From Gemmatimonas sp. (GTDB lineage Bacteria; Gemmatimonadota; Gemmatimonadetes; Gemmatimonadales; Gemmatimonadaceae), in contig NZ_JAPZSK010000002.1 in NCBI RefSeq assembly GCF_027531815.1, positions 434,001 through 498,000 on the forward strand: a stretch of DNA of 64,000 nucleotides. Reading direction: 5' to 3'. Below, piece by piece: positions 1-64,000 of the stretch. How positions within the stretch are numbered: position 1 is the first letter of the stretch; each line of letters starts with the position of its first letter. The position numbers and the translations under genes were made by a program. The notes beneath the pieces were generated by a model. It was not told the origin of the DNA, did no database searches, and was given only the letters and a program-made list of their open reading frames with translations.

Positions 1-2
1 GC

Positions 3-248
3 AACTACGTCCGCCTACATGTGGGGAAGACGGCGCACACCATCCGGGAGCGCATCTCGCATCTCGAGGAAACGCTCGATCCGCGACTCTTCGCCCGCAT
101 CCACCGCTCCACCATCGTGAACCTCAACCGGGTGCGCGAGATGCAGCAGTGGTTCTCGGGAGACTACGTCGTGATTCTCGAGGATGGGACGCGGTTGCGC
201 CTCAGTCGCCATTATCGCGACCGGGTGGAAAAGCAGGTCGGCGTCTAG
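3..248 (+). CDS. LytTR-family DNA-binding response regulator, C-terminal part
   Basis: This is the last 81 residues of a protein whose N-terminus lies outside the window. It matches the C-terminal half of a LytTR DNA-binding domain: the RERISHLEETL helix, the strongly conserved ARIHRSTIVNLNRV core, and a closing LSRHYRDRV strand. LytTR domains usually sit behind a CheY-like receiver and bind direct repeats upstream of target genes. The receiver is not visible, so its regulator type is inferred. The reading frame is open from base 3 and stops at TAG 246-248. The next gene starts 36 bases downstream on the same strand and may be co-transcribed. Confidence 0.88.
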   Translation, partial: NYVRLHVGKTAHTIRERISHLEETLDPRLFARIHRSTIVNLNRVREMQQWFSGDYVVILEDGTRLRLSRHYRDRVEKQVGV

Positions 249-284
249 GCACCGTGCACATGCGCGTCCGGCGTCGGTGATTCC

Positions 285-1256
285 GTGATGGAATCCATGC
301 GGCCGTTGCTGGCCGCCAGCCGCCCGAGCTGGCAGGCGCACCTCGTGCACTGGCTGGTGGCGGCGCGCATGCGCCCGCATGCGCTGCGCCCCATCGATCC
401 GCTGTGGGTGCGCGCCAACATGGGCAAACCCCGCGGACCCCGCCGGCTCATGGCGCGATCCACCGGGGCGCGCTTCGCAGTGCGACCGGCGACCAGGGGG
501 TGGCCAGGCGGGGAACACCTGGTCTGGCCTGCGGCCTCCCCCGGTGCTCCCACGCTGTTGTACCTGCACGGCGGCGGCTATATCGCCTGCTCCCCCGAGA
601 CCCATCGGTCTCTCGTCGGGTCGCTGGTGCGGCGTACGGGCGGCGAGGCGTGGGTGCCACAGTATCGTCTGGCCCCCGAACATCCGCATCCCGCTGCACT
701 CGAGGACGCGCTGTCGGCCTACCGGTTCCTGCTGCGCGATCAGCGGGTGGCGCCCGAGCAACTGGTGGTGGCTGGGGACTCGGCCGGTGGGGGGCTCGCC
801 CTGGCCCTCGTGTTGGCCCTGCGTGACGCGGGTGAGCCGCTCCCGGCGGCCGTGGTCACCTTCTGTCCCTGGACGGACATGGCGGCGACCGGCGCGTCGC
901 TCTACGAGAACAGCGAGCGGTGTGCCATGTTCGCCGGCGAAACGATCCGGCGGGCGGCCGGGTTTTATGTGGGCAACGGCGACCCGAGCGCCCCCACGGT
1001 CTCGCCGCTGTACGGCGACTATCGCGGGTTCCCCCCGTTGCTGGTGCACGCCAGCGCCGACGAAGTGCTGCGCGATGATGCCGTGCGGGTGGCGGAGCGC
1101 GCGCGCGAAGCCGGTGTGCGTGTGGAATGCGCCCTCTGGCCCCGTGTGCCTCATGTATGGCAGTTCTTCGCGGCGGTGCTTCCGGAAGCCCGCGAATCGC
1201 TGACGCGCACGCGGGACTTCATTGCGCGTCACACGGCGGGCAGGTCCTCGGCGTAA
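285..1256 (+). CDS. Alpha/beta hydrolase of the hormone-sensitive lipase (HSL) family
   Basis: The 323-residue protein carries the two hallmarks of HSL-type carboxylesterases: an oxyanion HGGG motif at about residues 95-98 and the nucleophile elbow GDSAGG with Ser at about 166. A later HASADEVL segment should hold the acidic residue, and the PHVWQFF segment near the C-terminus the catalytic His. Such enzymes hydrolyse short-chain acyl esters in the cytoplasm; the substrate here cannot be told. GTG at 285 and ATG at 288 are adjacent in-frame start candidates and give nearly the same protein. There is no signal peptide. Confidence 0.88.
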   Translation: MMESMRPLLAASRPSWQAHLVHWLVAARMRPHALRPIDPLWVRANMGKPRGPRRLMARSTGARFAVRPATRGWPGGEHLVWPAASPGAPTLLYLHGGGYIACSPETHRSLVGSLVRRTGGEAWVPQYRLAPEHPHPAALEDALSAYRFLLRDQRVAPEQLVVAGDSAGGGLALALVLALRDAGEPLPAAVVTFCPWTDMAATGASLYENSERCAMFAGETIRRAAGFYVGNGDPSAPTVSPLYGDYRGFPPLLVHASADEVLRDDAVRVAERAREAGVRVECALWPRVPHVWQFFAAVLPEARESLTRTRDFIARHTAGRSSA

Positions 1257-1352
1257 CGGTGTGATCCCGGCAGCATGGTCGTTCGAACGACCGTGACCGC
1301 TGGCGTGACGATCCGTGACGAGGGGACACGCAGGGCGTCCAGCGGAAAGCCC

Positions 1353-1646
1353 ATGCCCATGTCCGACGACATTTTCCCCCCGTATCGCCAACCCGACTGG
1401 TACCCGCTGCAGCGCGTGTTGGCGAGCGTGTTCGGCGTGGTCGCCATCGACGCCACGGGCGCCTTCTGGTTCATCGGCTTCGTGCCCGGGCCCGTGGATG
1501 TCGGCGAACTGCGCCTGTATGAACACAGCGAGACCAGGCGACGGCTGGCGCTGGACTCCACGGGCGGAGCCTACCGCTGGCTGGACGGCGTGGGGCGCTA
1601 CGTGCGGGTGGATGATGAGGATGCGTTGGTCGAGGCGCTCGTCTAG
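1353..1646 (+). CDS. Hypothetical protein, 97 residues
   Basis: I do not recognise this protein. The ATG at 1353 (or 1359) is preferred over the longer reading from 1275, whose extra 26 residues have no conserved look. The product is small and mixed hydrophobic/charged; a central FGVVAIDATGAFWFIGFVPG stretch could be a beta-sheet core or a short hydrophobic segment. It ends with an acidic tail. It lies between the hydrolase gene and the TPR gene on the same strand, 27 bases from the next start, so it could be in the same transcript. Function unknown. Confidence 0.6.
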   Translation: MPMSDDIFPPYRQPDWYPLQRVLASVFGVVAIDATGAFWFIGFVPGPVDVGELRLYEHSETRRRLALDSTGGAYRWLDGVGRYVRVDDEDALVEALV

Positions 1647-1673
1647 TCGGCGGCAGCGACCGATATAACACGC

Positions 1674-3500
1674 ATGTCCCCTGAAGTCGCCGGAACGGGC
1701 GGCGCCGCTAGCGGCGTCCCGATTCCGCCGTCCACCGCTGTGCGGCCGGCGGCGCCGTCGCGCGCCGTGGTGCCGGTTCAACGCACCGGAACGGCGCTCT
1801 CCCCCAGCACCTCGCCCTTGGGGCGAAGCGGGGTGCCGCTCGACACGCTGCTCGCCATTGGCGATGCCGTGGAGACGCGGGATACGGTGGCCCCGGTGGC
1901 CATGGAAATGGGGCTGGAGAGCGCACGCCGCCAGTTGCTCCAGCGGCAGCCGGAGGGGGCGCTCGCCGTACTCGATACCATCTGGGCGGGGGCCGCCGAC
2001 AGCGAGGAGGGCTGGTACCTGCGATCCGGCGCGCTCACCGTGCTTGGGCATCCGCTCGAAGGCGAACGCGTTGCCGGACAGGGGTTGGAATCGCAGCCCG
2101 ATTCCCGGGCGTTGCGCCTGCTGCAATCGGTGGCACGCGCCATGGTTGGCGACCTCTCGGGGGCGCGGGCGGCGCTGCACGCGGCGCTCGAGCGTACCCC
2201 CGCCGACCCGGTTCTGCTGGCGCAGCAGGCGCTGCTGCTGGCCCGACAGGGCCACGCCGACGACGCGGCGGCCCTGCTTTCCGCCCTCGCTGCCGACGTG
2301 CCGGAGCACCCGGCGCTGGCGTGGGCGCGCACGGCAGTGCGTACGGCCAACCGGGACCGCGATCGCAGCATGGCTCGGGCGGCGACCCTCATCACCGATG
2401 ACGCGCGACCGGTCGCGGCAGAACGCGCCGAGGCCGTGGGCGACCCCGTCGTGGCCGGCGACGGCGCCCCGGATGGCGACATGGTGACGACCGCCTTCGC
2501 GCGTCTGGGAGCCCGGCTCCGTCATGAGGACCCCCCCGCGTTGCAGCATCATCTGCGCGCACTGCTCCGGGCCTGCTCGGCAGGCGGAGCACTCGCCAGC
2601 GCCTGCACGCCGTCCGAGGCGCACGCGAGTCGTCAACTGTTGCTCGCGCTGACAGGAGCAATCGACGAGCCGCGGCACCACGGTGTGCCCCGCCCCTTCG
2701 CGAGCGAGGCACGGCCGATCACGCCTGACAGTCCGGCGCCGCTGCAGACGCTGGTACGGCAACTGGTACCGGTATTGCGGCGGGGGCGGAGCATGGCCAG
2801 CGTCGCGGTATCGTCTCGCGTGTCGCCGCCCGTGGCGTCGCCCCACACGGCGGTGATCGAGGCGGAGCGCCTCCTGCGGCGTCACGGTGCCACGGTGCCC
2901 CCGGCCGTGCGTGCGCTGCTCGCGGTCCTGGTGGCGGGCGCTGCCGGCGACCCGGATCCGATCGCACCGCGCACCGCTGCCAGCGACGACCGGGCAGGAG
3001 AGACGCCTGCCGCCGGCACCGCCGCAATCCGCTCTCGCACCTCGGCGGGCGTGGACGGCGTGGCCACCGACGAGGCGGAGCAGGGGCCGCTCGTTCCCGT
3101 GCGTCTCGGGCTGTCACTGCTGGCGGAATCTGCCGTGACCCGGGCCCTGGAACGCGCGCAGGAGCCGCTGGGCAACTCGGTCCGGCTCCCGCTGCACGGT
3201 CTCGATGCGTGCGTGCCGCATGGCGGCGCGCGCACCACACCGACGGGGTGGGAGATATCGGTGGGTGCGGGTCCGCCGCGTGCAGTGGACGGTACCGGCT
3301 GGGGTGAGGCGCGCGCGCGCGCGGCGGTGCAGGACGTGCCGGCCGATGGCTCACGCAGCGCGGCGCTGCCGGCCATCGTGATGGGAGCGGGCGCGCTGGG
3401 CGCCGCAATGAACGGTGCCGCCTCGATTGCTGCCGTGCTGGGGGCCGTGGCCATGTGGCTCCTGTTACGCAGACCGTCGCCGCCCCCCACGCAGGACTGA
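1674..3500 (+). CDS. Large TPR-like protein with one C-terminal membrane segment
   Basis: The 608-residue product has an alanine-rich, low-complexity N-terminus, a central region of helical repeats with TPR-like spacing (around residues 80-210, segments such as LLQRQPEGALAVLDTIW and LARQGHADDAAALLSALA), a long variable stretch, and a single hydrophobic C-terminal helix (AALPAIVMGAGALGAAMNGA through MWLLLRR) followed by a short basic/proline tail. There is no N-terminal signal, so a cytoplasmic, tail-anchored scaffold is likely. The overall plan resembles the protein encoded at 15299-16753. No catalytic motif is seen. TPR proteins mediate protein-protein contacts; partners are unknown. Confidence 0.65.
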   Translation: MSPEVAGTGGAASGVPIPPSTAVRPAAPSRAVVPVQRTGTALSPSTSPLGRSGVPLDTLLAIGDAVETRDTVAPVAMEMGLESARRQLLQRQPEGALAVLDTIWAGAADSEEGWYLRSGALTVLGHPLEGERVAGQGLESQPDSRALRLLQSVARAMVGDLSGARAALHAALERTPADPVLLAQQALLLARQGHADDAAALLSALAADVPEHPALAWARTAVRTANRDRDRSMARAATLITDDARPVAAERAEAVGDPVVAGDGAPDGDMVTTAFARLGARLRHEDPPALQHHLRALLRACSAGGALASACTPSEAHASRQLLLALTGAIDEPRHHGVPRPFASEARPITPDSPAPLQTLVRQLVPVLRRGRSMASVAVSSRVSPPVASPHTAVIEAERLLRRHGATVPPAVRALLAVLVAGAAGDPDPIAPRTAASDDRAGETPAAGTAAIRSRTSAGVDGVATDEAEQGPLVPVRLGLSLLAESAVTRALERAQEPLGNSVRLPLHGLDACVPHGGARTTPTGWEISVGAGPPRAVDGTGWGEARARAAVQDVPADGSRSAALPAIVMGAGALGAAMNGAASIAAVLGAVAMWLLLRRPSPPPTQD

Positions 3501-3576
3501 TTAGATTGCCGCCGGCGTCGCATTGGCACCGCTGCCGGTGTGGGCGCCACGTGCCCCGTCAGAACCCGACTCTCCC

Positions 3577-4563
3577 ATGGCCCAGTCCACTTCCGCGCCG
3601 GTGACGGCGTTTCTGCGTCACCACTATCGGCACTTCAACGCCGCGGCACTCATCGACGCAGCCGATGGGTACATTCGCCACCTCGACCAGGGCGGCAAGA
3701 TGATGGTCACGCTGGCCGGCGCCATGAGCACGGCGGAGTTGGGCATCTCGCTGGCCGAGATGATCCGGCAGGACAAGGTGCACATGATCACGTGCACGGG
3801 GGCGAACCTCGAGGAAGACATCTACAACCTCGTGGCGCATGATCACTACGCCCGTGTTCCCAATTACCGCGACCTTACGCCCGAAGACGAGCAGAAACTG
3901 CTCGATCAGCATTTCAATCGCGTGACGGACACGTGCATCCCGGAGGCCGAGGCCATTCGGCGCATTGAGAAGGCCGTGCTCGAGGAGTGGCAGGCGGCTG
4001 ACCGGGCGGGCGAGCGCTACTTCCCGCACGAGTTCATGTACCGCATCCTCAACAGCGGGAAGCTCAAGGAGTTCTACCAGATCGACCCGAAGGACTCCTG
4101 GATGGTCGCGGCGGCCGAGAAGCAGATCCCCATCATCGTGCCGGGGTGGGAAGACAGCACCAACGGCAACATCTATGCGGGTCACTGCATGGAAGGGGAC
4201 ATCAAGAATGTCCACACCGTGCGCAGTGGCATCGAGTACATGATGTACCTTGCCGACCTCTACACGGCGATGACGAAGGAGTCGACGATCGGCTTCTTCC
4301 AGATCGGTGGCGGCATAGCCGGCGACTTTCCCATCTGCGTGGTACCGATGCTGCACCAGGACCTGCAGCGCACCGAGGTGCCACTGTGGGGCTACTTCTG
4401 CCAGATCAGCGACTCCACCACGTCGTACGGCTCCTACTCGGGCGCGGTGCCGAACGAGAAGATCACGTGGGGCAAGCTGGCCATCGACACGCCCAAGTAC
4501 ATCATCGAGTCCGACGCCAGCATCGTGGCGCCGCTCGTCTTTGCCATCGTCCTCGGCCAGTAA
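3577..4563 (+). CDS. Deoxyhypusine-synthase-like NAD-dependent enzyme
   Basis: The 328-residue protein matches the deoxyhypusine synthase fold: NAD-binding region with GGKMMVTLAGAMSTAELG, then CTGANLEEDIYNLVAHDHY, IPIIVPGWEDSTNGNIYAG, and the catalytic-lysine motif ITWGKL with Lys at residue 300. In eukaryotes and archaea the enzyme transfers an aminobutyl group from spermidine to eIF5A. Bacteria lack eIF5A, and bacterial homologues act on other amine acceptors, for example in homospermidine formation, or have unknown substrates. ATG 3577 is chosen because upstream residues are not conserved in character. The gene converges with the LysM gene, leaving three bases between stop codons. Confidence 0.85.
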   Translation: MAQSTSAPVTAFLRHHYRHFNAAALIDAADGYIRHLDQGGKMMVTLAGAMSTAELGISLAEMIRQDKVHMITCTGANLEEDIYNLVAHDHYARVPNYRDLTPEDEQKLLDQHFNRVTDTCIPEAEAIRRIEKAVLEEWQAADRAGERYFPHEFMYRILNSGKLKEFYQIDPKDSWMVAAAEKQIPIIVPGWEDSTNGNIYAGHCMEGDIKNVHTVRSGIEYMMYLADLYTAMTKESTIGFFQIGGGIAGDFPICVVPMLHQDLQRTEVPLWGYFCQISDSTTSYGSYSGAVPNEKITWGKLAIDTPKYIIESDASIVAPLVFAIVLGQ

Positions 4564-4566
4564 CGG

Positions 4567-5364
4567 CTAGCGGGCAATCGTATCGCCCGGTGCCGGTTTG
4601 GGCACCCGCAGGCGCTGCCCCACCTTGATGTCGTCCTGCCCCAGCCGGTTGAGCTGGCGCAGGACGTCCGGCGAGGTGCGGTAGCGCCGGGCGAGCCCGG
4701 TCAGCGTTTCGCCGCGTCGCACGATGTGCGGCACGTACTCGTCCGCGGGGCGCGGCGCGCTGCGTGTGGTCCCTGCCGATTCCTGCTGCTCCCGCGTGGC
4801 CACGCCGCGCGCGCGCGCACTGGCCTGCGCCACCCGCTCCGCCTCGGGCCATGAGGCGTCATCCACGATGAAGTCCACGCTGGTACCGGGGGTGCGCAGG
4901 ACGAGCCCGCGCCCGCGCCCGCGAAAGATGGTGCGCGGCTCCAGAGTGAATGCCGCGTCGTACGGATAGCTCTCCACCAGCAGCGCGAGCGGCCCGTCGT
5001 CGCGCGGCCGCAGCAGCGGTGTGGGGGGCGCACCCACATACAGCAGCCGCCGGTCGGTGGCCACCACGACGCCGAACGATTCGCGCCACATGTCGGTCCA
5101 CCGGCGCTGCGACGCGAACGCCTGCGCCACGATGCGTTCGCCGGGAGCCATGGCCGACTCGACCTCCCCCAGGGCGGCATCCCGCGCCAGGCGCCGCGCG
5201 CCAATGGGGGGCACGATGGCGGCCGCTGCCACCAGTGTCACCGTGCCGACCAGTGCCGTCGTGGAGGTCAGGGCCACGATCCCCCGCACCCACAGCGAAC
5301 GCTGGCGGCGTTCCGGTGGCGTGCCGGCAGTCAGCCATTCCTTGGTGGTGCGCGGGGTGGTCAT
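4567..5364 (-). CDS. LysM-domain membrane-anchored protein
   Basis: From ATG 5364 the product is 265 residues. A basic N-terminus precedes one hydrophobic segment (about residues 28-53, IVALTSTTALVGTVTLVAAA), a middle domain follows that I cannot assign (with FGVVVATDRRLLYVG, reminiscent of a PH-like fold), and the C-terminus is a LysM repeat (about 209-258: IVRRGETLTGLARRY through VGQRLRVP). LysM binds N-acetylglucosamine-containing glycans, so the C-terminal domain probably contacts peptidoglycan. The longer upstream frame to 5901 overlaps the acetoacetyl-CoA ligase gene and is rejected. It is divergent from that gene with 127 bases between starts. Confidence 0.75.
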   Translation of the reverse strand: MTTPRTTKEWLTAGTPPERRQRSLWVRGIVALTSTTALVGTVTLVAAAAIVPPIGARRLARDAALGEVESAMAPGERIVAQAFASQRRWTDMWRESFGVVVATDRRLLYVGAPPTPLLRPRDDGPLALLVESYPYDAAFTLEPRTIFRGRGRGLVLRTPGTSVDFIVDDASWPEAERVAQASARARGVATREQQESAGTTRSAPRPADEYVPHIVRRGETLTGLARRYRTSPDVLRQLNRLGQDDIKVGQRLRVPKPAPGDTIAR

Positions 5365-5491
5365 GCGGTGAAGTGTAGGCAGGTAACCAACGCTGGCGTA
5401 CCGCGTGCGCCGTAGCGAGCATTCGTGCGGTGCGCGCCGTTTCCCGGCGCAAGGCTGACCCGACCCTTTCTCCGGCACATTCCGGTGCTCC

Positions 5492-7528
5492 GTGCCTGCT
5501 GACGATCTGCCACTCTGGCGTCCCGCTGCCGCCGATGTCGCGGCCGCGCAACTCACGCGCTTTCGTGAGGGGCTCGTGGCGCGCGGTGTCGTCCCCGCGC
5601 ACGTGCACGACGCGCACGCACTGCAACGCTGGTCGGTGGAGCACCTCGCCGAGTTCTGGGCGGCCGTCTGGCAGGCCGCCGAGATCGTGGCCGATGGACC
5701 GGGGGCGGCCCACGCCCCCTGGCGTGCCGTCCTCGAGCAGGGGGAGGTCATGCAGCCGCCGCATGCCGGACCACAGGGCCATATCGGGCCGCAGTGGTTT
5801 ACCGGCACGCGCCTCAACTTCGCCGAACAGCTGCTGCGCCGCCGCGACGATGGGGTGGCGCTGGTCGCGTGGAACGAACAGGGAGCACAGCGCCGCATCA
5901 CGTATGCCGAGCTGGCCGCACAGGTGGCGCAGTGCGCCGCCGCGCTGCGCGCCCTGGGGGTCGGCCCCGGTCACCGTGTGGCCGGGTGGATGCCCAACCT
6001 GCCGGAAACGGTGATCGTCATGCTCGCGGCCGCAGCCATTGGCGCCACATGGTCCAGCTGCTCCCCCGATTTCGGCACCAAGGGCGTGCTCGACCGCTTT
6101 GGCCAGATCGCCCCCACCGTACTCGTGGCGGCCGACGGCTACCGGTACGCCGGCAAGGAGATCGACTGTCTCCCCCGGCTGCGCGAAATCGCGGCGGCCA
6201 TCCCGTCGTTGGTGGCGGTGTGGGTGGTGCCATATCTGCGTATGGCGCCCTCGCTCGACACGGTGCCCGGTGCCGTGCATTTCCCCGAGGTGCTGGCGGC
6301 CCACGACCACGATCGCACGCCGCGCTTCGAGCGCCTCCCGTTCGATCACCCGCTCTACATCCTCTACTCGAGCGGAACGACCGGACTGCCGAAGTGCATG
6401 GTGCACGGGGCCGGCGGCACGTTGCTGCAGCATTGGAAAGAGCTGGCGCTGCACACCGATCTGCGGGCCGGTGATGTGCTCTTCTACTTCACCACCTGCG
6501 GGTGGATGATGTGGAACTGGCTGGTGTCAGGGCTGGCCCTCGGCGCCACGGTGGTGCTGTACGATGGCGCGCCGCTGGCGCCGGACCCCACCATTCTCTG
6601 GCGCATGGCGGCGGCGGAGCGCGTGACCGTATTCGGCACGAGTGCGAAGTATCTGGCCATGTGCGAGAAGGAGGGGGTCGTTCCGCGGGAGTGTGCTGAT
6701 TTGCGGGCACTCAAGGTGGTGCTCAGCACCGGCAGTCCGCTGGCCTCGCACAGCTACGACTATGTCGCGCGCGCGGTGGGCTCGGGGGTTCGGCTGTCGA
6801 GCATCAGCGGGGGGACCGATATCGTCAGCTGCTTCGCCCTGGGAGATCCCACGGGGCCGGTGCATCGCGGCGAACTGCAGATGCGCGGGTTGGGCATGGC
6901 GGTGGAGGTGTTCGATGAGCAGGGGGCTCCCGTGCGCGGGGTGCCGGGGGAACTGGTGTGCACGAAGCCGTTCCCCAGCATGCCCGTGGCCTTCTGGAAC
7001 GATCCCGACGGGGCGCTCTATCGCGCCGCCTACTTCGAACAGATTCCCGGCGTGTGGCGCCATGGCGATTGGGCGGAGATCACGCCGCACGACGGGCTCG
7101 TGATTCATGGCCGCAGCGATGCCACGCTCAATCCGGGCGGGGTCCGCATTGGCACGGCCGAAATCTACCGGCAGGTCGAACAGATCCCCGAGGTGGTGGA
7201 GTCGCTGGTCGTGGAGCAGACGATCGGCGACGGCGACTCCCGGGTGGTGCTCTTCGTGCGGCTGCGTGAGGGGCACGACCTCACGGAGACGCTGCAGCAG
7301 CAGATCCGCCACCGCATCCGCGAGCACGCCAGCCCCCATCACGTCCCCAGGGTGATCGTGGCCATTGGCGACCTGCCGCGCACGATCAGCGGCAAGATTA
7401 CGGAGCTGGCGGTGCGCGAGGTCATCCATGGGCGCCCCGTGAAGAACGTGGATGCCCTCGCCAACCCTGCTGCCCTCGAGTTGTTTCGGGATCTTCCCGC
7501 CCTGCGTCTTCCCTTGCCCCCCCGCTGA
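5492..7528 (+). CDS. aacS: Acetoacetate--CoA ligase
   Basis: This 678-residue acyl-adenylating enzyme has the length and layout of acetoacetyl-CoA synthetase: the extended N-terminal ACAS-type region ending in HIGPQWFTGTRLNFAEQLL, the phosphate-binding loop LYSSGTTGLPK at 291-301, the CGWMMWNWL segment typical of this subfamily, and C-terminal adenylation motifs (HGRSDATLNPGGVRIGTAE, then ISGKITELAV with the catalytic Lys). It converts acetoacetate, ATP and CoA to acetoacetyl-CoA. The start is GTG 5492. The tyrosine-catabolic genes begin 409 bases downstream on the same strand; that route ends in acetoacetate, which suggests a joint role. Confidence 0.93.
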   Translation: MPADDLPLWRPAAADVAAAQLTRFREGLVARGVVPAHVHDAHALQRWSVEHLAEFWAAVWQAAEIVADGPGAAHAPWRAVLEQGEVMQPPHAGPQGHIGPQWFTGTRLNFAEQLLRRRDDGVALVAWNEQGAQRRITYAELAAQVAQCAAALRALGVGPGHRVAGWMPNLPETVIVMLAAAAIGATWSSCSPDFGTKGVLDRFGQIAPTVLVAADGYRYAGKEIDCLPRLREIAAAIPSLVAVWVVPYLRMAPSLDTVPGAVHFPEVLAAHDHDRTPRFERLPFDHPLYILYSSGTTGLPKCMVHGAGGTLLQHWKELALHTDLRAGDVLFYFTTCGWMMWNWLVSGLALGATVVLYDGAPLAPDPTILWRMAAAERVTVFGTSAKYLAMCEKEGVVPRECADLRALKVVLSTGSPLASHSYDYVARAVGSGVRLSSISGGTDIVSCFALGDPTGPVHRGELQMRGLGMAVEVFDEQGAPVRGVPGELVCTKPFPSMPVAFWNDPDGALYRAAYFEQIPGVWRHGDWAEITPHDGLVIHGRSDATLNPGGVRIGTAEIYRQVEQIPEVVESLVVEQTIGDGDSRVVLFVRLREGHDLTETLQQQIRHRIREHASPHHVPRVIVAIGDLPRTISGKITELAVREVIHGRPVKNVDALANPAALELFRDLPALRLPLPPR

Positions 7529-9062
<1,534 letters not shown>

Positions 9063-9077
9063 CCCTCCGAGCCGATC

Positions 9078-10271
9078 ATGCCCATCTACCATCAGCTCGG
9101 GTCCATCCCGCGCAAGCGCCACATCGTGTTCCGGCGTCCCGACGGCGGCCTCTATGCCGAAGAACTCATGGGACACGAGGGGTTCGTCGGCACGTCGTCG
9201 CTGCTGTACCATACCCATCCGCCCACCACGGTCCTGTCGGCGCGCAAGCTGCGTGACCTGCGTTGGGAAGAAGACACCGACACGTCGTTGCGGCATCGCC
9301 ACTTCCTCACGTCGCGCATCGCGCGCGGCGGCTCGCCCACCCTCGATCGCCTGCCGCTGCTCTTCAACAGCGACATCGGCATGCTGTACGTCGAGCCCGA
9401 TGTCACCGACAGCCACTTCTATCGCAATTCGCAGGCCGATGAGGTGGTGTACGTGGTGGAAGGGCACGGGGTGCTCGAGTCGGTGTTTGGCGACCTGCCG
9501 TATCGCCCCGGCGACTATGTGGTGATTCACCGCAACATCACCCATCGCTGGCGTCTCGACCCCGGCGAGGGGCCCAGCAAGTTCCTCGTCATGGAGAGCC
9601 GTGGGCACATCCGGTTCCCCAAGCGGTATCGCAACGACTTCGGGCAGTTGCTCGAAGGCGCGCCGTTCAGCGAGCGCGACATCCGTCGCCCAATGCTGCT
9701 GGAGCCGCGCGACGAGAAGGGCGCGTTCCCGATCGTGGTGAAGCAGTACGACGCGCTCAACGAACTGGTGCTCGATCACCACCCGTTCGATGTGGTGGGG
9801 TGGGATGGCTACTTCTATCCGTGGATCTTCAACATTCACGATTTCGAGCCCATCGTGGGGCGCATCCATCAGCCGCCGCCGGTGCATCAGACGTTTCAGG
9901 GCGACGGTTTCGTGATCTGCAGCTTCTGCCCCCGCCCCTACGACTTCGATCCGGAGGCGGTGCCGGCGCCGTACAACCACAGCAACGTGGACTCCGACGA
10001 AGTGCTCTTCTACGCGTCGAGCGAATTCATGAGCCGCAAGGGCATCGAGTACGGCTCCATCACGCATCACCCCGATGGGCTGCCGCACGGGCCGCATCCG
10101 GGGCGTGCGGAGGCGAGCATCGGGGCCAAGTACACGAACGAGCTCGCGGTGATGATGGACAGCTTCCGGCCGCTCAAGGTGGCCAAGTCGGCGCTGTCGA
10201 TCGAGGATCCGCGATACCATCAGAGCTGGATCGACGCCCAGCACGCGCAGTTCAGTCCACCCACCTCCTGA
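9078..10271 (+). CDS. hmgA: Homogentisate 1,2-dioxygenase
   Basis: The 397-residue protein is a two-domain cupin of the HmgA family. It opens with MPIYHQLGSIPRKRHIVFR, carries FYRNSQADEVVYVVEGHG in the N-terminal cupin, and has likely iron ligands His301, Glu308 and His337 in YNHSNVDSDEVLFY and HHPDGLPHGPH. It cleaves the homogentisate ring to maleylacetoacetate. It is somewhat shorter than the roughly 430-residue proteobacterial enzymes, as in other phyla. The stop TGA 10269-10271 shares its A with the next ATG, so translation is probably coupled. The isomerase and fumarylacetoacetase needed to finish the route are not in this window. Confidence 0.95.
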   Translation: MPIYHQLGSIPRKRHIVFRRPDGGLYAEELMGHEGFVGTSSLLYHTHPPTTVLSARKLRDLRWEEDTDTSLRHRHFLTSRIARGGSPTLDRLPLLFNSDIGMLYVEPDVTDSHFYRNSQADEVVYVVEGHGVLESVFGDLPYRPGDYVVIHRNITHRWRLDPGEGPSKFLVMESRGHIRFPKRYRNDFGQLLEGAPFSERDIRRPMLLEPRDEKGAFPIVVKQYDALNELVLDHHPFDVVGWDGYFYPWIFNIHDFEPIVGRIHQPPPVHQTFQGDGFVICSFCPRPYDFDPEAVPAPYNHSNVDSDEVLFYASSEFMSRKGIEYGSITHHPDGLPHGPHPGRAEASIGAKYTNELAVMMDSFRPLKVAKSALSIEDPRYHQSWIDAQHAQFSPPTS

Positions 10272-11479
10272 TGCCACGCCTCTCCTCGCGGTTTTCGGCC
10301 TTCCCGGTCTATCCGCTGGCGCACATCCCGGCGCGCAAGAAGGCGCTCGTCGCGGCGGGAGTGGATGTCATCGACCTGGGCGCCGGCGACGCCGATCTCC
10401 CTCCCCCCGCTGGCGCCGTCTCCGCGCTGCAGGCGGCCGCCGAGGTGCCGGCCATGCAGCGCTACGGCTTCGGCCTCGGGCATGTGCCCTTTCGCGAGGC
10501 GATCAGCGCGTGGATGCAGACGCGCTTCGGGCAGCCAGTCGATCCCATGACCGAGATCGTGCCCCTGCTCGGCAGCAAGGAGGGCTTGGCGCACATCGCC
10601 TTCGCGTATCTCGGTGCGGGCGATGTGGCCATCATCCCGGACCCGGCGTATCAGGCCTACCTGGGCGGCACGCTCATGAGCGATGCCACCCCGTATGTGT
10701 ATGCGCTGCGGCCGCGCACCGAATTCCTGGTGGATCTGGACGAAATCCCGGCCGACGTGCTGGCCCGCACGCGGGTGCTGTATCTCAACTATCCCAACAA
10801 TCCCACGGCGGCCATTGCCCCACGCGCCTACCTCGAGCACGTGGTGCGGCTGTGCCGGGAACGCGACATCCTGCTGGTGTACGACAACGCCTACTCGGAG
10901 ATGGGCTTCGACGGCTACGTGCCGCCCAGCATCTTCGAGATCGATGGCGCCCGTGACGTGGCCATCGAATTCCACTCGTTGTCGAAGACGTACAACATGA
11001 CCGGATGGCGCTGCGCCTGGGCGGTGGCCAAGCCGGAGATTGCCGGCGCGCTCACCAAGGTGAAGTCGTTCACCGATACCGGTCAGTATCTCGGTATCCA
11101 GGCGGCCGGTGTCGCGGCCATCGAGAGCTGGAGCGAGTTCGTACCGCGCAATCGCGCCGTCTTTGCCCAGCGGCGCGATGCCGCCGTGGCGGCGTTCCGG
11201 GCCAACGGCTTCTCCTGCGAGACGCCGTGTGCCACGATGTACCTGTGGATTCCGCTCCCCGAGGGCATCGCGAGCGCCGCCTTCTGCGACCGGCTGCGGG
11301 AAGAGCAGGGAGTCATTGCCATGCCCGGCTCCGGCTTCGGTGCTGGTGGCGAAGGGTTCTTCCGCATCTCGTTCATCCAGAACGGTCCCCGCATTGCCGA
11401 GGCGGCACGTCGCGCTGGTGTGGTGCTGGCGGCAATGCGTGCCGAAGAGCCACGATCGCTGGGCGCGCAGACGTCATGA
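10271..11479 (+). CDS. Class I/II PLP-dependent aminotransferase
   Basis: This 402-residue fold-type I aminotransferase has its Schiff-base lysine at residue 239 in SLSKTYNMTGWRCAWA, the NYPNNPTAA motif at about 173-181 and a C-terminal FFRISFI strand with the carboxylate-binding Arg. The closest recognisable group is the LL-diaminopimelate/aspartate-type aminotransferases. Its position directly after hppD and hmgA, with overlapping stop and start, suggests that in vivo it transaminates tyrosine or phenylalanine to feed HPPD; that is inference from context. Its own stop overlaps the next start (ATGA). Confidence 0.9.
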   Translation: MPRLSSRFSAFPVYPLAHIPARKKALVAAGVDVIDLGAGDADLPPPAGAVSALQAAAEVPAMQRYGFGLGHVPFREAISAWMQTRFGQPVDPMTEIVPLLGSKEGLAHIAFAYLGAGDVAIIPDPAYQAYLGGTLMSDATPYVYALRPRTEFLVDLDEIPADVLARTRVLYLNYPNNPTAAIAPRAYLEHVVRLCRERDILLVYDNAYSEMGFDGYVPPSIFEIDGARDVAIEFHSLSKTYNMTGWRCAWAVAKPEIAGALTKVKSFTDTGQYLGIQAAGVAAIESWSEFVPRNRAVFAQRRDAAVAAFRANGFSCETPCATMYLWIPLPEGIASAAFCDRLREEQGVIAMPGSGFGAGGEGFFRISFIQNGPRIAEAARRAGVVLAAMRAEEPRSLGAQTS

Positions 11480-13152
11480 GCGCCCGGTCGTGGCGCGCGG
11501 GCGCTTACGGGGGGGCGTCGCTGCTGTTGCTGGGAAGCGTCTCCTGCCGCACCGCACTCACGCCGGCGGTACCGCGCCCTGACAGTGTCGCTGCCACCCC
11601 GGCGGCGCCGCCGGTGGCACCGCGCCCCGAGACGAAGCCGCGGCCCGTGGCCTCCCCGCCGGCTGCCAAGGCTGCCCCCAGCCCCCTGGCCAGCGCCGAC
11701 GCCCCACCGTTGCTGCGGGAGTTCCGCGGCGTTTGGGTGGCCACGGTGGGGAACATGGATTGGCCCTCGGCGCGCACGCTGTCGGTGGCGGAGCAGCAGG
11801 CGGAGCTGCGCACGCTCTTCGATCGCGCGGAAGCCCTGCGGCTCAATGCCGTGATCTTTCAGGTACGCCCCGCGGCAGACGCGCTGTACAAGTCGTCCAT
11901 CGAGCCGTGGTCGGAGTTTCTCACGGGGGGGCAGGGGCAGGCGCCCTCTCCGGCGTGGGATCCGCTCGCCTTCGCGATCAAGGAAGCCCATGCCCGCGGC
12001 ATGGAGCTGCACGCGTGGTTCAATCCCTATCGCGCCGGCTTCGTGCGTGGGCGGTCCGCTGCCGCGGCCTCGCACATTCGCCGCACGAACCCGTCGCTCG
12101 TGAAGAAGTACGGCAGCTACTGGTGGATGGATCCCGGGGAGGCCGCCGTGCGGGCGCGTACGGTGCGCGTCATCGTGGATGTGGTGAAGCGCTACGACGT
12201 GGATGGGGTGCATCTCGACGACTACTTCTACCCCTACCCGGAGAACGACCGGCGTGGTCGGCCCCTCCCGTTCCCCGACGCGGCGAGCTGGAAGAAGTAT
12301 CGTGCCCGTGGTGGCGCGCTGTCGCGCGACGACTGGCGACGCGAGAACGTGAATACGCTCGTGCGGGAGCTCGACGCGGCCATTCACCGTGCCAAGCCGC
12401 ACGTGCGATTCGGCATCAGCCCCTTCGGCATCTGGCGTCCCGGGTATCCGGCGTCGGTGCGCGGCTTCGATGCCTACCAGAAGATCTATGCCGACGCGCG
12501 GAAGTGGTTGCGCGAAGGGTGGGTGGACTACTTCACGCCACAGCTGTACTGGCCCACCACCAAGGTGGGGCAGGCCTATCCGGTGCTGCTCGACTGGTGG
12601 GCCACGGAGAACATCATGCAGCGACATCTCTGGCCGGGCAACTACTCCTCGCGAGCGGGGCTGCCGGGCGCCGCCGCGTTTCCGGTGAGCGATCTCGTGG
12701 AGCAGATTCGGCTCACCCGGCTGCAGCCGGGGGCGTCGGGGAACGTGCACTTCAGCATGACGTCGTTCCTCAAGAATCAGGCCGGCATGAACGACACCCT
12801 GCTGGTGGGGCCGTACGCCACGGTGGCGCTGCCCCCGGCCACGCCGTGGCTCAAGGCACCGCCACCGCCCACGCCAGCCCTCCGGCTCGCGCGAGAGGCC
12901 GGCGCCACCACGCTGCGCTTCACGCCGCAGGGGCGCACGGCGCCGTGGCAATGGGTGGTGCGCCTGCGCACGGACACGGCATGGATTACCATGATACTGC
13001 CCGGAACGACGACCCAGTGGCCCATCCCCAACGGGGTGGTAGCCACGAAAGTCACGGTTTCGGCGCTCAACCGGGTCGGCACCGAAAGCACGCCGGTGTC
13101 GCTGCCCATCGTGACTCGACCCACCACTGCGCCCACTGGACGGTTCCAATGA
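11476..13152 (+). CDS. GHL10-type family 10 glycosyl-hydrolase-like lipoprotein
   Basis: The 558-residue protein begins with a short basic stretch, a hydrophobic segment and a lipobox GSVSC (Cys24), so it should be lipidated and exported. A Pro/Ala-rich linker leads to the GHL10 (DUF187) TIM barrel, starting near residue 79 with REFRGVWVATVGNMDWPS and continuing through FQVRPAADALYKS, GMELHAWFNPYRAGF, DVDGVHLDDYFYPYPEN and WVDYFTPQLYW. The C-terminus looks like a fibronectin-III-type beta domain. Members act on polysaccharides or peptidoglycan-derived glycans; the substrate is unknown. The gene overlaps its neighbours at both ends by four bases. Confidence 0.88.
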   Translation: MSARSWRAGAYGGASLLLLGSVSCRTALTPAVPRPDSVAATPAAPPVAPRPETKPRPVASPPAAKAAPSPLASADAPPLLREFRGVWVATVGNMDWPSARTLSVAEQQAELRTLFDRAEALRLNAVIFQVRPAADALYKSSIEPWSEFLTGGQGQAPSPAWDPLAFAIKEAHARGMELHAWFNPYRAGFVRGRSAAAASHIRRTNPSLVKKYGSYWWMDPGEAAVRARTVRVIVDVVKRYDVDGVHLDDYFYPYPENDRRGRPLPFPDAASWKKYRARGGALSRDDWRRENVNTLVRELDAAIHRAKPHVRFGISPFGIWRPGYPASVRGFDAYQKIYADARKWLREGWVDYFTPQLYWPTTKVGQAYPVLLDWWATENIMQRHLWPGNYSSRAGLPGAAAFPVSDLVEQIRLTRLQPGASGNVHFSMTSFLKNQAGMNDTLLVGPYATVALPPATPWLKAPPPPTPALRLAREAGATTLRFTPQGRTAPWQWVVRLRTDTAWITMILPGTTTQWPIPNGVVATKVTVSALNRVGTESTPVSLPIVTRPTTAPTGRFQ

Positions 13153-13559
13153 GCGAGCGCGTCCCGTTCTACTATCGCCTGACCGCGGGCATCCGCATCA
13201 CGGTGCGCCCGTCGTATCTCAAGGAGCGTTCCAACCCGCTGCTTGGCCAATTCGTCTTCGCCTACCACATCCGCATCGAAAACGTGGGGGAACAGGCGGC
13301 GCAGTTGCGCACCCGCCGCTGGCTCATCCACGATGACGCCGCGGGCGATTCGGAGGTGGAGGGCGAAGGCGTGGTGGGCGAGCAGCCCCATCTGCTTCCC
13401 GGTCAGGTGCACGAGTACCGCTCCTTCTGCGTGCTCAAGGCGCCGAACGGCTGGATGGAAGGCAGTTACCGCTTCGTGCGCGACGACGGCTCCGGCTTCA
13501 CCGCCGTGATCCCCCGCTTCACCCTCGACGCAGAACCGCGCGCCGACACCGTCTCGTGA
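13149..13559 (+). CDS. apaG: ApaG-domain protein
   Basis: The 136-residue product is a full-length ApaG: an immunoglobulin-like beta-sandwich with the conserved FVFAYHIRIENVGEQAAQL, RRWLIHDD and GVVGEQPHLLPGQVHEY segments and the closing GWMEGSYRFV. ApaG homologues have been linked to Co/Mg homeostasis and diadenosine tetraphosphate metabolism; the molecular function is not settled. ATG 13149 overlaps the stop of the preceding glycosidase-like gene (ATGA). It converges with the unknown gene at 13585. Confidence 0.93.
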   Translation: MSERVPFYYRLTAGIRITVRPSYLKERSNPLLGQFVFAYHIRIENVGEQAAQLRTRRWLIHDDAAGDSEVEGEGVVGEQPHLLPGQVHEYRSFCVLKAPNGWMEGSYRFVRDDGSGFTAVIPRFTLDAEPRADTVS

Positions 13560-13584
13560 CGTGCACGTCGGCGCGCGCGCGGCG

Positions 13585-13983
13585 CTAGCTGCGCGCGATC
13601 ACGCCGGCGAACGGGGCACGGAGCGTCTCCACCGCATCGGGTGGCAACAGCTCCTCGACCATGAGTGCCAGCAGGGCTGCCAGCGCTGGCTCCGCCACCG
13701 GATCCAGCAGGGCCAGCGCCTCGTCTTCGGTGGCCGGCGCCGGCGCGTTGACGGGGCGCACCAGCTGCAGCAGCGGGCCGGTCAGCGCATCCCGCTGCGG
13801 TTCGCGTCCACTGCGCTCGATCGCGGTGGCCAGGTGCTGCTCCGCGGCGCGCCACGTGTGGGTAGCGCTTACCTGGGTGTAGCGCTCCACCACCAGTCGG
13901 CGGTCGTCTTTCCCCAGCCCCGCCAGCTGCACGAGAAAGCGGCGTACGCCGGCGGTATTGGGGCCGTACGGCTGCGCGCTCAC
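13585..13983 (-). CDS. Hypothetical protein, 132 residues, coupled to the SDR gene
   Basis: I do not recognise this protein. It is mostly helical and acidic, with LVQLAGLGKDDRRLVVERYT near the N-terminus and an Ala/Leu-rich second half ending PFAGVIARS. No signal peptide or membrane segment is seen. The start is GTG at 13981-13983, which overlaps the stop of the upstream SDR gene as GTGA, a usual sign of coupled translation. An in-frame reading upstream of this GTG exists only through the minisatellite and is not used. Confidence 0.6.
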   Translation of the reverse strand: MSAQPYGPNTAGVRRFLVQLAGLGKDDRRLVVERYTQVSATHTWRAAEQHLATAIERSGREPQRDALTGPLLQLVRPVNAPAPATEDEALALLDPVAEPALAALLALMVEELLPPDAVETLRAPFAGVIARS

Positions 13984-14939
13984 GTCGGGTGTCCCGGAAG
14001 CGGGTGTCCCGGAAGCGGGTGGCCCGGAAGGGGGTGTCCCGGAAGCGGGTGGCCCGGAAGGGGGTGGCCCGGAAGGGGGTGTCCCAGTGCCCGCAGGCCA
14101 TCGAACACGGTGGGCATGGTGGGGCGCCAACCGGTGGCCAGCAGGGCGGCGCTGCTGATGCGCTGGTTGCTGCGCCCGGCGCGCACGGTCCCGTCGTCCA
14201 CCAGCGTCTCCGCCGCGCCCGCCGGGAGGCCGGTGAGGGCGTGGGTGATGGCCCCGGCCTGCACCGGCGTGTTGTCGGTGCAGTTGTAGATCGTGCCGCC
14301 GTGGGTTGCGGGGAGTGTGAGGACGTGCCGCATGGCCGCAATGACATCGTCGCGCCAGGAGAAGTTGCACCAGCTCTCCGGCTCAACGGATCCGGCGGCG
14401 AAGCGGGGGCCGGGATCCCGCCCCGGTCCGTAGAGCCCCGCCGCGCGCAGGACGGTTGCCCGACAGCCCGCCGCAGCGGCCGCAAGAACGGTGAGCTCCG
14501 CATCGAACAGCGCCCGCACCCGCTCGCTGGCTGGCGCAATCAGCGTGCGCTCATCCACGGCACTCCCGTCGTGACGATCGTACACGCCGGTGCTCGAGAT
14601 GTAGACCAGCGCCTCGGCGCCCAGCGCTTCGGCGATCGCGGCGGCACCGCGTGCGGCGGCCGGATACACGGCATAGCTGTCCCCACGCGCACGTGACGGT
14701 GCTACACACACGACGACCGCCGAGAGCGGCGCGGTCACCGCGCGGGCGAAGGCGGGGTCCGCCATGCCGCGGGTTACGTCCGCGGTCAGGGCCTGGCAGC
14801 CAACCGGTGCCTGCCGGTCGGATCGCGACGCCGTGAAGACGCGCCGCGTGGGCGAGGCCGCGGCCAGCGCGACCGCCGCCGGCGCTCCCAACCACCCCGG
14901 GCCAACGAGCAGGACGTCGCCCCCGGCATCATGCCCCAC
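13980..14939 (-). CDS. NAD-dependent epimerase/SDR-family protein with repetitive C-terminus
   Basis: The 319-residue protein starts at GTG 14939 with a Rossmann nucleotide loop ([11 protein letters not shown]), then [10 protein letters not shown] with the YISS strand, and a substrate region [15 protein letters not shown]. It resembles the YeeZ-like branch of extended short-chain dehydrogenases, whose substrates are largely unknown. The last 35 or so residues are a repeat of GHPLP units encoded by a 15-bp minisatellite (13987-14091), unlike any catalytic tail; copy-number change would lengthen or shorten the C-terminus. The stop overlaps the next start. Confidence 0.82.
13987..14091. repeat. 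15-bp minisatellite, about seven copies, inside the SDR gene end
   Basis: Seven tandem copies of a 15-base unit (gggtgtcccggaagc with two alternating variants) run without interruption. The unit length is a multiple of three, so on the minus strand it encodes GHPLP repeats at the SDR C-terminus and keeps the frame whatever the copy number. The last copy before the SDR body is diverged. Confidence 0.9.
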
Positions 14940-15047
14940 CGGAGAGCCTCCGCTGGCCTCGCGCAGGGAAAATCATATCTTTTTCTCCGTCATGGCCGGC
15001 ACGACTCCCGGGCCGGTCCCACCAAAGGGGACAGGATCGACGCATAC

Positions 15048-15269
15048 ATGGGGAAGCAGGACGCGATTGAACTCGAGGGGACCGTCACCGAGTTATTGCC
15101 GAATGCCACGTTTCGGGTGACGGTGCCGAGCGGCCATGAAGTACTGACGACGCTCGCCGGAAATATGCGTCGGAACCGGATTCGCGTGTTGGCCGGTGAT
15201 CGCGTCACGGTCGAGGTGTCCCCCTACGATCTCACGCGCGGCCGCATCACCTTCCGCCACAAGAACTGA
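15048..15269 (+). CDS. infA: Translation initiation factor IF-1
   Basis: The 73-residue protein is a complete IF-1: a single S1/OB fold from [18 protein letters not shown] through [20 protein letters not shown] to [16 protein letters not shown]-1 binds the ribosomal A site during initiation. ATG 15048 is chosen because the product then begins [11 protein letters not shown], the usual IF-1 N-terminus; the longer frame from 14931 overlaps the SDR start. It stands alone here rather than in the ribosomal-protein operon. Confidence 0.97.
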
Positions 15270-15298
15270 CGCGCACCGGCGCGTCCGCGGACGTTTCG

Positions 15299-16753
15299 TC
15301 AGCGCAGCAGGAAGAACGCGGCCACGCCGCCGGCGGCCACAATGGCCGCACCCAGGGCAATGAGTACGCCCTGGCTCTTGCCCTTGCTCTCGGTGGGCGC
15401 AGGCAGCACCACGCGTGACTCCGAGCTGCGCCGAACCGGTCGCTGCCCGCCCGTTGGCACAGGCGTGGGACGCGCCGGCGCCGTGGGAACGGCTGCGGCG
15501 GCGCTGGTTTCCGGCATCGGTGGCGCGGTGGCCACCATGTTGTCGATGGGGGCGATCCCGCGGGTGGAGCCGGCGCTCACGACCCCCAGTTGAGGTGCTA
15601 CGGCCACTTCCGGTGCCCGTGCTAGCGCCGGCTCGAACATGCCGGGAACCGGCAGCGAGATGGGTGCCCGTTGCACCAGGACGGCCTCGTCATTGGCCAT
15701 ACCGTGCTCCACGGCCAAGTCGAGCAGCAGGCCGTTGTCTGGCAGCAGCGCCGGCGCGGTGGTTGGCGCCGGGGCCGGCGCGGGCTCGGCGTCGGCCGCG
15801 GGGAGCACGTCGGTCAGGTCCAAGGTGTCGAGCAACGCCTCGGCCTCGGCGACCGTATCGTCGTTCACGGCGAGATCGGGCGAATCGAGCAGCACCGTAG
15901 GCGGAACGATTGGCACCCCGGTTGGCGTCGTGCGCAGCAGGTGGTCCGTCACGGCCACCGCATCGCGCAGCGGCTGGTCTTCCCAGTCCGCGAGATCGGT
16001 GATGCTCGCGTGCGCGTACACCTGGGTGGAGGCATCGTCGAACCCATCCACGTACGCCGCCGACACGGGCGTTGTCATCGAAACCGCGGCGGGCACCGCT
16101 GCCGGCGCCATCACCGGTGCGGCCACGGCCGCCCGCTGATACGCGCGCACCTCCGCGACCTGCGCCAACAGCAGGTCGGCACTGGCGGTCGAACGATCGT
16201 GCGCGTCCAGCAGCGCGTGCAGGCGCAGCAGCAGCGGCTCGGCGTTGGCAGGTCGCCCCGACGCCAGAGCAATGCGGGCCGCGTTCTCAAGCACCGGCGC
16301 CAGACGCGCATCCTCTTCACCCACCCGGTGCTCGATGCCGGCGATGGCCCGTTGGATGAGTGCGGTGGCTTCGTCGAGGCGCCCACTGCTGGCCAGCATG
16401 ACAGCAAGATCCATGCGCGCGCGCGCCACCGGCATGCCATCTTCTCCGGTAATGGCCACACGCAAGGCGCACGCGCGCTGCGCGTGGCGCAGCGCCTCGT
16501 CCAGGTGCCCCAAACGGAAGCACGCCTGGGCGAGGTTGCCAAGCACCAGCGCCAGCGGTTCGTGGTGCGACTCACCGGTGAGGGCACGACCATCGGGCAG
16601 ACTGCGCCCCAGACAATCGGCGGCGCTGGCGAAGGCCTCGGTGGCCTCCGCCCAGTCGCCGTCCTGCGCGAGCCTCAGCCCGCGGTCGTTGTCGTGCCGC
16701 CACGCGTCGCGCTCAGCGCGCGCCGCCGTGCGATCGGATGGGAAGTCTGCCAT
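15299..16753 (-). CDS. TPR-like protein with C-terminal membrane anchor
   Basis: The 484-residue protein has TPR-type helical repeats in residues 1-210 (for example LALVLGNLAQACFRLGHLDE and RMDLAVMLASSGRLDEAT, the kinesin-light-chain-like spacing), a long acidic/Ala-Pro-rich middle, and a C-terminal hydrophobic helix (GVLIALGAAIVAAGGVAAFF) ending in LLR. No signal peptide precedes it, so the TPR part should be cytoplasmic and tail-anchored, like the protein at 1674-3500. It converges with infA. No enzymatic motif is visible, and its partners are unknown. Confidence 0.72.
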   Translation of the reverse strand: MADFPSDRTAARAERDAWRHDNDRGLRLAQDGDWAEATEAFASAADCLGRSLPDGRALTGESHHEPLALVLGNLAQACFRLGHLDEALRHAQRACALRVAITGEDGMPVARARMDLAVMLASSGRLDEATALIQRAIAGIEHRVGEEDARLAPVLENAARIALASGRPANAEPLLLRLHALLDAHDRSTASADLLLAQVAEVRAYQRAAVAAPVMAPAAVPAAVSMTTPVSAAYVDGFDDASTQVYAHASITDLADWEDQPLRDAVAVTDHLLRTTPTGVPIVPPTVLLDSPDLAVNDDTVAEAEALLDTLDLTDVLPAADAEPAPAPAPTTAPALLPDNGLLLDLAVEHGMANDEAVLVQRAPISLPVPGMFEPALARAPEVAVAPQLGVVSAGSTRGIAPIDNMVATAPPMPETSAAAAVPTAPARPTPVPTGGQRPVRRSSESRVVLPAPTESKGKSQGVLIALGAAIVAAGGVAAFFLLR

Positions 16754-16956
16754 ACGTTGGTTGACGCTCCGTGACGATCGACGTCACCCCCGGGAATGCG
16801 AATGGGCCGGGAGTGTGACGGTTGTGCAGGGTGGATCACAGGGTGGACTGGGGGCGCGGCGGTAGGGTCGTAGCCGCGACCAGTTCACGAGCGCCAATCA
16901 CAAATATGGCGAATCGCCGCGTTGACGGTATGGTCACCCTTCGTAGCTTCCACCGC

Positions 16957-17817
16957 ATGAGGTCCATCATGAAGCGTAAGGGGGAGGTCGCCACGGGCGT
17001 GCCAGCCGTCGCCGCCCGTTTGCTCGCGGGCACAACAGTTGGCCGACTCGCATGGATGGTACCGTGCGCGGTCATCGCCCTCGGGGCGTGCGGTTCCGGT
17101 GAGGTCAGTGTCTCCGGCGATGTGGAAGGGCTCGACACGCTGGCCTTCCGCGGCGGCGAAATTCTCCGGGAGGCCGATCGTGCCCCGCTCGTGCTCGACT
17201 CCATGCGCGCCGCGTCGCGCGCCGAGCGTGCTCGCCGGATGGGCGACACGGCGGCGGATTCCCTTGCCATGGTCCCCGACTCGGTCAAGGCACGCGCGGC
17301 GCGCCGCGCGGTGGAGGAAGCCAGCTCCCCCGGCGGCACCATGTCGCGGCGTGCACAGGCGCGCGGTGACTCCATGGCGCGCGCCTTCGCGGCGCGCCTG
17401 ACCGGCGGGGCAACCGGCGCCGACCGGGCGCGTGGCGACAGCGTGCGCGGGCTGCTCGTCTGGCGGGGAGAAGGGGCCACGCGCAGCATCGTCCTGCGCG
17501 CCGGCACCACCGTGGTGGCGCTGAGCGGCATGGCCACCACGGGCATCAGCAAGCTCGCGGGGAGCGAGATCATGGTGCGCGGCGTGCGCGTCACCCCGCG
17601 CGATTTCGTCGTTGCCGACTACGTGGTGCGCGCCTCCGACGGTGTGCCGGCCTTCGACGGCGTCGTGGTGGACGCGCGGACCCTGCGTCTCACCGACGGC
17701 GGCACCCTCAAGCGCGTGCCCCTCCCGGCATCTCTGCAGGGGATGATCGGCTCACGCGTCTGGGTGGCGGTCAAGGAGGGCGCGCCTCACGCCTACGGCC
17801 TCGTGGAGGCGCGCTGA
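16957..17817 (+). CDS. Putative lipoprotein, function unknown
   Basis: From ATG 16957 (alternative ATG 16969) the product is 286 residues. A basic N-terminus and a hydrophobic run end in a lipobox-like LGACGSG, suggesting lipidation, although the signal region is rather long. The body is Arg/Ala-rich with many short helices, then a C-terminal half rich in beta strands (TTVVALSGMATTGISKLAG, DFVVADYVVRASDG, VPLPASLQGMIGSRVWVAV) that may form OB-like barrels. I do not recognise a family. It converges with the ABC permease gene, four bases apart. Confidence 0.62.
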   Translation: MRSIMKRKGEVATGVPAVAARLLAGTTVGRLAWMVPCAVIALGACGSGEVSVSGDVEGLDTLAFRGGEILREADRAPLVLDSMRAASRAERARRMGDTAADSLAMVPDSVKARAARRAVEEASSPGGTMSRRAQARGDSMARAFAARLTGGATGADRARGDSVRGLLVWRGEGATRSIVLRAGTTVVALSGMATTGISKLAGSEIMVRGVRVTPRDFVVADYVVRASDGVPAFDGVVVDARTLRLTDGGTLKRVPLPASLQGMIGSRVWVAVKEGAPHAYGLVEAR

Positions 17818-17821
17818 GCGG

Positions 17822-20554
17822 TCACCCCGGTTCGCGAATCGCGATCATGGGGGTTTCGCGATAGACATCGCGTGACGTGAGCAGGCCGATCGTCATGGTG
17901 AGCAGCAGCATCCCGCCCGCAATGAGCAGCGTGGGGCCCACCGCCGGGTCGAAGGGGTCCTCGAACACGAAGGTGGTGATGGCCCACGCGCCGCCGAAGC
18001 TGAGCACCATGCCGGTCAGCGCGCCCAGGGCCCCCAGCGCGCCGTACTCGGCGAGCAGTACGCGTGCCACCTGCGTGCGGGATGCGCCGAGCGTGCGCAG
18101 CAGCACCCCCTCACGCAAACGCGCCCGGCGTGTGGCGGCCACGGCGCTGAAGAGCACGGGAACGCCCATGGCGAGGGAGAACAACCCGAGGAACCGGATG
18201 GCGAGCGTCACCCGATCGACGATGGCGCCGATCGTCTGCTTCACGAGCGTCAGGTCGAGACTCGACACGTTGGGATACCGTCGCACGATGTCGCGCTGAA
18301 TCTCCGCGAGCGGCGCCCCGGTGGGTACGTTGGCCACGATCACGTACTGCTGCGGGGCCCGACGCAGCGCCGCCGGCTCGAAGACGGCAAAGAAGTTGGC
18401 TTCGAAGCGTCCCCAGTTCACCGATCGTGTGTTGGTGAGCACGGTGGTCACCGGAACGCCCTGCACGTTCCACGTGATGGTGTCGCCCAGCGTCACGCCC
18501 ATATCGCGGGCGAGGTCCTGCTCCAGCGAGAGCAGGAAGGGGCGCGACGGGTCGGCGGCACGCTGCGTCGCGAGCGCGGCGGAATCGGGGAACCACGTGC
18601 CGCTCACCAGCTTCTCCGACGATTGCATGTCGTGGCGATAGGTGGAGCGGTACTCGCGCCGCAGCGACCAGCCGGCGCGCCGCACGGTGCTGTCGCCTTG
18701 CAGCTTGGCAACCGGTGTGCCGTTGATCGCTTCCACGCGCATTGTCACGATGGGCGTCTGCTGCACGATGGGATGCTGACGCACGCGCAACATGGAGTCG
18801 AGTGGAGCGGCCTGGTCGTCCTGCACGTCGAAGAGCAGCAGGTTGCCGGCGGCGGCGTCGGCGGTGGTCTGCACCCGTCCCAGCAGATTGGCCTGCACCA
18901 GGTACACGGTGCTCAGCAGAAACGCGCCGAAGCCGAGCGCCAGAGTCACGGCGCGCGTCTGGTTGGCCGGACGGTGAAGATTGGCAATGCCCTGCCGCAA
19001 CGGAAACGGCCAGGACGGATGCGTACTGCGTCGTGCCAGGGCGATGAGTGCGGTGGCCGCCAGCCACAGGATGAGCACGACCGCGACGATGCCGCCGGTC
19101 ATGGCGAGTCCGTCGCGCAGCGATTCGATGCGGGAGAGCACGATGGCCACGATGCTCCCCACGAGCAGCGCGTCCACCAGCAGGCGCGCCCCATCCTTCC
19201 ACTCGCTGGGCAGCGCGGCCGGATCGGCGTTGCGGCGAATGGCCTGCAGCGGCGACACACGGCGCAGCGCCAGGAGCGGGCGCAGCGCAAAGACCAGCGA
19301 CACCCACACGCCGGTGGCCAGCCCCAGCAGCAGCGGGCGTGGTTCGAGGGCGATGGTGACGTCGACCGGGAGGAAATCCCCCATGACCTGCGGCAGGAGG
19401 AACTGCACGGCTACCCCCAGGGCGGCGCCGGCGGTGGCGCCCACGAGCCCCATGGCGGCAGCCTGCACCACGTAGAGCGCCAGCACCTGGCGGCTCGTGG
19501 CGCCCAGGCAGCGCAGGACGGCAACGGTGTCGATCTTGGCCGAGACAAAGGCATTCACCCCGCTCGCCACGCCAATGCCCCCGAGCAGCAGGGCAATGAG
19601 CCCGATGATGCTGAGAAAGTCGGCGAGGCGTGCCACCGCTTCGGTGAACTCCCGTTCGGTATCGGCCACAGTGCGGACACGAACGCGGGTGCGCGGCGCC
19701 GTGGTGGCTGCCGGCGCCGCCGCGGCGCTGTCGCCGGCCGCGGCGGTGGTGTCACGCGCTCCCTCCTCGTCCTGGCCGCCGGGCGCGTTGCGCTCACGTT
19801 CGCCGCGGGCTTCCGCGGCCTCGATGCGGGCCGCTTCCACCGGGTCGATGCGCCGGCGCAAGGCGCGGGCAACCTGCGCTGCCGGCTTGGGCGTGGCCTG
19901 CGCCGCGGGCAGCTTGAGCACCAGTTCGTATTCAGCGCGGCTGCCGAACGACAGCAGCCCCATTTGCGGGAGCCACCGGTCGGAGACGTACACCCGCGGG
20001 CCGATCACTGCGGTAATGCCGGCATCCCCGGGAACGTTGCCCAGCGTGCCGCCAATCGTGAACGGCTGCTGCCCCAGCTTGAGCCGGTCCCCCACCTTGG
20101 CGTCGAGGGCGATGAGCAGCGAGGCGTCGACGAACACGAGCGTGTCGTCGTGCACCTGCGACCAGCCGTTGGCCGGGACGGTCTCGATGGCGCCGTAGAA
20201 TGGGTATCCCGGCGAGACCGCCCGCACCTGCACGAGGCGCGTGCCCCCCGAGGGCTCGGCGAGCGCCATGGAGGCAAAGGTGGTCACGCGCGAGGCCGGC
20301 ACGCCGGCGGTGCGCAGCGAATCGGTGAGGGTGTCGATGACAGCGGGGAACTTCGCGCGGGCCTGCAGCGACAGGTCGCCGCCCAGCAGGGTCCGCGACT
20401 GGTCACGAATGGAGCGCGTGACGTTGCCGGCAAAGGAGTCGATGGCCACGAGCGCCGCCACGCCGAAGGCAATGGACGACATGTACAGCGCAAGCCGCCG
20501 ACGCGCCGTGCGGCTTTCGCGCCACGCCAGCCGGAGCAGGGTCTGGACGGTCAT
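17822..20554 (-). CDS. ABC transporter permease, FtsX/YbbP type
   Basis: The 910-residue membrane protein has the YbbP plan: an N-terminal membrane helix (about residues 22-45), a large extracytoplasmic domain, an FtsX block of helices around 330-480, a second periplasmic domain and a C-terminal FtsX block (IRFLGLFSLAMGVPVLFSAV through ITTFVFEDPF and a last helix LLIAGGMLLLTMTIGLL). Such permeases pair with LolD-like ATPases and act on envelope lipids or lipoproteins rather than on soluble nutrients. An unusual charged, Ala-rich insertion lies near residues 245-290. ATG 20554 overlaps the stop of the ATPase gene as ATGA. Confidence 0.9.
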   Translation of the reverse strand: MTVQTLLRLAWRESRTARRRLALYMSSIAFGVAALVAIDSFAGNVTRSIRDQSRTLLGGDLSLQARAKFPAVIDTLTDSLRTAGVPASRVTTFASMALAEPSGGTRLVQVRAVSPGYPFYGAIETVPANGWSQVHDDTLVFVDASLLIALDAKVGDRLKLGQQPFTIGGTLGNVPGDAGITAVIGPRVYVSDRWLPQMGLLSFGSRAEYELVLKLPAAQATPKPAAQVARALRRRIDPVEAARIEAAEARGERERNAPGGQDEEGARDTTAAAGDSAAAAPAATTAPRTRVRVRTVADTEREFTEAVARLADFLSIIGLIALLLGGIGVASGVNAFVSAKIDTVAVLRCLGATSRQVLALYVVQAAAMGLVGATAGAALGVAVQFLLPQVMGDFLPVDVTIALEPRPLLLGLATGVWVSLVFALRPLLALRRVSPLQAIRRNADPAALPSEWKDGARLLVDALLVGSIVAIVLSRIESLRDGLAMTGGIVAVVLILWLAATALIALARRSTHPSWPFPLRQGIANLHRPANQTRAVTLALGFGAFLLSTVYLVQANLLGRVQTTADAAAGNLLLFDVQDDQAAPLDSMLRVRQHPIVQQTPIVTMRVEAINGTPVAKLQGDSTVRRAGWSLRREYRSTYRHDMQSSEKLVSGTWFPDSAALATQRAADPSRPFLLSLEQDLARDMGVTLGDTITWNVQGVPVTTVLTNTRSVNWGRFEANFFAVFEPAALRRAPQQYVIVANVPTGAPLAEIQRDIVRRYPNVSSLDLTLVKQTIGAIVDRVTLAIRFLGLFSLAMGVPVLFSAVAATRRARLREGVLLRTLGASRTQVARVLLAEYGALGALGALTGMVLSFGGAWAITTFVFEDPFDPAVGPTLLIAGGMLLLTMTIGLLTSRDVYRETPMIAIREPG

Positions 20555-21240
20555 GCGGGGGTGTGGTGCACGTCTTCCACCATCACGCCGTCCTTGAGGC
20601 GAATGGTCCGCTGTGTGCGCGCCGCGAGGGTCACGTCGTGGGTGACGAGCACGATGGTGCAGCCGCGTTCCCGGTTGAGCGCCTGCAGCAGCTCCACGAT
20701 GCGTTCACCGGTGGCACCGTCCAGGTTGCCCGTGGGTTCGTCGGCAAAGAGGATCTTGGGGTCGTTCACGAAGGCGCGCGCAAGGGCCACGCGCTGCTGC
20801 TCACCGCCCGAGAGCTGTTGCGGGAAGTGGTGCGTGCGGTCGCCCAGCCCCACGCGCGCGAGCAGGTCGCGGGCACGCGCCGCCGCCTCACGCACCGGGA
20901 CGCGCCCGGCCAGTTCGAGCGGCACCTGCACGTTTTCGAGCGCCGTGAGGGTGGGGATCAATTGAAAGCTTTGGAAGACGAACCCAACTTTCTCTCCCCG
21001 GAGGCGTGCGCGGGCATCTTCATCGAGGCGGCCGAAATCCTCGCCGTCGAGGGATACCGTGCCGCTCGACGGGGTATCGAGACCGGCGAGCAGGCCGAGC
21101 AGCGTCGTCTTGCCGCTGCCGGAGGGGCCGACAATGGAAACGAACGCCCCGGCCGGTACCTCGAACGACACGTCACGCAGCACCGTGAGGCGCTGGGTGC
21201 CGCTCAGATATTCCTTGGTCAACCCACGAGCGACGAGCAT
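20551..21240 (-). CDS. ABC transporter ATP-binding protein, YbbA/LolD type
   Basis: This 229-residue ATPase has Walker A GPSGSGKTT, Q-loop FVFQSFQLIPTLTALENV, signature LSGGEQQRVALARAF and Walker B ILFADEPTGNLDG, with the switch His in VTHD. It powers the YbbP-type permease encoded just downstream. ATG 21240 is chosen because it gives the usual MLVARGLTKEYLSG start; the longer upstream frame runs into the divergent esterase gene. The start codon overlaps the esterase start on the opposite strand (CATG). The tesA-ybbA-ybbP arrangement is also found in Escherichia coli. Confidence 0.94.
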   Translation of the reverse strand: MLVARGLTKEYLSGTQRLTVLRDVSFEVPAGAFVSIVGPSGSGKTTLLGLLAGLDTPSSGTVSLDGEDFGRLDEDARARLRGEKVGFVFQSFQLIPTLTALENVQVPLELAGRVPVREAAARARDLLARVGLGDRTHHFPQQLSGGEQQRVALARAFVNDPKILFADEPTGNLDGATGERIVELLQALNRERGCTIVLVTHDVTLAARTQRTIRLKDGVMVEDVHHTPA

Positions 21241-22036
21241 GCGAAGACAGAAGAGGGAAGAGGGACACTGCCGCTGGCGCACCGCCGCCATGGTGGTGAC
21301 GCTTGCCGGAGCGGGACTGCTGGGCGCGTGTGGTGCCGGGGCATCGGGCAATGCAGCGGCTGCCGGTACCAACGGAGGGGGCGCGCCAACGGATTCAGCG
21401 AATTCCGCCGTGGGCGCACCTGCCGTGGGGGAGAATACACCAGCCGGGGCCAATGGCGCCCCCGCCGGGGCGCGGCGGGTGGTGCTGCTGGGGACGAGTC
21501 TGACGGCGGGGCTGGGGTTGCCCCCCGAACAGGCGTATCCCGCCTTGCTGCAGGAGAAGGCCGATTCGGCGCAGCTGCCCGTCACGATCGTGAACGCCGG
21601 GTTGAGCGGCGAAACGTCGGCCGGGGCGGTGCGCCGCGCGGCGTGGGTCCTGGAGCAGCCGGCGGCGGTGGTGGTGCTGGAGGTGGGCGCCAACGACGGC
21701 CTGCGCGGGGTGGACCCTGACAGCACCTACGCCAACCTGGTGAAGCTGGTGCAGATGGTGAAGGCCCAGCGCCCCGAGGCCAAGGTGGCACTGGTGCAAA
21801 TGGAAGCCCCGACCAACCTTGGCGCCTCCTATACCCGTCGTTTTCACGACGCCTACGGGCGGGCCGCCCGCGAAACCGGGGTCCCGCTGTGGCCCTTTCT
21901 GCTGGATGGGGTGGCCGGGGTGGCGCGGTTGAACCAGGGCGACGGCATTCACCCCAACGCCGAGGGCGCACGGGTGGTGGCTGGCACCGTGTGGGGGGCC
22001 ATGGGGCCGCTGTTGAGGGAGCTGGTGGCGCCGTAG
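21239..22036 (+). CDS. tesA: TesA-like GDSL/SGNH esterase, predicted lipoprotein
   Basis: The 265-residue protein starts with a basic n-region and a hydrophobic segment ending LLGACGAG, a lipobox, then an Ala/Gly/Pro-rich linker. The catalytic domain has the SGNH blocks: LLGTSLTAGLGL (nucleophile Ser), NAGLSGETSAG (Gly), EVGANDGLRG (Asn) and GDGIHPNAEGA (Asp-x-x-His; here G-D-G-I-H). TesA enzymes cleave acyl esters and thioesters in the periplasm. ATG 21290 is an alternative but would remove the charged n-region. It is divergent from ybbA with overlapping start codons. Confidence 0.9.
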   Translation: MRRQKREEGHCRWRTAAMVVTLAGAGLLGACGAGASGNAAAAGTNGGGAPTDSANSAVGAPAVGENTPAGANGAPAGARRVVLLGTSLTAGLGLPPEQAYPALLQEKADSAQLPVTIVNAGLSGETSAGAVRRAAWVLEQPAAVVVLEVGANDGLRGVDPDSTYANLVKLVQMVKAQRPEAKVALVQMEAPTNLGASYTRRFHDAYGRAARETGVPLWPFLLDGVAGVARLNQGDGIHPNAEGARVVAGTVWGAMGPLLRELVAP

Positions 22037-22180
22037 TCGGGCGGTCGGCGCGACCATTCGCCTACACTTCCAGCGCGCGATCCGTCCGGTTACGTTTTGA
22101 GGCTGTCCGCGAGATGCGGGCAAATCGTGTGATCTTCGCGCTGTTCGTGCTTTCCATCCCTGCTTGCAGGTGCCGTAGAT

Positions 22181-22747
22181 ATGGCTTTTTCCGCTACGCA
22201 GATCCGCCGTGGCATGGTGCTCGTGTTCGAGGGCGACCCGTGCCGTGTCATCGAGTTCCGTCATCACACGCCGGGCAACCTGCGCGCGATGGTGCAGGCG
22301 AAGCTGAAGAACCTGCGCACGGGTTCGAGCTTCGAGCATCGGTTCCGTGCTGCCGACACGATCGTGAAGGCGGACATGGAAACGCACGAGCTGGAGTTCA
22401 TGTACCAGGGTGGTGACTCGTACCACTTCATGAACGCCGAGAACTACGACCAGATCGAACTCGACGAAGAGGCGCTGGGCGATTCGGCGCCGTGGATGCA
22501 GTCGGGGCTCAAGATCCTGGCCGAGTACTACAACGGGCGTCCCATCGGCATCCAGCTTCCCAACTCCATGGTGTTCGAGATCGTGGAGACGGCGCCGGTG
22601 GTGCGTGGCGCGACCAAGACAGCCTCGTCCAAGCCGGCCAAGCTGGAGAACGGCGTGACGGTGAACGTGCCGGAGTTCGTGGAGCAGGGGACGCGCGTGC
22701 GCGTCAATCCGAACACGGGCGAGTACCTCGACCGCGCGAAGGATTGA
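22181..22747 (+). CDS. efp: Elongation factor P
   Basis: The 188-residue protein has the three EF-P domains: the KOW-like N-domain (FSATQIRRGMVLVFEGDPCRVIEF), a central OB domain (HELEFMYQGGDSYHFM) and the C-terminal OB domain closing with VRVNPNTGEYLDRAKD. EF-P relieves ribosome stalling at proline runs. The loop that reaches the peptidyl-transferase centre reads HHTPGNLRAM, so the tip residue is Asn33 where the E. coli protein has the modified Lys34. The modification routes known for Lys or Arg tips would therefore not apply directly. It is a single gene upstream of the tRNA cluster. Confidence 0.96.
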   Translation: MAFSATQIRRGMVLVFEGDPCRVIEFRHHTPGNLRAMVQAKLKNLRTGSSFEHRFRAADTIVKADMETHELEFMYQGGDSYHFMNAENYDQIELDEEALGDSAPWMQSGLKILAEYYNGRPIGIQLPNSMVFEIVETAPVVRGATKTASSKPAKLENGVTVNVPEFVEQGTRVRVNPNTGEYLDRAKD

Positions 22748-22777
22748 GCGAACGGGGAAAATGGCCGGGTTCAGCCC

Positions 22778-22806
22778 TTGAATTCGGTCTTTTCTCCGGT
22801 TACTCT
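22778..22806 (+). promoter_or_regulatory. Candidate sigma-70 promoter of the tRNA cluster
   Basis: TTGAAT at 22778-22783 and TACTCT at 22801-22806 are separated by 17 bases, the optimum for a housekeeping promoter. They lie 94 bases upstream of tRNA-His and downstream of efp. Confidence 0.5.
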
Positions 22807-22899
22807 TGGCGTCTCCCGCGGAAATCCGCTCCAATCGTTACGATAGGAGCCAGGTCGGTAGGAGATCGCAACGGGTGCAAGCGGGCCCGGGCGAGCATG

Positions 22900-22973
22900 G
22901 TGGCCGTAGCTCAATCGGTTAGAGCACCGGATTGTGGTTCCGGGGGTTGCGGGTTCGATTCCCGTCGGTCACC
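22900..22973 (+). tRNA. tRNA-His (anticodon GTG)
   Basis: Cloverleaf with acceptor GTGGCCG/CGGTCAC, D-loop AGCTCAATCGGTTAGAGC, anticodon GTG in GGATTGTGGTTCC and T-loop GGTTCGATTCC. First gene of the seven-tRNA cluster. CCA is not encoded. Confidence 0.95.
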
Positions 22974-23014
22974 CTGAACACACTGGCGAGCAGCGATCTT
23001 TCGCCGCTCTCCGG

Positions 23015-23087
23015 AGGTCCGTAGCTCAATTGGTAGAGCACCGGTCTCCAAAACCGGCGGTTGGGGGTTCGATTCCCTCCGGGCCTG
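23015..23087 (+). tRNA. tRNA-Trp (anticodon CCA)
   Basis: Cloverleaf with acceptor AGGTCCG/CGGGCCT, anticodon CCA in GGTCTCCAAAACC and T-arm GGGGGTTCGATTCCCTC. It follows tRNA-His by 41 bases in the same orientation. Confidence 0.95.
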
Positions 23088-23241
23088 TCAGAACAACAGT
23101 TTTGAGTTTTGAGTTGTCGGTGCTGAGTGGAGACGCTTGGTAGCGGCGGGCTGGGCGACAGAAACGAGGGGCGATCAGGAGTCGTGATCGCGGCAGGGAA
23201 CAGTTGTACCGCCGAGGCGTCATGCCTTGGCGAGACGCCTC

Positions 23242-23314
23242 GGCGGTATCGTCTAGGGGACTAGGACACAGCCCTCTCAAGGCTGGAACACGGGTTCGAA
23301 TCCCGTTACCGCTA
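23242..23314 (+). tRNA. tRNA-Glu (anticodon CTC)
   Basis: The D-arm GTCTAGGGGACTAGGAC is typical of tRNA-Glu; the anticodon is CTC in GCCCTCTCAAGGC and the T-arm is CGGGTTCGAATCCCG. Acceptor GGCGGTA pairs with TACCGCT, with G.T as the first pair. The 150 bases before it contain a short TTTTGAG repeat and no recognised gene. Confidence 0.92.
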
Positions 23315-23358
23315 TTCGCTGGACGTTGCTGCAGGCAGATGGTCTGAATCACATCTAC

Positions 23359-23430
23359 GGCTCCATCGTCTATCGGTTAGGACGCGACCCTTTCAAGGTC
23401 GAGAGACGGGTTCGATTCCCGTTGGAGCTA
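23359..23430 (+). tRNA. tRNA-Glu (anticodon TTC)
   Basis: Second glutamate tRNA, with anticodon TTC in GACCCTTTCAAGGTC, D-arm GTCTATCGGTTAGGAC, and acceptor GGCTCCA/TGGAGCT with a terminal G.T pair as in its neighbour. Together the two read both Glu codons. Confidence 0.93.
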
Positions 23431-23450
23431 TGAAGGTGCAGGTGTAGTTG

Positions 23451-23525
23451 GGGGGCGTAGCTCAGTTTGGTTAGAGCACTCGACTGTCACTCGAGAGGTC
23501 GCGGGTTCGAGCCCCGTCGCTCCCG
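23451..23525 (+). tRNA. tRNA-Asp (anticodon GTC)
   Basis: Acceptor GGGGGCG/CGCTCCC, anticodon GTC in CTCGACTGTCACTCGAG and T-arm CGGGTTCGAGCCCCG. Its G34 is the usual queuosine position, the later target of the GluQRS-type enzyme encoded at 58610. Confidence 0.94.
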
Positions 23526-23604
23526 TCGTTGTTCGGGCTCAGCAGGTGCAGGTTGCAGGTTGCAGGCGCAGGACGCACAAACTCGGTCGCAAGCCGAGCC
23601 CCTC

Positions 23605-23686
23605 GCTCTGGTGGTGAAATTGGTAGACACGCCGTCTTGAGGGGGCGGTGCCGCAAGGCGTAGCGGTTCGAGTCCGCTCCAGAGCA
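23605..23686 (+). tRNA. tRNA-Leu (anticodon GAG)
   Basis: Class II tRNA with a long variable arm (GGTGCCGCAAGGCGT). Acceptor GCTCTGG/CCAGAGC, anticodon GAG in CCGTCTTGAGGGGGCGG, T-arm GCGGTTCGAGTCCGC. Confidence 0.93.
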
Positions 23687-23713
23687 TGCAGGTGTTGGTG
23701 CAGTCGCGTCACC

Positions 23714-23785
23714 GCCACAGTAGCTCAGTGGTAGAGCACCCGATTCGTAATCGGGCGGTCATCGGTTCAATCCCGATCTGTGGCT
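23714..23785 (+). tRNA. tRNA-Thr (anticodon CGT)
   Basis: Acceptor GCCACAG/CTGTGGC, D-arm AGCTCAGTGGTAGAGC, anticodon CGT in CCGATTCGTAATCGG and T-arm TCGGTTCAATCCCGA. Last gene of the cluster, 16 bases before the terminator hairpin. Confidence 0.95.
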
Positions 23786-23801
23786 CTTCAAAAACCGGTC
23801 G

Positions 23802-23837
23802 AATTCCCGGTCCGCACTGCGGACCGGGAATTTTTTT
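23802..23837 (+). terminator. Rho-independent terminator of the tRNA cluster
   Basis: AATTCCCGGTCCGC and its exact complement GCGGACCGGGAATT flank a two-base loop and run into a seven-T tract. It lies right after tRNA-Thr, with the convergent nuclease gene ending six bases downstream, so it may serve both strands. Confidence 0.93.
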
Positions 23838-23842
23838 GTCGG

Positions 23843-24772
23843 TCACTCGGGCCAGGGAATCTCTTCCAGCCCCGGCCCCGCCGCAGTCCGCGTAACCGGC
23901 GCCGCCACTCCCACCGAGTCCGCCGATCCCGCGGCTGCACCCGGGCGCGAACGCGTCACGCTCCCCGGCGGCCAGGCCACCGCGTCGAGTGCGCAGCGCG
24001 CCAGGTCGAAGAGCGGCAGGGGGGCATCCTGCCGAATGGTGGTGAGCCGACGCATCAGCCGCGCCTGCTCATGCTGCCCCGCCAGCTTCGCCGTCTCATC
24101 GCGATGGCTCACGAACTCGCTCGCCTCGAGCGCCTTCTCCAGCGACTGCCAGCGACGCAGCAGCTTCGCTGCGGTCCCCTTGCCGATGCGGGCAATGCCG
24201 GGAATGTCGTCACCATCCTCACCGCACAGGGCCTTGAAGTCGGGGAGCTGCGACGGCGTGACACCGAATCGGGCGTGCACGTCGGCCGCCAGCCATCGCC
24301 GCACGCGCAGCCCGTCGGTGCCTTTCCCCACGCCCACATACGACACCACCTGCACCTGGTCGTCCACGAATTGGAGCAGGTCCGAGTCGTTGGAGAGCAG
24401 CGTGACCGGCAGCGTGGCGCGGAAACCGGCCATGATCGAGGCCACCACGTCGTCACCCTCGAAGCCTTCCACGCTCACACTCATCACCCCGGCGCCCTCG
24501 AGTGCCGTGCGAATGGGCGCGACACGTGTGCGCGTGTCCCCCGTCCGGCGGTGCTTGTACGAGGGAAAGAGCCCGTGGCGGAAGGTCGGGCCGTCGTGGT
24601 CCCACGCCGCCACCAGGTGCGTGGCCCCCACATCCATGGCGGTGCCACGCGCCATCTGACACCAGAGGCGCACCCCCGCGGTAACGTCGTCACTGGCCAC
24701 GTGTGCGGCACGGGCAGCGAGCGACTGGGCATCGATGACGAGCAAATGCAGCGACGACGGCAAGGCAGACAT
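23843..24772 (-). CDS. 5'-3' exonuclease / FEN-like nuclease
   Basis: The 309-residue protein is a stand-alone Pol I 5'-nuclease (FEN/ExoIX-like) domain: acidic metal-site motifs LLVIDAQSL, AAWDHDGPTFRH with YKHRR, GFEGDDVVAS and LLSNDSDLLQFV, then a helix-3-turn-helix DNA-binding motif DDIPGIARIGKGTAAKLL. Such enzymes cut 5' flaps in replication and repair. A proline/Ala-rich tail follows. ATG 24772 starts with MSALPSSLHLLVIDAQ; the longer frame crosses the divergent MFS promoter region. Only 35 bases separate it from the MFS start. Confidence 0.9.
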   Translation of the reverse strand: MSALPSSLHLLVIDAQSLAARAAHVASDDVTAGVRLWCQMARGTAMDVGATHLVAAWDHDGPTFRHGLFPSYKHRRTGDTRTRVAPIRTALEGAGVMSVSVEGFEGDDVVASIMAGFRATLPVTLLSNDSDLLQFVDDQVQVVSYVGVGKGTDGLRVRRWLAADVHARFGVTPSQLPDFKALCGEDGDDIPGIARIGKGTAAKLLRRWQSLEKALEASEFVSHRDETAKLAGQHEQARLMRRLTTIRQDAPLPLFDLARCALDAVAWPPGSVTRSRPGAAAGSADSVGVAAPVTRTAAGPGLEEIPWPE

Positions 24773-24807
24773 GGCCTCAACGTACTCGTCCGGTGCACAT
24801 TGCGCCC

Positions 24808-26133
24808 ATGATTCCCTCGAACCCCGGGACGGCTGCCGGTGGCGCGACAGGTACGACACGTCGTCGCCGTCTGGTCCTGCTGATGCTGCTCGTGGCATAT
24901 ACGTTCAATTTCCTCGATCGGCAGATTCTGGGGATTCTCAAGGAGCCCATCAAGGCGGAACTGGGGCTCAGCGATACGCAGCTGGGGCTTATGGGCGGGT
25001 TGGCGTTCGCGCTGTTGTACAGCACGCTGGCGGTGCCCATCGCTTGGCTGGCTGATCGGGTGAGTCGCACGTGGATCATCACCGCGGCCCTGGCCTCGTG
25101 GAGCGCCTTCACCATGCTCTGTGGCGTGGCGACCGGGTTCTGGTCACTCTTCCTGGCGCGGGTGGGCGTGGGGCTCGGTGAAGCCGGCGGTGTGGCCCCG
25201 GCGTATTCGCTCATCGCCGACTATTTCCCGCGCGCGCAACGCGCGCGCGCGCTGGCCGTCTACAGCTGGGGCGTACCGCTCGGCTCCGGCGCCGGCATCA
25301 TGTTCGGTGGCCTCATGGCGGCGTGGGTCGATTGGCGCTGGGCGCTCCTGCTGATAGGCGGCGCGGGCGTGCTCTTCGCACCGCTGTTCAAGTGGGTCGT
25401 TCGCGATCCCGTGCGCGGCGGGCTCGATGGCGCCGAGGCAGGCGTGGGCGGAGCAGGGCCGACGGCTGATGCGATCACGGTACCGTTCCGCACGGTGGCG
25501 ACCCGCGTGGCGAACGTTCCCGCCTTCTGGATGCTGGCGCTTGGAGCGGCCTGCTCCAGCATCTGCGGGTACGGTCTTGGCTTCTGGCTCCCCAGCTATT
25601 TCATGCGCAGCCTGGGGTTTACGCTGAGCCAGACGTCGGTGTATTACGGCAGCATTCAGCTGCTCGGTGGTATGGCGGGAATTTGGTTGGGCGGGGCGAT
25701 CGCCGATCGACTGGGGGCACAAGATCGGGGCGCGTACGCACGAACGCCGGCGGTGTGTTACGCCGTGGCGCTGCCGTTGCTGCTCTTGGCCATGCATACG
25801 ACACACCCGGTGCTGGCGTGGCTGCTGTTCGTGGTGCCCACGGGGCTCAACCTGGCCTGGATGGGCCCGGTCATGACGGCGGTACAGCACCTGGTGCCGG
25901 CGCACATGCGGAGCACGACCAGCGCCCTTTTTCTGCTGGTGGTCAACCTGCTTGGTCTGGGTATGGGGCTGTGGATCTTCGGGTTCCTGTCCGACCGCCT
26001 GGCCCCGTGGTACGGGGCGGAGAGCATGCGGTACGCCATCACGTGCGGACTGGGCTTCTATGCGGCCGCCGCCGTGCTCATGCTGTTGGCCTCCCGCCAC
26101 CTCCCCGCCAGGTGGGTGGACGCGGCCGCCTGA
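24808..26133 (+). CDS. MFS transporter, spinster-like
   Basis: The 441-residue protein has about twelve membrane helices and the features of spinster-type MFS transporters: FNFLDRQILGILKEPIKAEL at the first helix, the loop 2-3 motif AWLADRVSRTW, and GVGLGEAGGVAPAYSLIADY in helices 4-5. Substrates of this family range from sphingolipids to aromatic acids, so none is assigned. ATG 24808 follows a GTG (24793) by five codons. It is divergent from the nuclease gene and followed by tRNA-Gly. Confidence 0.88.
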   Translation: MIPSNPGTAAGGATGTTRRRRLVLLMLLVAYTFNFLDRQILGILKEPIKAELGLSDTQLGLMGGLAFALLYSTLAVPIAWLADRVSRTWIITAALASWSAFTMLCGVATGFWSLFLARVGVGLGEAGGVAPAYSLIADYFPRAQRARALAVYSWGVPLGSGAGIMFGGLMAAWVDWRWALLLIGGAGVLFAPLFKWVVRDPVRGGLDGAEAGVGGAGPTADAITVPFRTVATRVANVPAFWMLALGAACSSICGYGLGFWLPSYFMRSLGFTLSQTSVYYGSIQLLGGMAGIWLGGAIADRLGAQDRGAYARTPAVCYAVALPLLLLAMHTTHPVLAWLLFVVPTGLNLAWMGPVMTAVQHLVPAHMRSTTSALFLLVVNLLGLGMGLWIFGFLSDRLAPWYGAESMRYAITCGLGFYAAAAVLMLLASRHLPARWVDAAA

Positions 26134-26195
26134 AGGGGGGTGGGAGTCTGCCTGTTGTCTCTGCCGGTGTTGCACGCTAGCTTTCGGTTCACATC

Positions 26196-26268
<73 letters not shown>

Positions 26269-26467
26269 CTCATTCTTCGCAAACGGCGGTCTCCCTGTGG
26301 AGGCCGCCGTTTTGCGTTCGGGCCGGCAGTTCGGCTTGCCGAAACCGGGGGGATGGAGATCGGAGCGGCGAGTCGTGAGGGGTGAGGTAACGCGCACTCA
26401 CGGAGAGCACCGAGGTGGGGGAGGGGCACGGAGAGCGGCGACGGATGCCGAGCCGCAGGCGTTCATG

Positions 26468-26670
26468 CCCCACGATCGCCACCACCATCATCGCCCTGTC
26501 ACTCGCCTGCCGGGGAATGATGAGGCGCGCGTAGCGCTGCCTCCTGGAGGGGCGGGGGAAACGCGGAATCACCGCGATCACCGAGGCGGTCGAGGACACA
26601 GAGAACTGCCGGCGCGAGCCTCCATGCCCTCCACCGTCTCGGTGATCTCCGTGAACACGCGTTCCCCTCA
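26468..26670. repeat. Direct repeat, left copy, flanking the GxxExxY gene
   Basis: About 203 bases that recur at 27082-27284 in the same orientation, with roughly 14 mismatches by eye. The best-conserved core runs from catcatcgccctgtcactcg to gaggacacagagaactg. Immediately before it, at about 26389-26440, a weaker similarity to the core suggests an older degenerate third copy. No coding sequence is evident in the repeat. Confidence 0.88.
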
Positions 26671-26696
26671 GGTCTCACGAGCGTTTCCCTCACCGC

Positions 26697-27080
26697 TCAC
26701 CTCTCGCCGTCGTACACCAGGCGCTGCACGCCGTCGATGAGGCGCTCGAAGCCGAAGTTGATGAGCAGGCCGGTGCGATGGCCGGAGAGCCGCAGGTAGG
26801 TGAGCAGCTGTCTCAGGTGGGCATCATGGGAACGGTCGCTGCACTTGAGCTCCACCACGATGCGCTCGTTCACCAACAGGTCAATGCGGTAGCCTACCGG
26901 TACCGTGTGGCCATCGAAGGTGACCGGGAAGAGGCACTGGCGGTGTACCACGAGGCCGCGCTTCACGAGCGCCAGTGCCAGAAACTCCTCGTACGCCGCT
27001 TCGAAGACGCGAGAGCCAAGACGACGGTGAATGCGAATGGCCTCGCCGATGATGATGCCGGTCAGGTCGTCGTCGGTCAT
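26697..27080 (-). CDS. GxxExxY-family protein with PD-(D/E)XK nuclease-like motif
   Basis: The 127-residue product matches the GxxExxY family: the naming motif near the N-terminus appears as GSRVFEAAYEEFLALAL, followed by YRIDLLVNERIVVELK, which supplies the Asp and the E-x-K of a PD-(D/E)XK active site, and the closing LLTYLRLSGHRTGLLINFG. The family's biological role is not known. ATG 27080 lies two bases from the right-hand direct repeat, so its ribosome-binding site (GGGGG just upstream) is inside the repeat; the stop lies 26 bases from the left-hand copy. The whole 26468-27284 unit looks like one transposed or duplicated module. Confidence 0.9.
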   Translation of the reverse strand: MTDDDLTGIIIGEAIRIHRRLGSRVFEAAYEEFLALALVKRGLVVHRQCLFPVTFDGHTVPVGYRIDLLVNERIVVELKCSDRSHDAHLRQLLTYLRLSGHRTGLLINFGFERLIDGVQRLVYDGER

Positions 27081-27081
27081 C

Positions 27082-27284
27082 CCCCACTATCGCCACTATC
27101 ATCATCGCCCTGTCACTCGCCTGCCGGGGAATGATGAGGCGCGCGTAGCGCTGCCTCCTGGAGGCGCAGGGGAAACGCGGAATCACCGCGATCACCGAGG
27201 AGGTCGAGGACACAGAGAACTGCTGGCGCGAGCCTCCACGTCCTCCACCGCCTCCGTGCTCTCTGTGAGCACGCGTTCCCCTCA
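27082..27284. repeat. Direct repeat, right copy, flanking the GxxExxY gene
   Basis: Second copy of the 203-base repeat seen at 26468-26670, same orientation. It abuts the GxxExxY start codon. It is followed at 27285-27326 by a short satellite of cgtctcac units up to the end of the PFOR gene. Confidence 0.88.
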
Positions 27285-27324
27285 CCGTCTCACCGTCTCA
27301 CACGTCTCACACGTCTCACCGCGC

Positions 27325-30300
27325 TCAGGCGATCACCTCGGCCAGCACCGCCGCCAGGTTGGCCTTGGCCTGCGCCACCGGGAGTTCGCCCCTGTCGATG
27401 CGCCCCAGCAGCGTGCGCTGCGCCAGATAGTCCCGGTTCACGATCCCGGCCTTGCTCTGCAGCATGCGCCACGACTTGCGACGCTCCACGGCGAACAGCA
27501 CCATCTGCCGCGTCACGGCATAGTACCGGAACGCCCCCTTCACCTCGGCCTTGATGTAGCAGCCGAAGTTGGGGATGAAGCTGCGGTGCGATTCGCTGAA
27601 CACGTGCCGGTACGTCACGTCGTCCTGCGTGACGAAGTACAGCTGGTCGTGCATGGGCACCAGCGTGGCCGCTTCGGCTTCGCTGATCTGCTTGAGATGC
27701 TTGCGGAAGCGCCCCTCGGTGAGCGCCCAGTGGGCCACGCCGAACGTATACGCCTCGCCGTTGCTGGCGTACTTGGTGTGCCACCAGTCACGGTCCACGC
27801 TGGGGTTGCCCTTCAGGTCGAAGGCTTCCTGCACCGTCTCGCCGCGCCGCGGGTTGAACACCCATTCCGGCACGCCGCGCGCATCACGCACCATGCTGGC
27901 CTGATCGGCGCTCATGTTGTCGGCCACGCCGTGTTCGGGCTGGCAGGTGGTGTAGCACTGGTAGAAGGCCGTCCCGCGGTACTCGAGCCCATCCAGCATG
28001 GCCTTGTACATGCGCGGGGCATTCGCGACCGACACCTGCGCCACGAACGGCGATCCATGCCCGCTCGTGAACGCCTCGGCCACGTTCTTCTTCTCGGTGA
28101 GCTTACCCTGCGACGCGACACCGAACTGGTTCATGTCGTAGCCGCCCAGCATCGTGGACGAGTCAGAGTTCTGGCCGCCGGTGTTGGAGTACACCTGCGT
28201 GTCGAGCATCAGCATCTTCACGTTAGGGCGATTCTGCAGCATCACCTTCGACACGTTCTGGAAGCCGATATCCCCGAGCGCGCCGTCGCCGCCGACGACC
28301 CAGACCTTGGGCAGCTCGCGCACCTCCTGGTCGGTCATGAGCGTGTCATCGAGGTGTGTGAGGTGGAAGTAATCTTCCTCGCTCATTACCCCGCGGGTGT
28401 GCTCCAGCAAAGCATCGGACAAACGCTCCGGGGCGACCGAGCGCCGCGCATGCTCCACGATCACCGACTCCGCCATGAGCCATGAAATCGTGGCCCCGTC
28501 CTGGAAGAGGGAGTTCATCCAGGGATAGGCGTGCGGGTTGGCCGGCGGGGTGGATCCGTACACGGTGTTGCAGCCGGTGCTGGCGCCCATCATCATGACC
28601 GACATGCCGTTGGCGCGGCGCCCGTCGATGGCCTGCAGCTCACGGTGGTTGAAGGCGTCCTGGCGCAGGGCCGCCGCGAGCCCACCCACGATCTGCTCAT
28701 CGCTGATCGGACCGTGAAGCGCCTCGTAGGCGGCAACACGGTTGGCGGTGTCCGTGTCGTTCTCGCCGCCCAGCCCCATCACAATGTGGATGAACGCCGT
28801 GCGGAATCGTGCATAGTCCGCCGCGTCAGACGCCTTGAGTGCCGCCAGACGCGCCGCGCCATCCTGCGCGACACGGTCCGCCTTGGCGGTGAGACGATCG
28901 GCCTTTCTGTGGTACAGCGGGCGCATGTACGCTTCCGTGATGCTGGCAATGGAGCGCAGCACGCTCTTCTCGCCGCACCCGGCGCAAGCGCCATCGCCAC
29001 TCACCAGCGCCTCGTAGTTGCGCCGCACCATGAGATGATTGCGCAGCGTGGCGTCCTTGGAGCTGGTGATGTCGCTGTCGTTGTACAGCCCGAGATACTT
29101 CTGCGGCGTATCGGGAAGCAACCGGGAGAACACCTGAGCTGTGGTGAGCTCCGCGTTGAGCTCCTCGGTTTCGCGCGTCATGCGCAGCGCGTCATGGTCG
29201 CCGCACACCTGCACGCATTCGCCGCACCCCTTGCACAGGTCCGACACGAAGATCGAGAAGAGTCCCCCCTCGCCTGGGGTCTTGGCCTCGACGGTGCGGA
29301 AGATGGCCGGAACGTTGCTGTACGCCAGCGGCAGCTTGTCGATGATGCCCGTGAACTCTGCCCGTGACTGCTCGGAAACGCCGCCAACGGCCGCCACCTC
29401 CTCGCGCACGATCGTCTTGAACGGGACACCGCTCTTGCCCTTCACCGACTCGTTCATGCGTGTCCGTGCCCTTGCCTCCAGGTCGGGCAGGGCAGCCAGC
29501 AGCGCCTGCCGGTCGCCGCCATCGCGCACGTAGTTCACGACGGCGGTGCGCAGCACCGTACCCACCTCCTGCGCCGTGTTGGGGAGCGCCGTGTCGGGGC
29601 ACACGGAGATGCACTCCATGCACTGCGTGCAGTTCTCCGGCACATACACCGGCGTTTCCCGGCGCGCGACGTACTTGGATTGCGTCGCGCCGGTGGCCGC
29701 AGCCATGATGCCCACCGAGGCCAGCGCGCTCGCCGGCTGGTGGTACCCCAGCCCGGCGCGGAACTCGCGGTCGAACGTCTCCCGGGTCTTGAGGGGAGCA
29801 CGGGTCAACTGCGCCTCCGGGAAGGCAAACCCGCCGCTGCCGCAGCTCCCGCACCCCGCCGTGGGCGGAAAGTGCTGCTCGGGGTACGGGGCCAGCAGCG
29901 GATTGCGCATGCTCGACCGGTCGGGATCGTCCGTGCGACCCACGGTGATTTCCACGGCGCGCGCGAAGCCCTCGTTCATGACCGTCATGTTCGACTCCAC
30001 CACGGCATCGCCGAAGCGGGCGAACTTCTTCACGTACTGCTTGTGAACGATCTGCTGGAACTGCTCCGGCGTGAGGTGATACCGATCGAGAAACGGTGAG
30101 ACGCGGAAGAAGGCGCCCAGGAACGCATTGCCCTGCATGCGCAGTTGCAGCTCGGTCTGACTGGTGGCCTTCCGGGCAATGTCGAAGCCGGGAAGGATGT
30201 ACACCGTGATGTCGTGGTCGAGGATGAACTCGCGGTGCACCGCGGGGATGCGCTGCCAGGCGGAATCGGCGCTTTCGCTCGACTCCCACACCAGCACGCC

Positions 30301-32052
30301 ACCGCGCTTGAGTCCTTCCAGCGGGTTGGTGTGCGTGAAGGCCTTGGGATCACAGCAGAGCACCACGTCCACGTGATTGAGTTCGCAGTTCACCTTGATC
30401 TGCGACGGCGCCACCGTGAGATAGTAGTTCGTGGGGGCGCCCTTCTTCTCCGATCCGTACTTGGGGTTGGCCATCACGAAGAGCTTGTCTTCGAGAATCC
30501 CCTCCTCGTCGTACGTGGGGTCCTGTTCGGCCAGATACTGCCCGAGGTCGCCAATGATGGCGCCGAGGTTCTTGCCGGTCGTGATCATCCCCCAGCCGCC
30601 AATCGAGTGGAACCGCACGGCAATCGCGCCGTCCGGCAGGAGGCTGGGCGTATCCTTGCTGATGACGGCATACGGGTGTTGCACGCCCAGCACGAAGTAG
30701 CCCTCACCGTCCTCGGCGGTGCGGCCGTCGGTCCGGGCGGAGACGCCGGTGGCGAACTCGTACGCCCCAATGATGTGCTCGGGGCGGAAGTCGCGTGAGC
30801 CAATGCCATACGCGCCACGGAAGAGGCGGGGCGTGTCGTCTGGCGTGATGCCGGGGAGCTCGCCGCCGTAGCGCGTGGCTTCGCTGGCCTTGCCGAGGGC
30901 GACGCGGATATCGCGGGCCAGCGGGTTGTCGCCGGCGAGGCTCTCGTCGGTGCGCTCGAGGATGATCACGCGCCGCTTGCCGCGCAACGCCTCGATGACT
31001 GCGGCCTCCGGGAAGGGGCGAATGACGTTGATGTGGATCGATCCGACCTTCGCGTTGCGCTGGTCGCGCAGGTAATCGCAGGCGGCCTCGATGTTCTCCG
31101 CCGCGCAGCCGAGCGACACGAAGACCGTGTCGGCGTCGTCGGTCTTGTACCGGGTGACGAAGCCGTACTCGCGGCCGGTGAGTTCGCCAAACGCTGTGTA
31201 CGCCGCGTCGAGCATGGGGAGCACATGCTCACTGAAGTTGTTGCGCCGTGCCACCACGCCGTTCATGTGATGCTCCTGATTCTGTACCGGGCCAAGCAGC
31301 GCCGGGTTCTTCAGGTCCATCATTTGCGGCACGCGGCGGCGCGTGGGGCCGAACAGTTCGCGCTGCGCCGGGGTGGGGCAGGGGATGATGTCGTCGGGGG
31401 CGCCGAGGTACTCGCGCAGGAACTCCGCCTCCGGGGCCAGGTACATGCGCTCACTGTGCGTGGTGAGCATGCCGTCCTGAATGTTCATCCCCGGGTTGAG
31501 CGCCTGCTCGCAGACCTTGCGCAGGATGATCGATTGATCGGCCGCCTGCTGCGCATCGCGTGCCATGAGCATGATCCACCCGGTGTCGAGCGCCGAGTAG
31601 ATGTCGTCGTGTGCGCAGTGCACGTTGAGTGCGTGCTTGGTGAGGGCGCGGGCACCCACCTGCAGCACCATGGTGGAGAGCTTGCCGGGGGCATGGTAGT
31701 ACTGCTCCATCGCGTACACGATGCCCTGGCCGCTGGTGAAGTTCACCGTGCGTCGCCCGGTGACCGCGAAGGCCGTGGCTCCCCCCTGCGCGGCATGCTC
31801 ACCTTCGGTTTCGGCGGCGACCTTCTGCTGCCCCCAGACGTTCAGTTCACCGGTGGCGAACGACGCCTGATAGATCTCCCCGCCCTCGGTGGACGGGGTG
31901 ATGGGGTAGAAGACGCCGCCTTCGGTAATGCGCGTTTCCACGTACTGCGTGACCAGCTGGTTGCCGCTGCAAGTCACGTGAAAGCCGGGATACTTGTGCT
32001 TCCCGTGCCGGGGGGGCGGCGTGGGCGTGGCGGAGACCGTGGCGTCGGACAT
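27325..32052 (-). CDS. nifJ: Pyruvate:ferredoxin (flavodoxin) oxidoreductase, long form
   Basis: The 1575-residue protein is a single-chain PFOR but about 400 residues longer than the common 1170-1200. Order: PFOR domain I (YPITPSTEGGEIYQA), domain II, the gamma domain (HSIGGWGMITTGKNLG), a Cys-rich patch CGSCGSGG, two 4Fe-4S sites (CTQCMECISVCP at 808-818 and CKGCGECVQVC at 940-950), the CAGCGEKSVLRS thiamine-domain start near 1022 and the diphosphate-binding GGDGALGDIGFQNVSK near 1253. It oxidises pyruvate to acetyl-CoA and passes electrons to ferredoxin. The extra length sits mostly between the iron-sulfur part and the C-terminus. ATG 32052; isolated on its strand. Confidence 0.93.
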   Translation of the reverse strand: MSDATVSATPTPPPRHGKHKYPGFHVTCSGNQLVTQYVETRITEGGVFYPITPSTEGGEIYQASFATGELNVWGQQKVAAETEGEHAAQGGATAFAVTGRRTVNFTSGQGIVYAMEQYYHAPGKLSTMVLQVGARALTKHALNVHCAHDDIYSALDTGWIMLMARDAQQAADQSIILRKVCEQALNPGMNIQDGMLTTHSERMYLAPEAEFLREYLGAPDDIIPCPTPAQRELFGPTRRRVPQMMDLKNPALLGPVQNQEHHMNGVVARRNNFSEHVLPMLDAAYTAFGELTGREYGFVTRYKTDDADTVFVSLGCAAENIEAACDYLRDQRNAKVGSIHINVIRPFPEAAVIEALRGKRRVIILERTDESLAGDNPLARDIRVALGKASEATRYGGELPGITPDDTPRLFRGAYGIGSRDFRPEHIIGAYEFATGVSARTDGRTAEDGEGYFVLGVQHPYAVISKDTPSLLPDGAIAVRFHSIGGWGMITTGKNLGAIIGDLGQYLAEQDPTYDEEGILEDKLFVMANPKYGSEKKGAPTNYYLTVAPSQIKVNCELNHVDVVLCCDPKAFTHTNPLEGLKRGGVLVWESSESADSAWQRIPAVHREFILDHDITVYILPGFDIARKATSQTELQLRMQGNAFLGAFFRVSPFLDRYHLTPEQFQQIVHKQYVKKFARFGDAVVESNMTVMNEGFARAVEITVGRTDDPDRSSMRNPLLAPYPEQHFPPTAGCGSCGSGGFAFPEAQLTRAPLKTRETFDREFRAGLGYHQPASALASVGIMAAATGATQSKYVARRETPVYVPENCTQCMECISVCPDTALPNTAQEVGTVLRTAVVNYVRDGGDRQALLAALPDLEARARTRMNESVKGKSGVPFKTIVREEVAAVGGVSEQSRAEFTGIIDKLPLAYSNVPAIFRTVEAKTPGEGGLFSIFVSDLCKGCGECVQVCGDHDALRMTRETEELNAELTTAQVFSRLLPDTPQKYLGLYNDSDITSSKDATLRNHLMVRRNYEALVSGDGACAGCGEKSVLRSIASITEAYMRPLYHRKADRLTAKADRVAQDGAARLAALKASDAADYARFRTAFIHIVMGLGGENDTDTANRVAAYEALHGPISDEQIVGGLAAALRQDAFNHRELQAIDGRRANGMSVMMMGASTGCNTVYGSTPPANPHAYPWMNSLFQDGATISWLMAESVIVEHARRSVAPERLSDALLEHTRGVMSEEDYFHLTHLDDTLMTDQEVRELPKVWVVGGDGALGDIGFQNVSKVMLQNRPNVKMLMLDTQVYSNTGGQNSDSSTMLGGYDMNQFGVASQGKLTEKKNVAEAFTSGHGSPFVAQVSVANAPRMYKAMLDGLEYRGTAFYQCYTTCQPEHGVADNMSADQASMVRDARGVPEWVFNPRRGETVQEAFDLKGNPSVDRDWWHTKYASNGEAYTFGVAHWALTEGRFRKHLKQISEAEAATLVPMHDQLYFVTQDDVTYRHVFSESHRSFIPNFGCYIKAEVKGAFRYYAVTRQMVLFAVERRKSWRMLQSKAGIVNRDYLAQRTLLGRIDRGELPVAQAKANLAAVLAEVIA

Positions 32053-32209
32053 GGCGGTGGGCGCAGAGGAAGACAGGGGGAGTGTCTGGGCCGCCCGGAG
32101 GGGGCCCGAGTTACGTTGCGTCCCGGTACCGCCCCCCGCTACCAGCAGTTACCTGACGACCGTCGGCGTACGGCCGCCCCGTGGCTCCTTCCGGAGCACG
32201 GCCGCCGGC

Positions 32210-32377
32210 TCACGGCGCGCCGTCCGCCTGCTCGCGGTAGTCCCGCTGCTCCGCCGTGCTGGGACGTGCCCCATCGGGGAAGCGCCGGGACATGAACGGC
32301 GAGCCGGTGGCATCGGGGCTCGGCGCGTAGCGGGACTGGCGGGACAGCTGCGGCTGTCGATCGAAGGACATGAACAT
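32210..32377 (-). CDS. Small protein, 55 residues, with a strong ribosome-binding site
   Basis: ATG 32377 is preceded at optimal spacing by a perfect AGGAGG (minus-strand reading ccaggaggttccatg). The 55-codon frame encodes a basic, Ser/Arg/Pro-rich peptide beginning MFMSFDRQPQLSRQSRYAP and ending in TGA 32210-32212. It has no membrane segment or cysteine and no family I recognise. It lies downstream of two hairpins and upstream of the PFOR gene on the same strand, 157 bases before the PFOR start. The strength of the ribosome-binding site is the main argument that it is translated. Confidence 0.55.
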   Translation of the reverse strand: MFMSFDRQPQLSRQSRYAPSPDATGSPFMSRRFPDGARPSTAEQRDYREQADGAP

Positions 32378-32397
32378 GGAACCTCCTGGTACGAAGA

Positions 32398-32469
32398 AGG
32401 CCCCTCCGTGGGAGGGGCCTCGTCAGTTCGACCAGGTCACCGCCTCCCGAGTGGTCTCGGGAGGGGCGG
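32398..32469 (-). other. Two GC-rich hairpins in the leader of the 55-residue gene
   Basis: AGGCCCCTCC/GGAGGGGCCT (32398-32420, three-base loop) is a perfect stem. A second stem TCCCGAG/CTCGGGA within 32441-32469 lies 20 bases away. Neither is followed by a good U-tract on either strand, so a leader structure or a weak terminator of the upstream M56 transcript are both possible. Confidence 0.55.
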
Positions 32470-32477
32470 CGTGTGCG

Positions 32478-32606
32478 TCACATGCTGGCGACGGTGCGGC
32501 CCTGCTCCCGAGTGCGAAGTACGACGAGTACCGTCGCTACAAGAATCGTAGCGACGGCGGGAATAAGGCTGAGAAGTCGGGCCGAGGCGAAATGCGGCGC
32601 GGTCAT
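32478..32606 (-). CDS. Possible 42-residue single-span membrane peptide
   Basis: ATG 32606 opens a 42-codon frame ending at TGA 32478-32480. Residues about 10-30 (LLSLIPAVATILVATVLVVL) form a convincing single membrane helix, followed by a basic C-terminus. It lies 60 bases downstream of the M56 peptidase stop on the same strand. An inverted repeat (CCGTCGCTAC/GTAGCGACGG, 32531-32558) lies inside the frame. No clear Shine-Dalgarno site is visible, which lowers confidence. Confidence 0.35.
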   Translation of the reverse strand: MTAPHFASARLLSLIPAVATILVATVLVVLRTREQGRTVASM

Positions 32607-32666
32607 GAGAGGGAGTTTCGGCTTGTCCCGGGACAAAGTCAAGTCGTCCCGGTAATTGGTCGCCGG

Positions 32667-34274
32667 CTACTTCTTGGTCGTGATGCGGATGACGCCCTTG
32701 GCGCCTTCGGGGCCGTAGATCTTCTCGGCGGCCGCGCCCTTGATCACCTCGATGCTCTGGATACGATCGGGGGGCATCTTCATCGCGTCTTCGGTGGCCC
32801 GCACGCCGTCCACGAAGACGAGAACGTCGGTGCTGCGCGTCGTCGGGGTTGCCTGGATCTTTTCGCCAACCAGCCGTACGGTGCCCGGTTCCGTCGAGCG
32901 TTCCGAACGTTCGGCGCTCGTGGCCAGTGCCGTCGCGACGTTGGCAATGCGCAACGCCGTGGCGGTACTGTCGATCGCGTCGATCTTCATCGTGACGACC
33001 GGTGATCCCGCCTTCGCGGGCGACGCGGCCGATGCGGTCGTCGTCGCCGGCTTGGTGGTCAGGCGGATGGCATGGGCTCCCTTGTCCTGCTTCATCACCT
33101 CGATGGAGGCGAGACGATCGGCCGAAACGGCCAACGCTTCGACTTCGGTGGCCGCTCGCCCATCGATGTAGTACTGCTTCGAGGCAGACGGGGCGACAGC
33201 GGCGATCCTGGCGGTCGCGGTCGCGGCATCCATTCCATCGAGTTCCGCGCTGGTCGGGAGTTCGGCGCCGCAGGCGGCGATGACGGCGAGTGTGCCCAGC
33301 GACAGGCTCGCGAGGCGACGCGCCGTGGTGTGGGTGGCAGGGCGATTGGTCATGAAACGCAGTCTCTGTTCGAGGTGGGATGCATGGTGCGAGAAGGCCG
33401 CCGCACCGGTGAAGAGCGGGGCCGGAGTGGCCGTCGCCGAAAGGTCGATGAGCAGGGCGCCGTAGCGGCGCGGCGTGGTGCCCGACTGCAGCACGCGGGC
33501 GTCGCAATCGAGTTCGATGGCGAGGCGCAACCGCGCGAGCATGTACCACGCGCCGGGATTCCATGGCATCAGCGCCGTGAGCACGCACGCCGTGAGCAGC
33601 AGCGCCGGGTCGCCTGCCGTGATGTGCGACGCCTCGTGCGCAACGACCAGTCGCTGTTCGTCGTGCGTACGCAGCATGAACCAGGCTGGCACCACGATGC
33701 GCGGTCGCAGCACGCCATACACCGCCGGGCCCGTGCCGTCGCTGACATGCAGGGTGTGTCCGTGCGCCTCCACGCGCGTCGCGCCGCGCACCACCGTGCA
33801 TTGCCGGCGGTAGCTCCACACCCCGATGGCCAGCAGTGTGGCCGACAGGACGGGCCAGAGCAGCACGAGGACGAGCTTCGCACCAAAGGGCAGGGGGCGC
33901 ACCGCGGCAGCCGCTGTGGTGGTTGCCGTCGTCAGGAGTCCCTCGGTGAGACGGGCGGTACGCAAGATCGTGGCGCCGGTGATGTCCCACACCGATGGTG
34001 CCGGTGGCGCCGTGGCCGCTCGTGCCGTGACCGTGGCTGCTGGTAACGGCAACGCCAGCGGAGCCGTGGCACGACGCCACGGCTGCGTGACGGTAAACGC
34101 GAATGCCACCAGCAGGGCGGTGCCCCACACCCACCGGTTCGGGATCGTACCACGCGCGAGGCGCTGCAGGAGAACGGCGATAACGGCAAAGAGCGCGGTG
34201 ACCACGAGCGCCGTCACCGCCCATGCGGCTACCAGCGGCGCCCCCTGGACAACAGCCAGCGTGAGCGTGGTCAT
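32667..34274 (-). CDS. M56 (BlaR1-like) membrane metallopeptidase with plug-like C-terminal segments
   Basis: The 535-residue protein has four membrane segments around an M56 zinc-peptidase domain with HEASH at 213-217 (QRLVVAHEASHITAGD). In BlaR1/MecR1 systems such a peptidase inactivates the cognate BlaI-type repressor. After a last hydrophobic segment near 330, the extracytoplasmic tail contains two beta segments resembling TonB-receptor plug motifs (QYYIDGRAATEVEAL with LASIEVMKQDKG, and VLVFVDGVRATEDAM with IQSIEVIKGAAAEKIYG), in place of a beta-lactam sensor. The gene's ATG overlaps the stop of the BlaI gene, so the two are one unit. Confidence 0.88.
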   Translation of the reverse strand: MTTLTLAVVQGAPLVAAWAVTALVVTALFAVIAVLLQRLARGTIPNRWVWGTALLVAFAFTVTQPWRRATAPLALPLPAATVTARAATAPPAPSVWDITGATILRTARLTEGLLTTATTTAAAAVRPLPFGAKLVLVLLWPVLSATLLAIGVWSYRRQCTVVRGATRVEAHGHTLHVSDGTGPAVYGVLRPRIVVPAWFMLRTHDEQRLVVAHEASHITAGDPALLLTACVLTALMPWNPGAWYMLARLRLAIELDCDARVLQSGTTPRRYGALLIDLSATATPAPLFTGAAAFSHHASHLEQRLRFMTNRPATHTTARRLASLSLGTLAVIAACGAELPTSAELDGMDAATATARIAAVAPSASKQYYIDGRAATEVEALAVSADRLASIEVMKQDKGAHAIRLTTKPATTTASAASPAKAGSPVVTMKIDAIDSTATALRIANVATALATSAERSERSTEPGTVRLVGEKIQATPTTRSTDVLVFVDGVRATEDAMKMPPDRIQSIEVIKGAAAEKIYGPEGAKGVIRITTKK

Positions 34275-34645
34275 GCGTCGTCTCCCAACCGCTCGGCCAA
34301 CAGCGTGCGCATGCGTTCGAGTTCCGCCCGGCTGAGCGCCTTGTCCGACACCAGCTGCGCGAACATGCGTTCGGTGGAACCCTGAAAAATGGCGTCCTTG
34401 ATCCGGCCGATGGCGCTGCTTCCTGCCTTCTCGGCGGCCACGGTGGGGAAGTAGCGATAGGCCCGCCCTTCCGCTTCCGGACGCACGAACCCTTTCTTCT
34501 CGAGCGTCTGCAGCGCCGACAGCACCGAGGTGTAGGCCAGGTCTTCGTCAAGGTGCTCGCGCACATCGGCCACGGTGGCGGAGCCCAGCTTCCACAGCAC
34601 GGCCATCACGGCCAGTTCGCGAGGCGGGAAATGCAGGTCGGTCAT
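34271..34645 (-). CDS. BlaI/MecI/CopY-family transcriptional repressor
   Basis: The 124-residue winged-helix protein begins MTDLHFPPRELAVMAVLWKL and contains the family's recognition-helix region VADVREHLDEDLAYTSVLSAL and wing RAYRYFPTV. Dimers of this family bind palindromes over their own promoter and are released after cleavage by the co-encoded M56 peptidase. ATG 34645 is chosen over an upstream in-frame ATG (34669) because it fits the family start. Two ACTG-N6-CAGT sites lie 30-90 bases upstream, consistent with autoregulation. Confidence 0.93.
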   Translation of the reverse strand: MTDLHFPPRELAVMAVLWKLGSATVADVREHLDEDLAYTSVLSALQTLEKKGFVRPEAEGRAYRYFPTVAAEKAGSSAIGRIKDAIFQGSTERMFAQLVSDKALSRAELERMRTLLAERLGDDA

Positions 34646-34674
34646 TGGGGAGGGGAGGCACGAGGGCACGGAGG

Positions 34675-34690
34675 TACTGATTGTTCAGTA
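34675..34690. promoter_or_regulatory. Candidate BlaI-type operator 1
   Basis: TACTGATTGTTCAGTA is a near-perfect palindrome (TACTGA/TCAGTA arms) 30 bases upstream of the blaI-type start. It shares the ACTG-N6-CAGT layout with the site at 34718. Confidence 0.6.
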
Positions 34691-34717
34691 GTATGCAGTG
34701 CGCGCGTTCCCGTGTCA

Positions 34718-34731
34718 ACTGGTTTTTCAGT
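34718..34731. promoter_or_regulatory. Candidate BlaI-type operator 2
   Basis: ACTGGTTTTTCAGT repeats the ACTG-N6-CAGT arms of operator 1, 43 bases further upstream. Two spaced operators are common in BlaI/MecI-regulated promoters. Confidence 0.5.
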
Positions 34732-34734
34732 AGA

Positions 34735-34938
34735 TCAGGTCACGGACGCGCCGCCGCGCACTGGCAACCCCTCCCCCTCCCCCTCCCCCTCCACCGTCCG
34801 TGCCGCCCCGGTACCATGGCAGTCGCAGGCAGGAGCGACATCCCCAAGGCGCGCGGCAAAGGCCGAACGCACGAGCTCGCGGAACAGCGACTGCTGCCCC
34901 GCGAGCTCAGTGACTTCAGCGACGTCGTCGTCGCTCAC
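34735..34938 (-). CDS. Possible 67-residue protein coupled to the isomerase-like gene
   Basis: GTG 34936-34938 overlaps the stop of the upstream isomerase-like gene (GTGA), the coupling pattern used repeatedly in this window. The product begins MSDDDVAEVTELAGQQSLF, contains CDCHGTG, and ends in a GEGEGEG stretch encoded by a (ccctcc)n tract at about 34768-34792. I do not recognise a family. It ends close to operator 2 of the BlaI gene. Confidence 0.35.
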   Translation of the reverse strand: MSDDDVAEVTELAGQQSLFRELVRSAFAARLGDVAPACDCHGTGAARTVEGEGEGEGLPVRGGASVT

Positions 34939-35807
34939 ACCGTGCAGGTGGCCACCGCTTCCTTGAGCGACGCCACGCCGTTGCGCTTGGGGATGAACTC
35001 GTGCGCGAACACGCCGGTGTACCCGGTGCTCGCGATGTACTCGGCGATGCCGCGGTAGTTGAGCTCCTGCGCACCGTCGATCTCGTTGCGCCCCGGCACG
35101 CCCGCCGTGTGGAAGTGCGCGATGTACGGCAGGTTGGCCTTGATGGTGGCGATCACGTCACCTTCCATCACCTGCATGTGGTAGATGTCGTACAGCAGGC
35201 GGAAGCTCGGACTGTTCAGCCCCTTCGCGACTTCCACCGCCCACGCGGTATGGTCGGCGTGATAGTCCTTGTGATCGACCTTGCTGTTGAGCATTTCCAT
35301 GCACAGCACCACGCCGTGCTTCTCGGCGGTGGGCATGAGGCGCTTGAGCCCCGCGATGCAGTTGGCGATCCCTTCGCCGTCGCTCATGCCGCCCTTGTTG
35401 CCGCTGAACACCACGATCTTCTTCACGCCAGCCGCGGCGGCGCGCGGAATGTACGCTTCGCCGTCGGCCACGAGCTTGTCGTGATTGGCCGGCCGGTTGA
35501 AGCCCACGGGAATCGTGCCCCAGCTGTTGCCCATGGTGCACTCGAGCCCGTACTGCGACGGCACGCTCCACTCGTCGGGGCCGAGGAGATCGATGCCCAC
35601 GAGCCCCACCTCCCTGGCCGTGGTACACAGCTCCTTGATAGGGGTGCTGCTGAAGCACCAGCGGGCGACCGACTGCCGGAGGCGTCCGGCACCGCCCGGC
35701 GCGGTGGATACGGCCGACGCGGACATGCCTGGATCGGGCAGCGGAACGCCAACCGCACCAGCCATGGCCACGGTGCCGAGGGTGGAAAGCATGTCGCGTC
35801 GGTGCAT
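34935..35807 (-). CDS. Sugar-isomerase-like TIM-barrel protein, exported (Tat-like signal)
   Basis: From ATG 35807 the product is 290 residues. It starts MHRRDMLSTLGTVAMAGAVG, a short twin-arginine-type signal. The barrel belongs to the xylose-isomerase-like (AP-endonuclease 2) group and resembles hydroxypyruvate isomerase: GLVGIDLLGPDEW, VGFNRPANHDKL, KKIVVFSGNKGGMSD, VVLCMEMLNSKVDHKDY (metal-ligand Glu), LLYDIYHMQVMEGD and FHTAGVPGRNEID. Exported members of this family are common near sugar-oxidation genes; the substrate here is unknown. Longer in-frame extension upstream overlaps the next gene and is not used. Confidence 0.85.
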   Translation of the reverse strand: MHRRDMLSTLGTVAMAGAVGVPLPDPGMSASAVSTAPGGAGRLRQSVARWCFSSTPIKELCTTAREVGLVGIDLLGPDEWSVPSQYGLECTMGNSWGTIPVGFNRPANHDKLVADGEAYIPRAAAAGVKKIVVFSGNKGGMSDGEGIANCIAGLKRLMPTAEKHGVVLCMEMLNSKVDHKDYHADHTAWAVEVAKGLNSPSFRLLYDIYHMQVMEGDVIATIKANLPYIAHFHTAGVPGRNEIDGAQELNYRGIAEYIASTGYTGVFAHEFIPKRNGVASLKEAVATCTV

Positions 35808-35854
35808 GGAAGCCGGGTTGGAGGGCGCGCCCGACGCCGCCCGGCGCCGAACCG

Positions 35855-36937
35855 TTACTGAATCTGGATGTACAGCGGGACGGGCCACAACCGCAAGATT
35901 TCCGATCGCGGTGTGCCCGGCTTGTCGTTCTTCGGCTTGGTGAACTGCTTCCACCCCGCGAACTGCACCGGTTCCTTCTTGATGTAGCTGTAGAACGAAT
36001 CCCGCTTGAGCCACGGCGCCCCGAAGCCGTCCATATGCATCACCACCTGTACCTTGGGATCCAGGCGGATCTGGTCGGCATTCGTGACCCCCTTCTTCGT
36101 GAAGCGATGGACCACGAGGATCTTGGGGGGCAGCTTGTACTTCTCCACGAGCTCACCGAGGTAGCGCGTGGCGTAGTTGATGTCGGCGGCATCGTAGGTG
36201 CCGATCTTTCGACCGGGCACCTTGCCGTCCTTCATGCTGAACTCGGGGTCGATACCGAGGTGCACGTCGGGGCGCTTGAGGAACCGCTCGAGCCACGGCA
36301 GTTCCTGCTGCAGTGTGCTGTGCCCCACCTGCACATCCACGAACATGATGGCGTTCCGGCTCTTCGCCCAGCCGTACACCTTTTCGATGAGCGTGCTGTC
36401 CATGCGCAGGCGATACTTGCCGTCACGGCCCGCGCTTCCTTGCGCCACGACGGCAATGAGGTGCAGCGCCGGCTGCGCCGGGTGCTGCGGGTCCAGCCGA
36501 GTCCACTCGGCCACTTCCGCGTCGAGCTTGCGCAGCATCTCCTGCGGCTCGAATTCGCCGAGAATGCCCATGCGTTGTGACAGCGGATTGCCGTAGTAGG
36601 CAATCACGCGCTTGGCCGGCAGAATGGAGCCGGGGAGCGGCGCCGGCATCTTGGGCGGCCAGAGCGAATCGAGATCGCTGCCCGCGTTGCGATACGCCAG
36701 GTGCCGGTCACCTGAGTGCGGCCCGAGTGCGCCGGCAGGGCGCTTTGGGCGGACGCTGTCGGCGGGCGCAGCGGTGCGCGTCTTCTTGGAAGAACCGGTC
36801 GCGCTCTGGGCCGGCAATGCGGCCGCGAGTGCCGTGGTCGAGAGCGCCAGCGCCGGCAGCAGCACGGTGGTACGGCGCAGCACCGAACTCGGCCGCAGGG
36901 CGGATGCAGAAACGAACAGCTGGGTAATGGCGGACAT
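35855..36937 (-). CDS. Secreted protein of unknown function
   Basis: From ATG 36937 (alternative 36964) the 360-residue product has a signal peptide (VLLPALALSTTALAAALPAQ) and a Lys/Ala-rich linker. The body seems to be a TIM-barrel-like fold: RVIAYYGNPLSQRMGILGEF, LHLIAVVAQGSAGRDGKY, NAIMFVDVQVGHSTLQQELP, DVHLGIDPEFSMKDG, ILVVHRFTKKGV and VQVVMHMDGFGAPW. The arrangement of Asp and Glu at strand ends recalls glycoside-hydrolase-like barrels, but I cannot name the family. It lies 47 bases upstream of the isomerase-like gene on the same strand. Confidence 0.75.
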   Translation of the reverse strand: MSAITQLFVSASALRPSSVLRRTTVLLPALALSTTALAAALPAQSATGSSKKTRTAAPADSVRPKRPAGALGPHSGDRHLAYRNAGSDLDSLWPPKMPAPLPGSILPAKRVIAYYGNPLSQRMGILGEFEPQEMLRKLDAEVAEWTRLDPQHPAQPALHLIAVVAQGSAGRDGKYRLRMDSTLIEKVYGWAKSRNAIMFVDVQVGHSTLQQELPWLERFLKRPDVHLGIDPEFSMKDGKVPGRKIGTYDAADINYATRYLGELVEKYKLPPKILVVHRFTKKGVTNADQIRLDPKVQVVMHMDGFGAPWLKRDSFYSYIKKEPVQFAGWKQFTKPKNDKPGTPRSEILRLWPVPLYIQIQ

Positions 36938-37056
36938 GGGATGGGGCAGGGAGAACCGCGTCATCGACTGCTCACAGTGTAACGATGCCGCCGCAGGCGT
37001 CCAAGACAACGGTCGTGGGCTCGGTTACCACGGGGGCGCGGCTCTTACTGCCGCGC

Positions 37057-37116
37057 CGGCTACTTGGCCGGCTACTTGGCCGGCTACTTGGCCTGCTACG
37101 TGGCCGGCTACTTGGC
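37057..37116. repeat. 12-bp minisatellite across the mtgA stop codon, five copies
   Basis: Five tandem copies of cggctacttggc (one variant with ctgctacgtggc). The mtgA stop (TAG, 37108-37110) lies in the first copy reached on the minus strand, so expansion would change the 3' untranslated region only. Confidence 0.88.
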
Positions 37117-37833
37117 CTGCTCCGTTTTGGGTGGCGCATACTGCATACGCTGCAAGATGGCGCCGATGCGTCGTGAGGCGACGCTGCCACGCGGGGCCCA
37201 CCGTCGCGGGGCCGGAAGAATGGCGGCCATGCGCGCCGATTCCTCGCGCGTTAACGACGCGGCACTCTTGCGGAAGTGGTAACGCGCCCCCGCTTCGGCG
37301 CCGAAGTGATACGGTCCCCACTCGGCCAGGTTGATGTACAGGTCGAGGATGCGTTCCTTGGTGAGCAGCAGCTCCAGCCACAGCGTGAGATACGCTTCCA
37401 CGCCCTTGCGCACGAACGAGCGGCCGTTCCAGAGGAAAATGTTCTTGGCCACCTGCTGCGTCAGCGTGCTTGCCCCGCGCAGCTTGCCCCCACGCTTGCG
37501 TCGCTCCAGCGCCTTGTCGAGCTCCACGAAATCAATGCCGTTGTGGAGATAGAAGCGGTCGTCCTCGGAGGCCAGCACGGCCCGCCGCAGCGACGGGCTC
37601 ATCTCGCTGCGGGCCACGGGCGTGTGCACCGGCCATGCGGGCGACTCCCCGGCGGCAAAGCGCTGGGCCGCGCGGCCGATCATGACCATGGTCACCGGGG
37701 GGTTGACCACCGCGAAGAGCAGGATGAAGGGCACCGGGGCCAGCGCCACCAGCAGCAGCGCGCGCAGCAGTCGCACCAGCCACGAGCGACGCGCCCGACC
37801 GGTGGCGTTGCCGCGACGAGGGAACACACGCAT
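37108..37833 (-). CDS. mtgA: Monofunctional biosynthetic peptidoglycan transglycosylase
   Basis: The 241-residue protein is a GT51 enzyme: a membrane anchor at about 19-44, then the catalytic glutamate motif LASEDDRFYLHNGID (Glu90), GGKLRGASTLTQQVAKNIFL, and the ILDLYINLAEWGPYHFGAEA segment. It polymerises lipid II into glycan strands at the outer face of the inner membrane. ATG 37833 is used; the longer frame to 38238 overlaps the acyltransferase gene. The start is 10 bases after the acyltransferase stop. Confidence 0.95.
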   Translation of the reverse strand: MRVFPRRGNATGRARRSWLVRLLRALLLVALAPVPFILLFAVVNPPVTMVMIGRAAQRFAAGESPAWPVHTPVARSEMSPSLRRAVLASEDDRFYLHNGIDFVELDKALERRKRGGKLRGASTLTQQVAKNIFLWNGRSFVRKGVEAYLTLWLELLLTKERILDLYINLAEWGPYHFGAEAGARYHFRKSAASLTREESARMAAILPAPRRWAPRGSVASRRIGAILQRMQYAPPKTEQAK

Positions 37834-37843
37834 CAGCGGGAAC

Positions 37844-38794
37844 TCAGGGTTCGCGCAGGTGCGGCGGCGTGTCGGGGGGCTGACGCCGCCAGCGACGATG
37901 CTGCCAGAAGTACTGCTCGGGGTACTCCCGCACCCGCGCTTCGAGCAGCTGCGTGTAGCGCAGCACGATCGCGTCGACATCATGCTCGCGATCGCCCGTG
38001 GGGGCAACCTCCACCGGCTCCACCAGAAAGGCGTAGCGACCGCTCGGCTGGCGGACGATGGCGATGAACACCACCGGGGTGTCGAAGCGCAGGGCGAACA
38101 CCGCCGGTCCGCGCGGGGTCTTGGCCGGGCGCCCGAAGAACGGCACGAAGGTGCTGGCGAGCCCCAGCGCATCATGATCGGCGAGCAGCGCCACCATGCG
38201 ATTGTCGCGCAGGGCCCGGGGCGTGCGGCGCACGGCATCCTTGTCGCGCACCACGAACACGCCCGCCTCGGTGCGCGTCCGCGTCACGTACGCCTCGAAC
38301 AGCTTGTTGGCGGCACCGCGCACCACGGCGTCGATCCCGACCCCGCGGGCGGCGACGTAGGCGCCGCCCAACTCCCAATTCCCGATGTGACCGGTAACGG
38401 CGATGATGCCGCGCCCCTTGTCCAGCGCCGCCTCGATGTGCTCCCACCCTTCCACCCGTTCGATGCGGGCGAGAATCTCCTCCCGGGAGGTGCCGGGCAG
38501 GATGGCCGTTTCGATGGACGTACGCCCCAGACTCTCGTAGGAGCGCGCGGCGAGCGCCAGCACCTCGCGGCGCGAGCGCTCGGGAAAGGCGGCGGCAATC
38601 TGCCGCTCCGTCACGCCGGCCCGAATGCCGAACGGTTTGTACGCGAGCTTCGCCAGCGTCCCCCCCACCCAGCTGGCGGTGCGCCATCCCACCAGCCGCA
38701 GCGCCGCCACGGCCACCCGGGTGGCCACGTACTCGAGGCGATGGGACAGCGTGGGGGCGGGGTCCGCCGCCGGTGTGTGGACAGCCGTGCTCAT
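37844..38794 (-). CDS. Lysophospholipid/lipid A acyltransferase (LpxL/HtrB family)
   Basis: The 316-residue protein has the family catalytic dyad in TGHIGNWELGG (His136, Glu141, the H-x4-E/D motif), the later ALLADHDALGLASTFVPFFG segment and a C-terminal EYPEQYFWQHRRWRRQP. Enzymes of this family add secondary acyl chains to lipid A, or acylate other glycolipids, at the inner membrane. The N-terminus has a weak hydrophobic anchor (VAVAALRLVGWRTASWVG). ATG 38794. Pairing with mtgA suggests an envelope-biogenesis unit. It is divergent from the cation-transporter gene, 73 bases between starts. Confidence 0.92.
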   Translation of the reverse strand: MSTAVHTPAADPAPTLSHRLEYVATRVAVAALRLVGWRTASWVGGTLAKLAYKPFGIRAGVTERQIAAAFPERSRREVLALAARSYESLGRTSIETAILPGTSREEILARIERVEGWEHIEAALDKGRGIIAVTGHIGNWELGGAYVAARGVGIDAVVRGAANKLFEAYVTRTRTEAGVFVVRDKDAVRRTPRALRDNRMVALLADHDALGLASTFVPFFGRPAKTPRGPAVFALRFDTPVVFIAIVRQPSGRYAFLVEPVEVAPTGDREHDVDAIVLRYTQLLEARVREYPEQYFWQHRRWRRQPPDTPPHLREP

Positions 38795-38867
38795 GGTCAG
38801 GGAATCTAACCGATCGGGACGGCATTCTCCCCGCCACAGCGACGTGCTTCGGGTCCATATTTCCGCC

Positions 38868-39776
38868 ATGGCCGTCGTCCCTCCTCCCGCCGTGCCGGGT
38901 ACACAGCATGCCCAGCGACTGGCCCAGATCGGGCTGGTCGTGAATGCGCTGCTGGCGGTGGTGAAGCTGGTGGCCGGACTGCTCGGAAACGCCTACGCGC
39001 TGGTGGCCGACGCCATCGAGAGTGCCACGGATATGATCGGGTCGTTGGTCGTCTGGAGTGGGCTGCGCATCGCGAGCCGGGATCCCGACGATCGGTATCC
39101 CTTTGGGTACGGGCGTGCCGAGGCGCTGGCCGGCGCGGTGGTGGCCGCCCTCATGTTGGGGGCCGCCGCTGGCATCTCCATTGAAGCGGCTCGCGAAATC
39201 CGCACGCCGCATCACGCGCCGGCGTCGTGGACCCTGGCGGTGCTGGCGGTGGTCATTGTGGTGAAGGAAGTCATGGCCAAGCGGGTGCTCTCCGCCGGGG
39301 CGCAGAACGGCAGCGTGGCGGTGGCCGCCGATGGCTGGCATCACCGCGCCGACGCCATCACCTCAGCGGCTGCCTTTCTGGGCATCAGCGTGGCGCTCAT
39401 TGGCGGGCCGGGGTGGGAAGCGGCCGACGATTGGGCGGCCCTCGTGGCGGCGCTCATCATCGCCATCAATGGCGGTCTGCTGCTGCGCACGGCGTTGGGC
39501 GATCTCATGGACCGCGCGCCGGCCCCGGGGCTGCAGGACACCGTGTCGCAGGCCGCGCTCGCCACCAGTGGCGTTCTGGCCATCGAGAAGCTCAAGATCC
39601 GCAAGTCCGGTACGGCCTTCTACGTGGATATTCATGTGCAGGCCGATCCGCACCTGTCGTTGCACGACGCGCACGTGCTCTCCGGCCGAGTCAAGTCGGC
39701 CATTCGGCAGCGTCTGCCGGCCGCCAGTGGTGTGCTGATTCACATGGAGCCCTTCGAACCGAGGAACTCGACATGA
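38868..39776 (+). CDS. Cation diffusion facilitator family transporter
   Basis: The 302-residue protein has six membrane helices and CDF metal-site motifs: NAYALVADAIESATDMIGSL in helix II and GWHHRADAITSAAAF in helix V (H-x3-D). The cytoplasmic C-terminal domain (VLAIEKLKIRKSGTAFYVDI, VLIHMEPFEP) has the ferredoxin-like fold of this family. It exports divalent cations such as Zn, Fe or Mn in exchange for protons; the ion cannot be read safely. The stop overlaps the next start (ATGA). Confidence 0.93.
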   Translation: MAVVPPPAVPGTQHAQRLAQIGLVVNALLAVVKLVAGLLGNAYALVADAIESATDMIGSLVVWSGLRIASRDPDDRYPFGYGRAEALAGAVVAALMLGAAAGISIEAAREIRTPHHAPASWTLAVLAVVIVVKEVMAKRVLSAGAQNGSVAVAADGWHHRADAITSAAAFLGISVALIGGPGWEAADDWAALVAALIIAINGGLLLRTALGDLMDRAPAPGLQDTVSQAALATSGVLAIEKLKIRKSGTAFYVDIHVQADPHLSLHDAHVLSGRVKSAIRQRLPAASGVLIHMEPFEPRNST

Positions 39777-40225
39777 GCGATGCCCCGACCTTTGCGGCGC
39801 TGACCACCGCGCAGTGTCACGCCCTCCTCGCGTCGCAACAGGTGGGGCGGTTGGCCTTCACCTTTCGTGATCGCGTCGATATCGAACCGGTGCACTACGT
39901 GTTTCGCGATGACCGTATCTGGGGGCGCACGCAGTTCGGCACGAAGGTGCAGATCCTCGCCCACCACCCCTGGGTGGCGTTCGAAGTGGATCAGGTGGAG
40001 GCCCTCTTCACCTGGCAGAGCGTGGTGGTGCACGGTCGCATCGAGTTTCCCGACCCCGACGGCTCCGCGCAGGAGCAAGCGCGCTATGCGGCCGGGGTGG
40101 CGGCCTTCCGGTCGCTGGTTCCCGAGGCCTTCACCCCCACGGATCCCACGCCCGATCGTGACCTGGTGTTCATGATTCCGGTGCACGACCTCGAAGGGCG
40201 GTCGGCCACCACGAGGTATGCGTGA
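39773..40225 (+). CDS. Pyridoxamine 5'-phosphate-oxidase-like flavin-binding protein
   Basis: The 150-residue protein is a small split-barrel of the PNPOx-like group: CHALLASQQVGRLAFTFRDR, VHYVFRDDRIWGRTQFGTKV, HPWVAFEVDQVEALFTWQSV and VVVHGRIEFPDPDG. Such proteins bind FMN, F420 or heme, and many have unknown substrates. It is translationally coupled to the CDF gene and overlaps the start of the PPK2 gene (GTGA), so the three form one unit. Confidence 0.88.
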   Translation: MSDAPTFAALTTAQCHALLASQQVGRLAFTFRDRVDIEPVHYVFRDDRIWGRTQFGTKVQILAHHPWVAFEVDQVEALFTWQSVVVHGRIEFPDPDGSAQEQARYAAGVAAFRSLVPEAFTPTDPTPDRDLVFMIPVHDLEGRSATTRYA

Positions 40226-41064
40226 AGGCCAACGGGGAGTCCGCCGGCGTGCTCAACGGCGTGCGTCTCGAGCCGGTGGCCCCCGGCAGCGCGGTGGCGC
40301 TGGGGAACGACGCGGCGCGCCGTGCCGGCGCACCCGACAAGAAGACCCTCGAAGCGGCCACGCGCGCGCTGCTCGAGCGTCTGGCCGATCTGCAGGATGT
40401 GTTTCAGGCCGACGGCCGTCACGCCCTGCTGCTCATCCTCCAGGGGCGCGACGCCGCCGGCAAGGATGGCCTCATCAAGTCGGTGTACGGCGCCTTCAAT
40501 CCCACGGGGGTGCGGGTGGCGGCCTTCGGGCCCCCCACGCCGCTCGAACTGCGGCACGATTTCCTCTGGCGCGTGCATCAGGTGGTGCCGCCCCGGGGCA
40601 TGATCGGCGTGTTCAACCGCTCGCACTACGAGGACGTGCTGGCGGTGCGCGTGCGGCAGCTGGCGCCCGAGGCGGTGTGGCAGGCGCGATTTGCGCAGAT
40701 CAACCATTTCGAATCCATGCTGCACGCCAATGGGGTCATCGTGCGCAAATGCTTCCTGCACATCTCGCAGGATGAGCAGCGGGCGCGGCTGCTGGCACGT
40801 CTCGACGATCCGCGCAAGAATTGGAAGTTCCGCCTCGACGACCTCGATGATCGGGCGCGTTGGGATGACTACACCGCGGCATACCGGGACGTACTGGCGC
40901 GATGCAGTACCCCGGCGGCGCCCTGGTACGTGGTGCCCGCCGACGAGAAGCCCATGCGCAATTACCTCGTGGCGCGGCTGCTCGTGGAGACACTGGAATC
41001 GCTGGACGCGACGTACCCGGCGATGAATCCCGCGGTGCGCGACGCAGCGCGTGACTTCCGGTAG
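40222..41064 (+). CDS. Polyphosphate kinase 2 family phosphotransferase
   Basis: The 280-residue protein has the PPK2 signatures: Walker A GRDAAGKDG at 75-83, FGPPTPLELRHDFLWRVHQ, the Walker-B-like IGVFNRSHYEDVLAVRV and lid residues in KNWKFRLDDLDDRARWDDY. PPK2 enzymes transfer phosphate between polyphosphate and nucleoside mono- or diphosphates; the class (AMP or ADP acceptor) is not certain from sequence alone, although its single domain suits class I or III. The GTG start overlaps the stop of the preceding gene. Confidence 0.92.
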   Translation: MKANGESAGVLNGVRLEPVAPGSAVALGNDAARRAGAPDKKTLEAATRALLERLADLQDVFQADGRHALLLILQGRDAAGKDGLIKSVYGAFNPTGVRVAAFGPPTPLELRHDFLWRVHQVVPPRGMIGVFNRSHYEDVLAVRVRQLAPEAVWQARFAQINHFESMLHANGVIVRKCFLHISQDEQRARLLARLDDPRKNWKFRLDDLDDRARWDDYTAAYRDVLARCSTPAAPWYVVPADEKPMRNYLVARLLVETLESLDATYPAMNPAVRDAARDFR

Positions 41065-41270
41065 CTCCCGCGCGACTCGTCGCGTCTCCTGTTGCCGTTC
41101 TTCCTGCCACCGGTGCCCCCCTGCCGCGCCTCGGTGATGCACCGGCTTCTCCCGGAGCATGACGCGGCGGCGATCGTGGGGGGAACCCGCGGTTTTCCAC
41201 GGCGGGGGACTGGTCCGGGAGGGCGCCGGGGTTTACAATGCGGGTCTGTTCACGGCGCGGGTTGCCGTGA

Positions 41271-41344
41271 CGGGACGTAGCGCAGCCCGGTAGCGCACCT
41301 GAATGGGGTTCAGGGGGTCGCGGGTTCGAATCCCGCCGTCCCGA
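41271..41344 (+). tRNA. tRNA-Pro (anticodon GGG)
   Basis: Acceptor CGGGACG/CGTCCCG, D-arm AGCGCAGCCCGGTAGCGC, anticodon GGG in CCTGAATGGGGTTCAGG and T-arm GCGGGTTCGAATCCCGC. The 206 bases upstream, after PPK2, show no gene. Confidence 0.95.
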
Positions 41345-41497
41345 CTTGGCAGGGCCTTTCCGCAACAGCACCGAGCCTCGGCCCCCGGCCGGGGCTTTCG
41401 TGTCTTCAGCAGTGCCGCGCCCTCGCCCCACGATCCCCGGGAAGCGGTCCAACACCGGACCCTGTCGCCCGGCGGGGCCGCGCGCGAGCTTTCCGCC

Positions 41498-42001
41498 ATG
41501 ACGTCCGCTGCTGCCGGCCGTGCGCGTGCCGGCCTTCCCGCCCTGCTTGTCTCGATCGCCGTGACCGGCGTGGCGGCGTTCGGCGCCGCCTTCGCCTCGC
41601 GCACCTCGGCCGCGTTCTACGCCATCCTCGACAAGCCGGCCTGGGCCCCACCGGCCTGGCTGTTCGGCCCCGTCTGGAGCCTCCTCTACCTGCTCATGGC
41701 CGTCGCCGCGTGGCGGGTGTGGCGCGCCAGCGGGCTCGCCGACGCCCGCGCTGCCATGGGACTGTATCTCGTCCAACTCGCCCTCAACGCGCTCTGGACG
41801 TGGCTCTTCTTCGTCTGGCGTGACGGGCCCTGGGCCACCGCGGAAGTGCTCGCGCTCTGGGGCAGCATCGTCGCCACGCTCATCGCGTTCCGGCGCCACG
41901 ATGCCACGGCCGGCTATCTGCTGGCCCCGTATCTGGCATGGGTGTCGTTCGCGAGTGCCCTCACGGTGTCGGTCTGGCTGCGCAACCCGTCGTTGCTGTA
42001 G
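41498..42001 (+). CDS. TspO/MBR-family membrane protein
   Basis: The 167-residue protein has five membrane helices and the TspO signature: FYAILDKPAWAPPAWLFGPVWSLLYLLM (Pro-rich loop 1 and helix 2), then LYLVQLALNALWTWLFFVWR and a closing YLLAPYLAWVSFASALTVSVWL. TspO binds porphyrins and is linked to stress and tetrapyrrole regulation in bacteria. ATG 41498 is chosen as the start that gives the normal family length. Confidence 0.95.
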   Translation: MTSAAAGRARAGLPALLVSIAVTGVAAFGAAFASRTSAAFYAILDKPAWAPPAWLFGPVWSLLYLLMAVAAWRVWRASGLADARAAMGLYLVQLALNALWTWLFFVWRDGPWATAEVLALWGSIVATLIAFRRHDATAGYLLAPYLAWVSFASALTVSVWLRNPSLL

Positions 42002-42119
42002 CGCGCGACCGGCTGCGGGCCGCATGGTCGCGAATGCGGAGTGATGCCCCCGACGGTATGCTTGGGAAGCCCGTGTCGTCACCGGTCGTCGCGGCCGTTC
42101 ACTCTTCACTCCCCGCTCC

Positions 42120-43760
42120 ATGACTTCCGTCGTTGCCCGTCGCCGTGCCACCGCCGCCCTGGTCACCGCGCTGCTTCCGGCCACCTCGCTGGCTGCGCAG
42201 CCCCGTCCGGCCACGGCGCCCCCCGCGGCCACGCCCATCGTCACGAAGCAGTTCGGTGACCTGGGCGCCGGCCCGTACAAGTCGCTGGTGATCCGCAACG
42301 CGATGGTCATTCCCGGCCATGGCGGCCCGCCGGCGGGCCCCTACGACATCAAGGTCGAAGGCAACCTCATCACCGAGATGGTGCCGTTTGACCCGGTCAC
42401 GGCAGAGCGCGCCGGCGCGCGGCCCCGCATGACGGGCGACCGCATCATCGACGCGGGCGGCAAGTTCGTCATGCCGGGCATGATCGATCTGCATACGCAC
42501 ATTCGCACGCTCCCCATGGAGATCGAGTATGTGTACTACCTCAAGCTCGCCATGGGGGTCACGACCATGGTCAATGCGGCCGACCGGGGATACGCAGACG
42601 GCATGCGCGAAGCGAGGCGCAGCGCGGCCAATGAGATGATCGCGCCCCGCATGTACCCGCTGGTGAGCTACGGAGCGGGGACGAGCTTTACGCGGCTGCA
42701 GCTCGACGATCCCGCCATGGCGCCGCAGGTGGTGAAGGCCATGGCCGCCAATGGCGTGCGGGTGATTTCCATGGACCCGCTGGGGTGGAGCCTGGAACTC
42801 GTGGGAGCCATCGCGAAAGCGGCCAAGGCCAACGGCATGATCACGTCCTTTCACCTCCAGCCGGCCAACACGGCGGTGACCCAGGCGGTGAAGGCGGCGT
42901 GTGCCGGGGTCACCATGATCGAGCATCACTACGGCTACGCCGAGTCGTCGCTCGACGGGTCCACGCAGGACTTTCCGCGCAACTACGAATACGGCAACGA
43001 GAACGATCGTTTTCGTGAGGCTGGACGCGTCTGGACGTACGCCAACCGCGAACGCCTGCTGGGGGCCGTGGTGGATTCACTGGTGCGCTGCGGCGTGACC
43101 ATGCTCCCCACGCGCGTCGTGTACGAGGCCAACCGCGATCTCATTCGGGCTACCTCCCTGCCGTGGACGGAGAAGTACACGCACCAGGCCCTGTGGAACT
43201 GGAACATGCCCAACCCCGCGTTCCACGGGGCGTATCACTACGACTGGACCAGCGACGATGAGTACAACTGGACCGCAGCGTACCGGCTGTGGGGCGATCT
43301 CATCTTCGAGTTCAACCGGCGCGGCGGCACCGTGGCCTTCGGCACCGACGACAACTACATCTGGGCCACGCCCGGCTTCTCCACGGTGCGCGAGCTCCAG
43401 CTGGGGCGCGAAACCGGCATGAAGACGCTCGAGGTCCTCAAGTCGGCCACCTATACCTCTGCGCGTACGCTGGGCGAGCCGAAGCTTGGCCTCGTGCGTC
43501 CCGGGTACACGGCCGACCTGCTCATCGTGGATGGCAATCCGGCGGCGAACCTCAAGTACCTCTATGCGTTCGGCGACCTCGCCCTCGACCGGAGCGGCGC
43601 CATGATCCGCACGAAGGGCATCGTGCACACGATCAAGGATGGCATCGTGTTGGAGAACGCCAACCTCATGCGCGAGGTGGAGAAAATGGTGCAGGCCTCG
43701 CGCAAGCTCGCCCCGGCGGCTGATCCGGTACGCGATCTCTTCCGCCCGTCGGGCAAGTAG
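42120..43760 (+). CDS. Exported amidohydrolase-family protein
   Basis: The 546-residue product has a signal peptide (TAALVTALLPATSLAAQ) and an amidohydrolase barrel: MIDLHTHIRT at about 122-130 (metal His125 and His127), TMIEHHYGYAESS, an internal region with many Trp/Tyr residues, and a metal-site Asp in VAFGTDDNYIWATPG. The flanking beta-sandwich (VIRNAMVIPGHGGPPAG and YTADLLIVDGNPAANL) is typical of imidazolonepropionase-like or dipeptidase-type members. The substrate is unknown; export suggests a peptide-like or cyclic compound from outside. Confidence 0.88.
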   Translation: MTSVVARRRATAALVTALLPATSLAAQPRPATAPPAATPIVTKQFGDLGAGPYKSLVIRNAMVIPGHGGPPAGPYDIKVEGNLITEMVPFDPVTAERAGARPRMTGDRIIDAGGKFVMPGMIDLHTHIRTLPMEIEYVYYLKLAMGVTTMVNAADRGYADGMREARRSAANEMIAPRMYPLVSYGAGTSFTRLQLDDPAMAPQVVKAMAANGVRVISMDPLGWSLELVGAIAKAAKANGMITSFHLQPANTAVTQAVKAACAGVTMIEHHYGYAESSLDGSTQDFPRNYEYGNENDRFREAGRVWTYANRERLLGAVVDSLVRCGVTMLPTRVVYEANRDLIRATSLPWTEKYTHQALWNWNMPNPAFHGAYHYDWTSDDEYNWTAAYRLWGDLIFEFNRRGGTVAFGTDDNYIWATPGFSTVRELQLGRETGMKTLEVLKSATYTSARTLGEPKLGLVRPGYTADLLIVDGNPAANLKYLYAFGDLALDRSGAMIRTKGIVHTIKDGIVLENANLMREVEKMVQASRKLAPAADPVRDLFRPSGK

Positions 43761-43764
43761 GGCG

Positions 43765-44841
43765 TCAGGCGATCAGATCGGCCGTGGCCTCGCCGGGTGA
43801 CCGCACACCGGCGAGGGCAAAGGCCAGATCCACCTCGTCGCGCAGCAGCGACAGCACGTGACGTGCTCCTTGCTCACCGTTGGTGGCCAGCCCCCAGAGC
43901 AGGGGACGCCCGAGCAGCACGGCGTGCGCCCCCAGGGCGAGCGCCTTGAGCACGTCGGTGCCGCGGCGAACCCCGCCATCCACCAGGAGCGTGCCGCGCC
44001 CCTGCATGCACTCGGCCACGTCGCGCAACGCGCGCGCGGTAGGCACGGCCGTGTCGAGCTGGCGGCCGCCATGGTTGGACACGATGACGCCGCGCGCCCC
44101 ATGCTCGAGTGCCAGGAGGGCATCATCGCCGCGTACGATGCCCTTCACGTAGATGGGCAGCTGCGTGATCGACTGCAGCCATTGCAGGTCGCGCCAGGCG
44201 ATGCCGGCATCCCAATGGTGCAGGATGAATTGGGCCAGCGCCGACGACATGTCCGCGGACGTCCCCAGGGTACTCCGCATGTCCACCCCAAGGTTGGGGG
44301 CGGGAAACTCGGGCGGAACGTGAAAGCCGTTGAGCAAGTCGCGCTCACGCCGACCGAGCATGGGCGTATCCACGGTGAGGACCAGCCCGGTGCACCCGGC
44401 ACGTTCGGCGCGCTGCACCAGCTCCATGGTGACGCCGCGATCACGATAGATGTACAGCTGGAACCAGAGCAGCCCCGTCGTGGCGGCCCGTACCGATTCG
44501 ATCGTGCAGTTCGACAGGGTGCTGAGGATCATCCCCGACCCCGCGGCCGCGCTGGCGCGCGCCGTGGCCACCTCGCCCTCGGCGCAGGCCATCTGCTGAA
44601 AGGCCATGGGCGCCACGATGACCGGCCATTCGAGACGGTGACCCTCGAGCTCCACCGACAGGTCGCGCCGGGAGACGTCGCGCAGCACGCGGTAGCGAAT
44701 GCGCAGGGCATCCCACGCCGTGCGCGACTCGCGCAGCAGGATCTCGTCGTTCGCGCCACCCGCGTAGTAGTCGTACACCATGCGCGGCAGCCGCAGGGCA
44801 GCTTCCGCCTCGTAGTCGTGCAGATTGACAGGCATCGGCAT
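43765..44841 (-). CDS. FMN-dependent alpha-hydroxy-acid oxidase/dehydrogenase
   Basis: The 358-residue TIM-barrel enzyme shows the family features: YDYYAGGANDEILLRESR near residue 25, MAFQQMACAEGEVATARASA, FQLYIYRDRG, the lysine-containing YVKGIVRGDD, and the catalytic ARGVIVSNHGGRQLD with His and Arg. Members oxidise glycolate, lactate or related hydroxy acids with FMN; the substrate is not fixed by the visible residues. ATG 44841 or 44835. It converges with the amidohydrolase gene, four bases between stops. Confidence 0.92.
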   Translation of the reverse strand: MPMPVNLHDYEAEAALRLPRMVYDYYAGGANDEILLRESRTAWDALRIRYRVLRDVSRRDLSVELEGHRLEWPVIVAPMAFQQMACAEGEVATARASAAAGSGMILSTLSNCTIESVRAATTGLLWFQLYIYRDRGVTMELVQRAERAGCTGLVLTVDTPMLGRRERDLLNGFHVPPEFPAPNLGVDMRSTLGTSADMSSALAQFILHHWDAGIAWRDLQWLQSITQLPIYVKGIVRGDDALLALEHGARGVIVSNHGGRQLDTAVPTARALRDVAECMQGRGTLLVDGGVRRGTDVLKALALGAHAVLLGRPLLWGLATNGEQGARHVLSLLRDEVDLAFALAGVRSPGEATADLIA

Positions 44842-44870
44842 ATTCTACGGGTCTCCCACTCACCTTGCCC

Positions 44871-45233
44871 GTGAACAGCCTCTCCTTCACGCGGATCCGC
44901 CAGCGCTACACCGACGACACGACCCTGGGCGGCACCGGCGCCGCCCCCGCGCTGGCGCGCGCGCTCGAGTTCATCGGCTGGCGCGCGGTACGCGAACCCA
45001 CGCCGGAAGAGCTGGCGGGGCATCTGGCACTGTTGCTGGATCATTGCGTGCATGAGCACCGCGATGTCATGGCGCTGACGGACGGCATCGCCATGGCGCT
45101 CCGCGACACGGGTCCGCTGCTCGATGGCGGTCTGCCGCCGGTCGAGGCGTACTATCCCGCCGCGGAAGCGCTGCTGCGGCGGTATCTGGCTGATGATGGC
45201 GTGGCACATCAGCCGGTCCCTTCGTTCCTGTAG
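44871..45233 (+). CDS. Hypothetical protein, 120 residues
   Basis: I do not recognise the family. The product (GTG 44871; an in-frame TTG lies at 44865) is helical: ALARALEFIGWRAVREPTPE, LAGHLALLLDHCVHEHRDVM and YYPAAEALLRRYLADDG. No signal, membrane segment or catalytic motif is seen. It is divergent from the hydroxy-acid oxidase gene with about 30 bases between starts and lies 75 bases upstream of the peptidase gene. Confidence 0.65.
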   Translation: MNSLSFTRIRQRYTDDTTLGGTGAAPALARALEFIGWRAVREPTPEELAGHLALLLDHCVHEHRDVMALTDGIAMALRDTGPLLDGGLPPVEAYYPAAEALLRRYLADDGVAHQPVPSFL

Positions 45234-45308
45234 CCCCGCAACGCCTCCCCGCCGTCGTCCCGCCGTTCACCGCTGGCAGACTCCCCCCTCACGCCGCAGG
45301 AGCTTCCC

Positions 45309-46769
45309 ATGGGTCGCCGTTCCGTCGTTCTGGTTACCGCTGTCGCCGCGCTGGGGGCCATGGGCCTTCCGCAACACGCCGGGGCGCAGCCCGCGTCTGC
45401 CGTGTATCGACCCGGGGCCCTCACGCCATTCCAGCAGATGACCCGCGAGATCTACAAGGAGCTGGTGGAGATCAACACGGGCGTGGAAACGGGGAACATC
45501 ACCACGGCGGCAAACGCCATGGCCACCCGCTTCCGGGCGGCGGGTGTTCCCGACGCGGACATCTTCGTGGGCGGGCCGCGTCCCGAGAAGCACAACGTGG
45601 TGGCGCGACTGCGCGGCAGCGGGCGCGGTGGCCCGCAGAAGCCGATTCTCCTCCTGGCCCACATCGACGTGGTGGAGGCGCTCAAGGCCGACTGGTCCCC
45701 CGAGTTCGATCCGTTCGTCTTCACCGAGAAGGACGGCTACTACTACGGGCGCGGCACGGCCGACGACAAGGCCATGGCCGCCATCTTCGTGGCGAACGTG
45801 TTCCGCATGAAGCGGGAAGGGTACGTGCCCGACCGCGACATCATCATTGCGCTCACCGCCGACGAGGAGAGTGGTCCCGCCAACGGCGTGGACTGGCTGC
45901 TCAAGAACCACCGGCCACTGGTGGACGCCGCGCTCGTCATCAACGAGGGGGGCGGTGGCACGCTGCGCAACGGGAAGCCGCTGTTCAACAGTGTGCAGGC
46001 CGCGGAGAAGGTCACGACCAACTTCACGTTGCGCGCGACCAACAAGGGCGGCCACTCCTCGGTGCCGCGCGACGACAACGCGATCACGCAGCTCGCCGAT
46101 GCGCTCGGCAAGGTCGGGCGCCACAAGTTCGCCGTGAAGCTCAATGACGTGACGAGGGCGTTCTTCTCGCAAACGGCGGCGCTCGAGGAGCCGGCGATGG
46201 GACGGGCCATGACGGCGCTGGTGAAGAACGTTGGCGACGCAGCGGCGGTGGCGGTGGTGACCGCCGATCCCCGCTACAACTCCATGCTGCGCACCACCTG
46301 CGTGGCCACGGAGCTCAAGGGTGGGCACGCCACCAACGCGCTGCCGCAGCTGGCCGAGGCCAACGTGAACTGCCGCATCTATCCGTCGGAGTCGGCGGAG
46401 TCGGTGCGGGCGGAGCTTGAGCGCGCGGTCGGCGATACGAACGTCAAGGTCATCATCCGCTCGCAGCGTCCCAGCACTCCGGCGTCGGCGCTGTTGCCGG
46501 AGGTGATGACCCCCGTGACCCGCATTACGGCGGAGCTGTGGGGCGCCATGCCCATCATCCCCACCATGAGCACGGGGGCTACCGACTCCCGGTTTTTTCG
46601 CGCCCTGGGGATTCCGGCGTTCGGGGTATCGGGGCTGTTCAGTGATCCCACCGTGGACGCGCGCGCACACGGGCGCGACGAACGCATGGCGGTGAAGAGC
46701 TTCTACGAGGGGCAGGAGTTTCTCTATCGCCTCACCAAGGCGCTCGCGAGCGCGCCGACGCGGCAGTAG
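45309..46769 (+). CDS. Exported M20-family metallopeptidase
   Basis: The 486-residue product has a signal peptide (RRSVVLVTAVAALGAMGLPQ) and an M20 catalytic domain: LLLAHIDVVEA (His118, Asp120), RGTADDKAMAA (bridging Asp near 153) and ALTADEESGP (Glu186/187), followed by the lid domain and the final metal His region AHGRDERMAV. The relatives are carboxypeptidase/acetylornithine-deacetylase-like dizinc enzymes acting on peptides or N-acyl amino acids. Upstream spacing suggests its own promoter. A 42-base direct repeat lies just downstream. Confidence 0.92.
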   Translation: MGRRSVVLVTAVAALGAMGLPQHAGAQPASAVYRPGALTPFQQMTREIYKELVEINTGVETGNITTAANAMATRFRAAGVPDADIFVGGPRPEKHNVVARLRGSGRGGPQKPILLLAHIDVVEALKADWSPEFDPFVFTEKDGYYYGRGTADDKAMAAIFVANVFRMKREGYVPDRDIIIALTADEESGPANGVDWLLKNHRPLVDAALVINEGGGGTLRNGKPLFNSVQAAEKVTTNFTLRATNKGGHSSVPRDDNAITQLADALGKVGRHKFAVKLNDVTRAFFSQTAALEEPAMGRAMTALVKNVGDAAAVAVVTADPRYNSMLRTTCVATELKGGHATNALPQLAEANVNCRIYPSESAESVRAELERAVGDTNVKVIIRSQRPSTPASALLPEVMTPVTRITAELWGAMPIIPTMSTGATDSRFFRALGIPAFGVSGLFSDPTVDARAHGRDERMAVKSFYEGQEFLYRLTKALASAPTRQ

Positions 46770-46780
46770 GCGCCCGCCCC

Positions 46781-46986
46781 AGCGCTCCCTTTCTCTGATT
46801 CTCCGGTGGTCCGTTCCCCTCCAACGCGCGTCATGCACGGCTGTGCTTGCGGCACGCGCCGCACCCGGCCGGCGGGGGACTGATCGTGGGAGAATCGGGG
46901 AACGGGAGATACTGGCGCAACGGTCAGGGTACGCCCGCGCTCCCAGCGCTCCCTTTCTCTGATTCTCCGGTGGTCCGTTCCCCTCC
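46781..46986. repeat. 42-bp direct repeat pair downstream of the M20 peptidase
   Basis: A 42-base sequence (starting agcgctccctttctctgatt) occurs at 46781-46822 and again, identically by eye, at 46945-46986, separated by 122 bases. The interval 46770-47033 holds no gene that I can support. The repeats could come from a local duplication or from a dispersed intergenic repeat. Confidence 0.8.
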
Positions 46987-47033
46987 CCAAACGTGTCACG
47001 CACTGCTGCGCGCGCGGGTACGCGGAGAGACGG

Positions 47034-47777
47034 TCAGTGCGTGAGCGCGTACACCAGATAGTTGGTGGCGAACTTGTATGCGTCGTTGCTGAGGTTCACA
47101 GCGTACCAGCCTTGCCCCGACCACTCCATGTAGTCGCCGATGTCGTTGTTGAAGTTCACGATCACCATGAGACGGCGCGACGGATCATTGCCTTCGAAGA
47201 TGCCATAGTACTCGGCCCTGGCTGAGCGCGCCGACGGATGATGCATGCCATCGAGCGTCCCGATGGTGAAGAAGGCGTTGAAGATGGGGTGCGTGCGGTC
47301 GAGGCGGATGAACTGGGCCTCGGGAAGCACTGCGCGCATTCCGCGTGCAAACACCTCCCACTGCCGCAGATAGAAGTCGTCGACGATGAGGAAGCCGCCT
47401 TTCTGCAGCCATGTCCGCAGTCCGGCGGCTTCCTGCTCGTCGGGGTACCAGTAGCCCGGCTCCGACAGGTAGGCGATGGGATGGTGCGACAGCAACGGGT
47501 CGTCCATGCGGTGCACGTTGCTGCCGGCCACGTGCGGGCGCATGGCGGTGAGATCCTGCACGATGGTCATGAAGTTGCGCTCCATGGCCGGGTAGTCGAA
47601 CGCCCAGCCATTGGGGCCGTACTCCGTGTAGCGCAGACGCACGAAGGTGAAGCGCCCATCGTAGGGCACGTTGGGCTCCACGAACGTGCGAAAGCGCTGC
47701 GACCATCCCAACGACGTGGTGCCCGCCAGCAGCAGGAGCCCCCCCAGCAGCCGGCGCGCATGGCGGGGAGCGCGCAT
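47034..47777 (-). CDS. DUF4159 domain protein, exported
   Basis: From ATG 47777 the 247-residue product has a signal peptide (ARRLLGGLLLLAGTTSLGWS) and a DUF4159 domain: FTFVRLRYTEYGPNGWAFDY, LSHHPIAYLSEPGYWYPDEQ, LQKGGFLIVDDFYLRQWEVF and a C-terminal VNFNNDIGDYMEWSGQ. DUF4159 has a class I glutamine-amidotransferase-like fold of unknown role and is common in Bacteroidetes-type and Gemmatimonas-type genomes. The start overlaps the stop of the thioesterase gene (TGATG), so it is probably translated with the flavin module upstream. Confidence 0.85.
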   Translation of the reverse strand: MRAPRHARRLLGGLLLLAGTTSLGWSQRFRTFVEPNVPYDGRFTFVRLRYTEYGPNGWAFDYPAMERNFMTIVQDLTAMRPHVAGSNVHRMDDPLLSHHPIAYLSEPGYWYPDEQEAAGLRTWLQKGGFLIVDDFYLRQWEVFARGMRAVLPEAQFIRLDRTHPIFNAFFTIGTLDGMHHPSARSARAEYYGIFEGNDPSRRLMVIVNFNNDIGDYMEWSGQGWYAVNLSNDAYKFATNYLVYALTH

Positions 47778-48214
47778 CAGCCCGGTAACCGGAGCAGCGT
47801 GTGCAGGGCGTCGCGCGTGGCAGCGGGAATGGGCGTGGGGCGCCGCGTGCTGCGGTCCACGTGGACATGGACGAAATGCCCCGTGGCACAGGCGAGTTGG
47901 TCGTCGTTGCGAAAGACTCCCAGCTCGTAGCGCACGCTCGACGTGCCCAGATGCGCCACGCGCAACCCCACGGTGATGCGGTCCGGGAAGGCGAGGGGAG
48001 CGTGGAAGCGACACTGCGTTTCGGCAACGAGCGCGATGGTCTCGCCCGCCACCACATCGAGCAGCTGGCGCTCGATGAGCCACCGATTCACCGCGGTGTC
48101 GAAGTAGCTGTAGTAGACGACGTTGTTGACGTGCCCGTAGGCGTCGTTGTCCATCCAGCGTGAATCGAGTGCGATGCACTCCGCGTACCCTGCACGCGTT
48201 TCCACTTGCGCCAT
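47777..48214 (-). CDS. Acyl-CoA thioesterase (4HBT hot-dog fold)
   Basis: The 145-residue protein has the 4-hydroxybenzoyl-CoA thioesterase signature SRWMDNDAYGHVNNVVYYSY, with the catalytic Asp and the HVNN helix start, and the usual strand pattern (AETQCRFHAPLAFPDRITVG, SVRYELGVFRNDD). It hydrolyses acyl-CoA thioesters; the chain length is unknown. ATG 48214 is needed to include the first strand, so the first 127 bases overlap the end of the NqrB/RnfD-like gene in another frame, which is unusual. Confidence 0.9.
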   Translation of the reverse strand: MAQVETRAGYAECIALDSRWMDNDAYGHVNNVVYYSYFDTAVNRWLIERQLLDVVAGETIALVAETQCRFHAPLAFPDRITVGLRVAHLGTSSVRYELGVFRNDDQLACATGHFVHVHVDRSTRRPTPIPAATRDALHTLLRLPG

Positions 48215-48966
48215 CCTTCCCAGAGATTGGCCACCAGCAACCCGCCCAGCAGGAAATACACCGCGCCCACCAGCATGAACAGGGCAAAGCCGGCCGCCGC
48301 CGCAATGATCCCGAACACCACCTGATCGGCGGCCTTGGGGGGCGAGGTGGGCGGATCGGTCAGCATGAAGCTGGCGAAGAAGAGCACCATGTGCACGTCA
48401 GGGGCCCGGTACAGCTCGGCCACGCGTGCGGCATCGCCAAGGAAGGCCACGGTGGTGCCCAGCGCGAAGTGCGCGCCGAGGTAGGCCAGGAGCAGCGGCA
48501 GCTTGTGCAGGCGCTGCGTCATGAAGAGGCCGGTGGCCACGGTGAGCAGCAGCCAGGGGGTGGCAAGCTCCGGGAGCGCGCCCCACCAACTCTGTCCGGT
48601 ATCGAAGACGTAGTAGCTGCTCACCAGCGCCGCCGCCGCCGGGTTGAGCACATTCGCCCGGCGCACGCGCAGGGCATGCTTGGCCACGATGCCCAGCACA
48701 CCCGTCGCGCCGGCAACGGTCCACGGGACATGGGGGCTGAGCACGAGCCCCACCAGCCAGCCGGTCAGCATGGCGCCGTCGGGCACACTCCAGTGTCCAT
48801 CGCGCCAGCGCAGCAGCGGGGTGTCGGTGATCGCCGCCGCCGTGATGGCCGCGAGCACCCCCGGCAGCACGAGCGACCAGCCGGCATGGTGCGCGGCCGG
48901 AACCGTGAGCAGCAGCAGAATGCCGGAAAAGAGCCCCTTGGGGGAGCGCAGCCAGCGGGCGGTCAT
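48088..48966 (-). CDS. NqrB/RnfD-like membrane electron-transfer subunit
   Basis: From ATG 48966 the 292-residue protein has about eight membrane helices and the NqrB/RnfD pattern: DGAMLTGWLVGLVLSPHVPW, the RRANVLNPAAAALV segment, and FMLTDPPTSPPKAADQV, the family's TDP-x-S/T-x-P motif. In Nqr and Rnf complexes this subunit carries FMN and quinone/riboflavin sites. The final 30 residues (a Thr/Ser-rich tail) are read across the thioesterase start, so the true end may be earlier if there is a frameshift. It lies directly after apbE (ATGA overlap), which fits a flavinylated protein. Confidence 0.85.
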   Translation of the reverse strand: MTARWLRSPKGLFSGILLLLTVPAAHHAGWSLVLPGVLAAITAAAITDTPLLRWRDGHWSVPDGAMLTGWLVGLVLSPHVPWTVAGATGVLGIVAKHALRVRRANVLNPAAAALVSSYYVFDTGQSWWGALPELATPWLLLTVATGLFMTQRLHKLPLLLAYLGAHFALGTTVAFLGDAARVAELYRAPDVHMVLFFASFMLTDPPTSPPKAADQVVFGIIAAAAGFALFMLVGAVYFLLGGLLVANLWEGWRKWKRVQGTRSASHSIHAGWTTTPTGTSTTSSTTATSTPR

Positions 48967-49907
48967 GCGGCGTCGGAACGGGTGAAGGTAGACGCGCCCC
49001 ACCCGTGCACCTCGTGGTGCGCACCCGCGGCGTCAAGGAAGTAGCCGTCCACCTGTTGCGCCCGGAGTAGTGCTGCACCGGCCTCTGCCCCCAGCACGAA
49101 CGCGGCGGTGGCCAGCGCGTCGGCTACCACGGCCGTCGGCGCAACCACCGTCACACTGCGTAACCCCACCGAAGGCGTTGGCGCCGTGGCGCGCGGGTCC
49201 AGCAGATGATGGCCGGCTGCCGTAGCGCGGGTGTAGTCGCCGCTGGTGCACAGCGCGTATTCCTGCGCCGCGACGTCCACCACGCACGCGGCTCCTTCCC
49301 CCTCTACGGGATGGCGCACCGCCGTGCGCCACGGCGTCCCCCGCGGATTGTGCCCTCGACAGTGCAGGTCACCGCCGGCCACGATGCACACGTTTGGCAC
49401 GTCGTGCAGTGATTGCGCCGCAAGGTCCAGGGCAAAGCCCTTGGCGATCCCTCCCAGGTCGAGCACCGTGTGCGGCGGCAGCGCAATCGTGCTTGCTGCC
49501 TCGTCGAGCACCGCCTCGCGCCAGGCCCCCGACAGGTGTGGAGCCGTCGCGTCGGGGGTGGGCCTCAGCGACACCTGGTGACCATCCTGCCACGACCGAT
49601 CGAAGCCGTGGTGGTGCAGGGCGCGGCCAAGTGTGGGGTCGAACGCCCCGTCGGTGGCCGCGGCCACCGCCCATGCCACGCGCAGGAGTGCGAAGAGCAG
49701 CGGCGACACCGGCTGCGGGCTTCTCTCACCACGGCAGAGCGCGCTCACCTCCGAATCCCCCAGGAAGCGTGAACAGTGTGCTTCCACCACCCGAAACCAC
49801 TCCACGGCTTGTGCGGCGCGAGTCGCGGCCTCGGGGATGGCTCCGACCAGCTGCACCGACACCGTCGTGCTCATCGCCGTGGTCACGAACTCCGTGGCTG
49901 CAGTCAC
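48963..49907 (-). CDS. apbE: FAD:protein FMN transferase (ApbE)
   Basis: The 314-residue protein has ApbE motifs: VEWFRVVEAHCSRFLGDSEV at the N-terminus, ATDGAFDPTLGRALHHHG, TVLDLGGIAKGFALDLAAQ, VCIVAGGDLHCRG and the metal-site TSGDYTRATAAGHHLLDPRA. The enzyme transfers FMN from FAD to a Thr or Ser of target proteins outside the cytoplasm. No clear lipobox or signal is seen from GTG 49907, which overlaps the stop of the FMN-binding gene (GTGA). Its position between a presumed substrate and the NqrB/RnfD-like gene is a strong contextual link. Confidence 0.94.
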   Translation of the reverse strand: MTAATEFVTTAMSTTVSVQLVGAIPEAATRAAQAVEWFRVVEAHCSRFLGDSEVSALCRGERSPQPVSPLLFALLRVAWAVAAATDGAFDPTLGRALHHHGFDRSWQDGHQVSLRPTPDATAPHLSGAWREAVLDEAASTIALPPHTVLDLGGIAKGFALDLAAQSLHDVPNVCIVAGGDLHCRGHNPRGTPWRTAVRHPVEGEGAACVVDVAAQEYALCTSGDYTRATAAGHHLLDPRATAPTPSVGLRSVTVVAPTAVVADALATAAFVLGAEAGAALLRAQQVDGYFLDAAGAHHEVHGWGASTFTRSDAA

Positions 49908-50734
49908 TGACGCGCGGCCTTCAGCGCTTCGACGACGGCGTAGTAGAACGCGTTGGCGCTCTCCGTTGCGCCGGACACGTTGTCCACCTCGGGGCTTTGG
50001 CGCTCCACCACCTGCGGCTGCAGATGCGCGATCCAGGAGCAGGAGTAGCGCGTGAGGCAGCGGCTGATGGCGGCCGCGGTGATGCGTCCCTTTTCGATGA
50101 TCACCGTGGCTTCCACGTCGCCGTGCCGTGAAGTGCCCCACCCGGAATAGGTCCCGTCCTTCAAGCTCACGGGTCCCGCCGGCTTGGCGGGGGTTGGGGT
50201 GGGGGCGGGGGTGGCGGTGGGGGTGGGGGTGGGCAGCGGCGTCGGTGTCGGCTCAACCGGGGGAGAGGGCGCTGCGAGCGTCGGGGCCGCAGCGGGCGCG
50301 GCAGTCGGTTCCGCTGGCGATGGCGCCACCGCCGATGGAGTCGCAGGTGTGGTGGGGGCGGCGAGCGTTCTCGCGGAGACGACTGTTGGCGTGTCGGCGC
50401 GCCGCTTCGGTGCCACAGCCTTCACGCGCTCTGACCCCAGCTCTGACCCCAGCTCTGACCCCAGCTCTGACCCCAGCTCTGACCCCAGCTCTGACCCCAG
50501 CTCTGACCCCTGCTCTGACCCCTGCTCTGACCCCTGCTCTGACCCCTGCTCTGACCCCAGCTCTGACCCCGGGACACTATCGGCGCTGGCGGGGGGACGC
50601 CGCATTGTGCTGCGGGCGGCCAACTCGGTCGCCGCCGCCTCGGTACGCACGTAGCCAGCCGCATAGGCAGCCAGCACGGCGGCCGTACTCACGGCGAGCA
50701 GCGGACCGGATGGCGAACTCGGCTTGGCAGGCAC
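49904..50734 (-). CDS. FMN-binding domain protein with tandem-repeat linker
   Basis: From GTG 50734 (alternative GTG 50788) the product is 276 residues: a membrane anchor at about 11-33 (LLAVSTAAVLAAYAAGYV), a linker made of twelve four-residue units GSEL/GSEQ (about residues 55-103) encoded by the 12-bp minisatellite, a long Ala/Pro/Thr region, and an FMN-binding domain (about 191-276: LKDGTYSGWGTSRHGDVEA through VDNVSGATESANAFYYAV). Thr257 in SGAT is the expected FMN attachment site, to be filled by the ApbE encoded next. It resembles RnfG/NqrC-type domains and probably acts in the periplasm. Confidence 0.87.
   Translation of the reverse strand: MPAKPSSPSGPLLAVSTAAVLAAYAAGYVRTEAAATELAARSTMRRPPASADSVPGSELGSEQGSEQGSEQGSEQGSELGSELGSELGSELGSELGSELGSERVKAVAPKRRADTPTVVSARTLAAPTTPATPSAVAPSPAEPTAAPAAAPTLAAPSPPVEPTPTPLPTPTPTATPAPTPTPAKPAGPVSLKDGTYSGWGTSRHGDVEATVIIEKGRITAAAISRCLTRYSCSWIAHLQPQVVERQSPEVDNVSGATESANAFYYAVVEALKAARQ
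50428..50571. repeat. 12-bp minisatellite, twelve copies, inside the FMN-binding gene
   Basis: Twelve tandem copies of gctctgacccca (four carry t for a in the last position) occupy exactly 144 bases. On the minus strand they encode the GSEL/GSEQ linker. The same unit occurs in non-coding DNA at 55896-56029. Confidence 0.95.
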
Positions 50735-51298
50735 GGGCGACGGGACGCGGCGAGGGGGAAGGCACCGACTGCATGGCGGGCGTACCACGACGCGTACGCT
50801 ATGGTGAAAGAGAACGTTGGTCGGCAGACCAGACGAGGGATACGACCAGTCCAACGCGCTGTTCAACGGCTGCACCGACCGGAATCCTTGAGTCCGGACC
50901 TGTGCACCAGCGGTACGCGCGGCCCCTGCTCCTGTGGAGCAGGGGCCGTTTGCGTTCGCACTGTTTCCGAAACAGTGTCGCGTGTACCGGCGCCCAACGC
51001 GACGCGAGCCTTCGGTTGACCCCAAACGCCGCTGCTGTGACCCGACAGGGCGCGTCTGCGGTTGCTAAAAGTGCGCCAATGTGGGACGAGTCGATGGCAA
51101 TCGCATCCGTCGCTTGATCTGCCAGTCGCGGCGCATACACTTCCGCTGGCGAACACTGCCGCATCGATGCGCGGGCGACACCTTACCGTGAACCGCTCGC
51201 CGTCGTGCCGGTCGCTGCAACCCGGCGTTCTCCCCCCTCCGAACGTCGGTCCCCCCTCCACCAATCCGTCGCCCTTGCGGGCGTCCGGAGGCGAATTC
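50735..51298. other. Divergent intergenic region upstream of susC-type and FMN-binding genes
   Basis: About 560 bases without a supportable gene. It should hold promoters for both directions. Two sharp inverted repeats are present: 50920-50948 (CGGCCCCTGCTCC/GGAGCAGGGGCCG, loop of three, followed by TT) and 50959-50977 (CACTGTTTC/GAAACAGTG with one central base). The first looks like a terminator stem with a poor U-tract, odd for a place where transcripts begin; the second looks like a protein-binding palindrome. Confidence 0.6.
50920..50948 (+). terminator. GC-rich hairpin, possible attenuator or terminator
   Basis: Perfect 13-base stem CGGCCCCTGCTCC/GGAGCAGGGGCCG with a three-base loop, followed by only TTTG when read on the plus strand. 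It lies 350 bases upstream of the SusC start, so it could be an attenuator in a long leader. Confidence 0.4.
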
Positions 51299-54200
51299 AT
51301 GAAGATGAGTATCCCGCGGGTCGTGCGGGCCATGGCGGCGGCTGTGCTGGCCGTCGTGGTCCATTCGGGTACACTGGCTGCTCAGGATCGCACCGGCGTG
51401 GTTGCCGGTCGCGTGGTCGAAGCGGGCGGTGCCCCCATTCCCAACGCACAGGTGTCGATTGCCGGTACCACGCTTGGCAGTCTGACCAACGCCGAAGGGC
51501 GATTCACCCTGCGCGGTGTCCCCGTTGGCAATGTGACGGTGCGTGTGGCGCGCATTGGCTATGCGGAAAGTACCAAACCCGCCGTCATCACCGCCGGCTC
51601 CACGACCACGCTGGATTTCTCGCTCACCAAGGTGGCGGTCAACCTCACCGCCGTCGTGACCACGGCCACCGGCGACCAGCGCCGCCTCGAAATCCCCAAT
51701 CAGATCGCGCAGATCGACGCCGCCAAGGCCATTGAGAGTGCGCAGATCAGCAACGTGGGTGACCTGCTCATCGGCAAGGCCGCCGGTGTGCAGCTGCTGC
51801 CGGGGTCCGGCGTGAACGCGGCGTCGCGTATCCGCATTCGCGGCACGTCGTCCATCTCGCTCAGCAACGATCCCATCATCTTCGTTGACGGTATCCGCAT
51901 CAACAGCTCCACCTCGGGGCTCGGCACGGGCGGCGCGCCCGCGGGACGCCTCAACGACATCAACCCGGAAGACATCGAGACCATCGATGTCATCCGCGGT
52001 CCCGCCGCGTCGGCCACGTACGGTACCGATGCCGCCACGGGCGTCATCGTGATCACCACCAAGCGGGGGCGCCAGGGTGCGGCCCGATGGTCGGTGTACA
52101 CCGAGCAGGGTGTCACGCGCGACCGCAACAACTACCCCGACGCCTACACGGCGTGGGGGCGTCTGGCCAACCAGACCAACCCGGCCAACAACGGCCGCGC
52201 CGCGGACTGCCAGATCAATACGATCGCCGCGCGCACCTGCGTGGTGGACTCCATCACCACCTTCAACCTCTGGCGTGATCCGCGCGCCACGCCGCTCAAG
52301 GATGGCATTCGTCAGCAGTACGGCATGACGGTGTCCGGCGGCACGGAAGCGGTGAACTACTTCACCGCCGTCGAGCATGAGCGCACCACGGGCACGCTCG
52401 GTATGCCCGAGTTCGAGCGCGACCGCTTCGCGCGGCAGGGTATCCCGGTTCGTGAGGAGTGGGCCGATCCCAACACCTTCCAGCGCTTCAGCCTGCGGTC
52501 GAACATCGACATCAAGCCGTCGCAGAAGCTCACCATTCCCATCCGCAGCTACTTCCTCAGCAGTCAGCAGCAGGCCCCGCAGGACGGCAACAACACCACC
52601 GGTCTCGGCTCGCATGCCTTTGGCGGTCCCGGCACGCGCAGCCGCACCCTCACTGCCGGCGGCACCGACTCGCTATACGGATATCGCCAGTTCACCCCGG
52701 GCGACATCTTCCAGCAGTACAACAACATCGACCTGCAGCGCTGGATCGGCTCGGTGAGCCCGCTCTGGTCGCCCACGTCGTGGTTGCAGATGCGCGGTAA
52801 CGCCGGTCTCGACTACTCGGCCGAGTCGTACGACAACTACTGCCTGCGCGACGAGTGCCCGAACTTCGGCCAGAACCGACTGGGCTTCAAAAACACGAGC
52901 CGCTCGCGTCAGTTCCAGTGGACCGCCGACTGGTCGGCCACGGCCAGCTTCCGCCCGCTCGAGTGGCTCTCCACGCGTACCACGGGCGGCTTCCAGTTCG
53001 TGCATCGCCAGGACGACGCATACAGCGCCAGCGCCGCACAGCTTCCGCCCGGCGGCCTGACCCTCAGCCAGGGCTCGGTCCCCTCGGTAAGCGAAGGCAC
53101 CACGGTGTCGAAGACGGCCGGTGTGTTCATCGAACAGAACGCACAGCTGTTCGACCGCCTCGATCTCGTGGCCTCCGTGCGCGGCGACAACAACTCGGCG
53201 TTCGGCCGCAACTTCGGGACGGCGTACTATCCGCGCGCCGGTGCCTCGTACCGCGTTTCCGAAGAGGCGTGGTTCCCGCTCAAGGACCAGATCAACCAGC
53301 TGCGCCTGCGTACGTCGTGGGGGCAGGCCGGTATCCGCCCGGGTACGACGGCCGCCCTCCAGTTCTTCGCCTCAAACGTGTACCGCGAAAACGCGGCTGA
53401 CGTGCCGGGGCTCATCTACCAGACGCTGGGCAACGCCAACCTGCGTCCGGAAACGGTCACGGAGGTGGAAGGCGGCTTCGACTTGGGGCTGTTCAACGAC
53501 CGCATCACCACGTCGCTCACCTATTACGACAAGAAGTCGAGCGACGCCATCGTGAACCAGACGCTGGCCCCGTCCATTGGCACGGGCTCGACGGCGCGTG
53601 CGGTCAATGTCGGCGCCATCCGCAACTGGGGCTGGGAGTACCTGGTGACCGCCCGCCCGGTGCAGTACAGCAAGTTCAGCTGGGACATCACGCTGAACGG
53701 CTCGTACAACAGCAACGAGGTGCTCGACCTGGGCGGCCAGCCGGCCGGTACGGGTACGGTGCGTAACGCGGAGGGCTTCCCCATCAACTCCATCTGGGAT
53801 CGCCCCTACACGTTCGCCGACGCCAACGGCAACGGCATGATCGAAATTGCCGAAGTCAACGTGGACTCGACCCCGCGCTACATGGGGTACAGCGTGCCGC
53901 GTACCGAACTGTCCATTCAGAACGGCTTCGACCTGCTCAAGGATGGCCAGCTCCGCGTCACCTTCCTCATCGATGGCAAGCTGGGTGGGCTCCTCAACAA
54001 CACCACCGAGCGCTTCCGCTGCGCGACCCGCCTCAACTCGCAGGAGCGTATCGATCCGTCGGCGCCGCTGGCGCGCCAGGCGCGTTGCGCGGCCTTCCAG
54101 AAGCCGGGTGTGTTGTCGACCAACTTCGGCTTCTTCGAGCCCACCGACTACTGGCGCCTGCGTGAACTCGCCGTGTCGTGGCGCATTCCGCCCAGCCTCG

Positions 54201-54382
54201 CGAGCCGCCTGCCGATGGCCAAGAACGGTACCATCACGCTCTCCGGCCGTAACCTGAAGCTGTGGAGCGACTTCACCGGCGTCGATCCGGAGACCACCGG
54301 CGGCGTTGGCAACATCCAGGACGAATTCCAGATCACGCCGCCGCTCCAGACGTGGACGGTGCGCTTCAACTTCGGCTTCTGA
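51299..54382 (+). CDS. SusC/RagA-family TonB-linked outer-membrane protein
   Basis: The 1027-residue product has a signal peptide (MAAAVLAVVVHSGTLAAQ), a carboxypeptidase-regulatory-like domain (about 30-115: VVAGRVVEAGGAPIPNAQV), a TonB plug (about 140-245, including the SusC-type ISLSNDPIIFVDGIRI and IDVIRGPAASATYGTDA) and a 22-strand barrel ending in the outer-membrane motif TWTVRFNFGF. SusC proteins import large substrates, glycans or peptides, across the outer membrane with a SusD lid. ATG 51299 has a good GGAGG eight bases upstream. The SusD-like gene follows nine bases after the stop. Confidence 0.95.
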   Translation: MKMSIPRVVRAMAAAVLAVVVHSGTLAAQDRTGVVAGRVVEAGGAPIPNAQVSIAGTTLGSLTNAEGRFTLRGVPVGNVTVRVARIGYAESTKPAVITAGSTTTLDFSLTKVAVNLTAVVTTATGDQRRLEIPNQIAQIDAAKAIESAQISNVGDLLIGKAAGVQLLPGSGVNAASRIRIRGTSSISLSNDPIIFVDGIRINSSTSGLGTGGAPAGRLNDINPEDIETIDVIRGPAASATYGTDAATGVIVITTKRGRQGAARWSVYTEQGVTRDRNNYPDAYTAWGRLANQTNPANNGRAADCQINTIAARTCVVDSITTFNLWRDPRATPLKDGIRQQYGMTVSGGTEAVNYFTAVEHERTTGTLGMPEFERDRFARQGIPVREEWADPNTFQRFSLRSNIDIKPSQKLTIPIRSYFLSSQQQAPQDGNNTTGLGSHAFGGPGTRSRTLTAGGTDSLYGYRQFTPGDIFQQYNNIDLQRWIGSVSPLWSPTSWLQMRGNAGLDYSAESYDNYCLRDECPNFGQNRLGFKNTSRSRQFQWTADWSATASFRPLEWLSTRTTGGFQFVHRQDDAYSASAAQLPPGGLTLSQGSVPSVSEGTTVSKTAGVFIEQNAQLFDRLDLVASVRGDNNSAFGRNFGTAYYPRAGASYRVSEEAWFPLKDQINQLRLRTSWGQAGIRPGTTAALQFFASNVYRENAADVPGLIYQTLGNANLRPETVTEVEGGFDLGLFNDRITTSLTYYDKKSSDAIVNQTLAPSIGTGSTARAVNVGAIRNWGWEYLVTARPVQYSKFSWDITLNGSYNSNEVLDLGGQPAGTGTVRNAEGFPINSIWDRPYTFADANGNGMIEIAEVNVDSTPRYMGYSVPRTELSIQNGFDLLKDGQLRVTFLIDGKLGGLLNNTTERFRCATRLNSQERIDPSAPLARQARCAAFQKPGVLSTNFGFFEPTDYWRLRELAVSWRIPPSLASRLPMAKNGTITLSGRNLKLWSDFTGVDPETTGGVGNIQDEFQITPPLQTWTVRFNFGF

Positions 54383-54390
54383 GACACCCC

Positions 54391-55803
54391 ATGCACAAGT
54401 TGATTTCGAACGGGGCGCGCCTCGCGGCTGTGGCAGCCGGAGCCGTCTTCGTGTCCGGCTGTCAGATCGACAAGCTGGTGCAGGCCACCGACCCCGACAT
54501 CATTGGCGTGGAGCTGGTCACGAGCCCCACCGCGGCCAACGCGCTGCGTGTGGGTACGCTTGGCCGATTCAACGCCAACACCACCGGCGGCGAGTCCATG
54601 TTCCTCTACGGCGGCCTGTTCGGCGACGAATTCGGCACGGGTGACACCTTCACGCAGCGTGTTGAAACCGACCAGCGCGCCCTGACGCCGCAGAACGGCA
54701 ACATCACGACGGCCTATCGTGGGCTGCACCTGCCTCGCATTGGTGCCATCCAGACGCGGGAAGCGCTCGCCCAGTACGCGCCACTCGCCCCGGCGTGGAA
54801 CTACAGCGAGATGTTCTTCGTGGAGGCGTACATGGTCAACCTGCTGGCCGAGTACTTCTGCAACGGCCAGCCGATCAGCAGCATTGCCGACGGCGTGGAA
54901 ACCTACGGCGACCCGCAGCCCAACGCGGCACTGTTCACGCTGGCGTTGGCCAAGGTGGACTCGGGGCTCACGCGCCTGGGGAGCACCACGGGCACCAACG
55001 AAACCCGCGTGCGCAACTCGCTCAACATCCTCCGTGCGCGCATCCTGCTCAACCAGGGGAACTTCGGGGCGGTGGCGGCCACGGTGGCCGCCGTTCCCAC
55101 CACCTTCACCTGGAACCAGGAACACTCGCTCACGGCCCGCACGCCGGGTGTCTGGTCGCTCATCAACAACCAGCGTCGCTACCTCGTGGCCAACAACGAG
55201 GGACCGCTGCAGATGAACTTCGGCACCGCCAACGACCCGCGCGTACCCACCTGCTCGGTGGGGCAGGCGGCGTGCACGGCGGTTGGGCTTACCACGTCGC
55301 GCCCGTTCGACAGCGGCAACACGGCGGTACCCAACATGCTGTATCAGCTCATCTGGACCACCGACGCGTCGTCGGTGTCGCTCATCAACGGGCTGCAGGC
55401 GCGGTTGTACGAGGCCGAGGCGCTCAATCGCACGGGCAACTTCGCCGGCGCACTGGCCATTCTCAACAGCCTGCGTGCCACGCCGCCGGGGTACGGCCGC
55501 ACGATTGCGGCCATGACGCCGTTGGCCGATCCTGGCACTGAAGCCGGTCGTCGCGACATGATCTTCCGTGAGAAGGGTTTCTGGCTGTTCGGCACCGGCC
55601 ACCGTTACCCCGATATGCGCCGCATGATGCGGCAGTACGGGATGACGGCCAACCAGGTGTTCCCCAACGGCAACACCTGGCAGATCAACCGTGCGCCGGG
55701 GTACGGCAACGACATCGTCTTCCGCACGCCAACGGCGGAGACGTTCAATCCGCGCGTGCCGCAGGTCAACGGCGAAGCGCAGTGCATCGACCTGAACCCG
55801 TAA
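54391..55803 (+). CDS. SusD/RagB-like outer-membrane lipoprotein
   Basis: The 470-residue product has a lipoprotein signal (LAAVAAGAVFVSGCQI) and the helical SusD plan: an N-terminal TPR-like region (GLHLPRIGAIQTREALAQYA, EMFFVEAYMVNLLAEYFCNG), then LQARLYEAEALNRTGNFAGA and the C-terminal RRDMIFREKGFWLFGTGHRY that is typical of the family. It forms the substrate-binding lid of the SusC channel encoded upstream. No glycoside hydrolase or regulator is adjacent, so the substrate is unknown. Confidence 0.92.
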   Translation: MHKLISNGARLAAVAAGAVFVSGCQIDKLVQATDPDIIGVELVTSPTAANALRVGTLGRFNANTTGGESMFLYGGLFGDEFGTGDTFTQRVETDQRALTPQNGNITTAYRGLHLPRIGAIQTREALAQYAPLAPAWNYSEMFFVEAYMVNLLAEYFCNGQPISSIADGVETYGDPQPNAALFTLALAKVDSGLTRLGSTTGTNETRVRNSLNILRARILLNQGNFGAVAATVAAVPTTFTWNQEHSLTARTPGVWSLINNQRRYLVANNEGPLQMNFGTANDPRVPTCSVGQAACTAVGLTTSRPFDSGNTAVPNMLYQLIWTTDASSVSLINGLQARLYEAEALNRTGNFAGALAILNSLRATPPGYGRTIAAMTPLADPGTEAGRRDMIFREKGFWLFGTGHRYPDMRRMMRQYGMTANQVFPNGNTWQINRAPGYGNDIVFRTPTAETFNPRVPQVNGEAQCIDLNP

Positions 55804-55825
55804 GGGATCGGGTGGGATGAAGGAA

Positions 55826-55859
55826 ACGAGGGGCGGTGCCGGATGGCACCGCCCCTCGT
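55826..55859 (+). terminator. Terminator hairpin after the SusD-like gene
   Basis: A 15-base perfect stem (ACGAGGGGCGGTGCC/GGCACCGCCCCTCGT) with a GGAT loop lies 23 bases after the SusD stop. The U-tract is weak, but the stem is strong and well placed. Confidence 0.7.
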
Positions 55860-55895
55860 GCGTTCCGGCCGGGGCCCACGGCACGGGGGCGGCAC

Positions 55896-56029
55896 GGGGT
55901 CAGAGCATTGCTCTGACCCCAGCTCTGACCCCAGCTCTGACCCCAGCTCTGACCCCAGCTCTGACCCCAGCTCTGACCCCAGCTCTGACCCCAGCTCTGA
56001 CCCCAGCTCTGACCCCAGCTCTGACCCCG
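55896..56029. repeat. 12-bp minisatellite, ten direct copies plus one inverted copy, non-coding
   Basis: GGGGTCAGAGC and GCTCTGACCCC pair across a three-base loop (55896-55920), then nine further direct copies of gctctgacccca follow to 56029. The unit is identical to that in the FMN-binding gene at 50428-50571. The array sits between the SusD terminator and the 3' end of the plug-like lipoprotein gene and is not read as protein in a supported gene. Confidence 0.95.
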
Positions 56030-56042
56030 GGCGGGGGATGGA

Positions 56043-56552
56043 TCAGCGTGACCGCGTCACCACGATGATCGCACCGGCACCCGACGACAGCGTGCCGAAG
56101 CGCTGTGTGGCATCGCCCGGGGAGATGAGCTCGATCCGTTCAAGCTCGCTCACCCGGATGCGGTGTAGCAGGTCGAAGTCACTCACCTGCGCCCCGTCTA
56201 CGACCAGAACGGGACGGTCGGCGTTGCTGTTCGTGAAGCTCGATTGGCCACGACGCTGGCGAATGGAGACCCCGCCTCGGTTGTTCTCCGAGAGCCGATA
56301 GCCCCCCAGCCGCTCGATCACGGCATACGCGTCGAGTACGTTGAGCTCGGCGATCTGTTCACGGGTAATGACGCGACTGCCGGTGCCGGTGGGCATGGCT
56401 GCCGAGTTGCTGTGCGCGCGCGCGTTGTTGGGCGCACACCCCGCCATGGCAAACAGCACCGGCAGCGCGACGGCGGCCACGAGCGCCGCACCGTTGAGCG
56501 GGCGACGCAAGCAATGCGGACGCGCGCGCGGGCGAAACGGAGGGAAGGACAT
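56043..56552 (-). CDS. Lipoprotein with an isolated TonB-plug-like domain
   Basis: From ATG 56552 the 169-residue product has a long basic N-terminus, a hydrophobic segment and a lipobox-like FAMAGCAP. The body (ITREQIAELNVLDAYAVIER, RPVLVVDGAQVSDFDLLHRI, LERIELISPGDATQRFG, AGAIIVVTRSR) matches the plug fold of TonB-dependent receptors but no barrel follows. Similar plug-only segments end the M56 peptidase in this window. The function of such lone plugs is unknown. Confidence 0.78.
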   Translation of the reverse strand: MSFPPFRPRARPHCLRRPLNGAALVAAVALPVLFAMAGCAPNNARAHSNSAAMPTGTGSRVITREQIAELNVLDAYAVIERLGGYRLSENNRGGVSIRQRRGQSSFTNSNADRPVLVVDGAQVSDFDLLHRIRVSELERIELISPGDATQRFGTLSSGAGAIIVVTRSR

Positions 56553-56744
56553 GGCGCGAGGACTGGAGTGAAGACGGGCCACCTGCACGTGCAACACTGT
56601 TGGCGTTGGTGGCAACATGCAAGCAGTACAACACGAAACGCGGCGGTGCGGGTCTCAGGGGTGCCGTACGGAAAGACGGGACGGACCGGGCGGCGTACTC
56701 CGCGTCACCAGGCGTACGGAACGGAAGTTGCCGCTCTGCCATGC

Positions 56745-56954
56745 ATGTCGTACACCGTGCTGTGTGGGGCGTTGGTGACGCTGCTGGTCGTGAGAGGCGC
56801 GATCGCCTGGCTGTCCTGGTGGATTCGGCAACCGAGCCACCGGCCGCGGGCGTACCGCGGAATCCCGTTGCCACTGTTCAGTCATGCGCGTGCCGCGGCG
56901 TGGCTGCGCAAAGGCGACGAGCCCGACGAGGACGAGGATGGGACGGCCACGTGA
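56745..56954 (+). CDS. Possible small membrane protein, 69 residues
   Basis: ATG 56745 opens a frame with one clear membrane helix (VLCGALVTLLVVRGAIAWLS, about residues 5-25), a basic middle and an acidic C-terminal DEPDEDEDGTAT. I do not recognise a family, and no strong Shine-Dalgarno site is seen. Convergence with no neighbour and a sensible membrane topology make it plausible. Confidence 0.45.
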   Translation: MSYTVLCGALVTLLVVRGAIAWLSWWIRQPSHRPRAYRGIPLPLFSHARAAAWLRKGDEPDEDEDGTAT

Positions 56955-57175
56955 GGGGGAGGCGAACCGAGACCGCAGCGGCATCAGCGCCCAGTTGGCC
57001 GCAAGCGAATGCGTTCCCGAAACAGGAACGATAAAAGTTTGACGACTTGCTCGGAGGCACGTAGCGGGGAATCGATTTGTCCCCAATCGTTACCTCACTT
57101 CCGCGCGGGCCGTCACTCCCCGGACGCTTCTCGCCCGTTTTCGCACACTCTTCGTGTCCCTCGGCCGTTCTCCGT

Positions 57176-57916
57176 ATGGCCTACCTTCGTTGCACACAGT
57201 GTGGTGCCAAGGCTCTGGTCGCTGCCTCGCAGTGTCCGAAGTGCGCGCATCCGTTTCATCTGCTCGATGGTCGCGGTGAGCGCGCCAAGCTGAAGAAGTG
57301 CCGCTCCTGCGGCATCATGCACCGCGTGGACACGCACTGTCACTGGTGCGGTGAAGTGAAGGGATTCTCGTTGCCGCGCGTGAGCAGCGCCGCGTGGCGC
57401 AGTGCCGCTGCGGTGGCGCTGACGCTCACGGCCGCTGGCGGTGTGTGGCAGTACGCGCCGGCGCTGCGCGATCTGGCGTTGGAAGCACGCAGCGGTGCCA
57501 CCACCGCGGTGGCCGTCGCCAACACCACCCCGCAGGACAACCGTACCGTGGCCACGGCAGCGGGGCTTACGAGCGCGGCAACGCCGTTGCTGGCAGACAG
57601 CAGCGCCGCCCTGAGCCAATCGACTGCACCCGCTGCGGATTCCATTGCCGCAGCCGGTTTCACAGCGCAGGCCGCCACTCCGATGGCCCCGGCCGCCGAT
57701 GGCATCACGTGGACGCCAGCCGTGGCACGCACGTGGGTGAACGTGCGTAGCGACGCAAGTCGTGGCGGCGAAGTGGTGGGCGTGATCAAGCCGGCGTCAC
57801 GTGCCATGCTGGGCACCGATCGTGCCGGATGGCGGCAGGTGCGCTCTCCCGACGTGAGCGGCTGGGTGGATCCGCGGCTCTTCGAAGCCGACAGTCTGCG
57901 CACTCGCGGCGAGTAA
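57176..57916 (+). CDS. Zinc-ribbon, membrane and SH3-domain protein
   Basis: The 246-residue product starts with two zinc-ribbon pairs (CTQCG and CPKC; CRSCG and CHWCG) in residues 1-55, then a membrane helix at about 72-92 (SAAAVALTLTAAGGVWQY), a low-complexity Ala/Thr-rich linker and a C-terminal bacterial SH3 domain (about 185-240: RTWVNVRSDASRGGEVVGVI, GWRQVRSPDVSGWVDPRLF). SH3b domains often bind cell wall. This arrangement suggests a protein with a cytoplasmic ribbon and a periplasmic SH3 domain; the role is unknown. Confidence 0.8.
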   Translation: MAYLRCTQCGAKALVAASQCPKCAHPFHLLDGRGERAKLKKCRSCGIMHRVDTHCHWCGEVKGFSLPRVSSAAWRSAAAVALTLTAAGGVWQYAPALRDLALEARSGATTAVAVANTTPQDNRTVATAAGLTSAATPLLADSSAALSQSTAPAADSIAAAGFTAQAATPMAPAADGITWTPAVARTWVNVRSDASRGGEVVGVIKPASRAMLGTDRAGWRQVRSPDVSGWVDPRLFEADSLRTRGE

Positions 57917-57938
57917 ACGCCGTTCGCTGTGCGGGAAT

Positions 57939-57964
57939 ACCGTACCCACGTGTCGGGTAGCGGT
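57939..57964. promoter_or_regulatory. Candidate operator upstream of the Rrf2 gene
   Basis: ACCGTACCC and GGGTAGCGGT form an imperfect inverted repeat with a seven-base spacer, about 97 bases upstream of the Rrf2 start. It could be an autoregulatory site, but the match to known Rrf2-family operators is not close. Confidence 0.3.
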
Positions 57965-58060
57965 TGGGAATATCTGTGCCTTCCCCGACTTCGGCAGGGC
58001 GTGAAAGAGGCGAATCTCAGCGTACCATGAGGTTTGCTCTGTCTTTCAACCGGATCTGCC

Positions 58061-58546
58061 ATGCTTTCGGCCACTGCTGAACATGCCGTTCGTGCCGTGT
58101 TGCTGCTCGCCCGTCACAACGGTGCAAAGGCACTGTCCGCCGATGCGATCGCGGCGGAACTGGGTGCGCCGCGCAACTATCTCGCCAAGACCCTGAACGC
58201 GCTGGCCAAGGCCGGTGTGGTGCACAGCGCCCGTGGCGCGGCCGGTGGCTTCACACTGGCCATCTCGCCGGAAAAGCTGACGCTGGCGCGCATCATCAAC
58301 CCGTTCGATGATCACGCGCGCACACCGGCCTGTCTGCTGCGCAATCGCCCGTGTGATTCGCAGAATGCCTGCGCGGTGCACGGACGGTGGAACGCCATCG
58401 TGGGACACGCGGCGGCGCGATTCGAGCAAACCACCATTGCGGAACTGTTGATGGATGCCGGCCCCGCCGGGGCCTATACGCCGGCGGCCGCAATGACGGT
58501 GGACATGGCGGTGCCGGTGCATCAGGTGGCAATGCTGCGCGCGTGA
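58061..58546 (+). CDS. Rrf2-family transcriptional regulator with Fe-S-type cysteines
   Basis: The 161-residue winged-helix protein matches Rrf2 regulators: MLSATAEHAVRAVLLLARHN, SADAIAAELGAPRNYLAKTL (recognition helix) and VVHSARGAAGGFTLAISPEK. Three cysteines in ACLLRNRPCDSQNAC have the spacing C-x6-C-x5-C, close to the [2Fe-2S] site of IscR/NsrR, so it may sense iron-sulfur status, nitric oxide or redox. ATG 58061. It lies upstream of the GluQRS gene on the same strand. Confidence 0.92.
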   Translation: MLSATAEHAVRAVLLLARHNGAKALSADAIAAELGAPRNYLAKTLNALAKAGVVHSARGAAGGFTLAISPEKLTLARIINPFDDHARTPACLLRNRPCDSQNACAVHGRWNAIVGHAAARFEQTTIAELLMDAGPAGAYTPAAAMTVDMAVPVHQVAMLRA

Positions 58547-58609
58547 TGGGGAACGCGCCAGACGCCCGTCGCCGGCGGGCGTGGGGCGTGCCATTGATGA
58601 CGTGCCCTC

Positions 58610-59569
58610 ATGCCGATAGCGTGCGGCATGGCTTCGCCCCAACCCGACTGGCGCCACCGGCTTGCGCAGGCGCTGCCCCCCACGGGGTGGCGCACGCGCT
58701 TTGCGCCAGCGCCGACCGGATACCTGCACCTCGGACATCTGGTCAACGCGCTGCATGTGTGGGGCGTGGCCCGCGCGCACGGGGGCACGGTGCTGCTGCG
58801 TATCGAAGATCACGACGGCACACGCTGCCGCCCGGAGTACGAAGCGGCGCTGCTCGACGACCTCGAGTGGCTGGGGCTGCACGCCGATGTGTACGACACC
58901 CCCACCTTTCGCGCCGATCGGAGTGGGCACGCGGCCCGACAATCCAATCAGCACGCGCGCTACGCGACGGCGTTGGCGTCGCTGCAGGCGGCCGGTCTCG
59001 TATACCCCTGCCGGTGCACGCGCCGTGACATCGCCATGCGGGTACCACACCAGCCGGGTGAGGAGCCATGCTACCCCGGCACGTGCCGCGACGCGGCGGT
59101 GCTACCAGGGGAGTCGTTCGCCCGGCGGGTGCGTCTCGATCCGTTCATCGCCGCCTTCGACGACCTGCGACTCGGCCCCATGGTACACGAGCCCGCTCGG
59201 CAGTGCGGTGACCTCCTCGTGCGTGACCGGCACGCGCAGTGGACGTACCAGTTTGCGGTCGTCGTGGACGACCAGGCGCACGACATCGATGTGGTGATTC
59301 GCGGGGAGGACCTGCTGGCGAGCACGGGGCGGCAGCTGCAGCTGGCGGCGTTGCTTGGCCGCACGCGGCCGCTGCGCTTCCTGCATCATGCGCTGCTGGT
59401 GCACCCCGACGGTAGCAAGTTGAGCAAGGCCACGCACGATACGGCACTGCGGGATATGCGCGCGGCGGGGGCACGTCCCGAGGCGCTGCTGGCCGAAGCG
59501 GCGCGACGTGCCGGCGTGGCGCAGCGGCACACGCTGCCGGCCACGGCCATCGCCGAGCTCTTCGGGTAG
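58610..59569 (+). CDS. gluQ: Glutamyl-Q tRNA(Asp) synthetase (GluQRS)
   Basis: The 319-residue protein is a truncated class I glutamyl-tRNA synthetase catalytic core without an anticodon-binding domain: TRFAPAPTGYLHLGHLVNAL (HIGH motif), the zinc site CRC with CYPGTC, VVIRGEDLLASTGRQLQLAAL and the KMSKS-like DGSKLSKA. GluQRS glutamylates the queuosine at position 34 of tRNA-Asp. Starts at 58610 or 58628 (MASPQPDW) are equally possible. A tRNA-Asp gene is present in the window at 23451. Confidence 0.92.
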   Translation: MPIACGMASPQPDWRHRLAQALPPTGWRTRFAPAPTGYLHLGHLVNALHVWGVARAHGGTVLLRIEDHDGTRCRPEYEAALLDDLEWLGLHADVYDTPTFRADRSGHAARQSNQHARYATALASLQAAGLVYPCRCTRRDIAMRVPHQPGEEPCYPGTCRDAAVLPGESFARRVRLDPFIAAFDDLRLGPMVHEPARQCGDLLVRDRHAQWTYQFAVVVDDQAHDIDVVIRGEDLLASTGRQLQLAALLGRTRPLRFLHHALLVHPDGSKLSKATHDTALRDMRAAGARPEALLAEAARRAGVAQRHTLPATAIAELFG

Positions 59570-59640
59570 TCGGTTGTCGTCACGACCGCCAACACCGGAC
59601 AGCGCCAACTGAGAACTGACAACTACAACTAGAAACTGAA

Positions 59641-59674
59641 AACCTCCCGGATATCACGTGATCTCCGGGAGGTT
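59641..59674. terminator. Bidirectional hairpin between gluQ and the M20 peptidase
   Basis: AACCTCCCGGA and TCCGGGAGGTT form an 11-base stem; the loop itself holds the palindrome ATCACGTGAT, so the whole 34-base element can fold almost completely. It lies between convergent genes and suits both. Confidence 0.75.
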
Positions 59675-59749
59675 CTGAGTTCTGAGTTCTGAGTTCTGAG
59701 TCCTTAGTTCTTAGTCCTCAGTCCTTAGTCCTTAGTCATTAGTTCTCAT
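59673..59749. repeat. Heptamer satellite (ttctgag/tccttag), eleven copies
   Basis: Four ttctgag units are followed by seven diverged ones of the tccttag type. On the other side of the hairpin (about 59607-59640) units like ctgagaa and ctgacaa occur, so related heptamers flank the palindrome on both sides. Confidence 0.8.
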
Positions 59750-59752
59750 CTC

Positions 59753-61075
59753 TCACTTGACCCCGAGCATGCCCAGCACCGCCAGCAGCACCCACTGCGG
59801 TCCCTTGTAGCCGTCGGTGCGGTCGTCGTACGACTCGTCGAGCGAGTGTGCGCCGCGTCCCACGCCGCCGCCGTCAAGCGTGACGGCCGGGATGCGCAGG
59901 TTCATCGGTACGTTGGCGTCGGTGCTCGAAATGGTGAGCGGCGCGTACACGTTCATGGTGCGCGCCGCGGCCAGCGACGCGCGCACGATGAACGACGTGT
60001 CGGGAGTGGTACCAGCGGGGCGCAGCCCCATGGTGTCGATCTGCAGTGTCAGCGCCGCCTTGCTCTGCGGCCAGCGCGCCTTTTCCTCCACCACCGCCTC
60101 GCGCAGCGCCTTCTGCAGGCGCCCATCGATCTCGGCCAGTGCCGCCGCCGTTTCGCTGCGCAGGTCGATCTCCATGATCGCTTCGAACGGAATGGAATTT
60201 ACCGACGTGCCGCCCGACACGATGCCCACGTTGAAGGTCACCTTGGGCGTCGTGGTTGCCTCCAGGTCCGCGATCTTGGCAATGGCGCGCCCCATGGCGT
60301 GCATGGGGTTGGGCATGCCAAAGGCCCCGTAGCTGTGTCCGCCCGGCCCCTTGTAATGCACGCGGTAGCGGTTGCTCCCCACGCCACCGTTGGTGACGCC
60401 AAAGCCCGTCCCGTCAATGGAGATGAACATGTTGATCGAGTCGCGCAGCGGACCGGCGAAGATGGCGCGCATGCCGCGCAGGTTGCCGGGGCCTTCTTCA
60501 CCGACGTTGCCCACCACCAGCAGGCGGCCGCTGAAGGGGATCTTCTGCGTGATCACCTGCTTCGTGACGGCAAGCACCACCGCCAGCCCGCGACAGTCGT
60601 CACCAATGCCCGGGGCAATCAGCTTGGTGCCTTCGCGCTTCACCCGCACATCGGTGCCTTCCGGGAACACGGTATCCAGATGACCTGCGAGCATGAGCGT
60701 TGGGCCGGGGCGCGCGCCCCGGATTTCACCGATCACGTTGCCTTCCTTGTCGATGCGCACGTTCTGCACACCGAGGTCGCGGAAGCGCTTGGCATACTCG
60801 GCGGCGCGTGCCTGCTCCTTGAATGGCGGGGCAGGGATCTGGCAGATCGACGCCTGCTGGTCGAGCGTCCACGCATTCTCGTTCTGCAGCGCCGAGAAGG
60901 CCGCCGTTACCGCAGGATGCTTGGCGAGGCGGTCCACGCTCGCTTCGAGCGGCGTGGGCTTGGCGGCGGCGGCTTTGGCTTGGGCCAGCAACGGGGCGGG
61001 CACCGCGGCGAGGAGGGAAACGCACAACGCCGGGAGCATGCCCCCGGCGTTGGTCGCGAAACGGGTGGGACGCAT
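59753..61075 (-). CDS. Exported M20-family metallopeptidase
   Basis: From ATG 61075 the 440-residue product has a signal peptide (GGMLPALCVSLLAAVPAPLL) and the M20 dizinc site: LAGHLDTVFPE (His132, Asp134), GIGDDCRGLA (Asp near 160) and VGNVGEEGPGN (catalytic Glu193/194), with the dimerisation/lid domain between. It resembles peptidase T or carboxypeptidase G2-like exported enzymes and should cleave peptides or N-acyl compounds in the periplasm. It precedes nothing on its strand and lies five bases from the first Rieske gene stop. Confidence 0.92.
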   Translation of the reverse strand: MRPTRFATNAGGMLPALCVSLLAAVPAPLLAQAKAAAAKPTPLEASVDRLAKHPAVTAAFSALQNENAWTLDQQASICQIPAPPFKEQARAAEYAKRFRDLGVQNVRIDKEGNVIGEIRGARPGPTLMLAGHLDTVFPEGTDVRVKREGTKLIAPGIGDDCRGLAVVLAVTKQVITQKIPFSGRLLVVGNVGEEGPGNLRGMRAIFAGPLRDSINMFISIDGTGFGVTNGGVGSNRYRVHYKGPGGHSYGAFGMPNPMHAMGRAIAKIADLEATTTPKVTFNVGIVSGGTSVNSIPFEAIMEIDLRSETAAALAEIDGRLQKALREAVVEEKARWPQSKAALTLQIDTMGLRPAGTTPDTSFIVRASLAAARTMNVYAPLTISSTDANVPMNLRIPAVTLDGGGVGRGAHSLDESYDDRTDGYKGPQWVLLAVLGMLGVK

Positions 61076-61080
61076 GGGGG

Positions 61081-61515
61081 TCAACTCGTGATCGTGATGG
61101 TGCCGGCGGTCGCGTTGGAGGTCACGGTGAACTCGACCAGGCCGGAGGTACGCTCCCCCCCGATCCACCCGCCGTTGGCATTGAACGTCGCGCCATGATT
61201 GGGACAACGGAAGCCCGTGGCGGTAATGCCGATGGTCGTGCCCTGATGCGGGCAGACCATGGAGAAGGCGCGGTAAGTGGCGGGACCGCTGCGCACCACG
61301 GCAATGGGCGTTCCCGTGGTGGTCACCCGGGCAATTCCCCCCACCGCGGCGAGAGCGGGGAAGCTGGCCAGCGTGACCGTGACGGAAGTGCCGCCCGGCG
61401 GTGGGGCCGTCGGATTGCTGTCCCCGCCGCCACAGGCGGCGAGGAACGCACCGACCGCCGCCAGGGTGCCGGTGGCCACGAAGTCACGACGAGAGCACGA
61501 ATTGCAGCCAGACAT
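61081..61515 (-). CDS. Rieske [2Fe-2S] protein with Tat-type lipoprotein signal
   Basis: The 144-residue protein begins MSGCNSCSRRDFVATGTLAA: an N-terminal C-x2-C, a twin-arginine motif and a lipobox-like LAACGGG. The Rieske ligands are Cys88/His90 (VCPHQG) and Cys104/His107 (CPNHG). Rieske domains pass single electrons; free-standing exported ones serve oxidases or dehydrogenases. ATG 61515. It lies in a four-gene cluster with another Rieske gene and two membrane-protein genes. Confidence 0.9.
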   Translation of the reverse strand: MSGCNSCSRRDFVATGTLAAVGAFLAACGGGDSNPTAPPPGGTSVTVTLASFPALAAVGGIARVTTTGTPIAVVRSGPATYRAFSMVCPHQGTTIGITATGFRCPNHGATFNANGGWIGGERTSGLVEFTVTSNATAGTITITS

Positions 61516-61535
61516 GCAGATCTCCGGGGTGTGAG

Positions 61536-62048
61536 TCAGAGCTTGATGGACGCGGCAGCCCAGCGCGCCGGATCGGTATCGCTTTCGAACGCCAGGTCGG
61601 GATCGACGGTGAGGGTATTGCCGTCCCGGGTGATCTGCAGCCGATCCATGTTGCGCGTGGCGCGGCCGCTCACGAAGGTGCCGTTGGGCTGATACTTGGA
61701 CTTGTGCCGGGGGCACTGAAAGCCTGCCCCCTTGGGCAAAACCTTGAGCGCGGTATTCTGGTGCGGGCAGGAGAGGGCGAAGGCAAAGACCTCGCCTCCC
61801 GCGCGGCAGAGGATTACTTCGTTGGTGCCGTCAATTGACACGCCGTCGGCCGCAGGGAGCGGATACTTCACCGGTCCACGCCCGCCGGGCCGCACCGCGA
61901 GCGCCTGCACCGTGCTCACCGGGCCGAACAGCGCCCAGCCGGCCATGGCAGCGCCGGTAGTGAGTGATTGGCGGAGGAAGGCCCGTCGTGCCGTGCAGCC
62001 GTCGCACGCCGATGCGCTGTTGTCGGGAGGCATGTTGGACATGTTCAA
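61536..62048 (-). CDS. Rieske [2Fe-2S] protein with Tat signal
   Basis: The 170-residue protein starts with SACDGCTARRAFLRQSLTTG, again a C-x2-C just before a twin-arginine signal, and has Rieske ligands Cys94/His96 (SCPHQN) and Cys112/His115 (CPRHKS). It is longer than its neighbour by an extended N-domain that includes VKYPLPAADGVSIDG. The two Rieske proteins are paralogues by plan but not close in sequence. It is followed 20 bases later by the shorter Rieske gene. Confidence 0.9.
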   Translation of the reverse strand: MNMSNMPPDNSASACDGCTARRAFLRQSLTTGAAMAGWALFGPVSTVQALAVRPGGRGPVKYPLPAADGVSIDGTNEVILCRAGGEVFAFALSCPHQNTALKVLPKGAGFQCPRHKSKYQPNGTFVSGRATRNMDRLQITRDGNTLTVDPDLAFESDTDPARWAAASIKL

Positions 62049-62049
62049 C

Positions 62050-62571
62050 TCAGATGTTGGCGACCAGCACCCCGAGCAGCACGATCACGATCCACGCGGC
62101 GAGGCTCACGTAGGCATGACGCCGCAGCAGGAGCCACGGCCCGGTAACCTCCGGGCCTGCGGTAGACATCTCGATCGTGTTGCGGGCGTTCGTGAGCACC
62201 TGCCGTTCCACCCGCTGCATGAGCGCACCGTTCAGCACGAGCAGCGCGATGGCGCCCATCTTCAGCCAGAATACCCGTGACGGCCAGAAAGTGCCTAGGT
62301 CGGCCGTGCACAGGGCCACGCCGCTCATGACGGTCAGGGCCAGCGCCATGATGACCACGCGGTGGGTGGCGTGCAGGTCGGCCGCCACCGCGAGATAGGC
62401 GTCGCTGCTTCCGGGCGTGGCCAGCACGACGCGCCGATCCGCCCCCACGGCAATGCCGCCGCCGATGAACAGGGCCACGACATGCACCGCGATGACGGCC
62501 GTGGGCAGCCAGCTGCTGGCCGCGTAGAAGTCGGCCCATGGTTGAAAGGCGGCCGTGAGGAGGTCCTGCAT
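62050..62571 (-). CDS. Four-helix integral membrane protein
   Basis: The 173-residue protein has four hydrophobic helices (TAVIAVHVVALFIGGGIAVG, VVIMALALTVMSGVALCTAD, VFWLKMGAIALLVLNGALM and AYVSLAAWIVIVLLGVLVAN). A His in the first helix (VHVV) and one before the second (THRVV) could be heme ligands, but this is speculative. No named family is assigned. It lies two bases upstream of the Rieske gene, and their close packing suggests a membrane partner. Confidence 0.7.
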   Translation of the reverse strand: MQDLLTAAFQPWADFYAASSWLPTAVIAVHVVALFIGGGIAVGADRRVVLATPGSSDAYLAVAADLHATHRVVIMALALTVMSGVALCTADLGTFWPSRVFWLKMGAIALLVLNGALMQRVERQVLTNARNTIEMSTAGPEVTGPWLLLRRHAYVSLAAWIVIVLLGVLVANI

Positions 62572-62602
62572 GGAGGCGGGGTGAGGGGGAAAGAAGGCGC
62601 GA

Positions 62603-63184
62603 TCAGTTGCCCACGAGCATCAGCAGCCAGCTCGCGGTCGATGCGCCCATCGAGCCAAGGGCCACGTTCCGGTGCAGACGGCGCTTCTCGCCGTTTTCTT
62701 CCGGCTCGTCGGCCAGGCTGCCCGCGTAGGCGAACCCGCCACTCGCCGCGAGGAACAGCACGCTGTGCACGATGCGCCGCGTGCGTCCGTTCGGATCCTT
62801 CCGCCCCTCCCAGAGGTTCCACGTGCCCGTGACCGCGTTCGCGCCGAACAGCAACGCCGTGCCCCCCGCCGCATACGGGTGGATGGTCTCCGCCCATGCC
62901 GGCGCGTCGGGGCCCTTCGAGAGCAGCTGGTCGCCCGATACGTACGACACGGCGAAGAGCGGCAGCATGGCCCAGCTGAGCGCGCGGTGAATGGTCACAC
63001 GGCGGGTATAGCCGTCGCTGTACGTTACCGCCTTGCGCGCCCGCCGCTTCACGGTGTCCTGCGGTGCCGAACTCACCAGCGCCACCGGTGAGACCACGGG
63101 GCCAAGCACGACGGCGCGCGGCACGCTGTCGGATGGCACGACCGCGAGCAGCGAAGCAGTCAGGAGCGCCGGGAGAAACGACAT
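62603..63184 (-). CDS. Exported/membrane protein of unknown function
   Basis: The 193-residue product has a signal peptide (LPALLTASLLAVVPSDSV) and two or three further hydrophobic stretches (ALSWAMLPLFAVSYVSGDQL, GGTALLFGANAVTGTWNLWE, VHSVLFLAASGGFAYAGSLA) with several His residues near membrane boundaries. It may be a membrane-bound cytochrome-b-like or other redox partner; no family is recognised. First gene of the Rieske cluster. Confidence 0.68.
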   Translation of the reverse strand: MSFLPALLTASLLAVVPSDSVPRAVVLGPVVSPVALVSSAPQDTVKRRARKAVTYSDGYTRRVTIHRALSWAMLPLFAVSYVSGDQLLSKGPDAPAWAETIHPYAAGGTALLFGANAVTGTWNLWEGRKDPNGRTRRIVHSVLFLAASGGFAYAGSLADEPEENGEKRRLHRNVALGSMGASTASWLLMLVGN

Positions 63185-63357
63185 GGGCAGCCTCGAAACG
63201 TTAGGGGGAGGGAGTCGGACTGAGCATCAATGTACCGCCAAGTGGCAATGCGCATGACCTCGCCATCGCGCATCAACACGCTGCATCCCGCCGACCCCAG
63301 GTGCCGCGAACGTTCCCGATGCCCCGTCGATCGCCGGGTTCATTACATTCGAACACG

Positions 63358-64000
63358 ATGCCCCCACGCTCATTGCCGTTGATCGCCCCCCGCGCCGTCG
63401 CCCGGAAGTCGGACGCGTCGGGCGTGGTGCGTCGGTGGCGGGCTCAAGTGATGTGCGTCACGATCGCGGTCGCCGTGCTGCTCTGTGCCCTGCCGCTCGG
63501 TTCCCCGTTGGCCGCGCAGCGTGCCGTCCGCTGCGGCGATGGCGAACGGGTGAAGGCTGTTGGCTTCGAGGGGAGCCCGGCCTTCGATGGGTTGGCCATG
63601 GCCGCCACAATCGTGACGCACCAACCCGGATTCGCCACCCGGGTGTTGCGCCTGGGCACCGCCCCGTGTCTCGATTCCCTCGAGGTCCGCCGCGACGCCC
63701 TGCGACTGGCCATCCTCCATCGGCAGGCGGGGTGGTTCCAGGCCTCGGTCTCCCCGGTCATCACACGCCGCCCCGATGGGGTGCGGGTACGCTTTGTGGT
63801 TACCCCGGGGCGCGAGGCGCTGCTCGATACCATTCGTGTGCAGGGCATGCCGCAGCCGCTCCCTGGACGGCGGCCCTACGATGCGCCCTTGCTGGCGTTG
63901 CAGGGGCAGCGATTCGACCGCACGCGCGTCGATACCACCGTGTCGAGCGTCGTGGCCCACCTGCGCGACGCCGGCTTCGCACGAGCCGGTATCCCCGCCA
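63358..64000 (+). CDS. BamA/TamA-type outer-membrane protein, N-terminal part with POTRA domains
   Basis: ATG 63358 opens a frame that runs off the right edge of the window without a stop, so the gene is truncated. The first 60 residues include a signal segment (VTIAVAVLLCALPLGSPLAA). Two POTRA-like units follow (about 62-140 and from 141: LEVRRDALRLAILHRQAGWF, VRVRFVVTPGREALLDTIRV), which is the plan of the Omp85 family (BamA, TamA) that inserts beta-barrel proteins. The barrel is outside the window, so the exact subfamily is unknown. Confidence 0.82.
   Translation, partial: MPPRSLPLIAPRAVARKSDASGVVRRWRAQVMCVTIAVAVLLCALPLGSPLAAQRAVRCGDGERVKAVGFEGSPAFDGLAMAATIVTHQPGFATRVLRLGTAPCLDSLEVRRDALRLAILHRQAGWFQASVSPVITRRPDGVRVRFVVTPGREALLDTIRVQGMPQPLPGRRPYDAPLLALQGQRFDRTRVDTTVSSVVAHLRDAGFARAGIPA

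Follow-up and report, generated by a model that had tools for sequence, protein, structure and literature searches.

The window (the whole stretch of 64,000 nucleotides that was analysed) contains a small gene of the GxxExxY family that is bracketed by long palindromes. We put at just over one half the probability that this locus belongs to a widespread family of single-gene units armed with hairpins, in which the protein recognises and cuts its own hairpin. GxxExxY is a widespread nuclease-fold family without an assigned function and with almost no literature. The anatomy of the units, the association of gene with palindrome, the dispersal, the empty sites, the complementarity of the arms, the match between unit and protein, and the purifying selection on the gene are all apparent in the sequences compared here.

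Anatomy of the locus and its orthologous sites

The GxxExxY gene lies on the minus strand at 26697–27080 and encodes a protein of 127 amino acids, as found by profile searches and translation. On its two sides are the direct repeats R1 (26460–26670) and R2 (27074–27284), which align in register over 211 nt with 16 mismatches (92.4% identity). A preliminary description of this DNA had rightly noticed direct repeats around one small gene, but gave their size as about 203 bp and the differences as about 14. It also ended one repeat two bases before the start codon, where in fact R2 extends through the start codon and four bases further into the gene (27074–27080).

Within each repeat is an imperfect palindrome of about 112 bp, a feature absent from that first reading, which consists of two 48-nt arms whose purine-rich units are each about 9 nt long. 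In R2 this hairpin is at 27170–27281, with arms of about 48 nt, a loop of about 16 nt, a DNA fold z of −3.8 and the units CACNGAGNN; the rest of R2 is a linker of about 95 bp, which is the 5' leader of the gene including the start codon. The R1 hairpin is at 26556–26667 (fold z −5.1), and its arms (26556–26603 and 26620–26667) are 77% complementary. R1 has the leader and ATG without the gene body, followed by a short stretch and then by half a palindrome at 26386–26437. The latter had been seen in the preliminary description as a weaker third copy to the left. It is real, and the 80% complementarity of 26386–26425 to the right arm of R1 identifies it as one half of a palindrome. Because the leader and ATG are followed by this half palindrome, the two together can be read as a unit minus its gene; they would represent a decayed second unit, derived from tandem duplication of linker and hairpin. 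Far from the locus, the window also has a short loopless palindrome at 59634–59681 (AACTGAAAACCTCCCGGATATCAC / GTGATCTCCGGGAGGTTCTGAGTT), whose AACTG end resembles the ends of the hairpin family.

A tRNA-Gly(ccc) gene is present on the plus strand at 26196–26269, as previously reported. On the other side is a minus-strand gene (27325–32052) that we take, from its sequence alone, to encode a pyruvate:ferredoxin (flavodoxin) oxidoreductase-like protein, and which was used as the anchor for finding the orthologous site. Beside the same gene, genome G003 carries a GxxExxY gene with 81% identity across the domain, again set between hairpins. In G021 the site has a hairpin of another kind but lacks GxxExxY, and in G016 and G007 both are missing. 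A metallophosphatase-like gene of G021 separates the site from tRNA-Gly. The adjacency to the tRNA, which the preliminary description had pointed out, is therefore judged incidental, and tRNA-directed integration was rejected.

In the sister species G005, two contigs end within one repeat with an exact overlap of 132 bp, and when joined give one repeat and no gene. This is a candidate for a single-repeat remnant or empty site at the orthologous locus, as envisaged in the preliminary description, with contig ends that are ambiguous in that a dropped short contig bearing the gene could mimic it. The G005 copy has 88.0 and 85.3% identity to R1 and R2, below the 92.4% between R1 and R2 themselves, which indicates that R1 and R2 were duplicated or converted after the split from G005.

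The full 211-bp repeat has two copies in the genome, both at this locus, whereas the palindrome core without the gene occurs at no fewer than nine further places. At locus C12 (L027, G000:C12 ~13660-14300) there are three tandem copies of about 180 bp, each of linker plus hairpin, with no GxxExxY gene. This array is common to G005 and is absent from G001, G020 and G021. Since the palindrome recurs, and since similar tandem copies stand gene-less at C12, the earlier view of the long direct repeats as the ends of the unit is not supported; what recurs is the palindrome that they contain. The broader suggestion, of a unit that is mobile or domesticated and belongs to none of the standard insertion sequence families, does hold up, given the dispersed core, and the palindromic flanks and empty sites found elsewhere (below).

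The GxxExxY protein

The family assignment was confirmed by profile searches, in which the window protein matches TIGR04256 over its full length with 110.9 bits (cut-off 35) and PF13366 PDDEXK_3 with 112.3 bits (cut-off 22). There are three GxxExxY genes in this genome, and almost every genome of the genus has from 1 to 8. The D...ExK nuclease residues noted previously are present as D67, E77 and K79, and the active-site set also includes Q91 and Y95. Relatives conserve the D, the ExK and the QxxxY pair, with E77 and K79 invariant. Within the genus set, E27 and Y30 of the GxxExxY motif are invariant; among 35 sequences from several phyla E27, E77 and K79 are invariant, with Y30 and D67 conserved in at least 90%. 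The flank of the motif in the window copy is a variant, LGSRVFEAAY. Values of dN/dS are about 0.05–0.18 in most ortholog pairs, and to judge from its codons the family is under purifying selection. In one pair (G000:C14:181062 and G005:C20:131452; L032, L131) the codons of the GxxExxY domain are identical (dS 0); other compared loci of G000 and G005 differ by several percent. A recent transfer or conversion of this pair is possible.

The structural model has a pLDDT of 93.5. Its best match in Foldseek is Cas4 SSO0001 (4ic1, E 6e-4; VIA Z 9.5), and the next-nearest folds are lambda-type exonucleases and Hjc resolvases; a Z value below 8 is not strong evidence. On the basis of the model, GxxExxY is predicted to be a nuclease of the Cas4/RecB-like PD-(D/E)XK fold, with an active site that looks intact. 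The 127 residues of the window protein include only two cysteines, too few for a four-cysteine Fe-S cluster. A sequence search of the PDB found no relative. PADLOC returned only weak matches to Cas4 or RT-associated PDDEXK, and a role as a known defence system is accordingly unsupported. No Y1/HUH tyrosine transposase domain was found in GxxExxY, which matched only PDDEXK_3 and, weakly, the Cas4/RT-associated PDDEXK profiles; nor did profile searches find a DDE transposase in the unit. There is little sign of carriage by phages or plasmids, since GxxExxY has no match in PHROGs and only five plasmid records were matched. A full-text search of open-access journal papers found no description of an association between GxxExxY and palindromes, and the rare mentions of the family, in the passages available, are made in passing and do not concern such repeats.

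Association, specificity and dispersal of the palindromes

A total of 166 GxxExxY loci were compared, from the genus itself, other Gemmatimonadota, Sphingomonadaceae, and a mixed group of Verrucomicrobiota, Planctomycetota and other Proteobacteria. A palindrome beside the gene, or a pair of arms spanning it, was found at 136 of them, against 5 of 307 control windows (p 4e-81, a value that overstates the number of independent cases because many loci are orthologous to each other, sphingomonads above all). Other GxxExxY genes thus do carry similar flanks, as the preliminary description had thought possible. The association is present in all four groups, at 45/65 loci in the genus, 24/30 in other Gemmatimonadota, 44/45 in Sphingomonadaceae and 23/26 in the remainder; these cross-phylum rates are mainly valid for one subfamily, since the query was built from it. 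The count uses corrected gene ends, the sphingomonad ORF reading through the downstream arm. At 30 of the 166 loci no palindrome was detectable. A scan of GTDB gave 80 GxxExxY loci from several phyla. A looser threshold gives a hairpin at 145 of 175 loci, a count that has no control of its own and is unfit as evidence of enrichment.

In the genus, a strong inverted repeat follows within 350 nt downstream of 28 of 64 GxxExxY genes, compared with 23 of 349 random 3' ends (p 1e-12), the hairpin background at random gene ends being 6.6%. Inverted repeats that span the gene are found at 16 of 65 genus loci and at none of 124 shifted controls. The genus hairpins are mostly just 3' of the gene; in sphingomonads and several other lineages there is an arm on either side of it. 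A survey of 200 Gemmatimonadota genomes found the motif in 28 of the 60 with GxxExxY and in 9 of the 140 without (Fisher p 1.7e-10, calculated regardless of phylogeny). Two of these nine genomes have 31–41 copies.

The palindromes near GxxExxY genes have a unit period of about 9 nt (mean match 0.43, compared with about 0.29). The sequence of the arms differs from locus to locus, with complementarity being kept. This is clearly seen at the orthologous site on the glyS side, where the hairpin sequence drifts between species without loss of pairing, 14 of 33 pairs having changed on both sides. The number of double-change cells there is 26, against 9.1±2.1 after shuffling that ignores the relatedness of the sequences, and is reached by none of 500 shuffles. 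Sphingomonad arms, which are about 430 bp apart, give 18 double-change cells in the same kind of comparison (9.1±2.6 shuffled, 0/500). Arm-to-arm gene conversion could be a source of this signal. Among loci that are not syntenic, protein similarity also correlates with unit similarity from pair to pair (Mantel r 0.30, p 0.0005). By subfamily, CGGAT/CGGAA units accompany proteins of the RRxxW-type, and GAG units those of the DGIxRV-type (p 5e-12, or 2e-4 when syntenic duplicates are removed, leaving only five of the RRxxW-type). No Rfam family matches the hairpins. Some other intergenic hairpins in the genus (L095 in G007:C92, L339, L347 and L349) have units of about 7 nt, for example GTCAGTGGTCAG and CAGGGAG, and perhaps belong to the four-helix-bundle class discussed below.

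Dispersal is evident in G104, a member of the Gemmatimonadota, in which the five GxxExxY loci checked have different unit types. An 84-nt hairpin that flanks one of these genes has at least some 40 dispersed copies with 83–98% identity (40 candidates scored), some of which are within the loops of another hairpin type. At L323 and L329 (G104:C2:294158, 341854) one hairpin type is found inside the loop of another. On sequence grounds, this nesting suggests insertion into hairpin loops. Three sphingomonads have 33–72 motif matches per genome, many of them paired as hairpins, against 6–15 for the reversed control.

In most of the sphingomonads sampled, about 40 species, an arm–gene–arm unit lies between genes that we take from their translations to be fabD and fabG, and in L168/G222 there is one between the presumed fabF and mltG. 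The corresponding junctions are bare in G222 (fabD–fabG) and G226 (fabF–mltG), so that the empty sites sought since the preliminary description are present here and, for the C12 array, in the related genomes that lack it. Many copies are old and vertically kept, as at the glyS site in nine genomes and the fabD–fabG site in about 40 species, which suggests that mobility is slow or past, or that these copies are domesticated. No target-site duplication was detected: for 17 copies of one hairpin type, the mean direct repeat was 2.76, compared with 2.56 for mispaired ends (p 0.13). Elements that act on single strands and recognise hairpins are expected to leave no target-site duplication. A hairpin/single-strand or repair-coupled route thus fits better than a DDE transposase.

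Possible mechanism and relation to known elements

On the basis of these observations, we propose that a full unit consists of a palindromic arm, the GxxExxY nuclease gene and a complementary arm. The window holds a variant, with two whole hairpins bracketing the gene, and the gene-less copies are hairpins of roughly 60–240 bp scattered between genes, similar to MITEs or REPs. The Cas4/RecB-like protein would recognise the hairpin or cruciform that its own unit type extrudes, and would cut or trim it, after which repair or replication would copy the unit, or the hairpin alone, to a new intergenic site. It is by analogy with RAYTs that we assign the cutting of the hairpin, and the dispersal that would follow, to the nuclease itself. 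A wider and more tentative reading is that GxxExxY proteins may be the mobilising nucleases of an undescribed class of mobile element, each lineage spreading its own palindrome type as units and as hairpins across phyla, with a parallel class having four-helix-bundle genes and 7-nt units.

The strongest rival, which we nevertheless consider rather unlikely, is that host replication or repair (template switching, inter-hairpin recombination) moves the hairpins, and that the GxxExxY and four-helix-bundle ORFs ride along as passengers and gain from the hairpin, their products being for instance selfish or hairpin-binding, with GxxExxY mobilising nothing. The TIGR02436 four-helix-bundle genes of the same bacterial order, with up to 12 per genome, have inverted-repeat arms spanning the gene at 24 of 30 loci (L352–L381), and differ in having units of about 7 nt. 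As these non-nucleases occur in the same architecture, the nuclease may be dispensable. The same conclusion would suit the genomes that are rich in the motif without GxxExxY, the gene-less tandem copies at C12, and the S23/IVS elements, in which long terminal inverted repeats enclose a short ORF in their loop and which are regarded as selfish elements (PMC4990558). Against a passenger role, the unit sequence tracks the GxxExxY subfamily, the presence of GxxExxY predicts that of the motif, and the protein has conserved active-site residues and is under purifying selection.

The hairpin could also be a functional RNA or transcript end that GxxExxY processes or binds, as autoregulation or as an RNA–nuclease pair, its spread being incidental. 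This would account for the position of most genus hairpins just downstream of the gene, and for the pairing that is kept despite sequence drift at orthologous sites, but is made improbable by the arms on both sides of the gene in sphingomonads and several other lineages, by the many hairpins with no gene nearby, and by the lack of an Rfam match. Finally, the segment around a conserved hypothetical gene by a tRNA might have been duplicated by chance, with no special meaning. This would be compatible with a full repeat found only twice in the genome and with the tandem linker and hairpin copies elsewhere. The recurrence of the palindrome–gene pairing, at 136 of 166 loci against 5 of 307 controls, leaves this with very little credibility.

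The proposed hairpin-armed units can be compared with several known systems. The features used here to recognise REP/RAYT systems are those of PMC2817692. Like these, the GxxExxY units have dispersed extragenic palindromes and a small single gene flanked by them; the palindrome type goes with the protein type (for GxxExxY, with syntenic duplicates removed but otherwise regardless of phylogeny); and the presence of the gene correlates with palindrome abundance (again regardless of phylogeny). Unlike them, the GxxExxY palindromes are longer, with units of about 9 nt and a sequence that varies by locus while complementarity is kept, and the enzyme is Cas4/RecB-like PD-(D/E)XK where RAYT is a Y1/HUH tyrosine enzyme. 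The other features being present and the Y1/HUH catalytic domain missing, the units are not a RAYT system, but by analogy we infer that they work in a similar way with an unrelated enzyme.

The 23S rRNA IVS with an S23 ORF similarly has its short ORF within the loop that closes a long terminal stem. It however sits in rRNA, is excised by RNase III and encodes a four-helix-bundle protein, whereas GxxExxY units are intergenic and encode a nuclease. The intergenic TIGR02436 units are a class parallel to the GxxExxY units. With MITEs and elements of the IS200-IS605 type, the units share gene-less hairpins dispersed between genes and the absence of target-site duplication, but they have no HUH/DDE transposase, and no known autonomous insertion sequence sharing their arms was found. 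Free-standing homing endonuclease genes resemble them in being single small nuclease genes at varied sites, with empty sites in relatives. The GxxExxY units differ in carrying their own palindromic arms, which also disperse without the gene, and in having neither an intron nor an intein, nor any sign of a homing site.

The pairing of gene and palindrome, as seen in sequence comparisons, suggests a small mobile element, selfish or domesticated, of a kind so far undescribed. The association provides GxxExxY with a concrete candidate substrate, namely its own hairpin type. It also suggests that a single class of dispersed element accounts for many of the unexplained intergenic palindromes with 9-nt units in Gemmatimonadota, Sphingomonadaceae, Verrucomicrobiota and Planctomycetota, and that evolution may have arrived twice at a biology like that of REP/RAYT, the second time by way of an unrelated enzyme.

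Follow-up and report, generated by a model that had tools for sequence, protein, structure and literature searches.

What kind of electron-transfer system is encoded by a locus that pairs an FMN transferase with a single RnfD-like membrane protein, and on which side of the membrane does its flavin domain work? Within the 64,000-nt stretch of Gemmatimonas sp. DNA analysed here (the window), a preliminary description had read five overlapping minus-strand genes at positions 47034-50734 as an extracytoplasmic flavin module lacking the other Nqr/Rnf subunits. Our best reading is that the locus encodes in effect the quinone-side half of Nqr (the NqrC FMN, the NqrB riboflavin and quinone), lacking NADH input, NqrDE partners and the covalent NqrB FMN.

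Gene content and conservation of the locus

Junctions read directly in the DNA confirmed that all five minus-strand genes are real and overlap, as first described, and each gave a Pfam match over the cut-off. The gene for FMNb (49904..50734; 276 aa with a GTG start at 50734) encodes an N-terminal anchor, a linker and a C-terminal FMN_bind domain (49904..50164, delimited by alignment A1 and an AlphaFold model); its match to FMN_bind (PF04205) is weak, with 24.2 bits against a cut-off of 22. It shares 4 nt (GTGA) with the gene for ApbE, an FAD:protein FMN transferase without a signal peptide (48963..49907), in which PF02424 (187.4 bits) is matched over 1-265 of 266, so that the domain spans the full length. 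A second 4-nt overlap (ATGA) joins ApbE to the RnfD/NqrB-like membrane protein (48088..48966; 292 aa, ATG start; NQR2_RnfD_RnfE, PF03116, 44.2 bits). The RnfD-like gene overlaps that of a 4HBT/YbgC-like thioesterase (47777..48214; 4HBT_2, 82.2 bits) by 127 nt (48088-48214) in different frames, with a similar overlap in locus L006. The sequence TGATG connects the thioesterase to a DUF4159 protein (47034..47780; 154.3 bits) that has an apparent N-terminal signal by eye.

The window proteins were compared with 16 loci from a relatives search with the RnfD-like protein, with 40 regions from lower-scoring PF03116 matches in a sample of 298 genomes of the phylum, and with three regions (L099-L101) from the phylum of genome G298; L102 was looked at apart, outside the count. 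After merging of identical DNA, 40 distinct loci matched the RnfD-like protein at E 1e-4. The genes for FMNb, ApbE and the RnfD-like protein stand in the same order and on the same strand in 38 of these 40, a count that covers relatives of this RnfD-like protein and not RnfD-like genes in general. The two exceptions are L013, whose sequence is interrupted here by a run of N, and L086, which belongs to a different RnfD family. Other RnfD families (L081, L083-L085, L087-L090 and others) gave no match at E 1e-4.

The two remaining genes behave differently. Besides the window, the thioesterase follows the triad in five of the 38 triad loci (L006, L062, L078, L079 and L080) and DUF4159 in only two (L006 and L062). 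Because they are seen in few triad loci, these genes do not define the composition: they are accessory add-ons of some Gemmatimonas, the thioesterase having been met in some close relatives alone. A functional module of five, in which the thioesterase and DUF4159 share in the redox function, would agree with the overlap of all five genes in the window and with their joint presence in L006 and L062. Against the low counts just given, and with four DUF4159 copies in the window's genome, we consider it very improbable. The neighbourhood comparison that the preliminary description had proposed thus keeps three genes together and replaces its five-gene composition with a conserved unit of three.

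Hosts of the triad are Gemmatimonadota and a few Acidobacteriota. An FMN-domain profile found matches in 29 of 298 Gemmatimonadota genomes. In the phylum of G298, the genome that contains L020 and has a record titled Acidobacteria, it matched 5 of 297 genomes; one of these five, G337 (L102), carries a different, flavocytochrome-type protein. The RnfD-like protein was scanned against genome contigs, and the search for the FMN domain in another phylum was made in that of G298. In plasmids the RnfD-like protein had no match and the FMN domain a single distant one, to a flavocytochrome; viral contigs contained no match. The nearest relative is L006 (titled Gemmatimonas sp.), at 87% for the RnfD-like protein. 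A record titled Candidatus Kuenenia stuttgartiensis (L018 / L052) contains DNA that is also placed in the window's genus, and its title looks wrong.

The FMN-binding and RnfD-like subunits

In FMNb, a linker of ~164 residues rich in Ser, Glu, Pro and Ala separates the membrane anchor from the FMN_bind domain. The domain holds a CX5C pair (Cys226 and Cys232) and an SGAT motif whose threonine, counted from the GTG start, is residue 257 (codon 49966-49964), the number given in the preliminary description. Both SGAT and CX5C are invariant in 30 of 30 aligned FMN domains (alignment A1). The AlphaFold model of the domain has a pLDDT of 93.8 and matches the solved structure of an FMN_bind domain, 8p2a, with a Z of 12.8; together with the 30 aligned sequences, these values secure the weak Pfam match. 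An hhalign comparison of A1 with RsxG was not significant, and the link of FMNb to RnfG/NqrC rests on Pfam and fold. The idea of an Fe-S scaffold, raised by a Z of ~8 between the FMN_bind fold and IscU, was dropped after hhalign of A1 against E. coli IscU gave nothing.

Outside A1, the cysteine pair and SGAT are both present in L100 and L101. In L099, a copy from the Acidobacteriota phylum, the pair is kept and VSRAT replaces VSGAT (near 7057-7330), through mutation or sequencing error; the ApbE and RnfD-like genes beside it look apparently intact. The altered motif of this copy counts against the relay described below. The protein in L101 (8608-9009, in a genome of the G298 phylum) is a lone short FMN_bind protein, and nothing within its 17 kb matches the window's ApbE or RnfD-like protein. 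The FMNb linker in the window contains a 12-bp tandem repeat (50428-50570; 11.9 copies, 98% match) that encodes Gly-Ser-Glu-Leu/Gln units, and a second, 6-bp array lies at 50189-50233.

The AlphaFold model of the RnfD-like protein (pLDDT 87.3) reaches a Z of 23.5 to RnfD (8rbq_D; 256 residues aligned at 4.8 A) and of ~21 to NqrB, with the next rows at 11.6; its fold is that of RnfD/NqrB. Alignment places a gap of ~70 residues opposite the SQAT stretch (the flavin-threonine linker) of E. coli RsxD, and the pattern [ST]GA[ST] occurs in none of the 30 rows of the RnfD-like alignment A2. Judged from these alignments, the covalent-FMN loop of RnfD/NqrB is lost from this protein. The riboflavin contacts that a legend in PMC10643135 lists for NqrB (T162, N200, N203, A205, F342 and D346) align via RsxD to T69, N106, N109, A111, F201 and D205 of A2, positions that do not vary in any of the 30 sequences; residue numbers in the 292-residue protein are the A2 numbers minus one. 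NqrB G198, which contributes only its backbone, aligns with a variable position of A2. A fused C-terminal NAD-binding domain (PF00175) is not present: PF03116 was the only family found, and the protein ends after its last helix.

Other PF03116 proteins were met along the way. Another stand-alone RnfD-like family (L083, L085 and L090; also L081, L084 and L087-L089 by cluster) keeps the WNP and TDP motifs, adjoins FG-GAP/ASPIC-UnbV proteins (by Pfam on L085 and L090) and has no relative of FMNb or ApbE in the locus maps. A third type, a 473-aa protein in L077 (3048-5445), matches the family over its C-terminal half alone and is followed by a sulfatase-modifying-factor (FGE) protein.

Above the cut-offs, ApbE, NqrB/RnfD and FMN_bind are each represented by a single gene in the window's genome, all at this locus. 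Neither NqrDE/RnfAE (PF02508) nor an RnfC/NqrA-type subunit (by RnfC_N, PF13375) was found in it, and with zero matches to these families and no second ApbE, FMN_bind or RnfD gene, the genome yielded no complete Nqr or Rnf operon that could account for ApbE. The description of a stand-alone RnfD-like subunit in a flavinylation-type module without the other Nqr/Rnf subunits therefore holds in this genome. NqrDE/RnfAE are absent from 13 of 14 triad genomes; the remaining one, G063, has an Rnf operon with an ApbE of its own.

Sidedness of the FMN domain and of ApbE

An anchor helix was recognised by pattern in 28 of 35 FMNb reading frames; among the seven others, some are cut by contig ends or stops and some are whole. 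The linker measures 109-199 residues in the 28 scored proteins. The flanks of the anchor helix carry charges of +2.3 on the N side and +0.07 on the C side. Of the 28 proteins, 24 have a higher net charge in the 15 residues preceding the helix than on the C side, four have equal charges and none has a lower one; this count may take in residues that lie ahead of the true start. These flank charges predict that the FMN domain is located outside the membrane. NqrC, like RnfG, is anchored by a helix and has its domain outside.

The ApbE of the triad, which aligns with the solved FMN transferase 4xgw at E 9.2e-24, is the only ApbE in 10 of 14 triad genomes. Its genes seem to start with the conserved domain or shortly ahead of it, and none of the loci read showed an export signal or lipobox, judged by eye and from in-frame stops. 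Seven distinct loci (L007, L008, L011, L012, L021, L062 and L075) have a stop 14-22 codons upstream of the MGT/MST motif, which leaves too little space for the usual signal peptide; in most other loci the frame is open upstream into the FMNb gene, with no obvious signal by eye. Four triad genomes have a second ApbE. By eye, the N-terminus is of twin-arginine type in L117 and of Sec type in L118, so these two paralogues in the phylum look exported; L119 also looks exported, less clearly. An export signal or lipobox on ApbE is usual, not universal. A cytosolic ApbE is known from Klebsiella pneumoniae (PMC12052999).

A cytosolic ApbE fits poorly with a target outside. The term 'extracytoplasmic' of the preliminary description is not established: the FMNb anchor predicts an outside domain, and ApbE lacks an export signal. 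There are three options: the FMN domain is inside, it receives its flavin before export (one possibility for how a signal-less ApbE reaches its target), or ApbE leaves the cytosol by some other route. We tentatively consider, at somewhat better than one chance in three, a new type of flavinylated electron transfer, with attachment of FMN in the cytosol and a domain that either works inside or goes out already flavinylated. If kept inside, its FMN might work against the riboflavin and quinone of the RnfD-like protein; if exported, it would break the rule that envelope proteins receive their flavin outside.

The reading that we favour, with about an even chance, is a minimal flavin relay of two proteins that links the quinone pool to the cell envelope, together with its own maturation enzyme. 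ApbE would attach FMN to Thr257 of FMNb, and the RnfD-like protein would hold a non-covalent riboflavin within the membrane. Through the RnfD-like protein, electrons would move between the quinone pool and the FMN on its tether, in a chain running quinone - riboflavin - FMN - envelope partner, for which we infer flavin occupancy, the quinone as partner, the outside position of the FMN domain and any direction of flow. The FMN of FMNb may dock in the cavity that RnfD/NqrB fills with a covalent FMN of its own, a domain on so long a linker would be able to reach its envelope partner, and the CX5C pair may serve as a structural disulfide or as a thiol relay near the flavin.

The same proteins could instead face inward, with a cytosolic FMN domain flavinylated by a cytosolic ApbE and exchanging electrons with the riboflavin, which in the RnfD-like protein lies nearer the cytosol; this would make the triad a cytosolic flavin:quinone reductase and not an envelope system. 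This arrangement agrees with the signal-less ApbE of every locus read (seven with an in-frame stop at most 22 codons upstream), set beside signal-bearing paralogues elsewhere in the phylum (L117, Tat-like; L118, Sec-like), with the loss of the outer covalent FMN of RnfD while the inner riboflavin site is kept, and with the K. pneumoniae precedent. It conflicts with the flank charges, none of which is reversed, and with RnfG, whose anchor helix carries a domain outside (PMC9588780), and a linker of 109-199 residues is difficult to account for on the inside. On balance we think it unlikely, at rather under one chance in three, and retain the envelope relay as the working model.

Relation to Nqr, Rnf and published systems

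The triad resembles Na+-NQR (NqrB, NqrC) and Rnf (RnfD, RnfG) in the fold of both subunits, the riboflavin ligands and an SGAT-type FMN site on the NqrC/RnfG-type subunit, and differs from them in that RnfC, NqrDE and RnfAE were not found and the covalent FMN of NqrB/RnfD is lost. Closer still are the Nqr/Rnf-like systems, in which the NqrB/RnfD domain continues into a fused PF00175 domain (Meheust et al. 2021, PMC8238504) and the covalent-FMN threonine of NqrB/RnfD is lost with an NAD domain fused (Huang et al. 2024, PMC10979944). Both share with the triad an NqrB/RnfD-like subunit without that threonine, and an NqrC/RnfG-type FMN_bind subunit with a flavinylation motif and ApbE. The defining PF00175 fusion is lacking here, which sets the triad apart, and it further differs in its signal-less ApbE and in a CX5C FMN_bind domain on a long linker. 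Its ApbE is like the cytosolic enzyme of K. pneumoniae in having no signal peptide; the target there is a soluble fumarate reductase (PMC12052999), whereas that of the triad is a membrane-anchored FMN_bind protein.

By analogy with the fused systems, the triad could be driven by NAD(P)H through an NAD-binding domain encoded elsewhere as a separate protein. The fusion in the nearest published system (PMC8238504) recommends this; no extra gene is conserved next to the triads, though, and the RnfD-like protein stops after its last helix, and we regard such an arrangement as improbable. The scanned neighbours of the triads are mostly peptidases, hydrolases and sortilin-like proteins, with no shared redox partner among them. 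With no conserved partner gene next to the triad, its donor and acceptor are guesses.

We found no description of the triad in the main text of the open-licence PMC papers that were searched. The main text of PMC8238504 and PMC10979944 has no mention of DUF4159, thioesterase or Gemmatimonad*, and PMC12174285 mentions neither Gemmatimonad* nor an RnfD-like protein. In open-licence PMC, no paper on this system was among the matches listed for Gemmatimonas and flavinylation, and none was found for DUF4159. The triad is a conserved system that surveys keyed on signal peptides or on a fused NAD domain could miss, and it offers a clear way to ask where ApbE acts. With one membrane protein for riboflavin and one FMN on a tether, it may represent Nqr/Rnf pared down to the smallest part that still works; if so, the quinone-side half of these pumps would be open to study without its ion-pump partners.

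Several features around the triad are recorded here in their own right. Rfam at gathering score gives only tRNAs in the window, with no riboswitch or other RNA upstream of FMNb. The 376-nt leader between FMNb and a divergent SusC-like gene has a folding z of -2.96 and contains two strong hairpins (50900-50985). Also beside the triad, an FMN-dependent dehydrogenase-family gene, a 122-aa orphan and an M20 peptidase (43765-46769) keep their position in close relatives only. Eight tRNA genes lie within 3.4 kb on the plus strand (22900-26268), seven of these in less than 900 bp.
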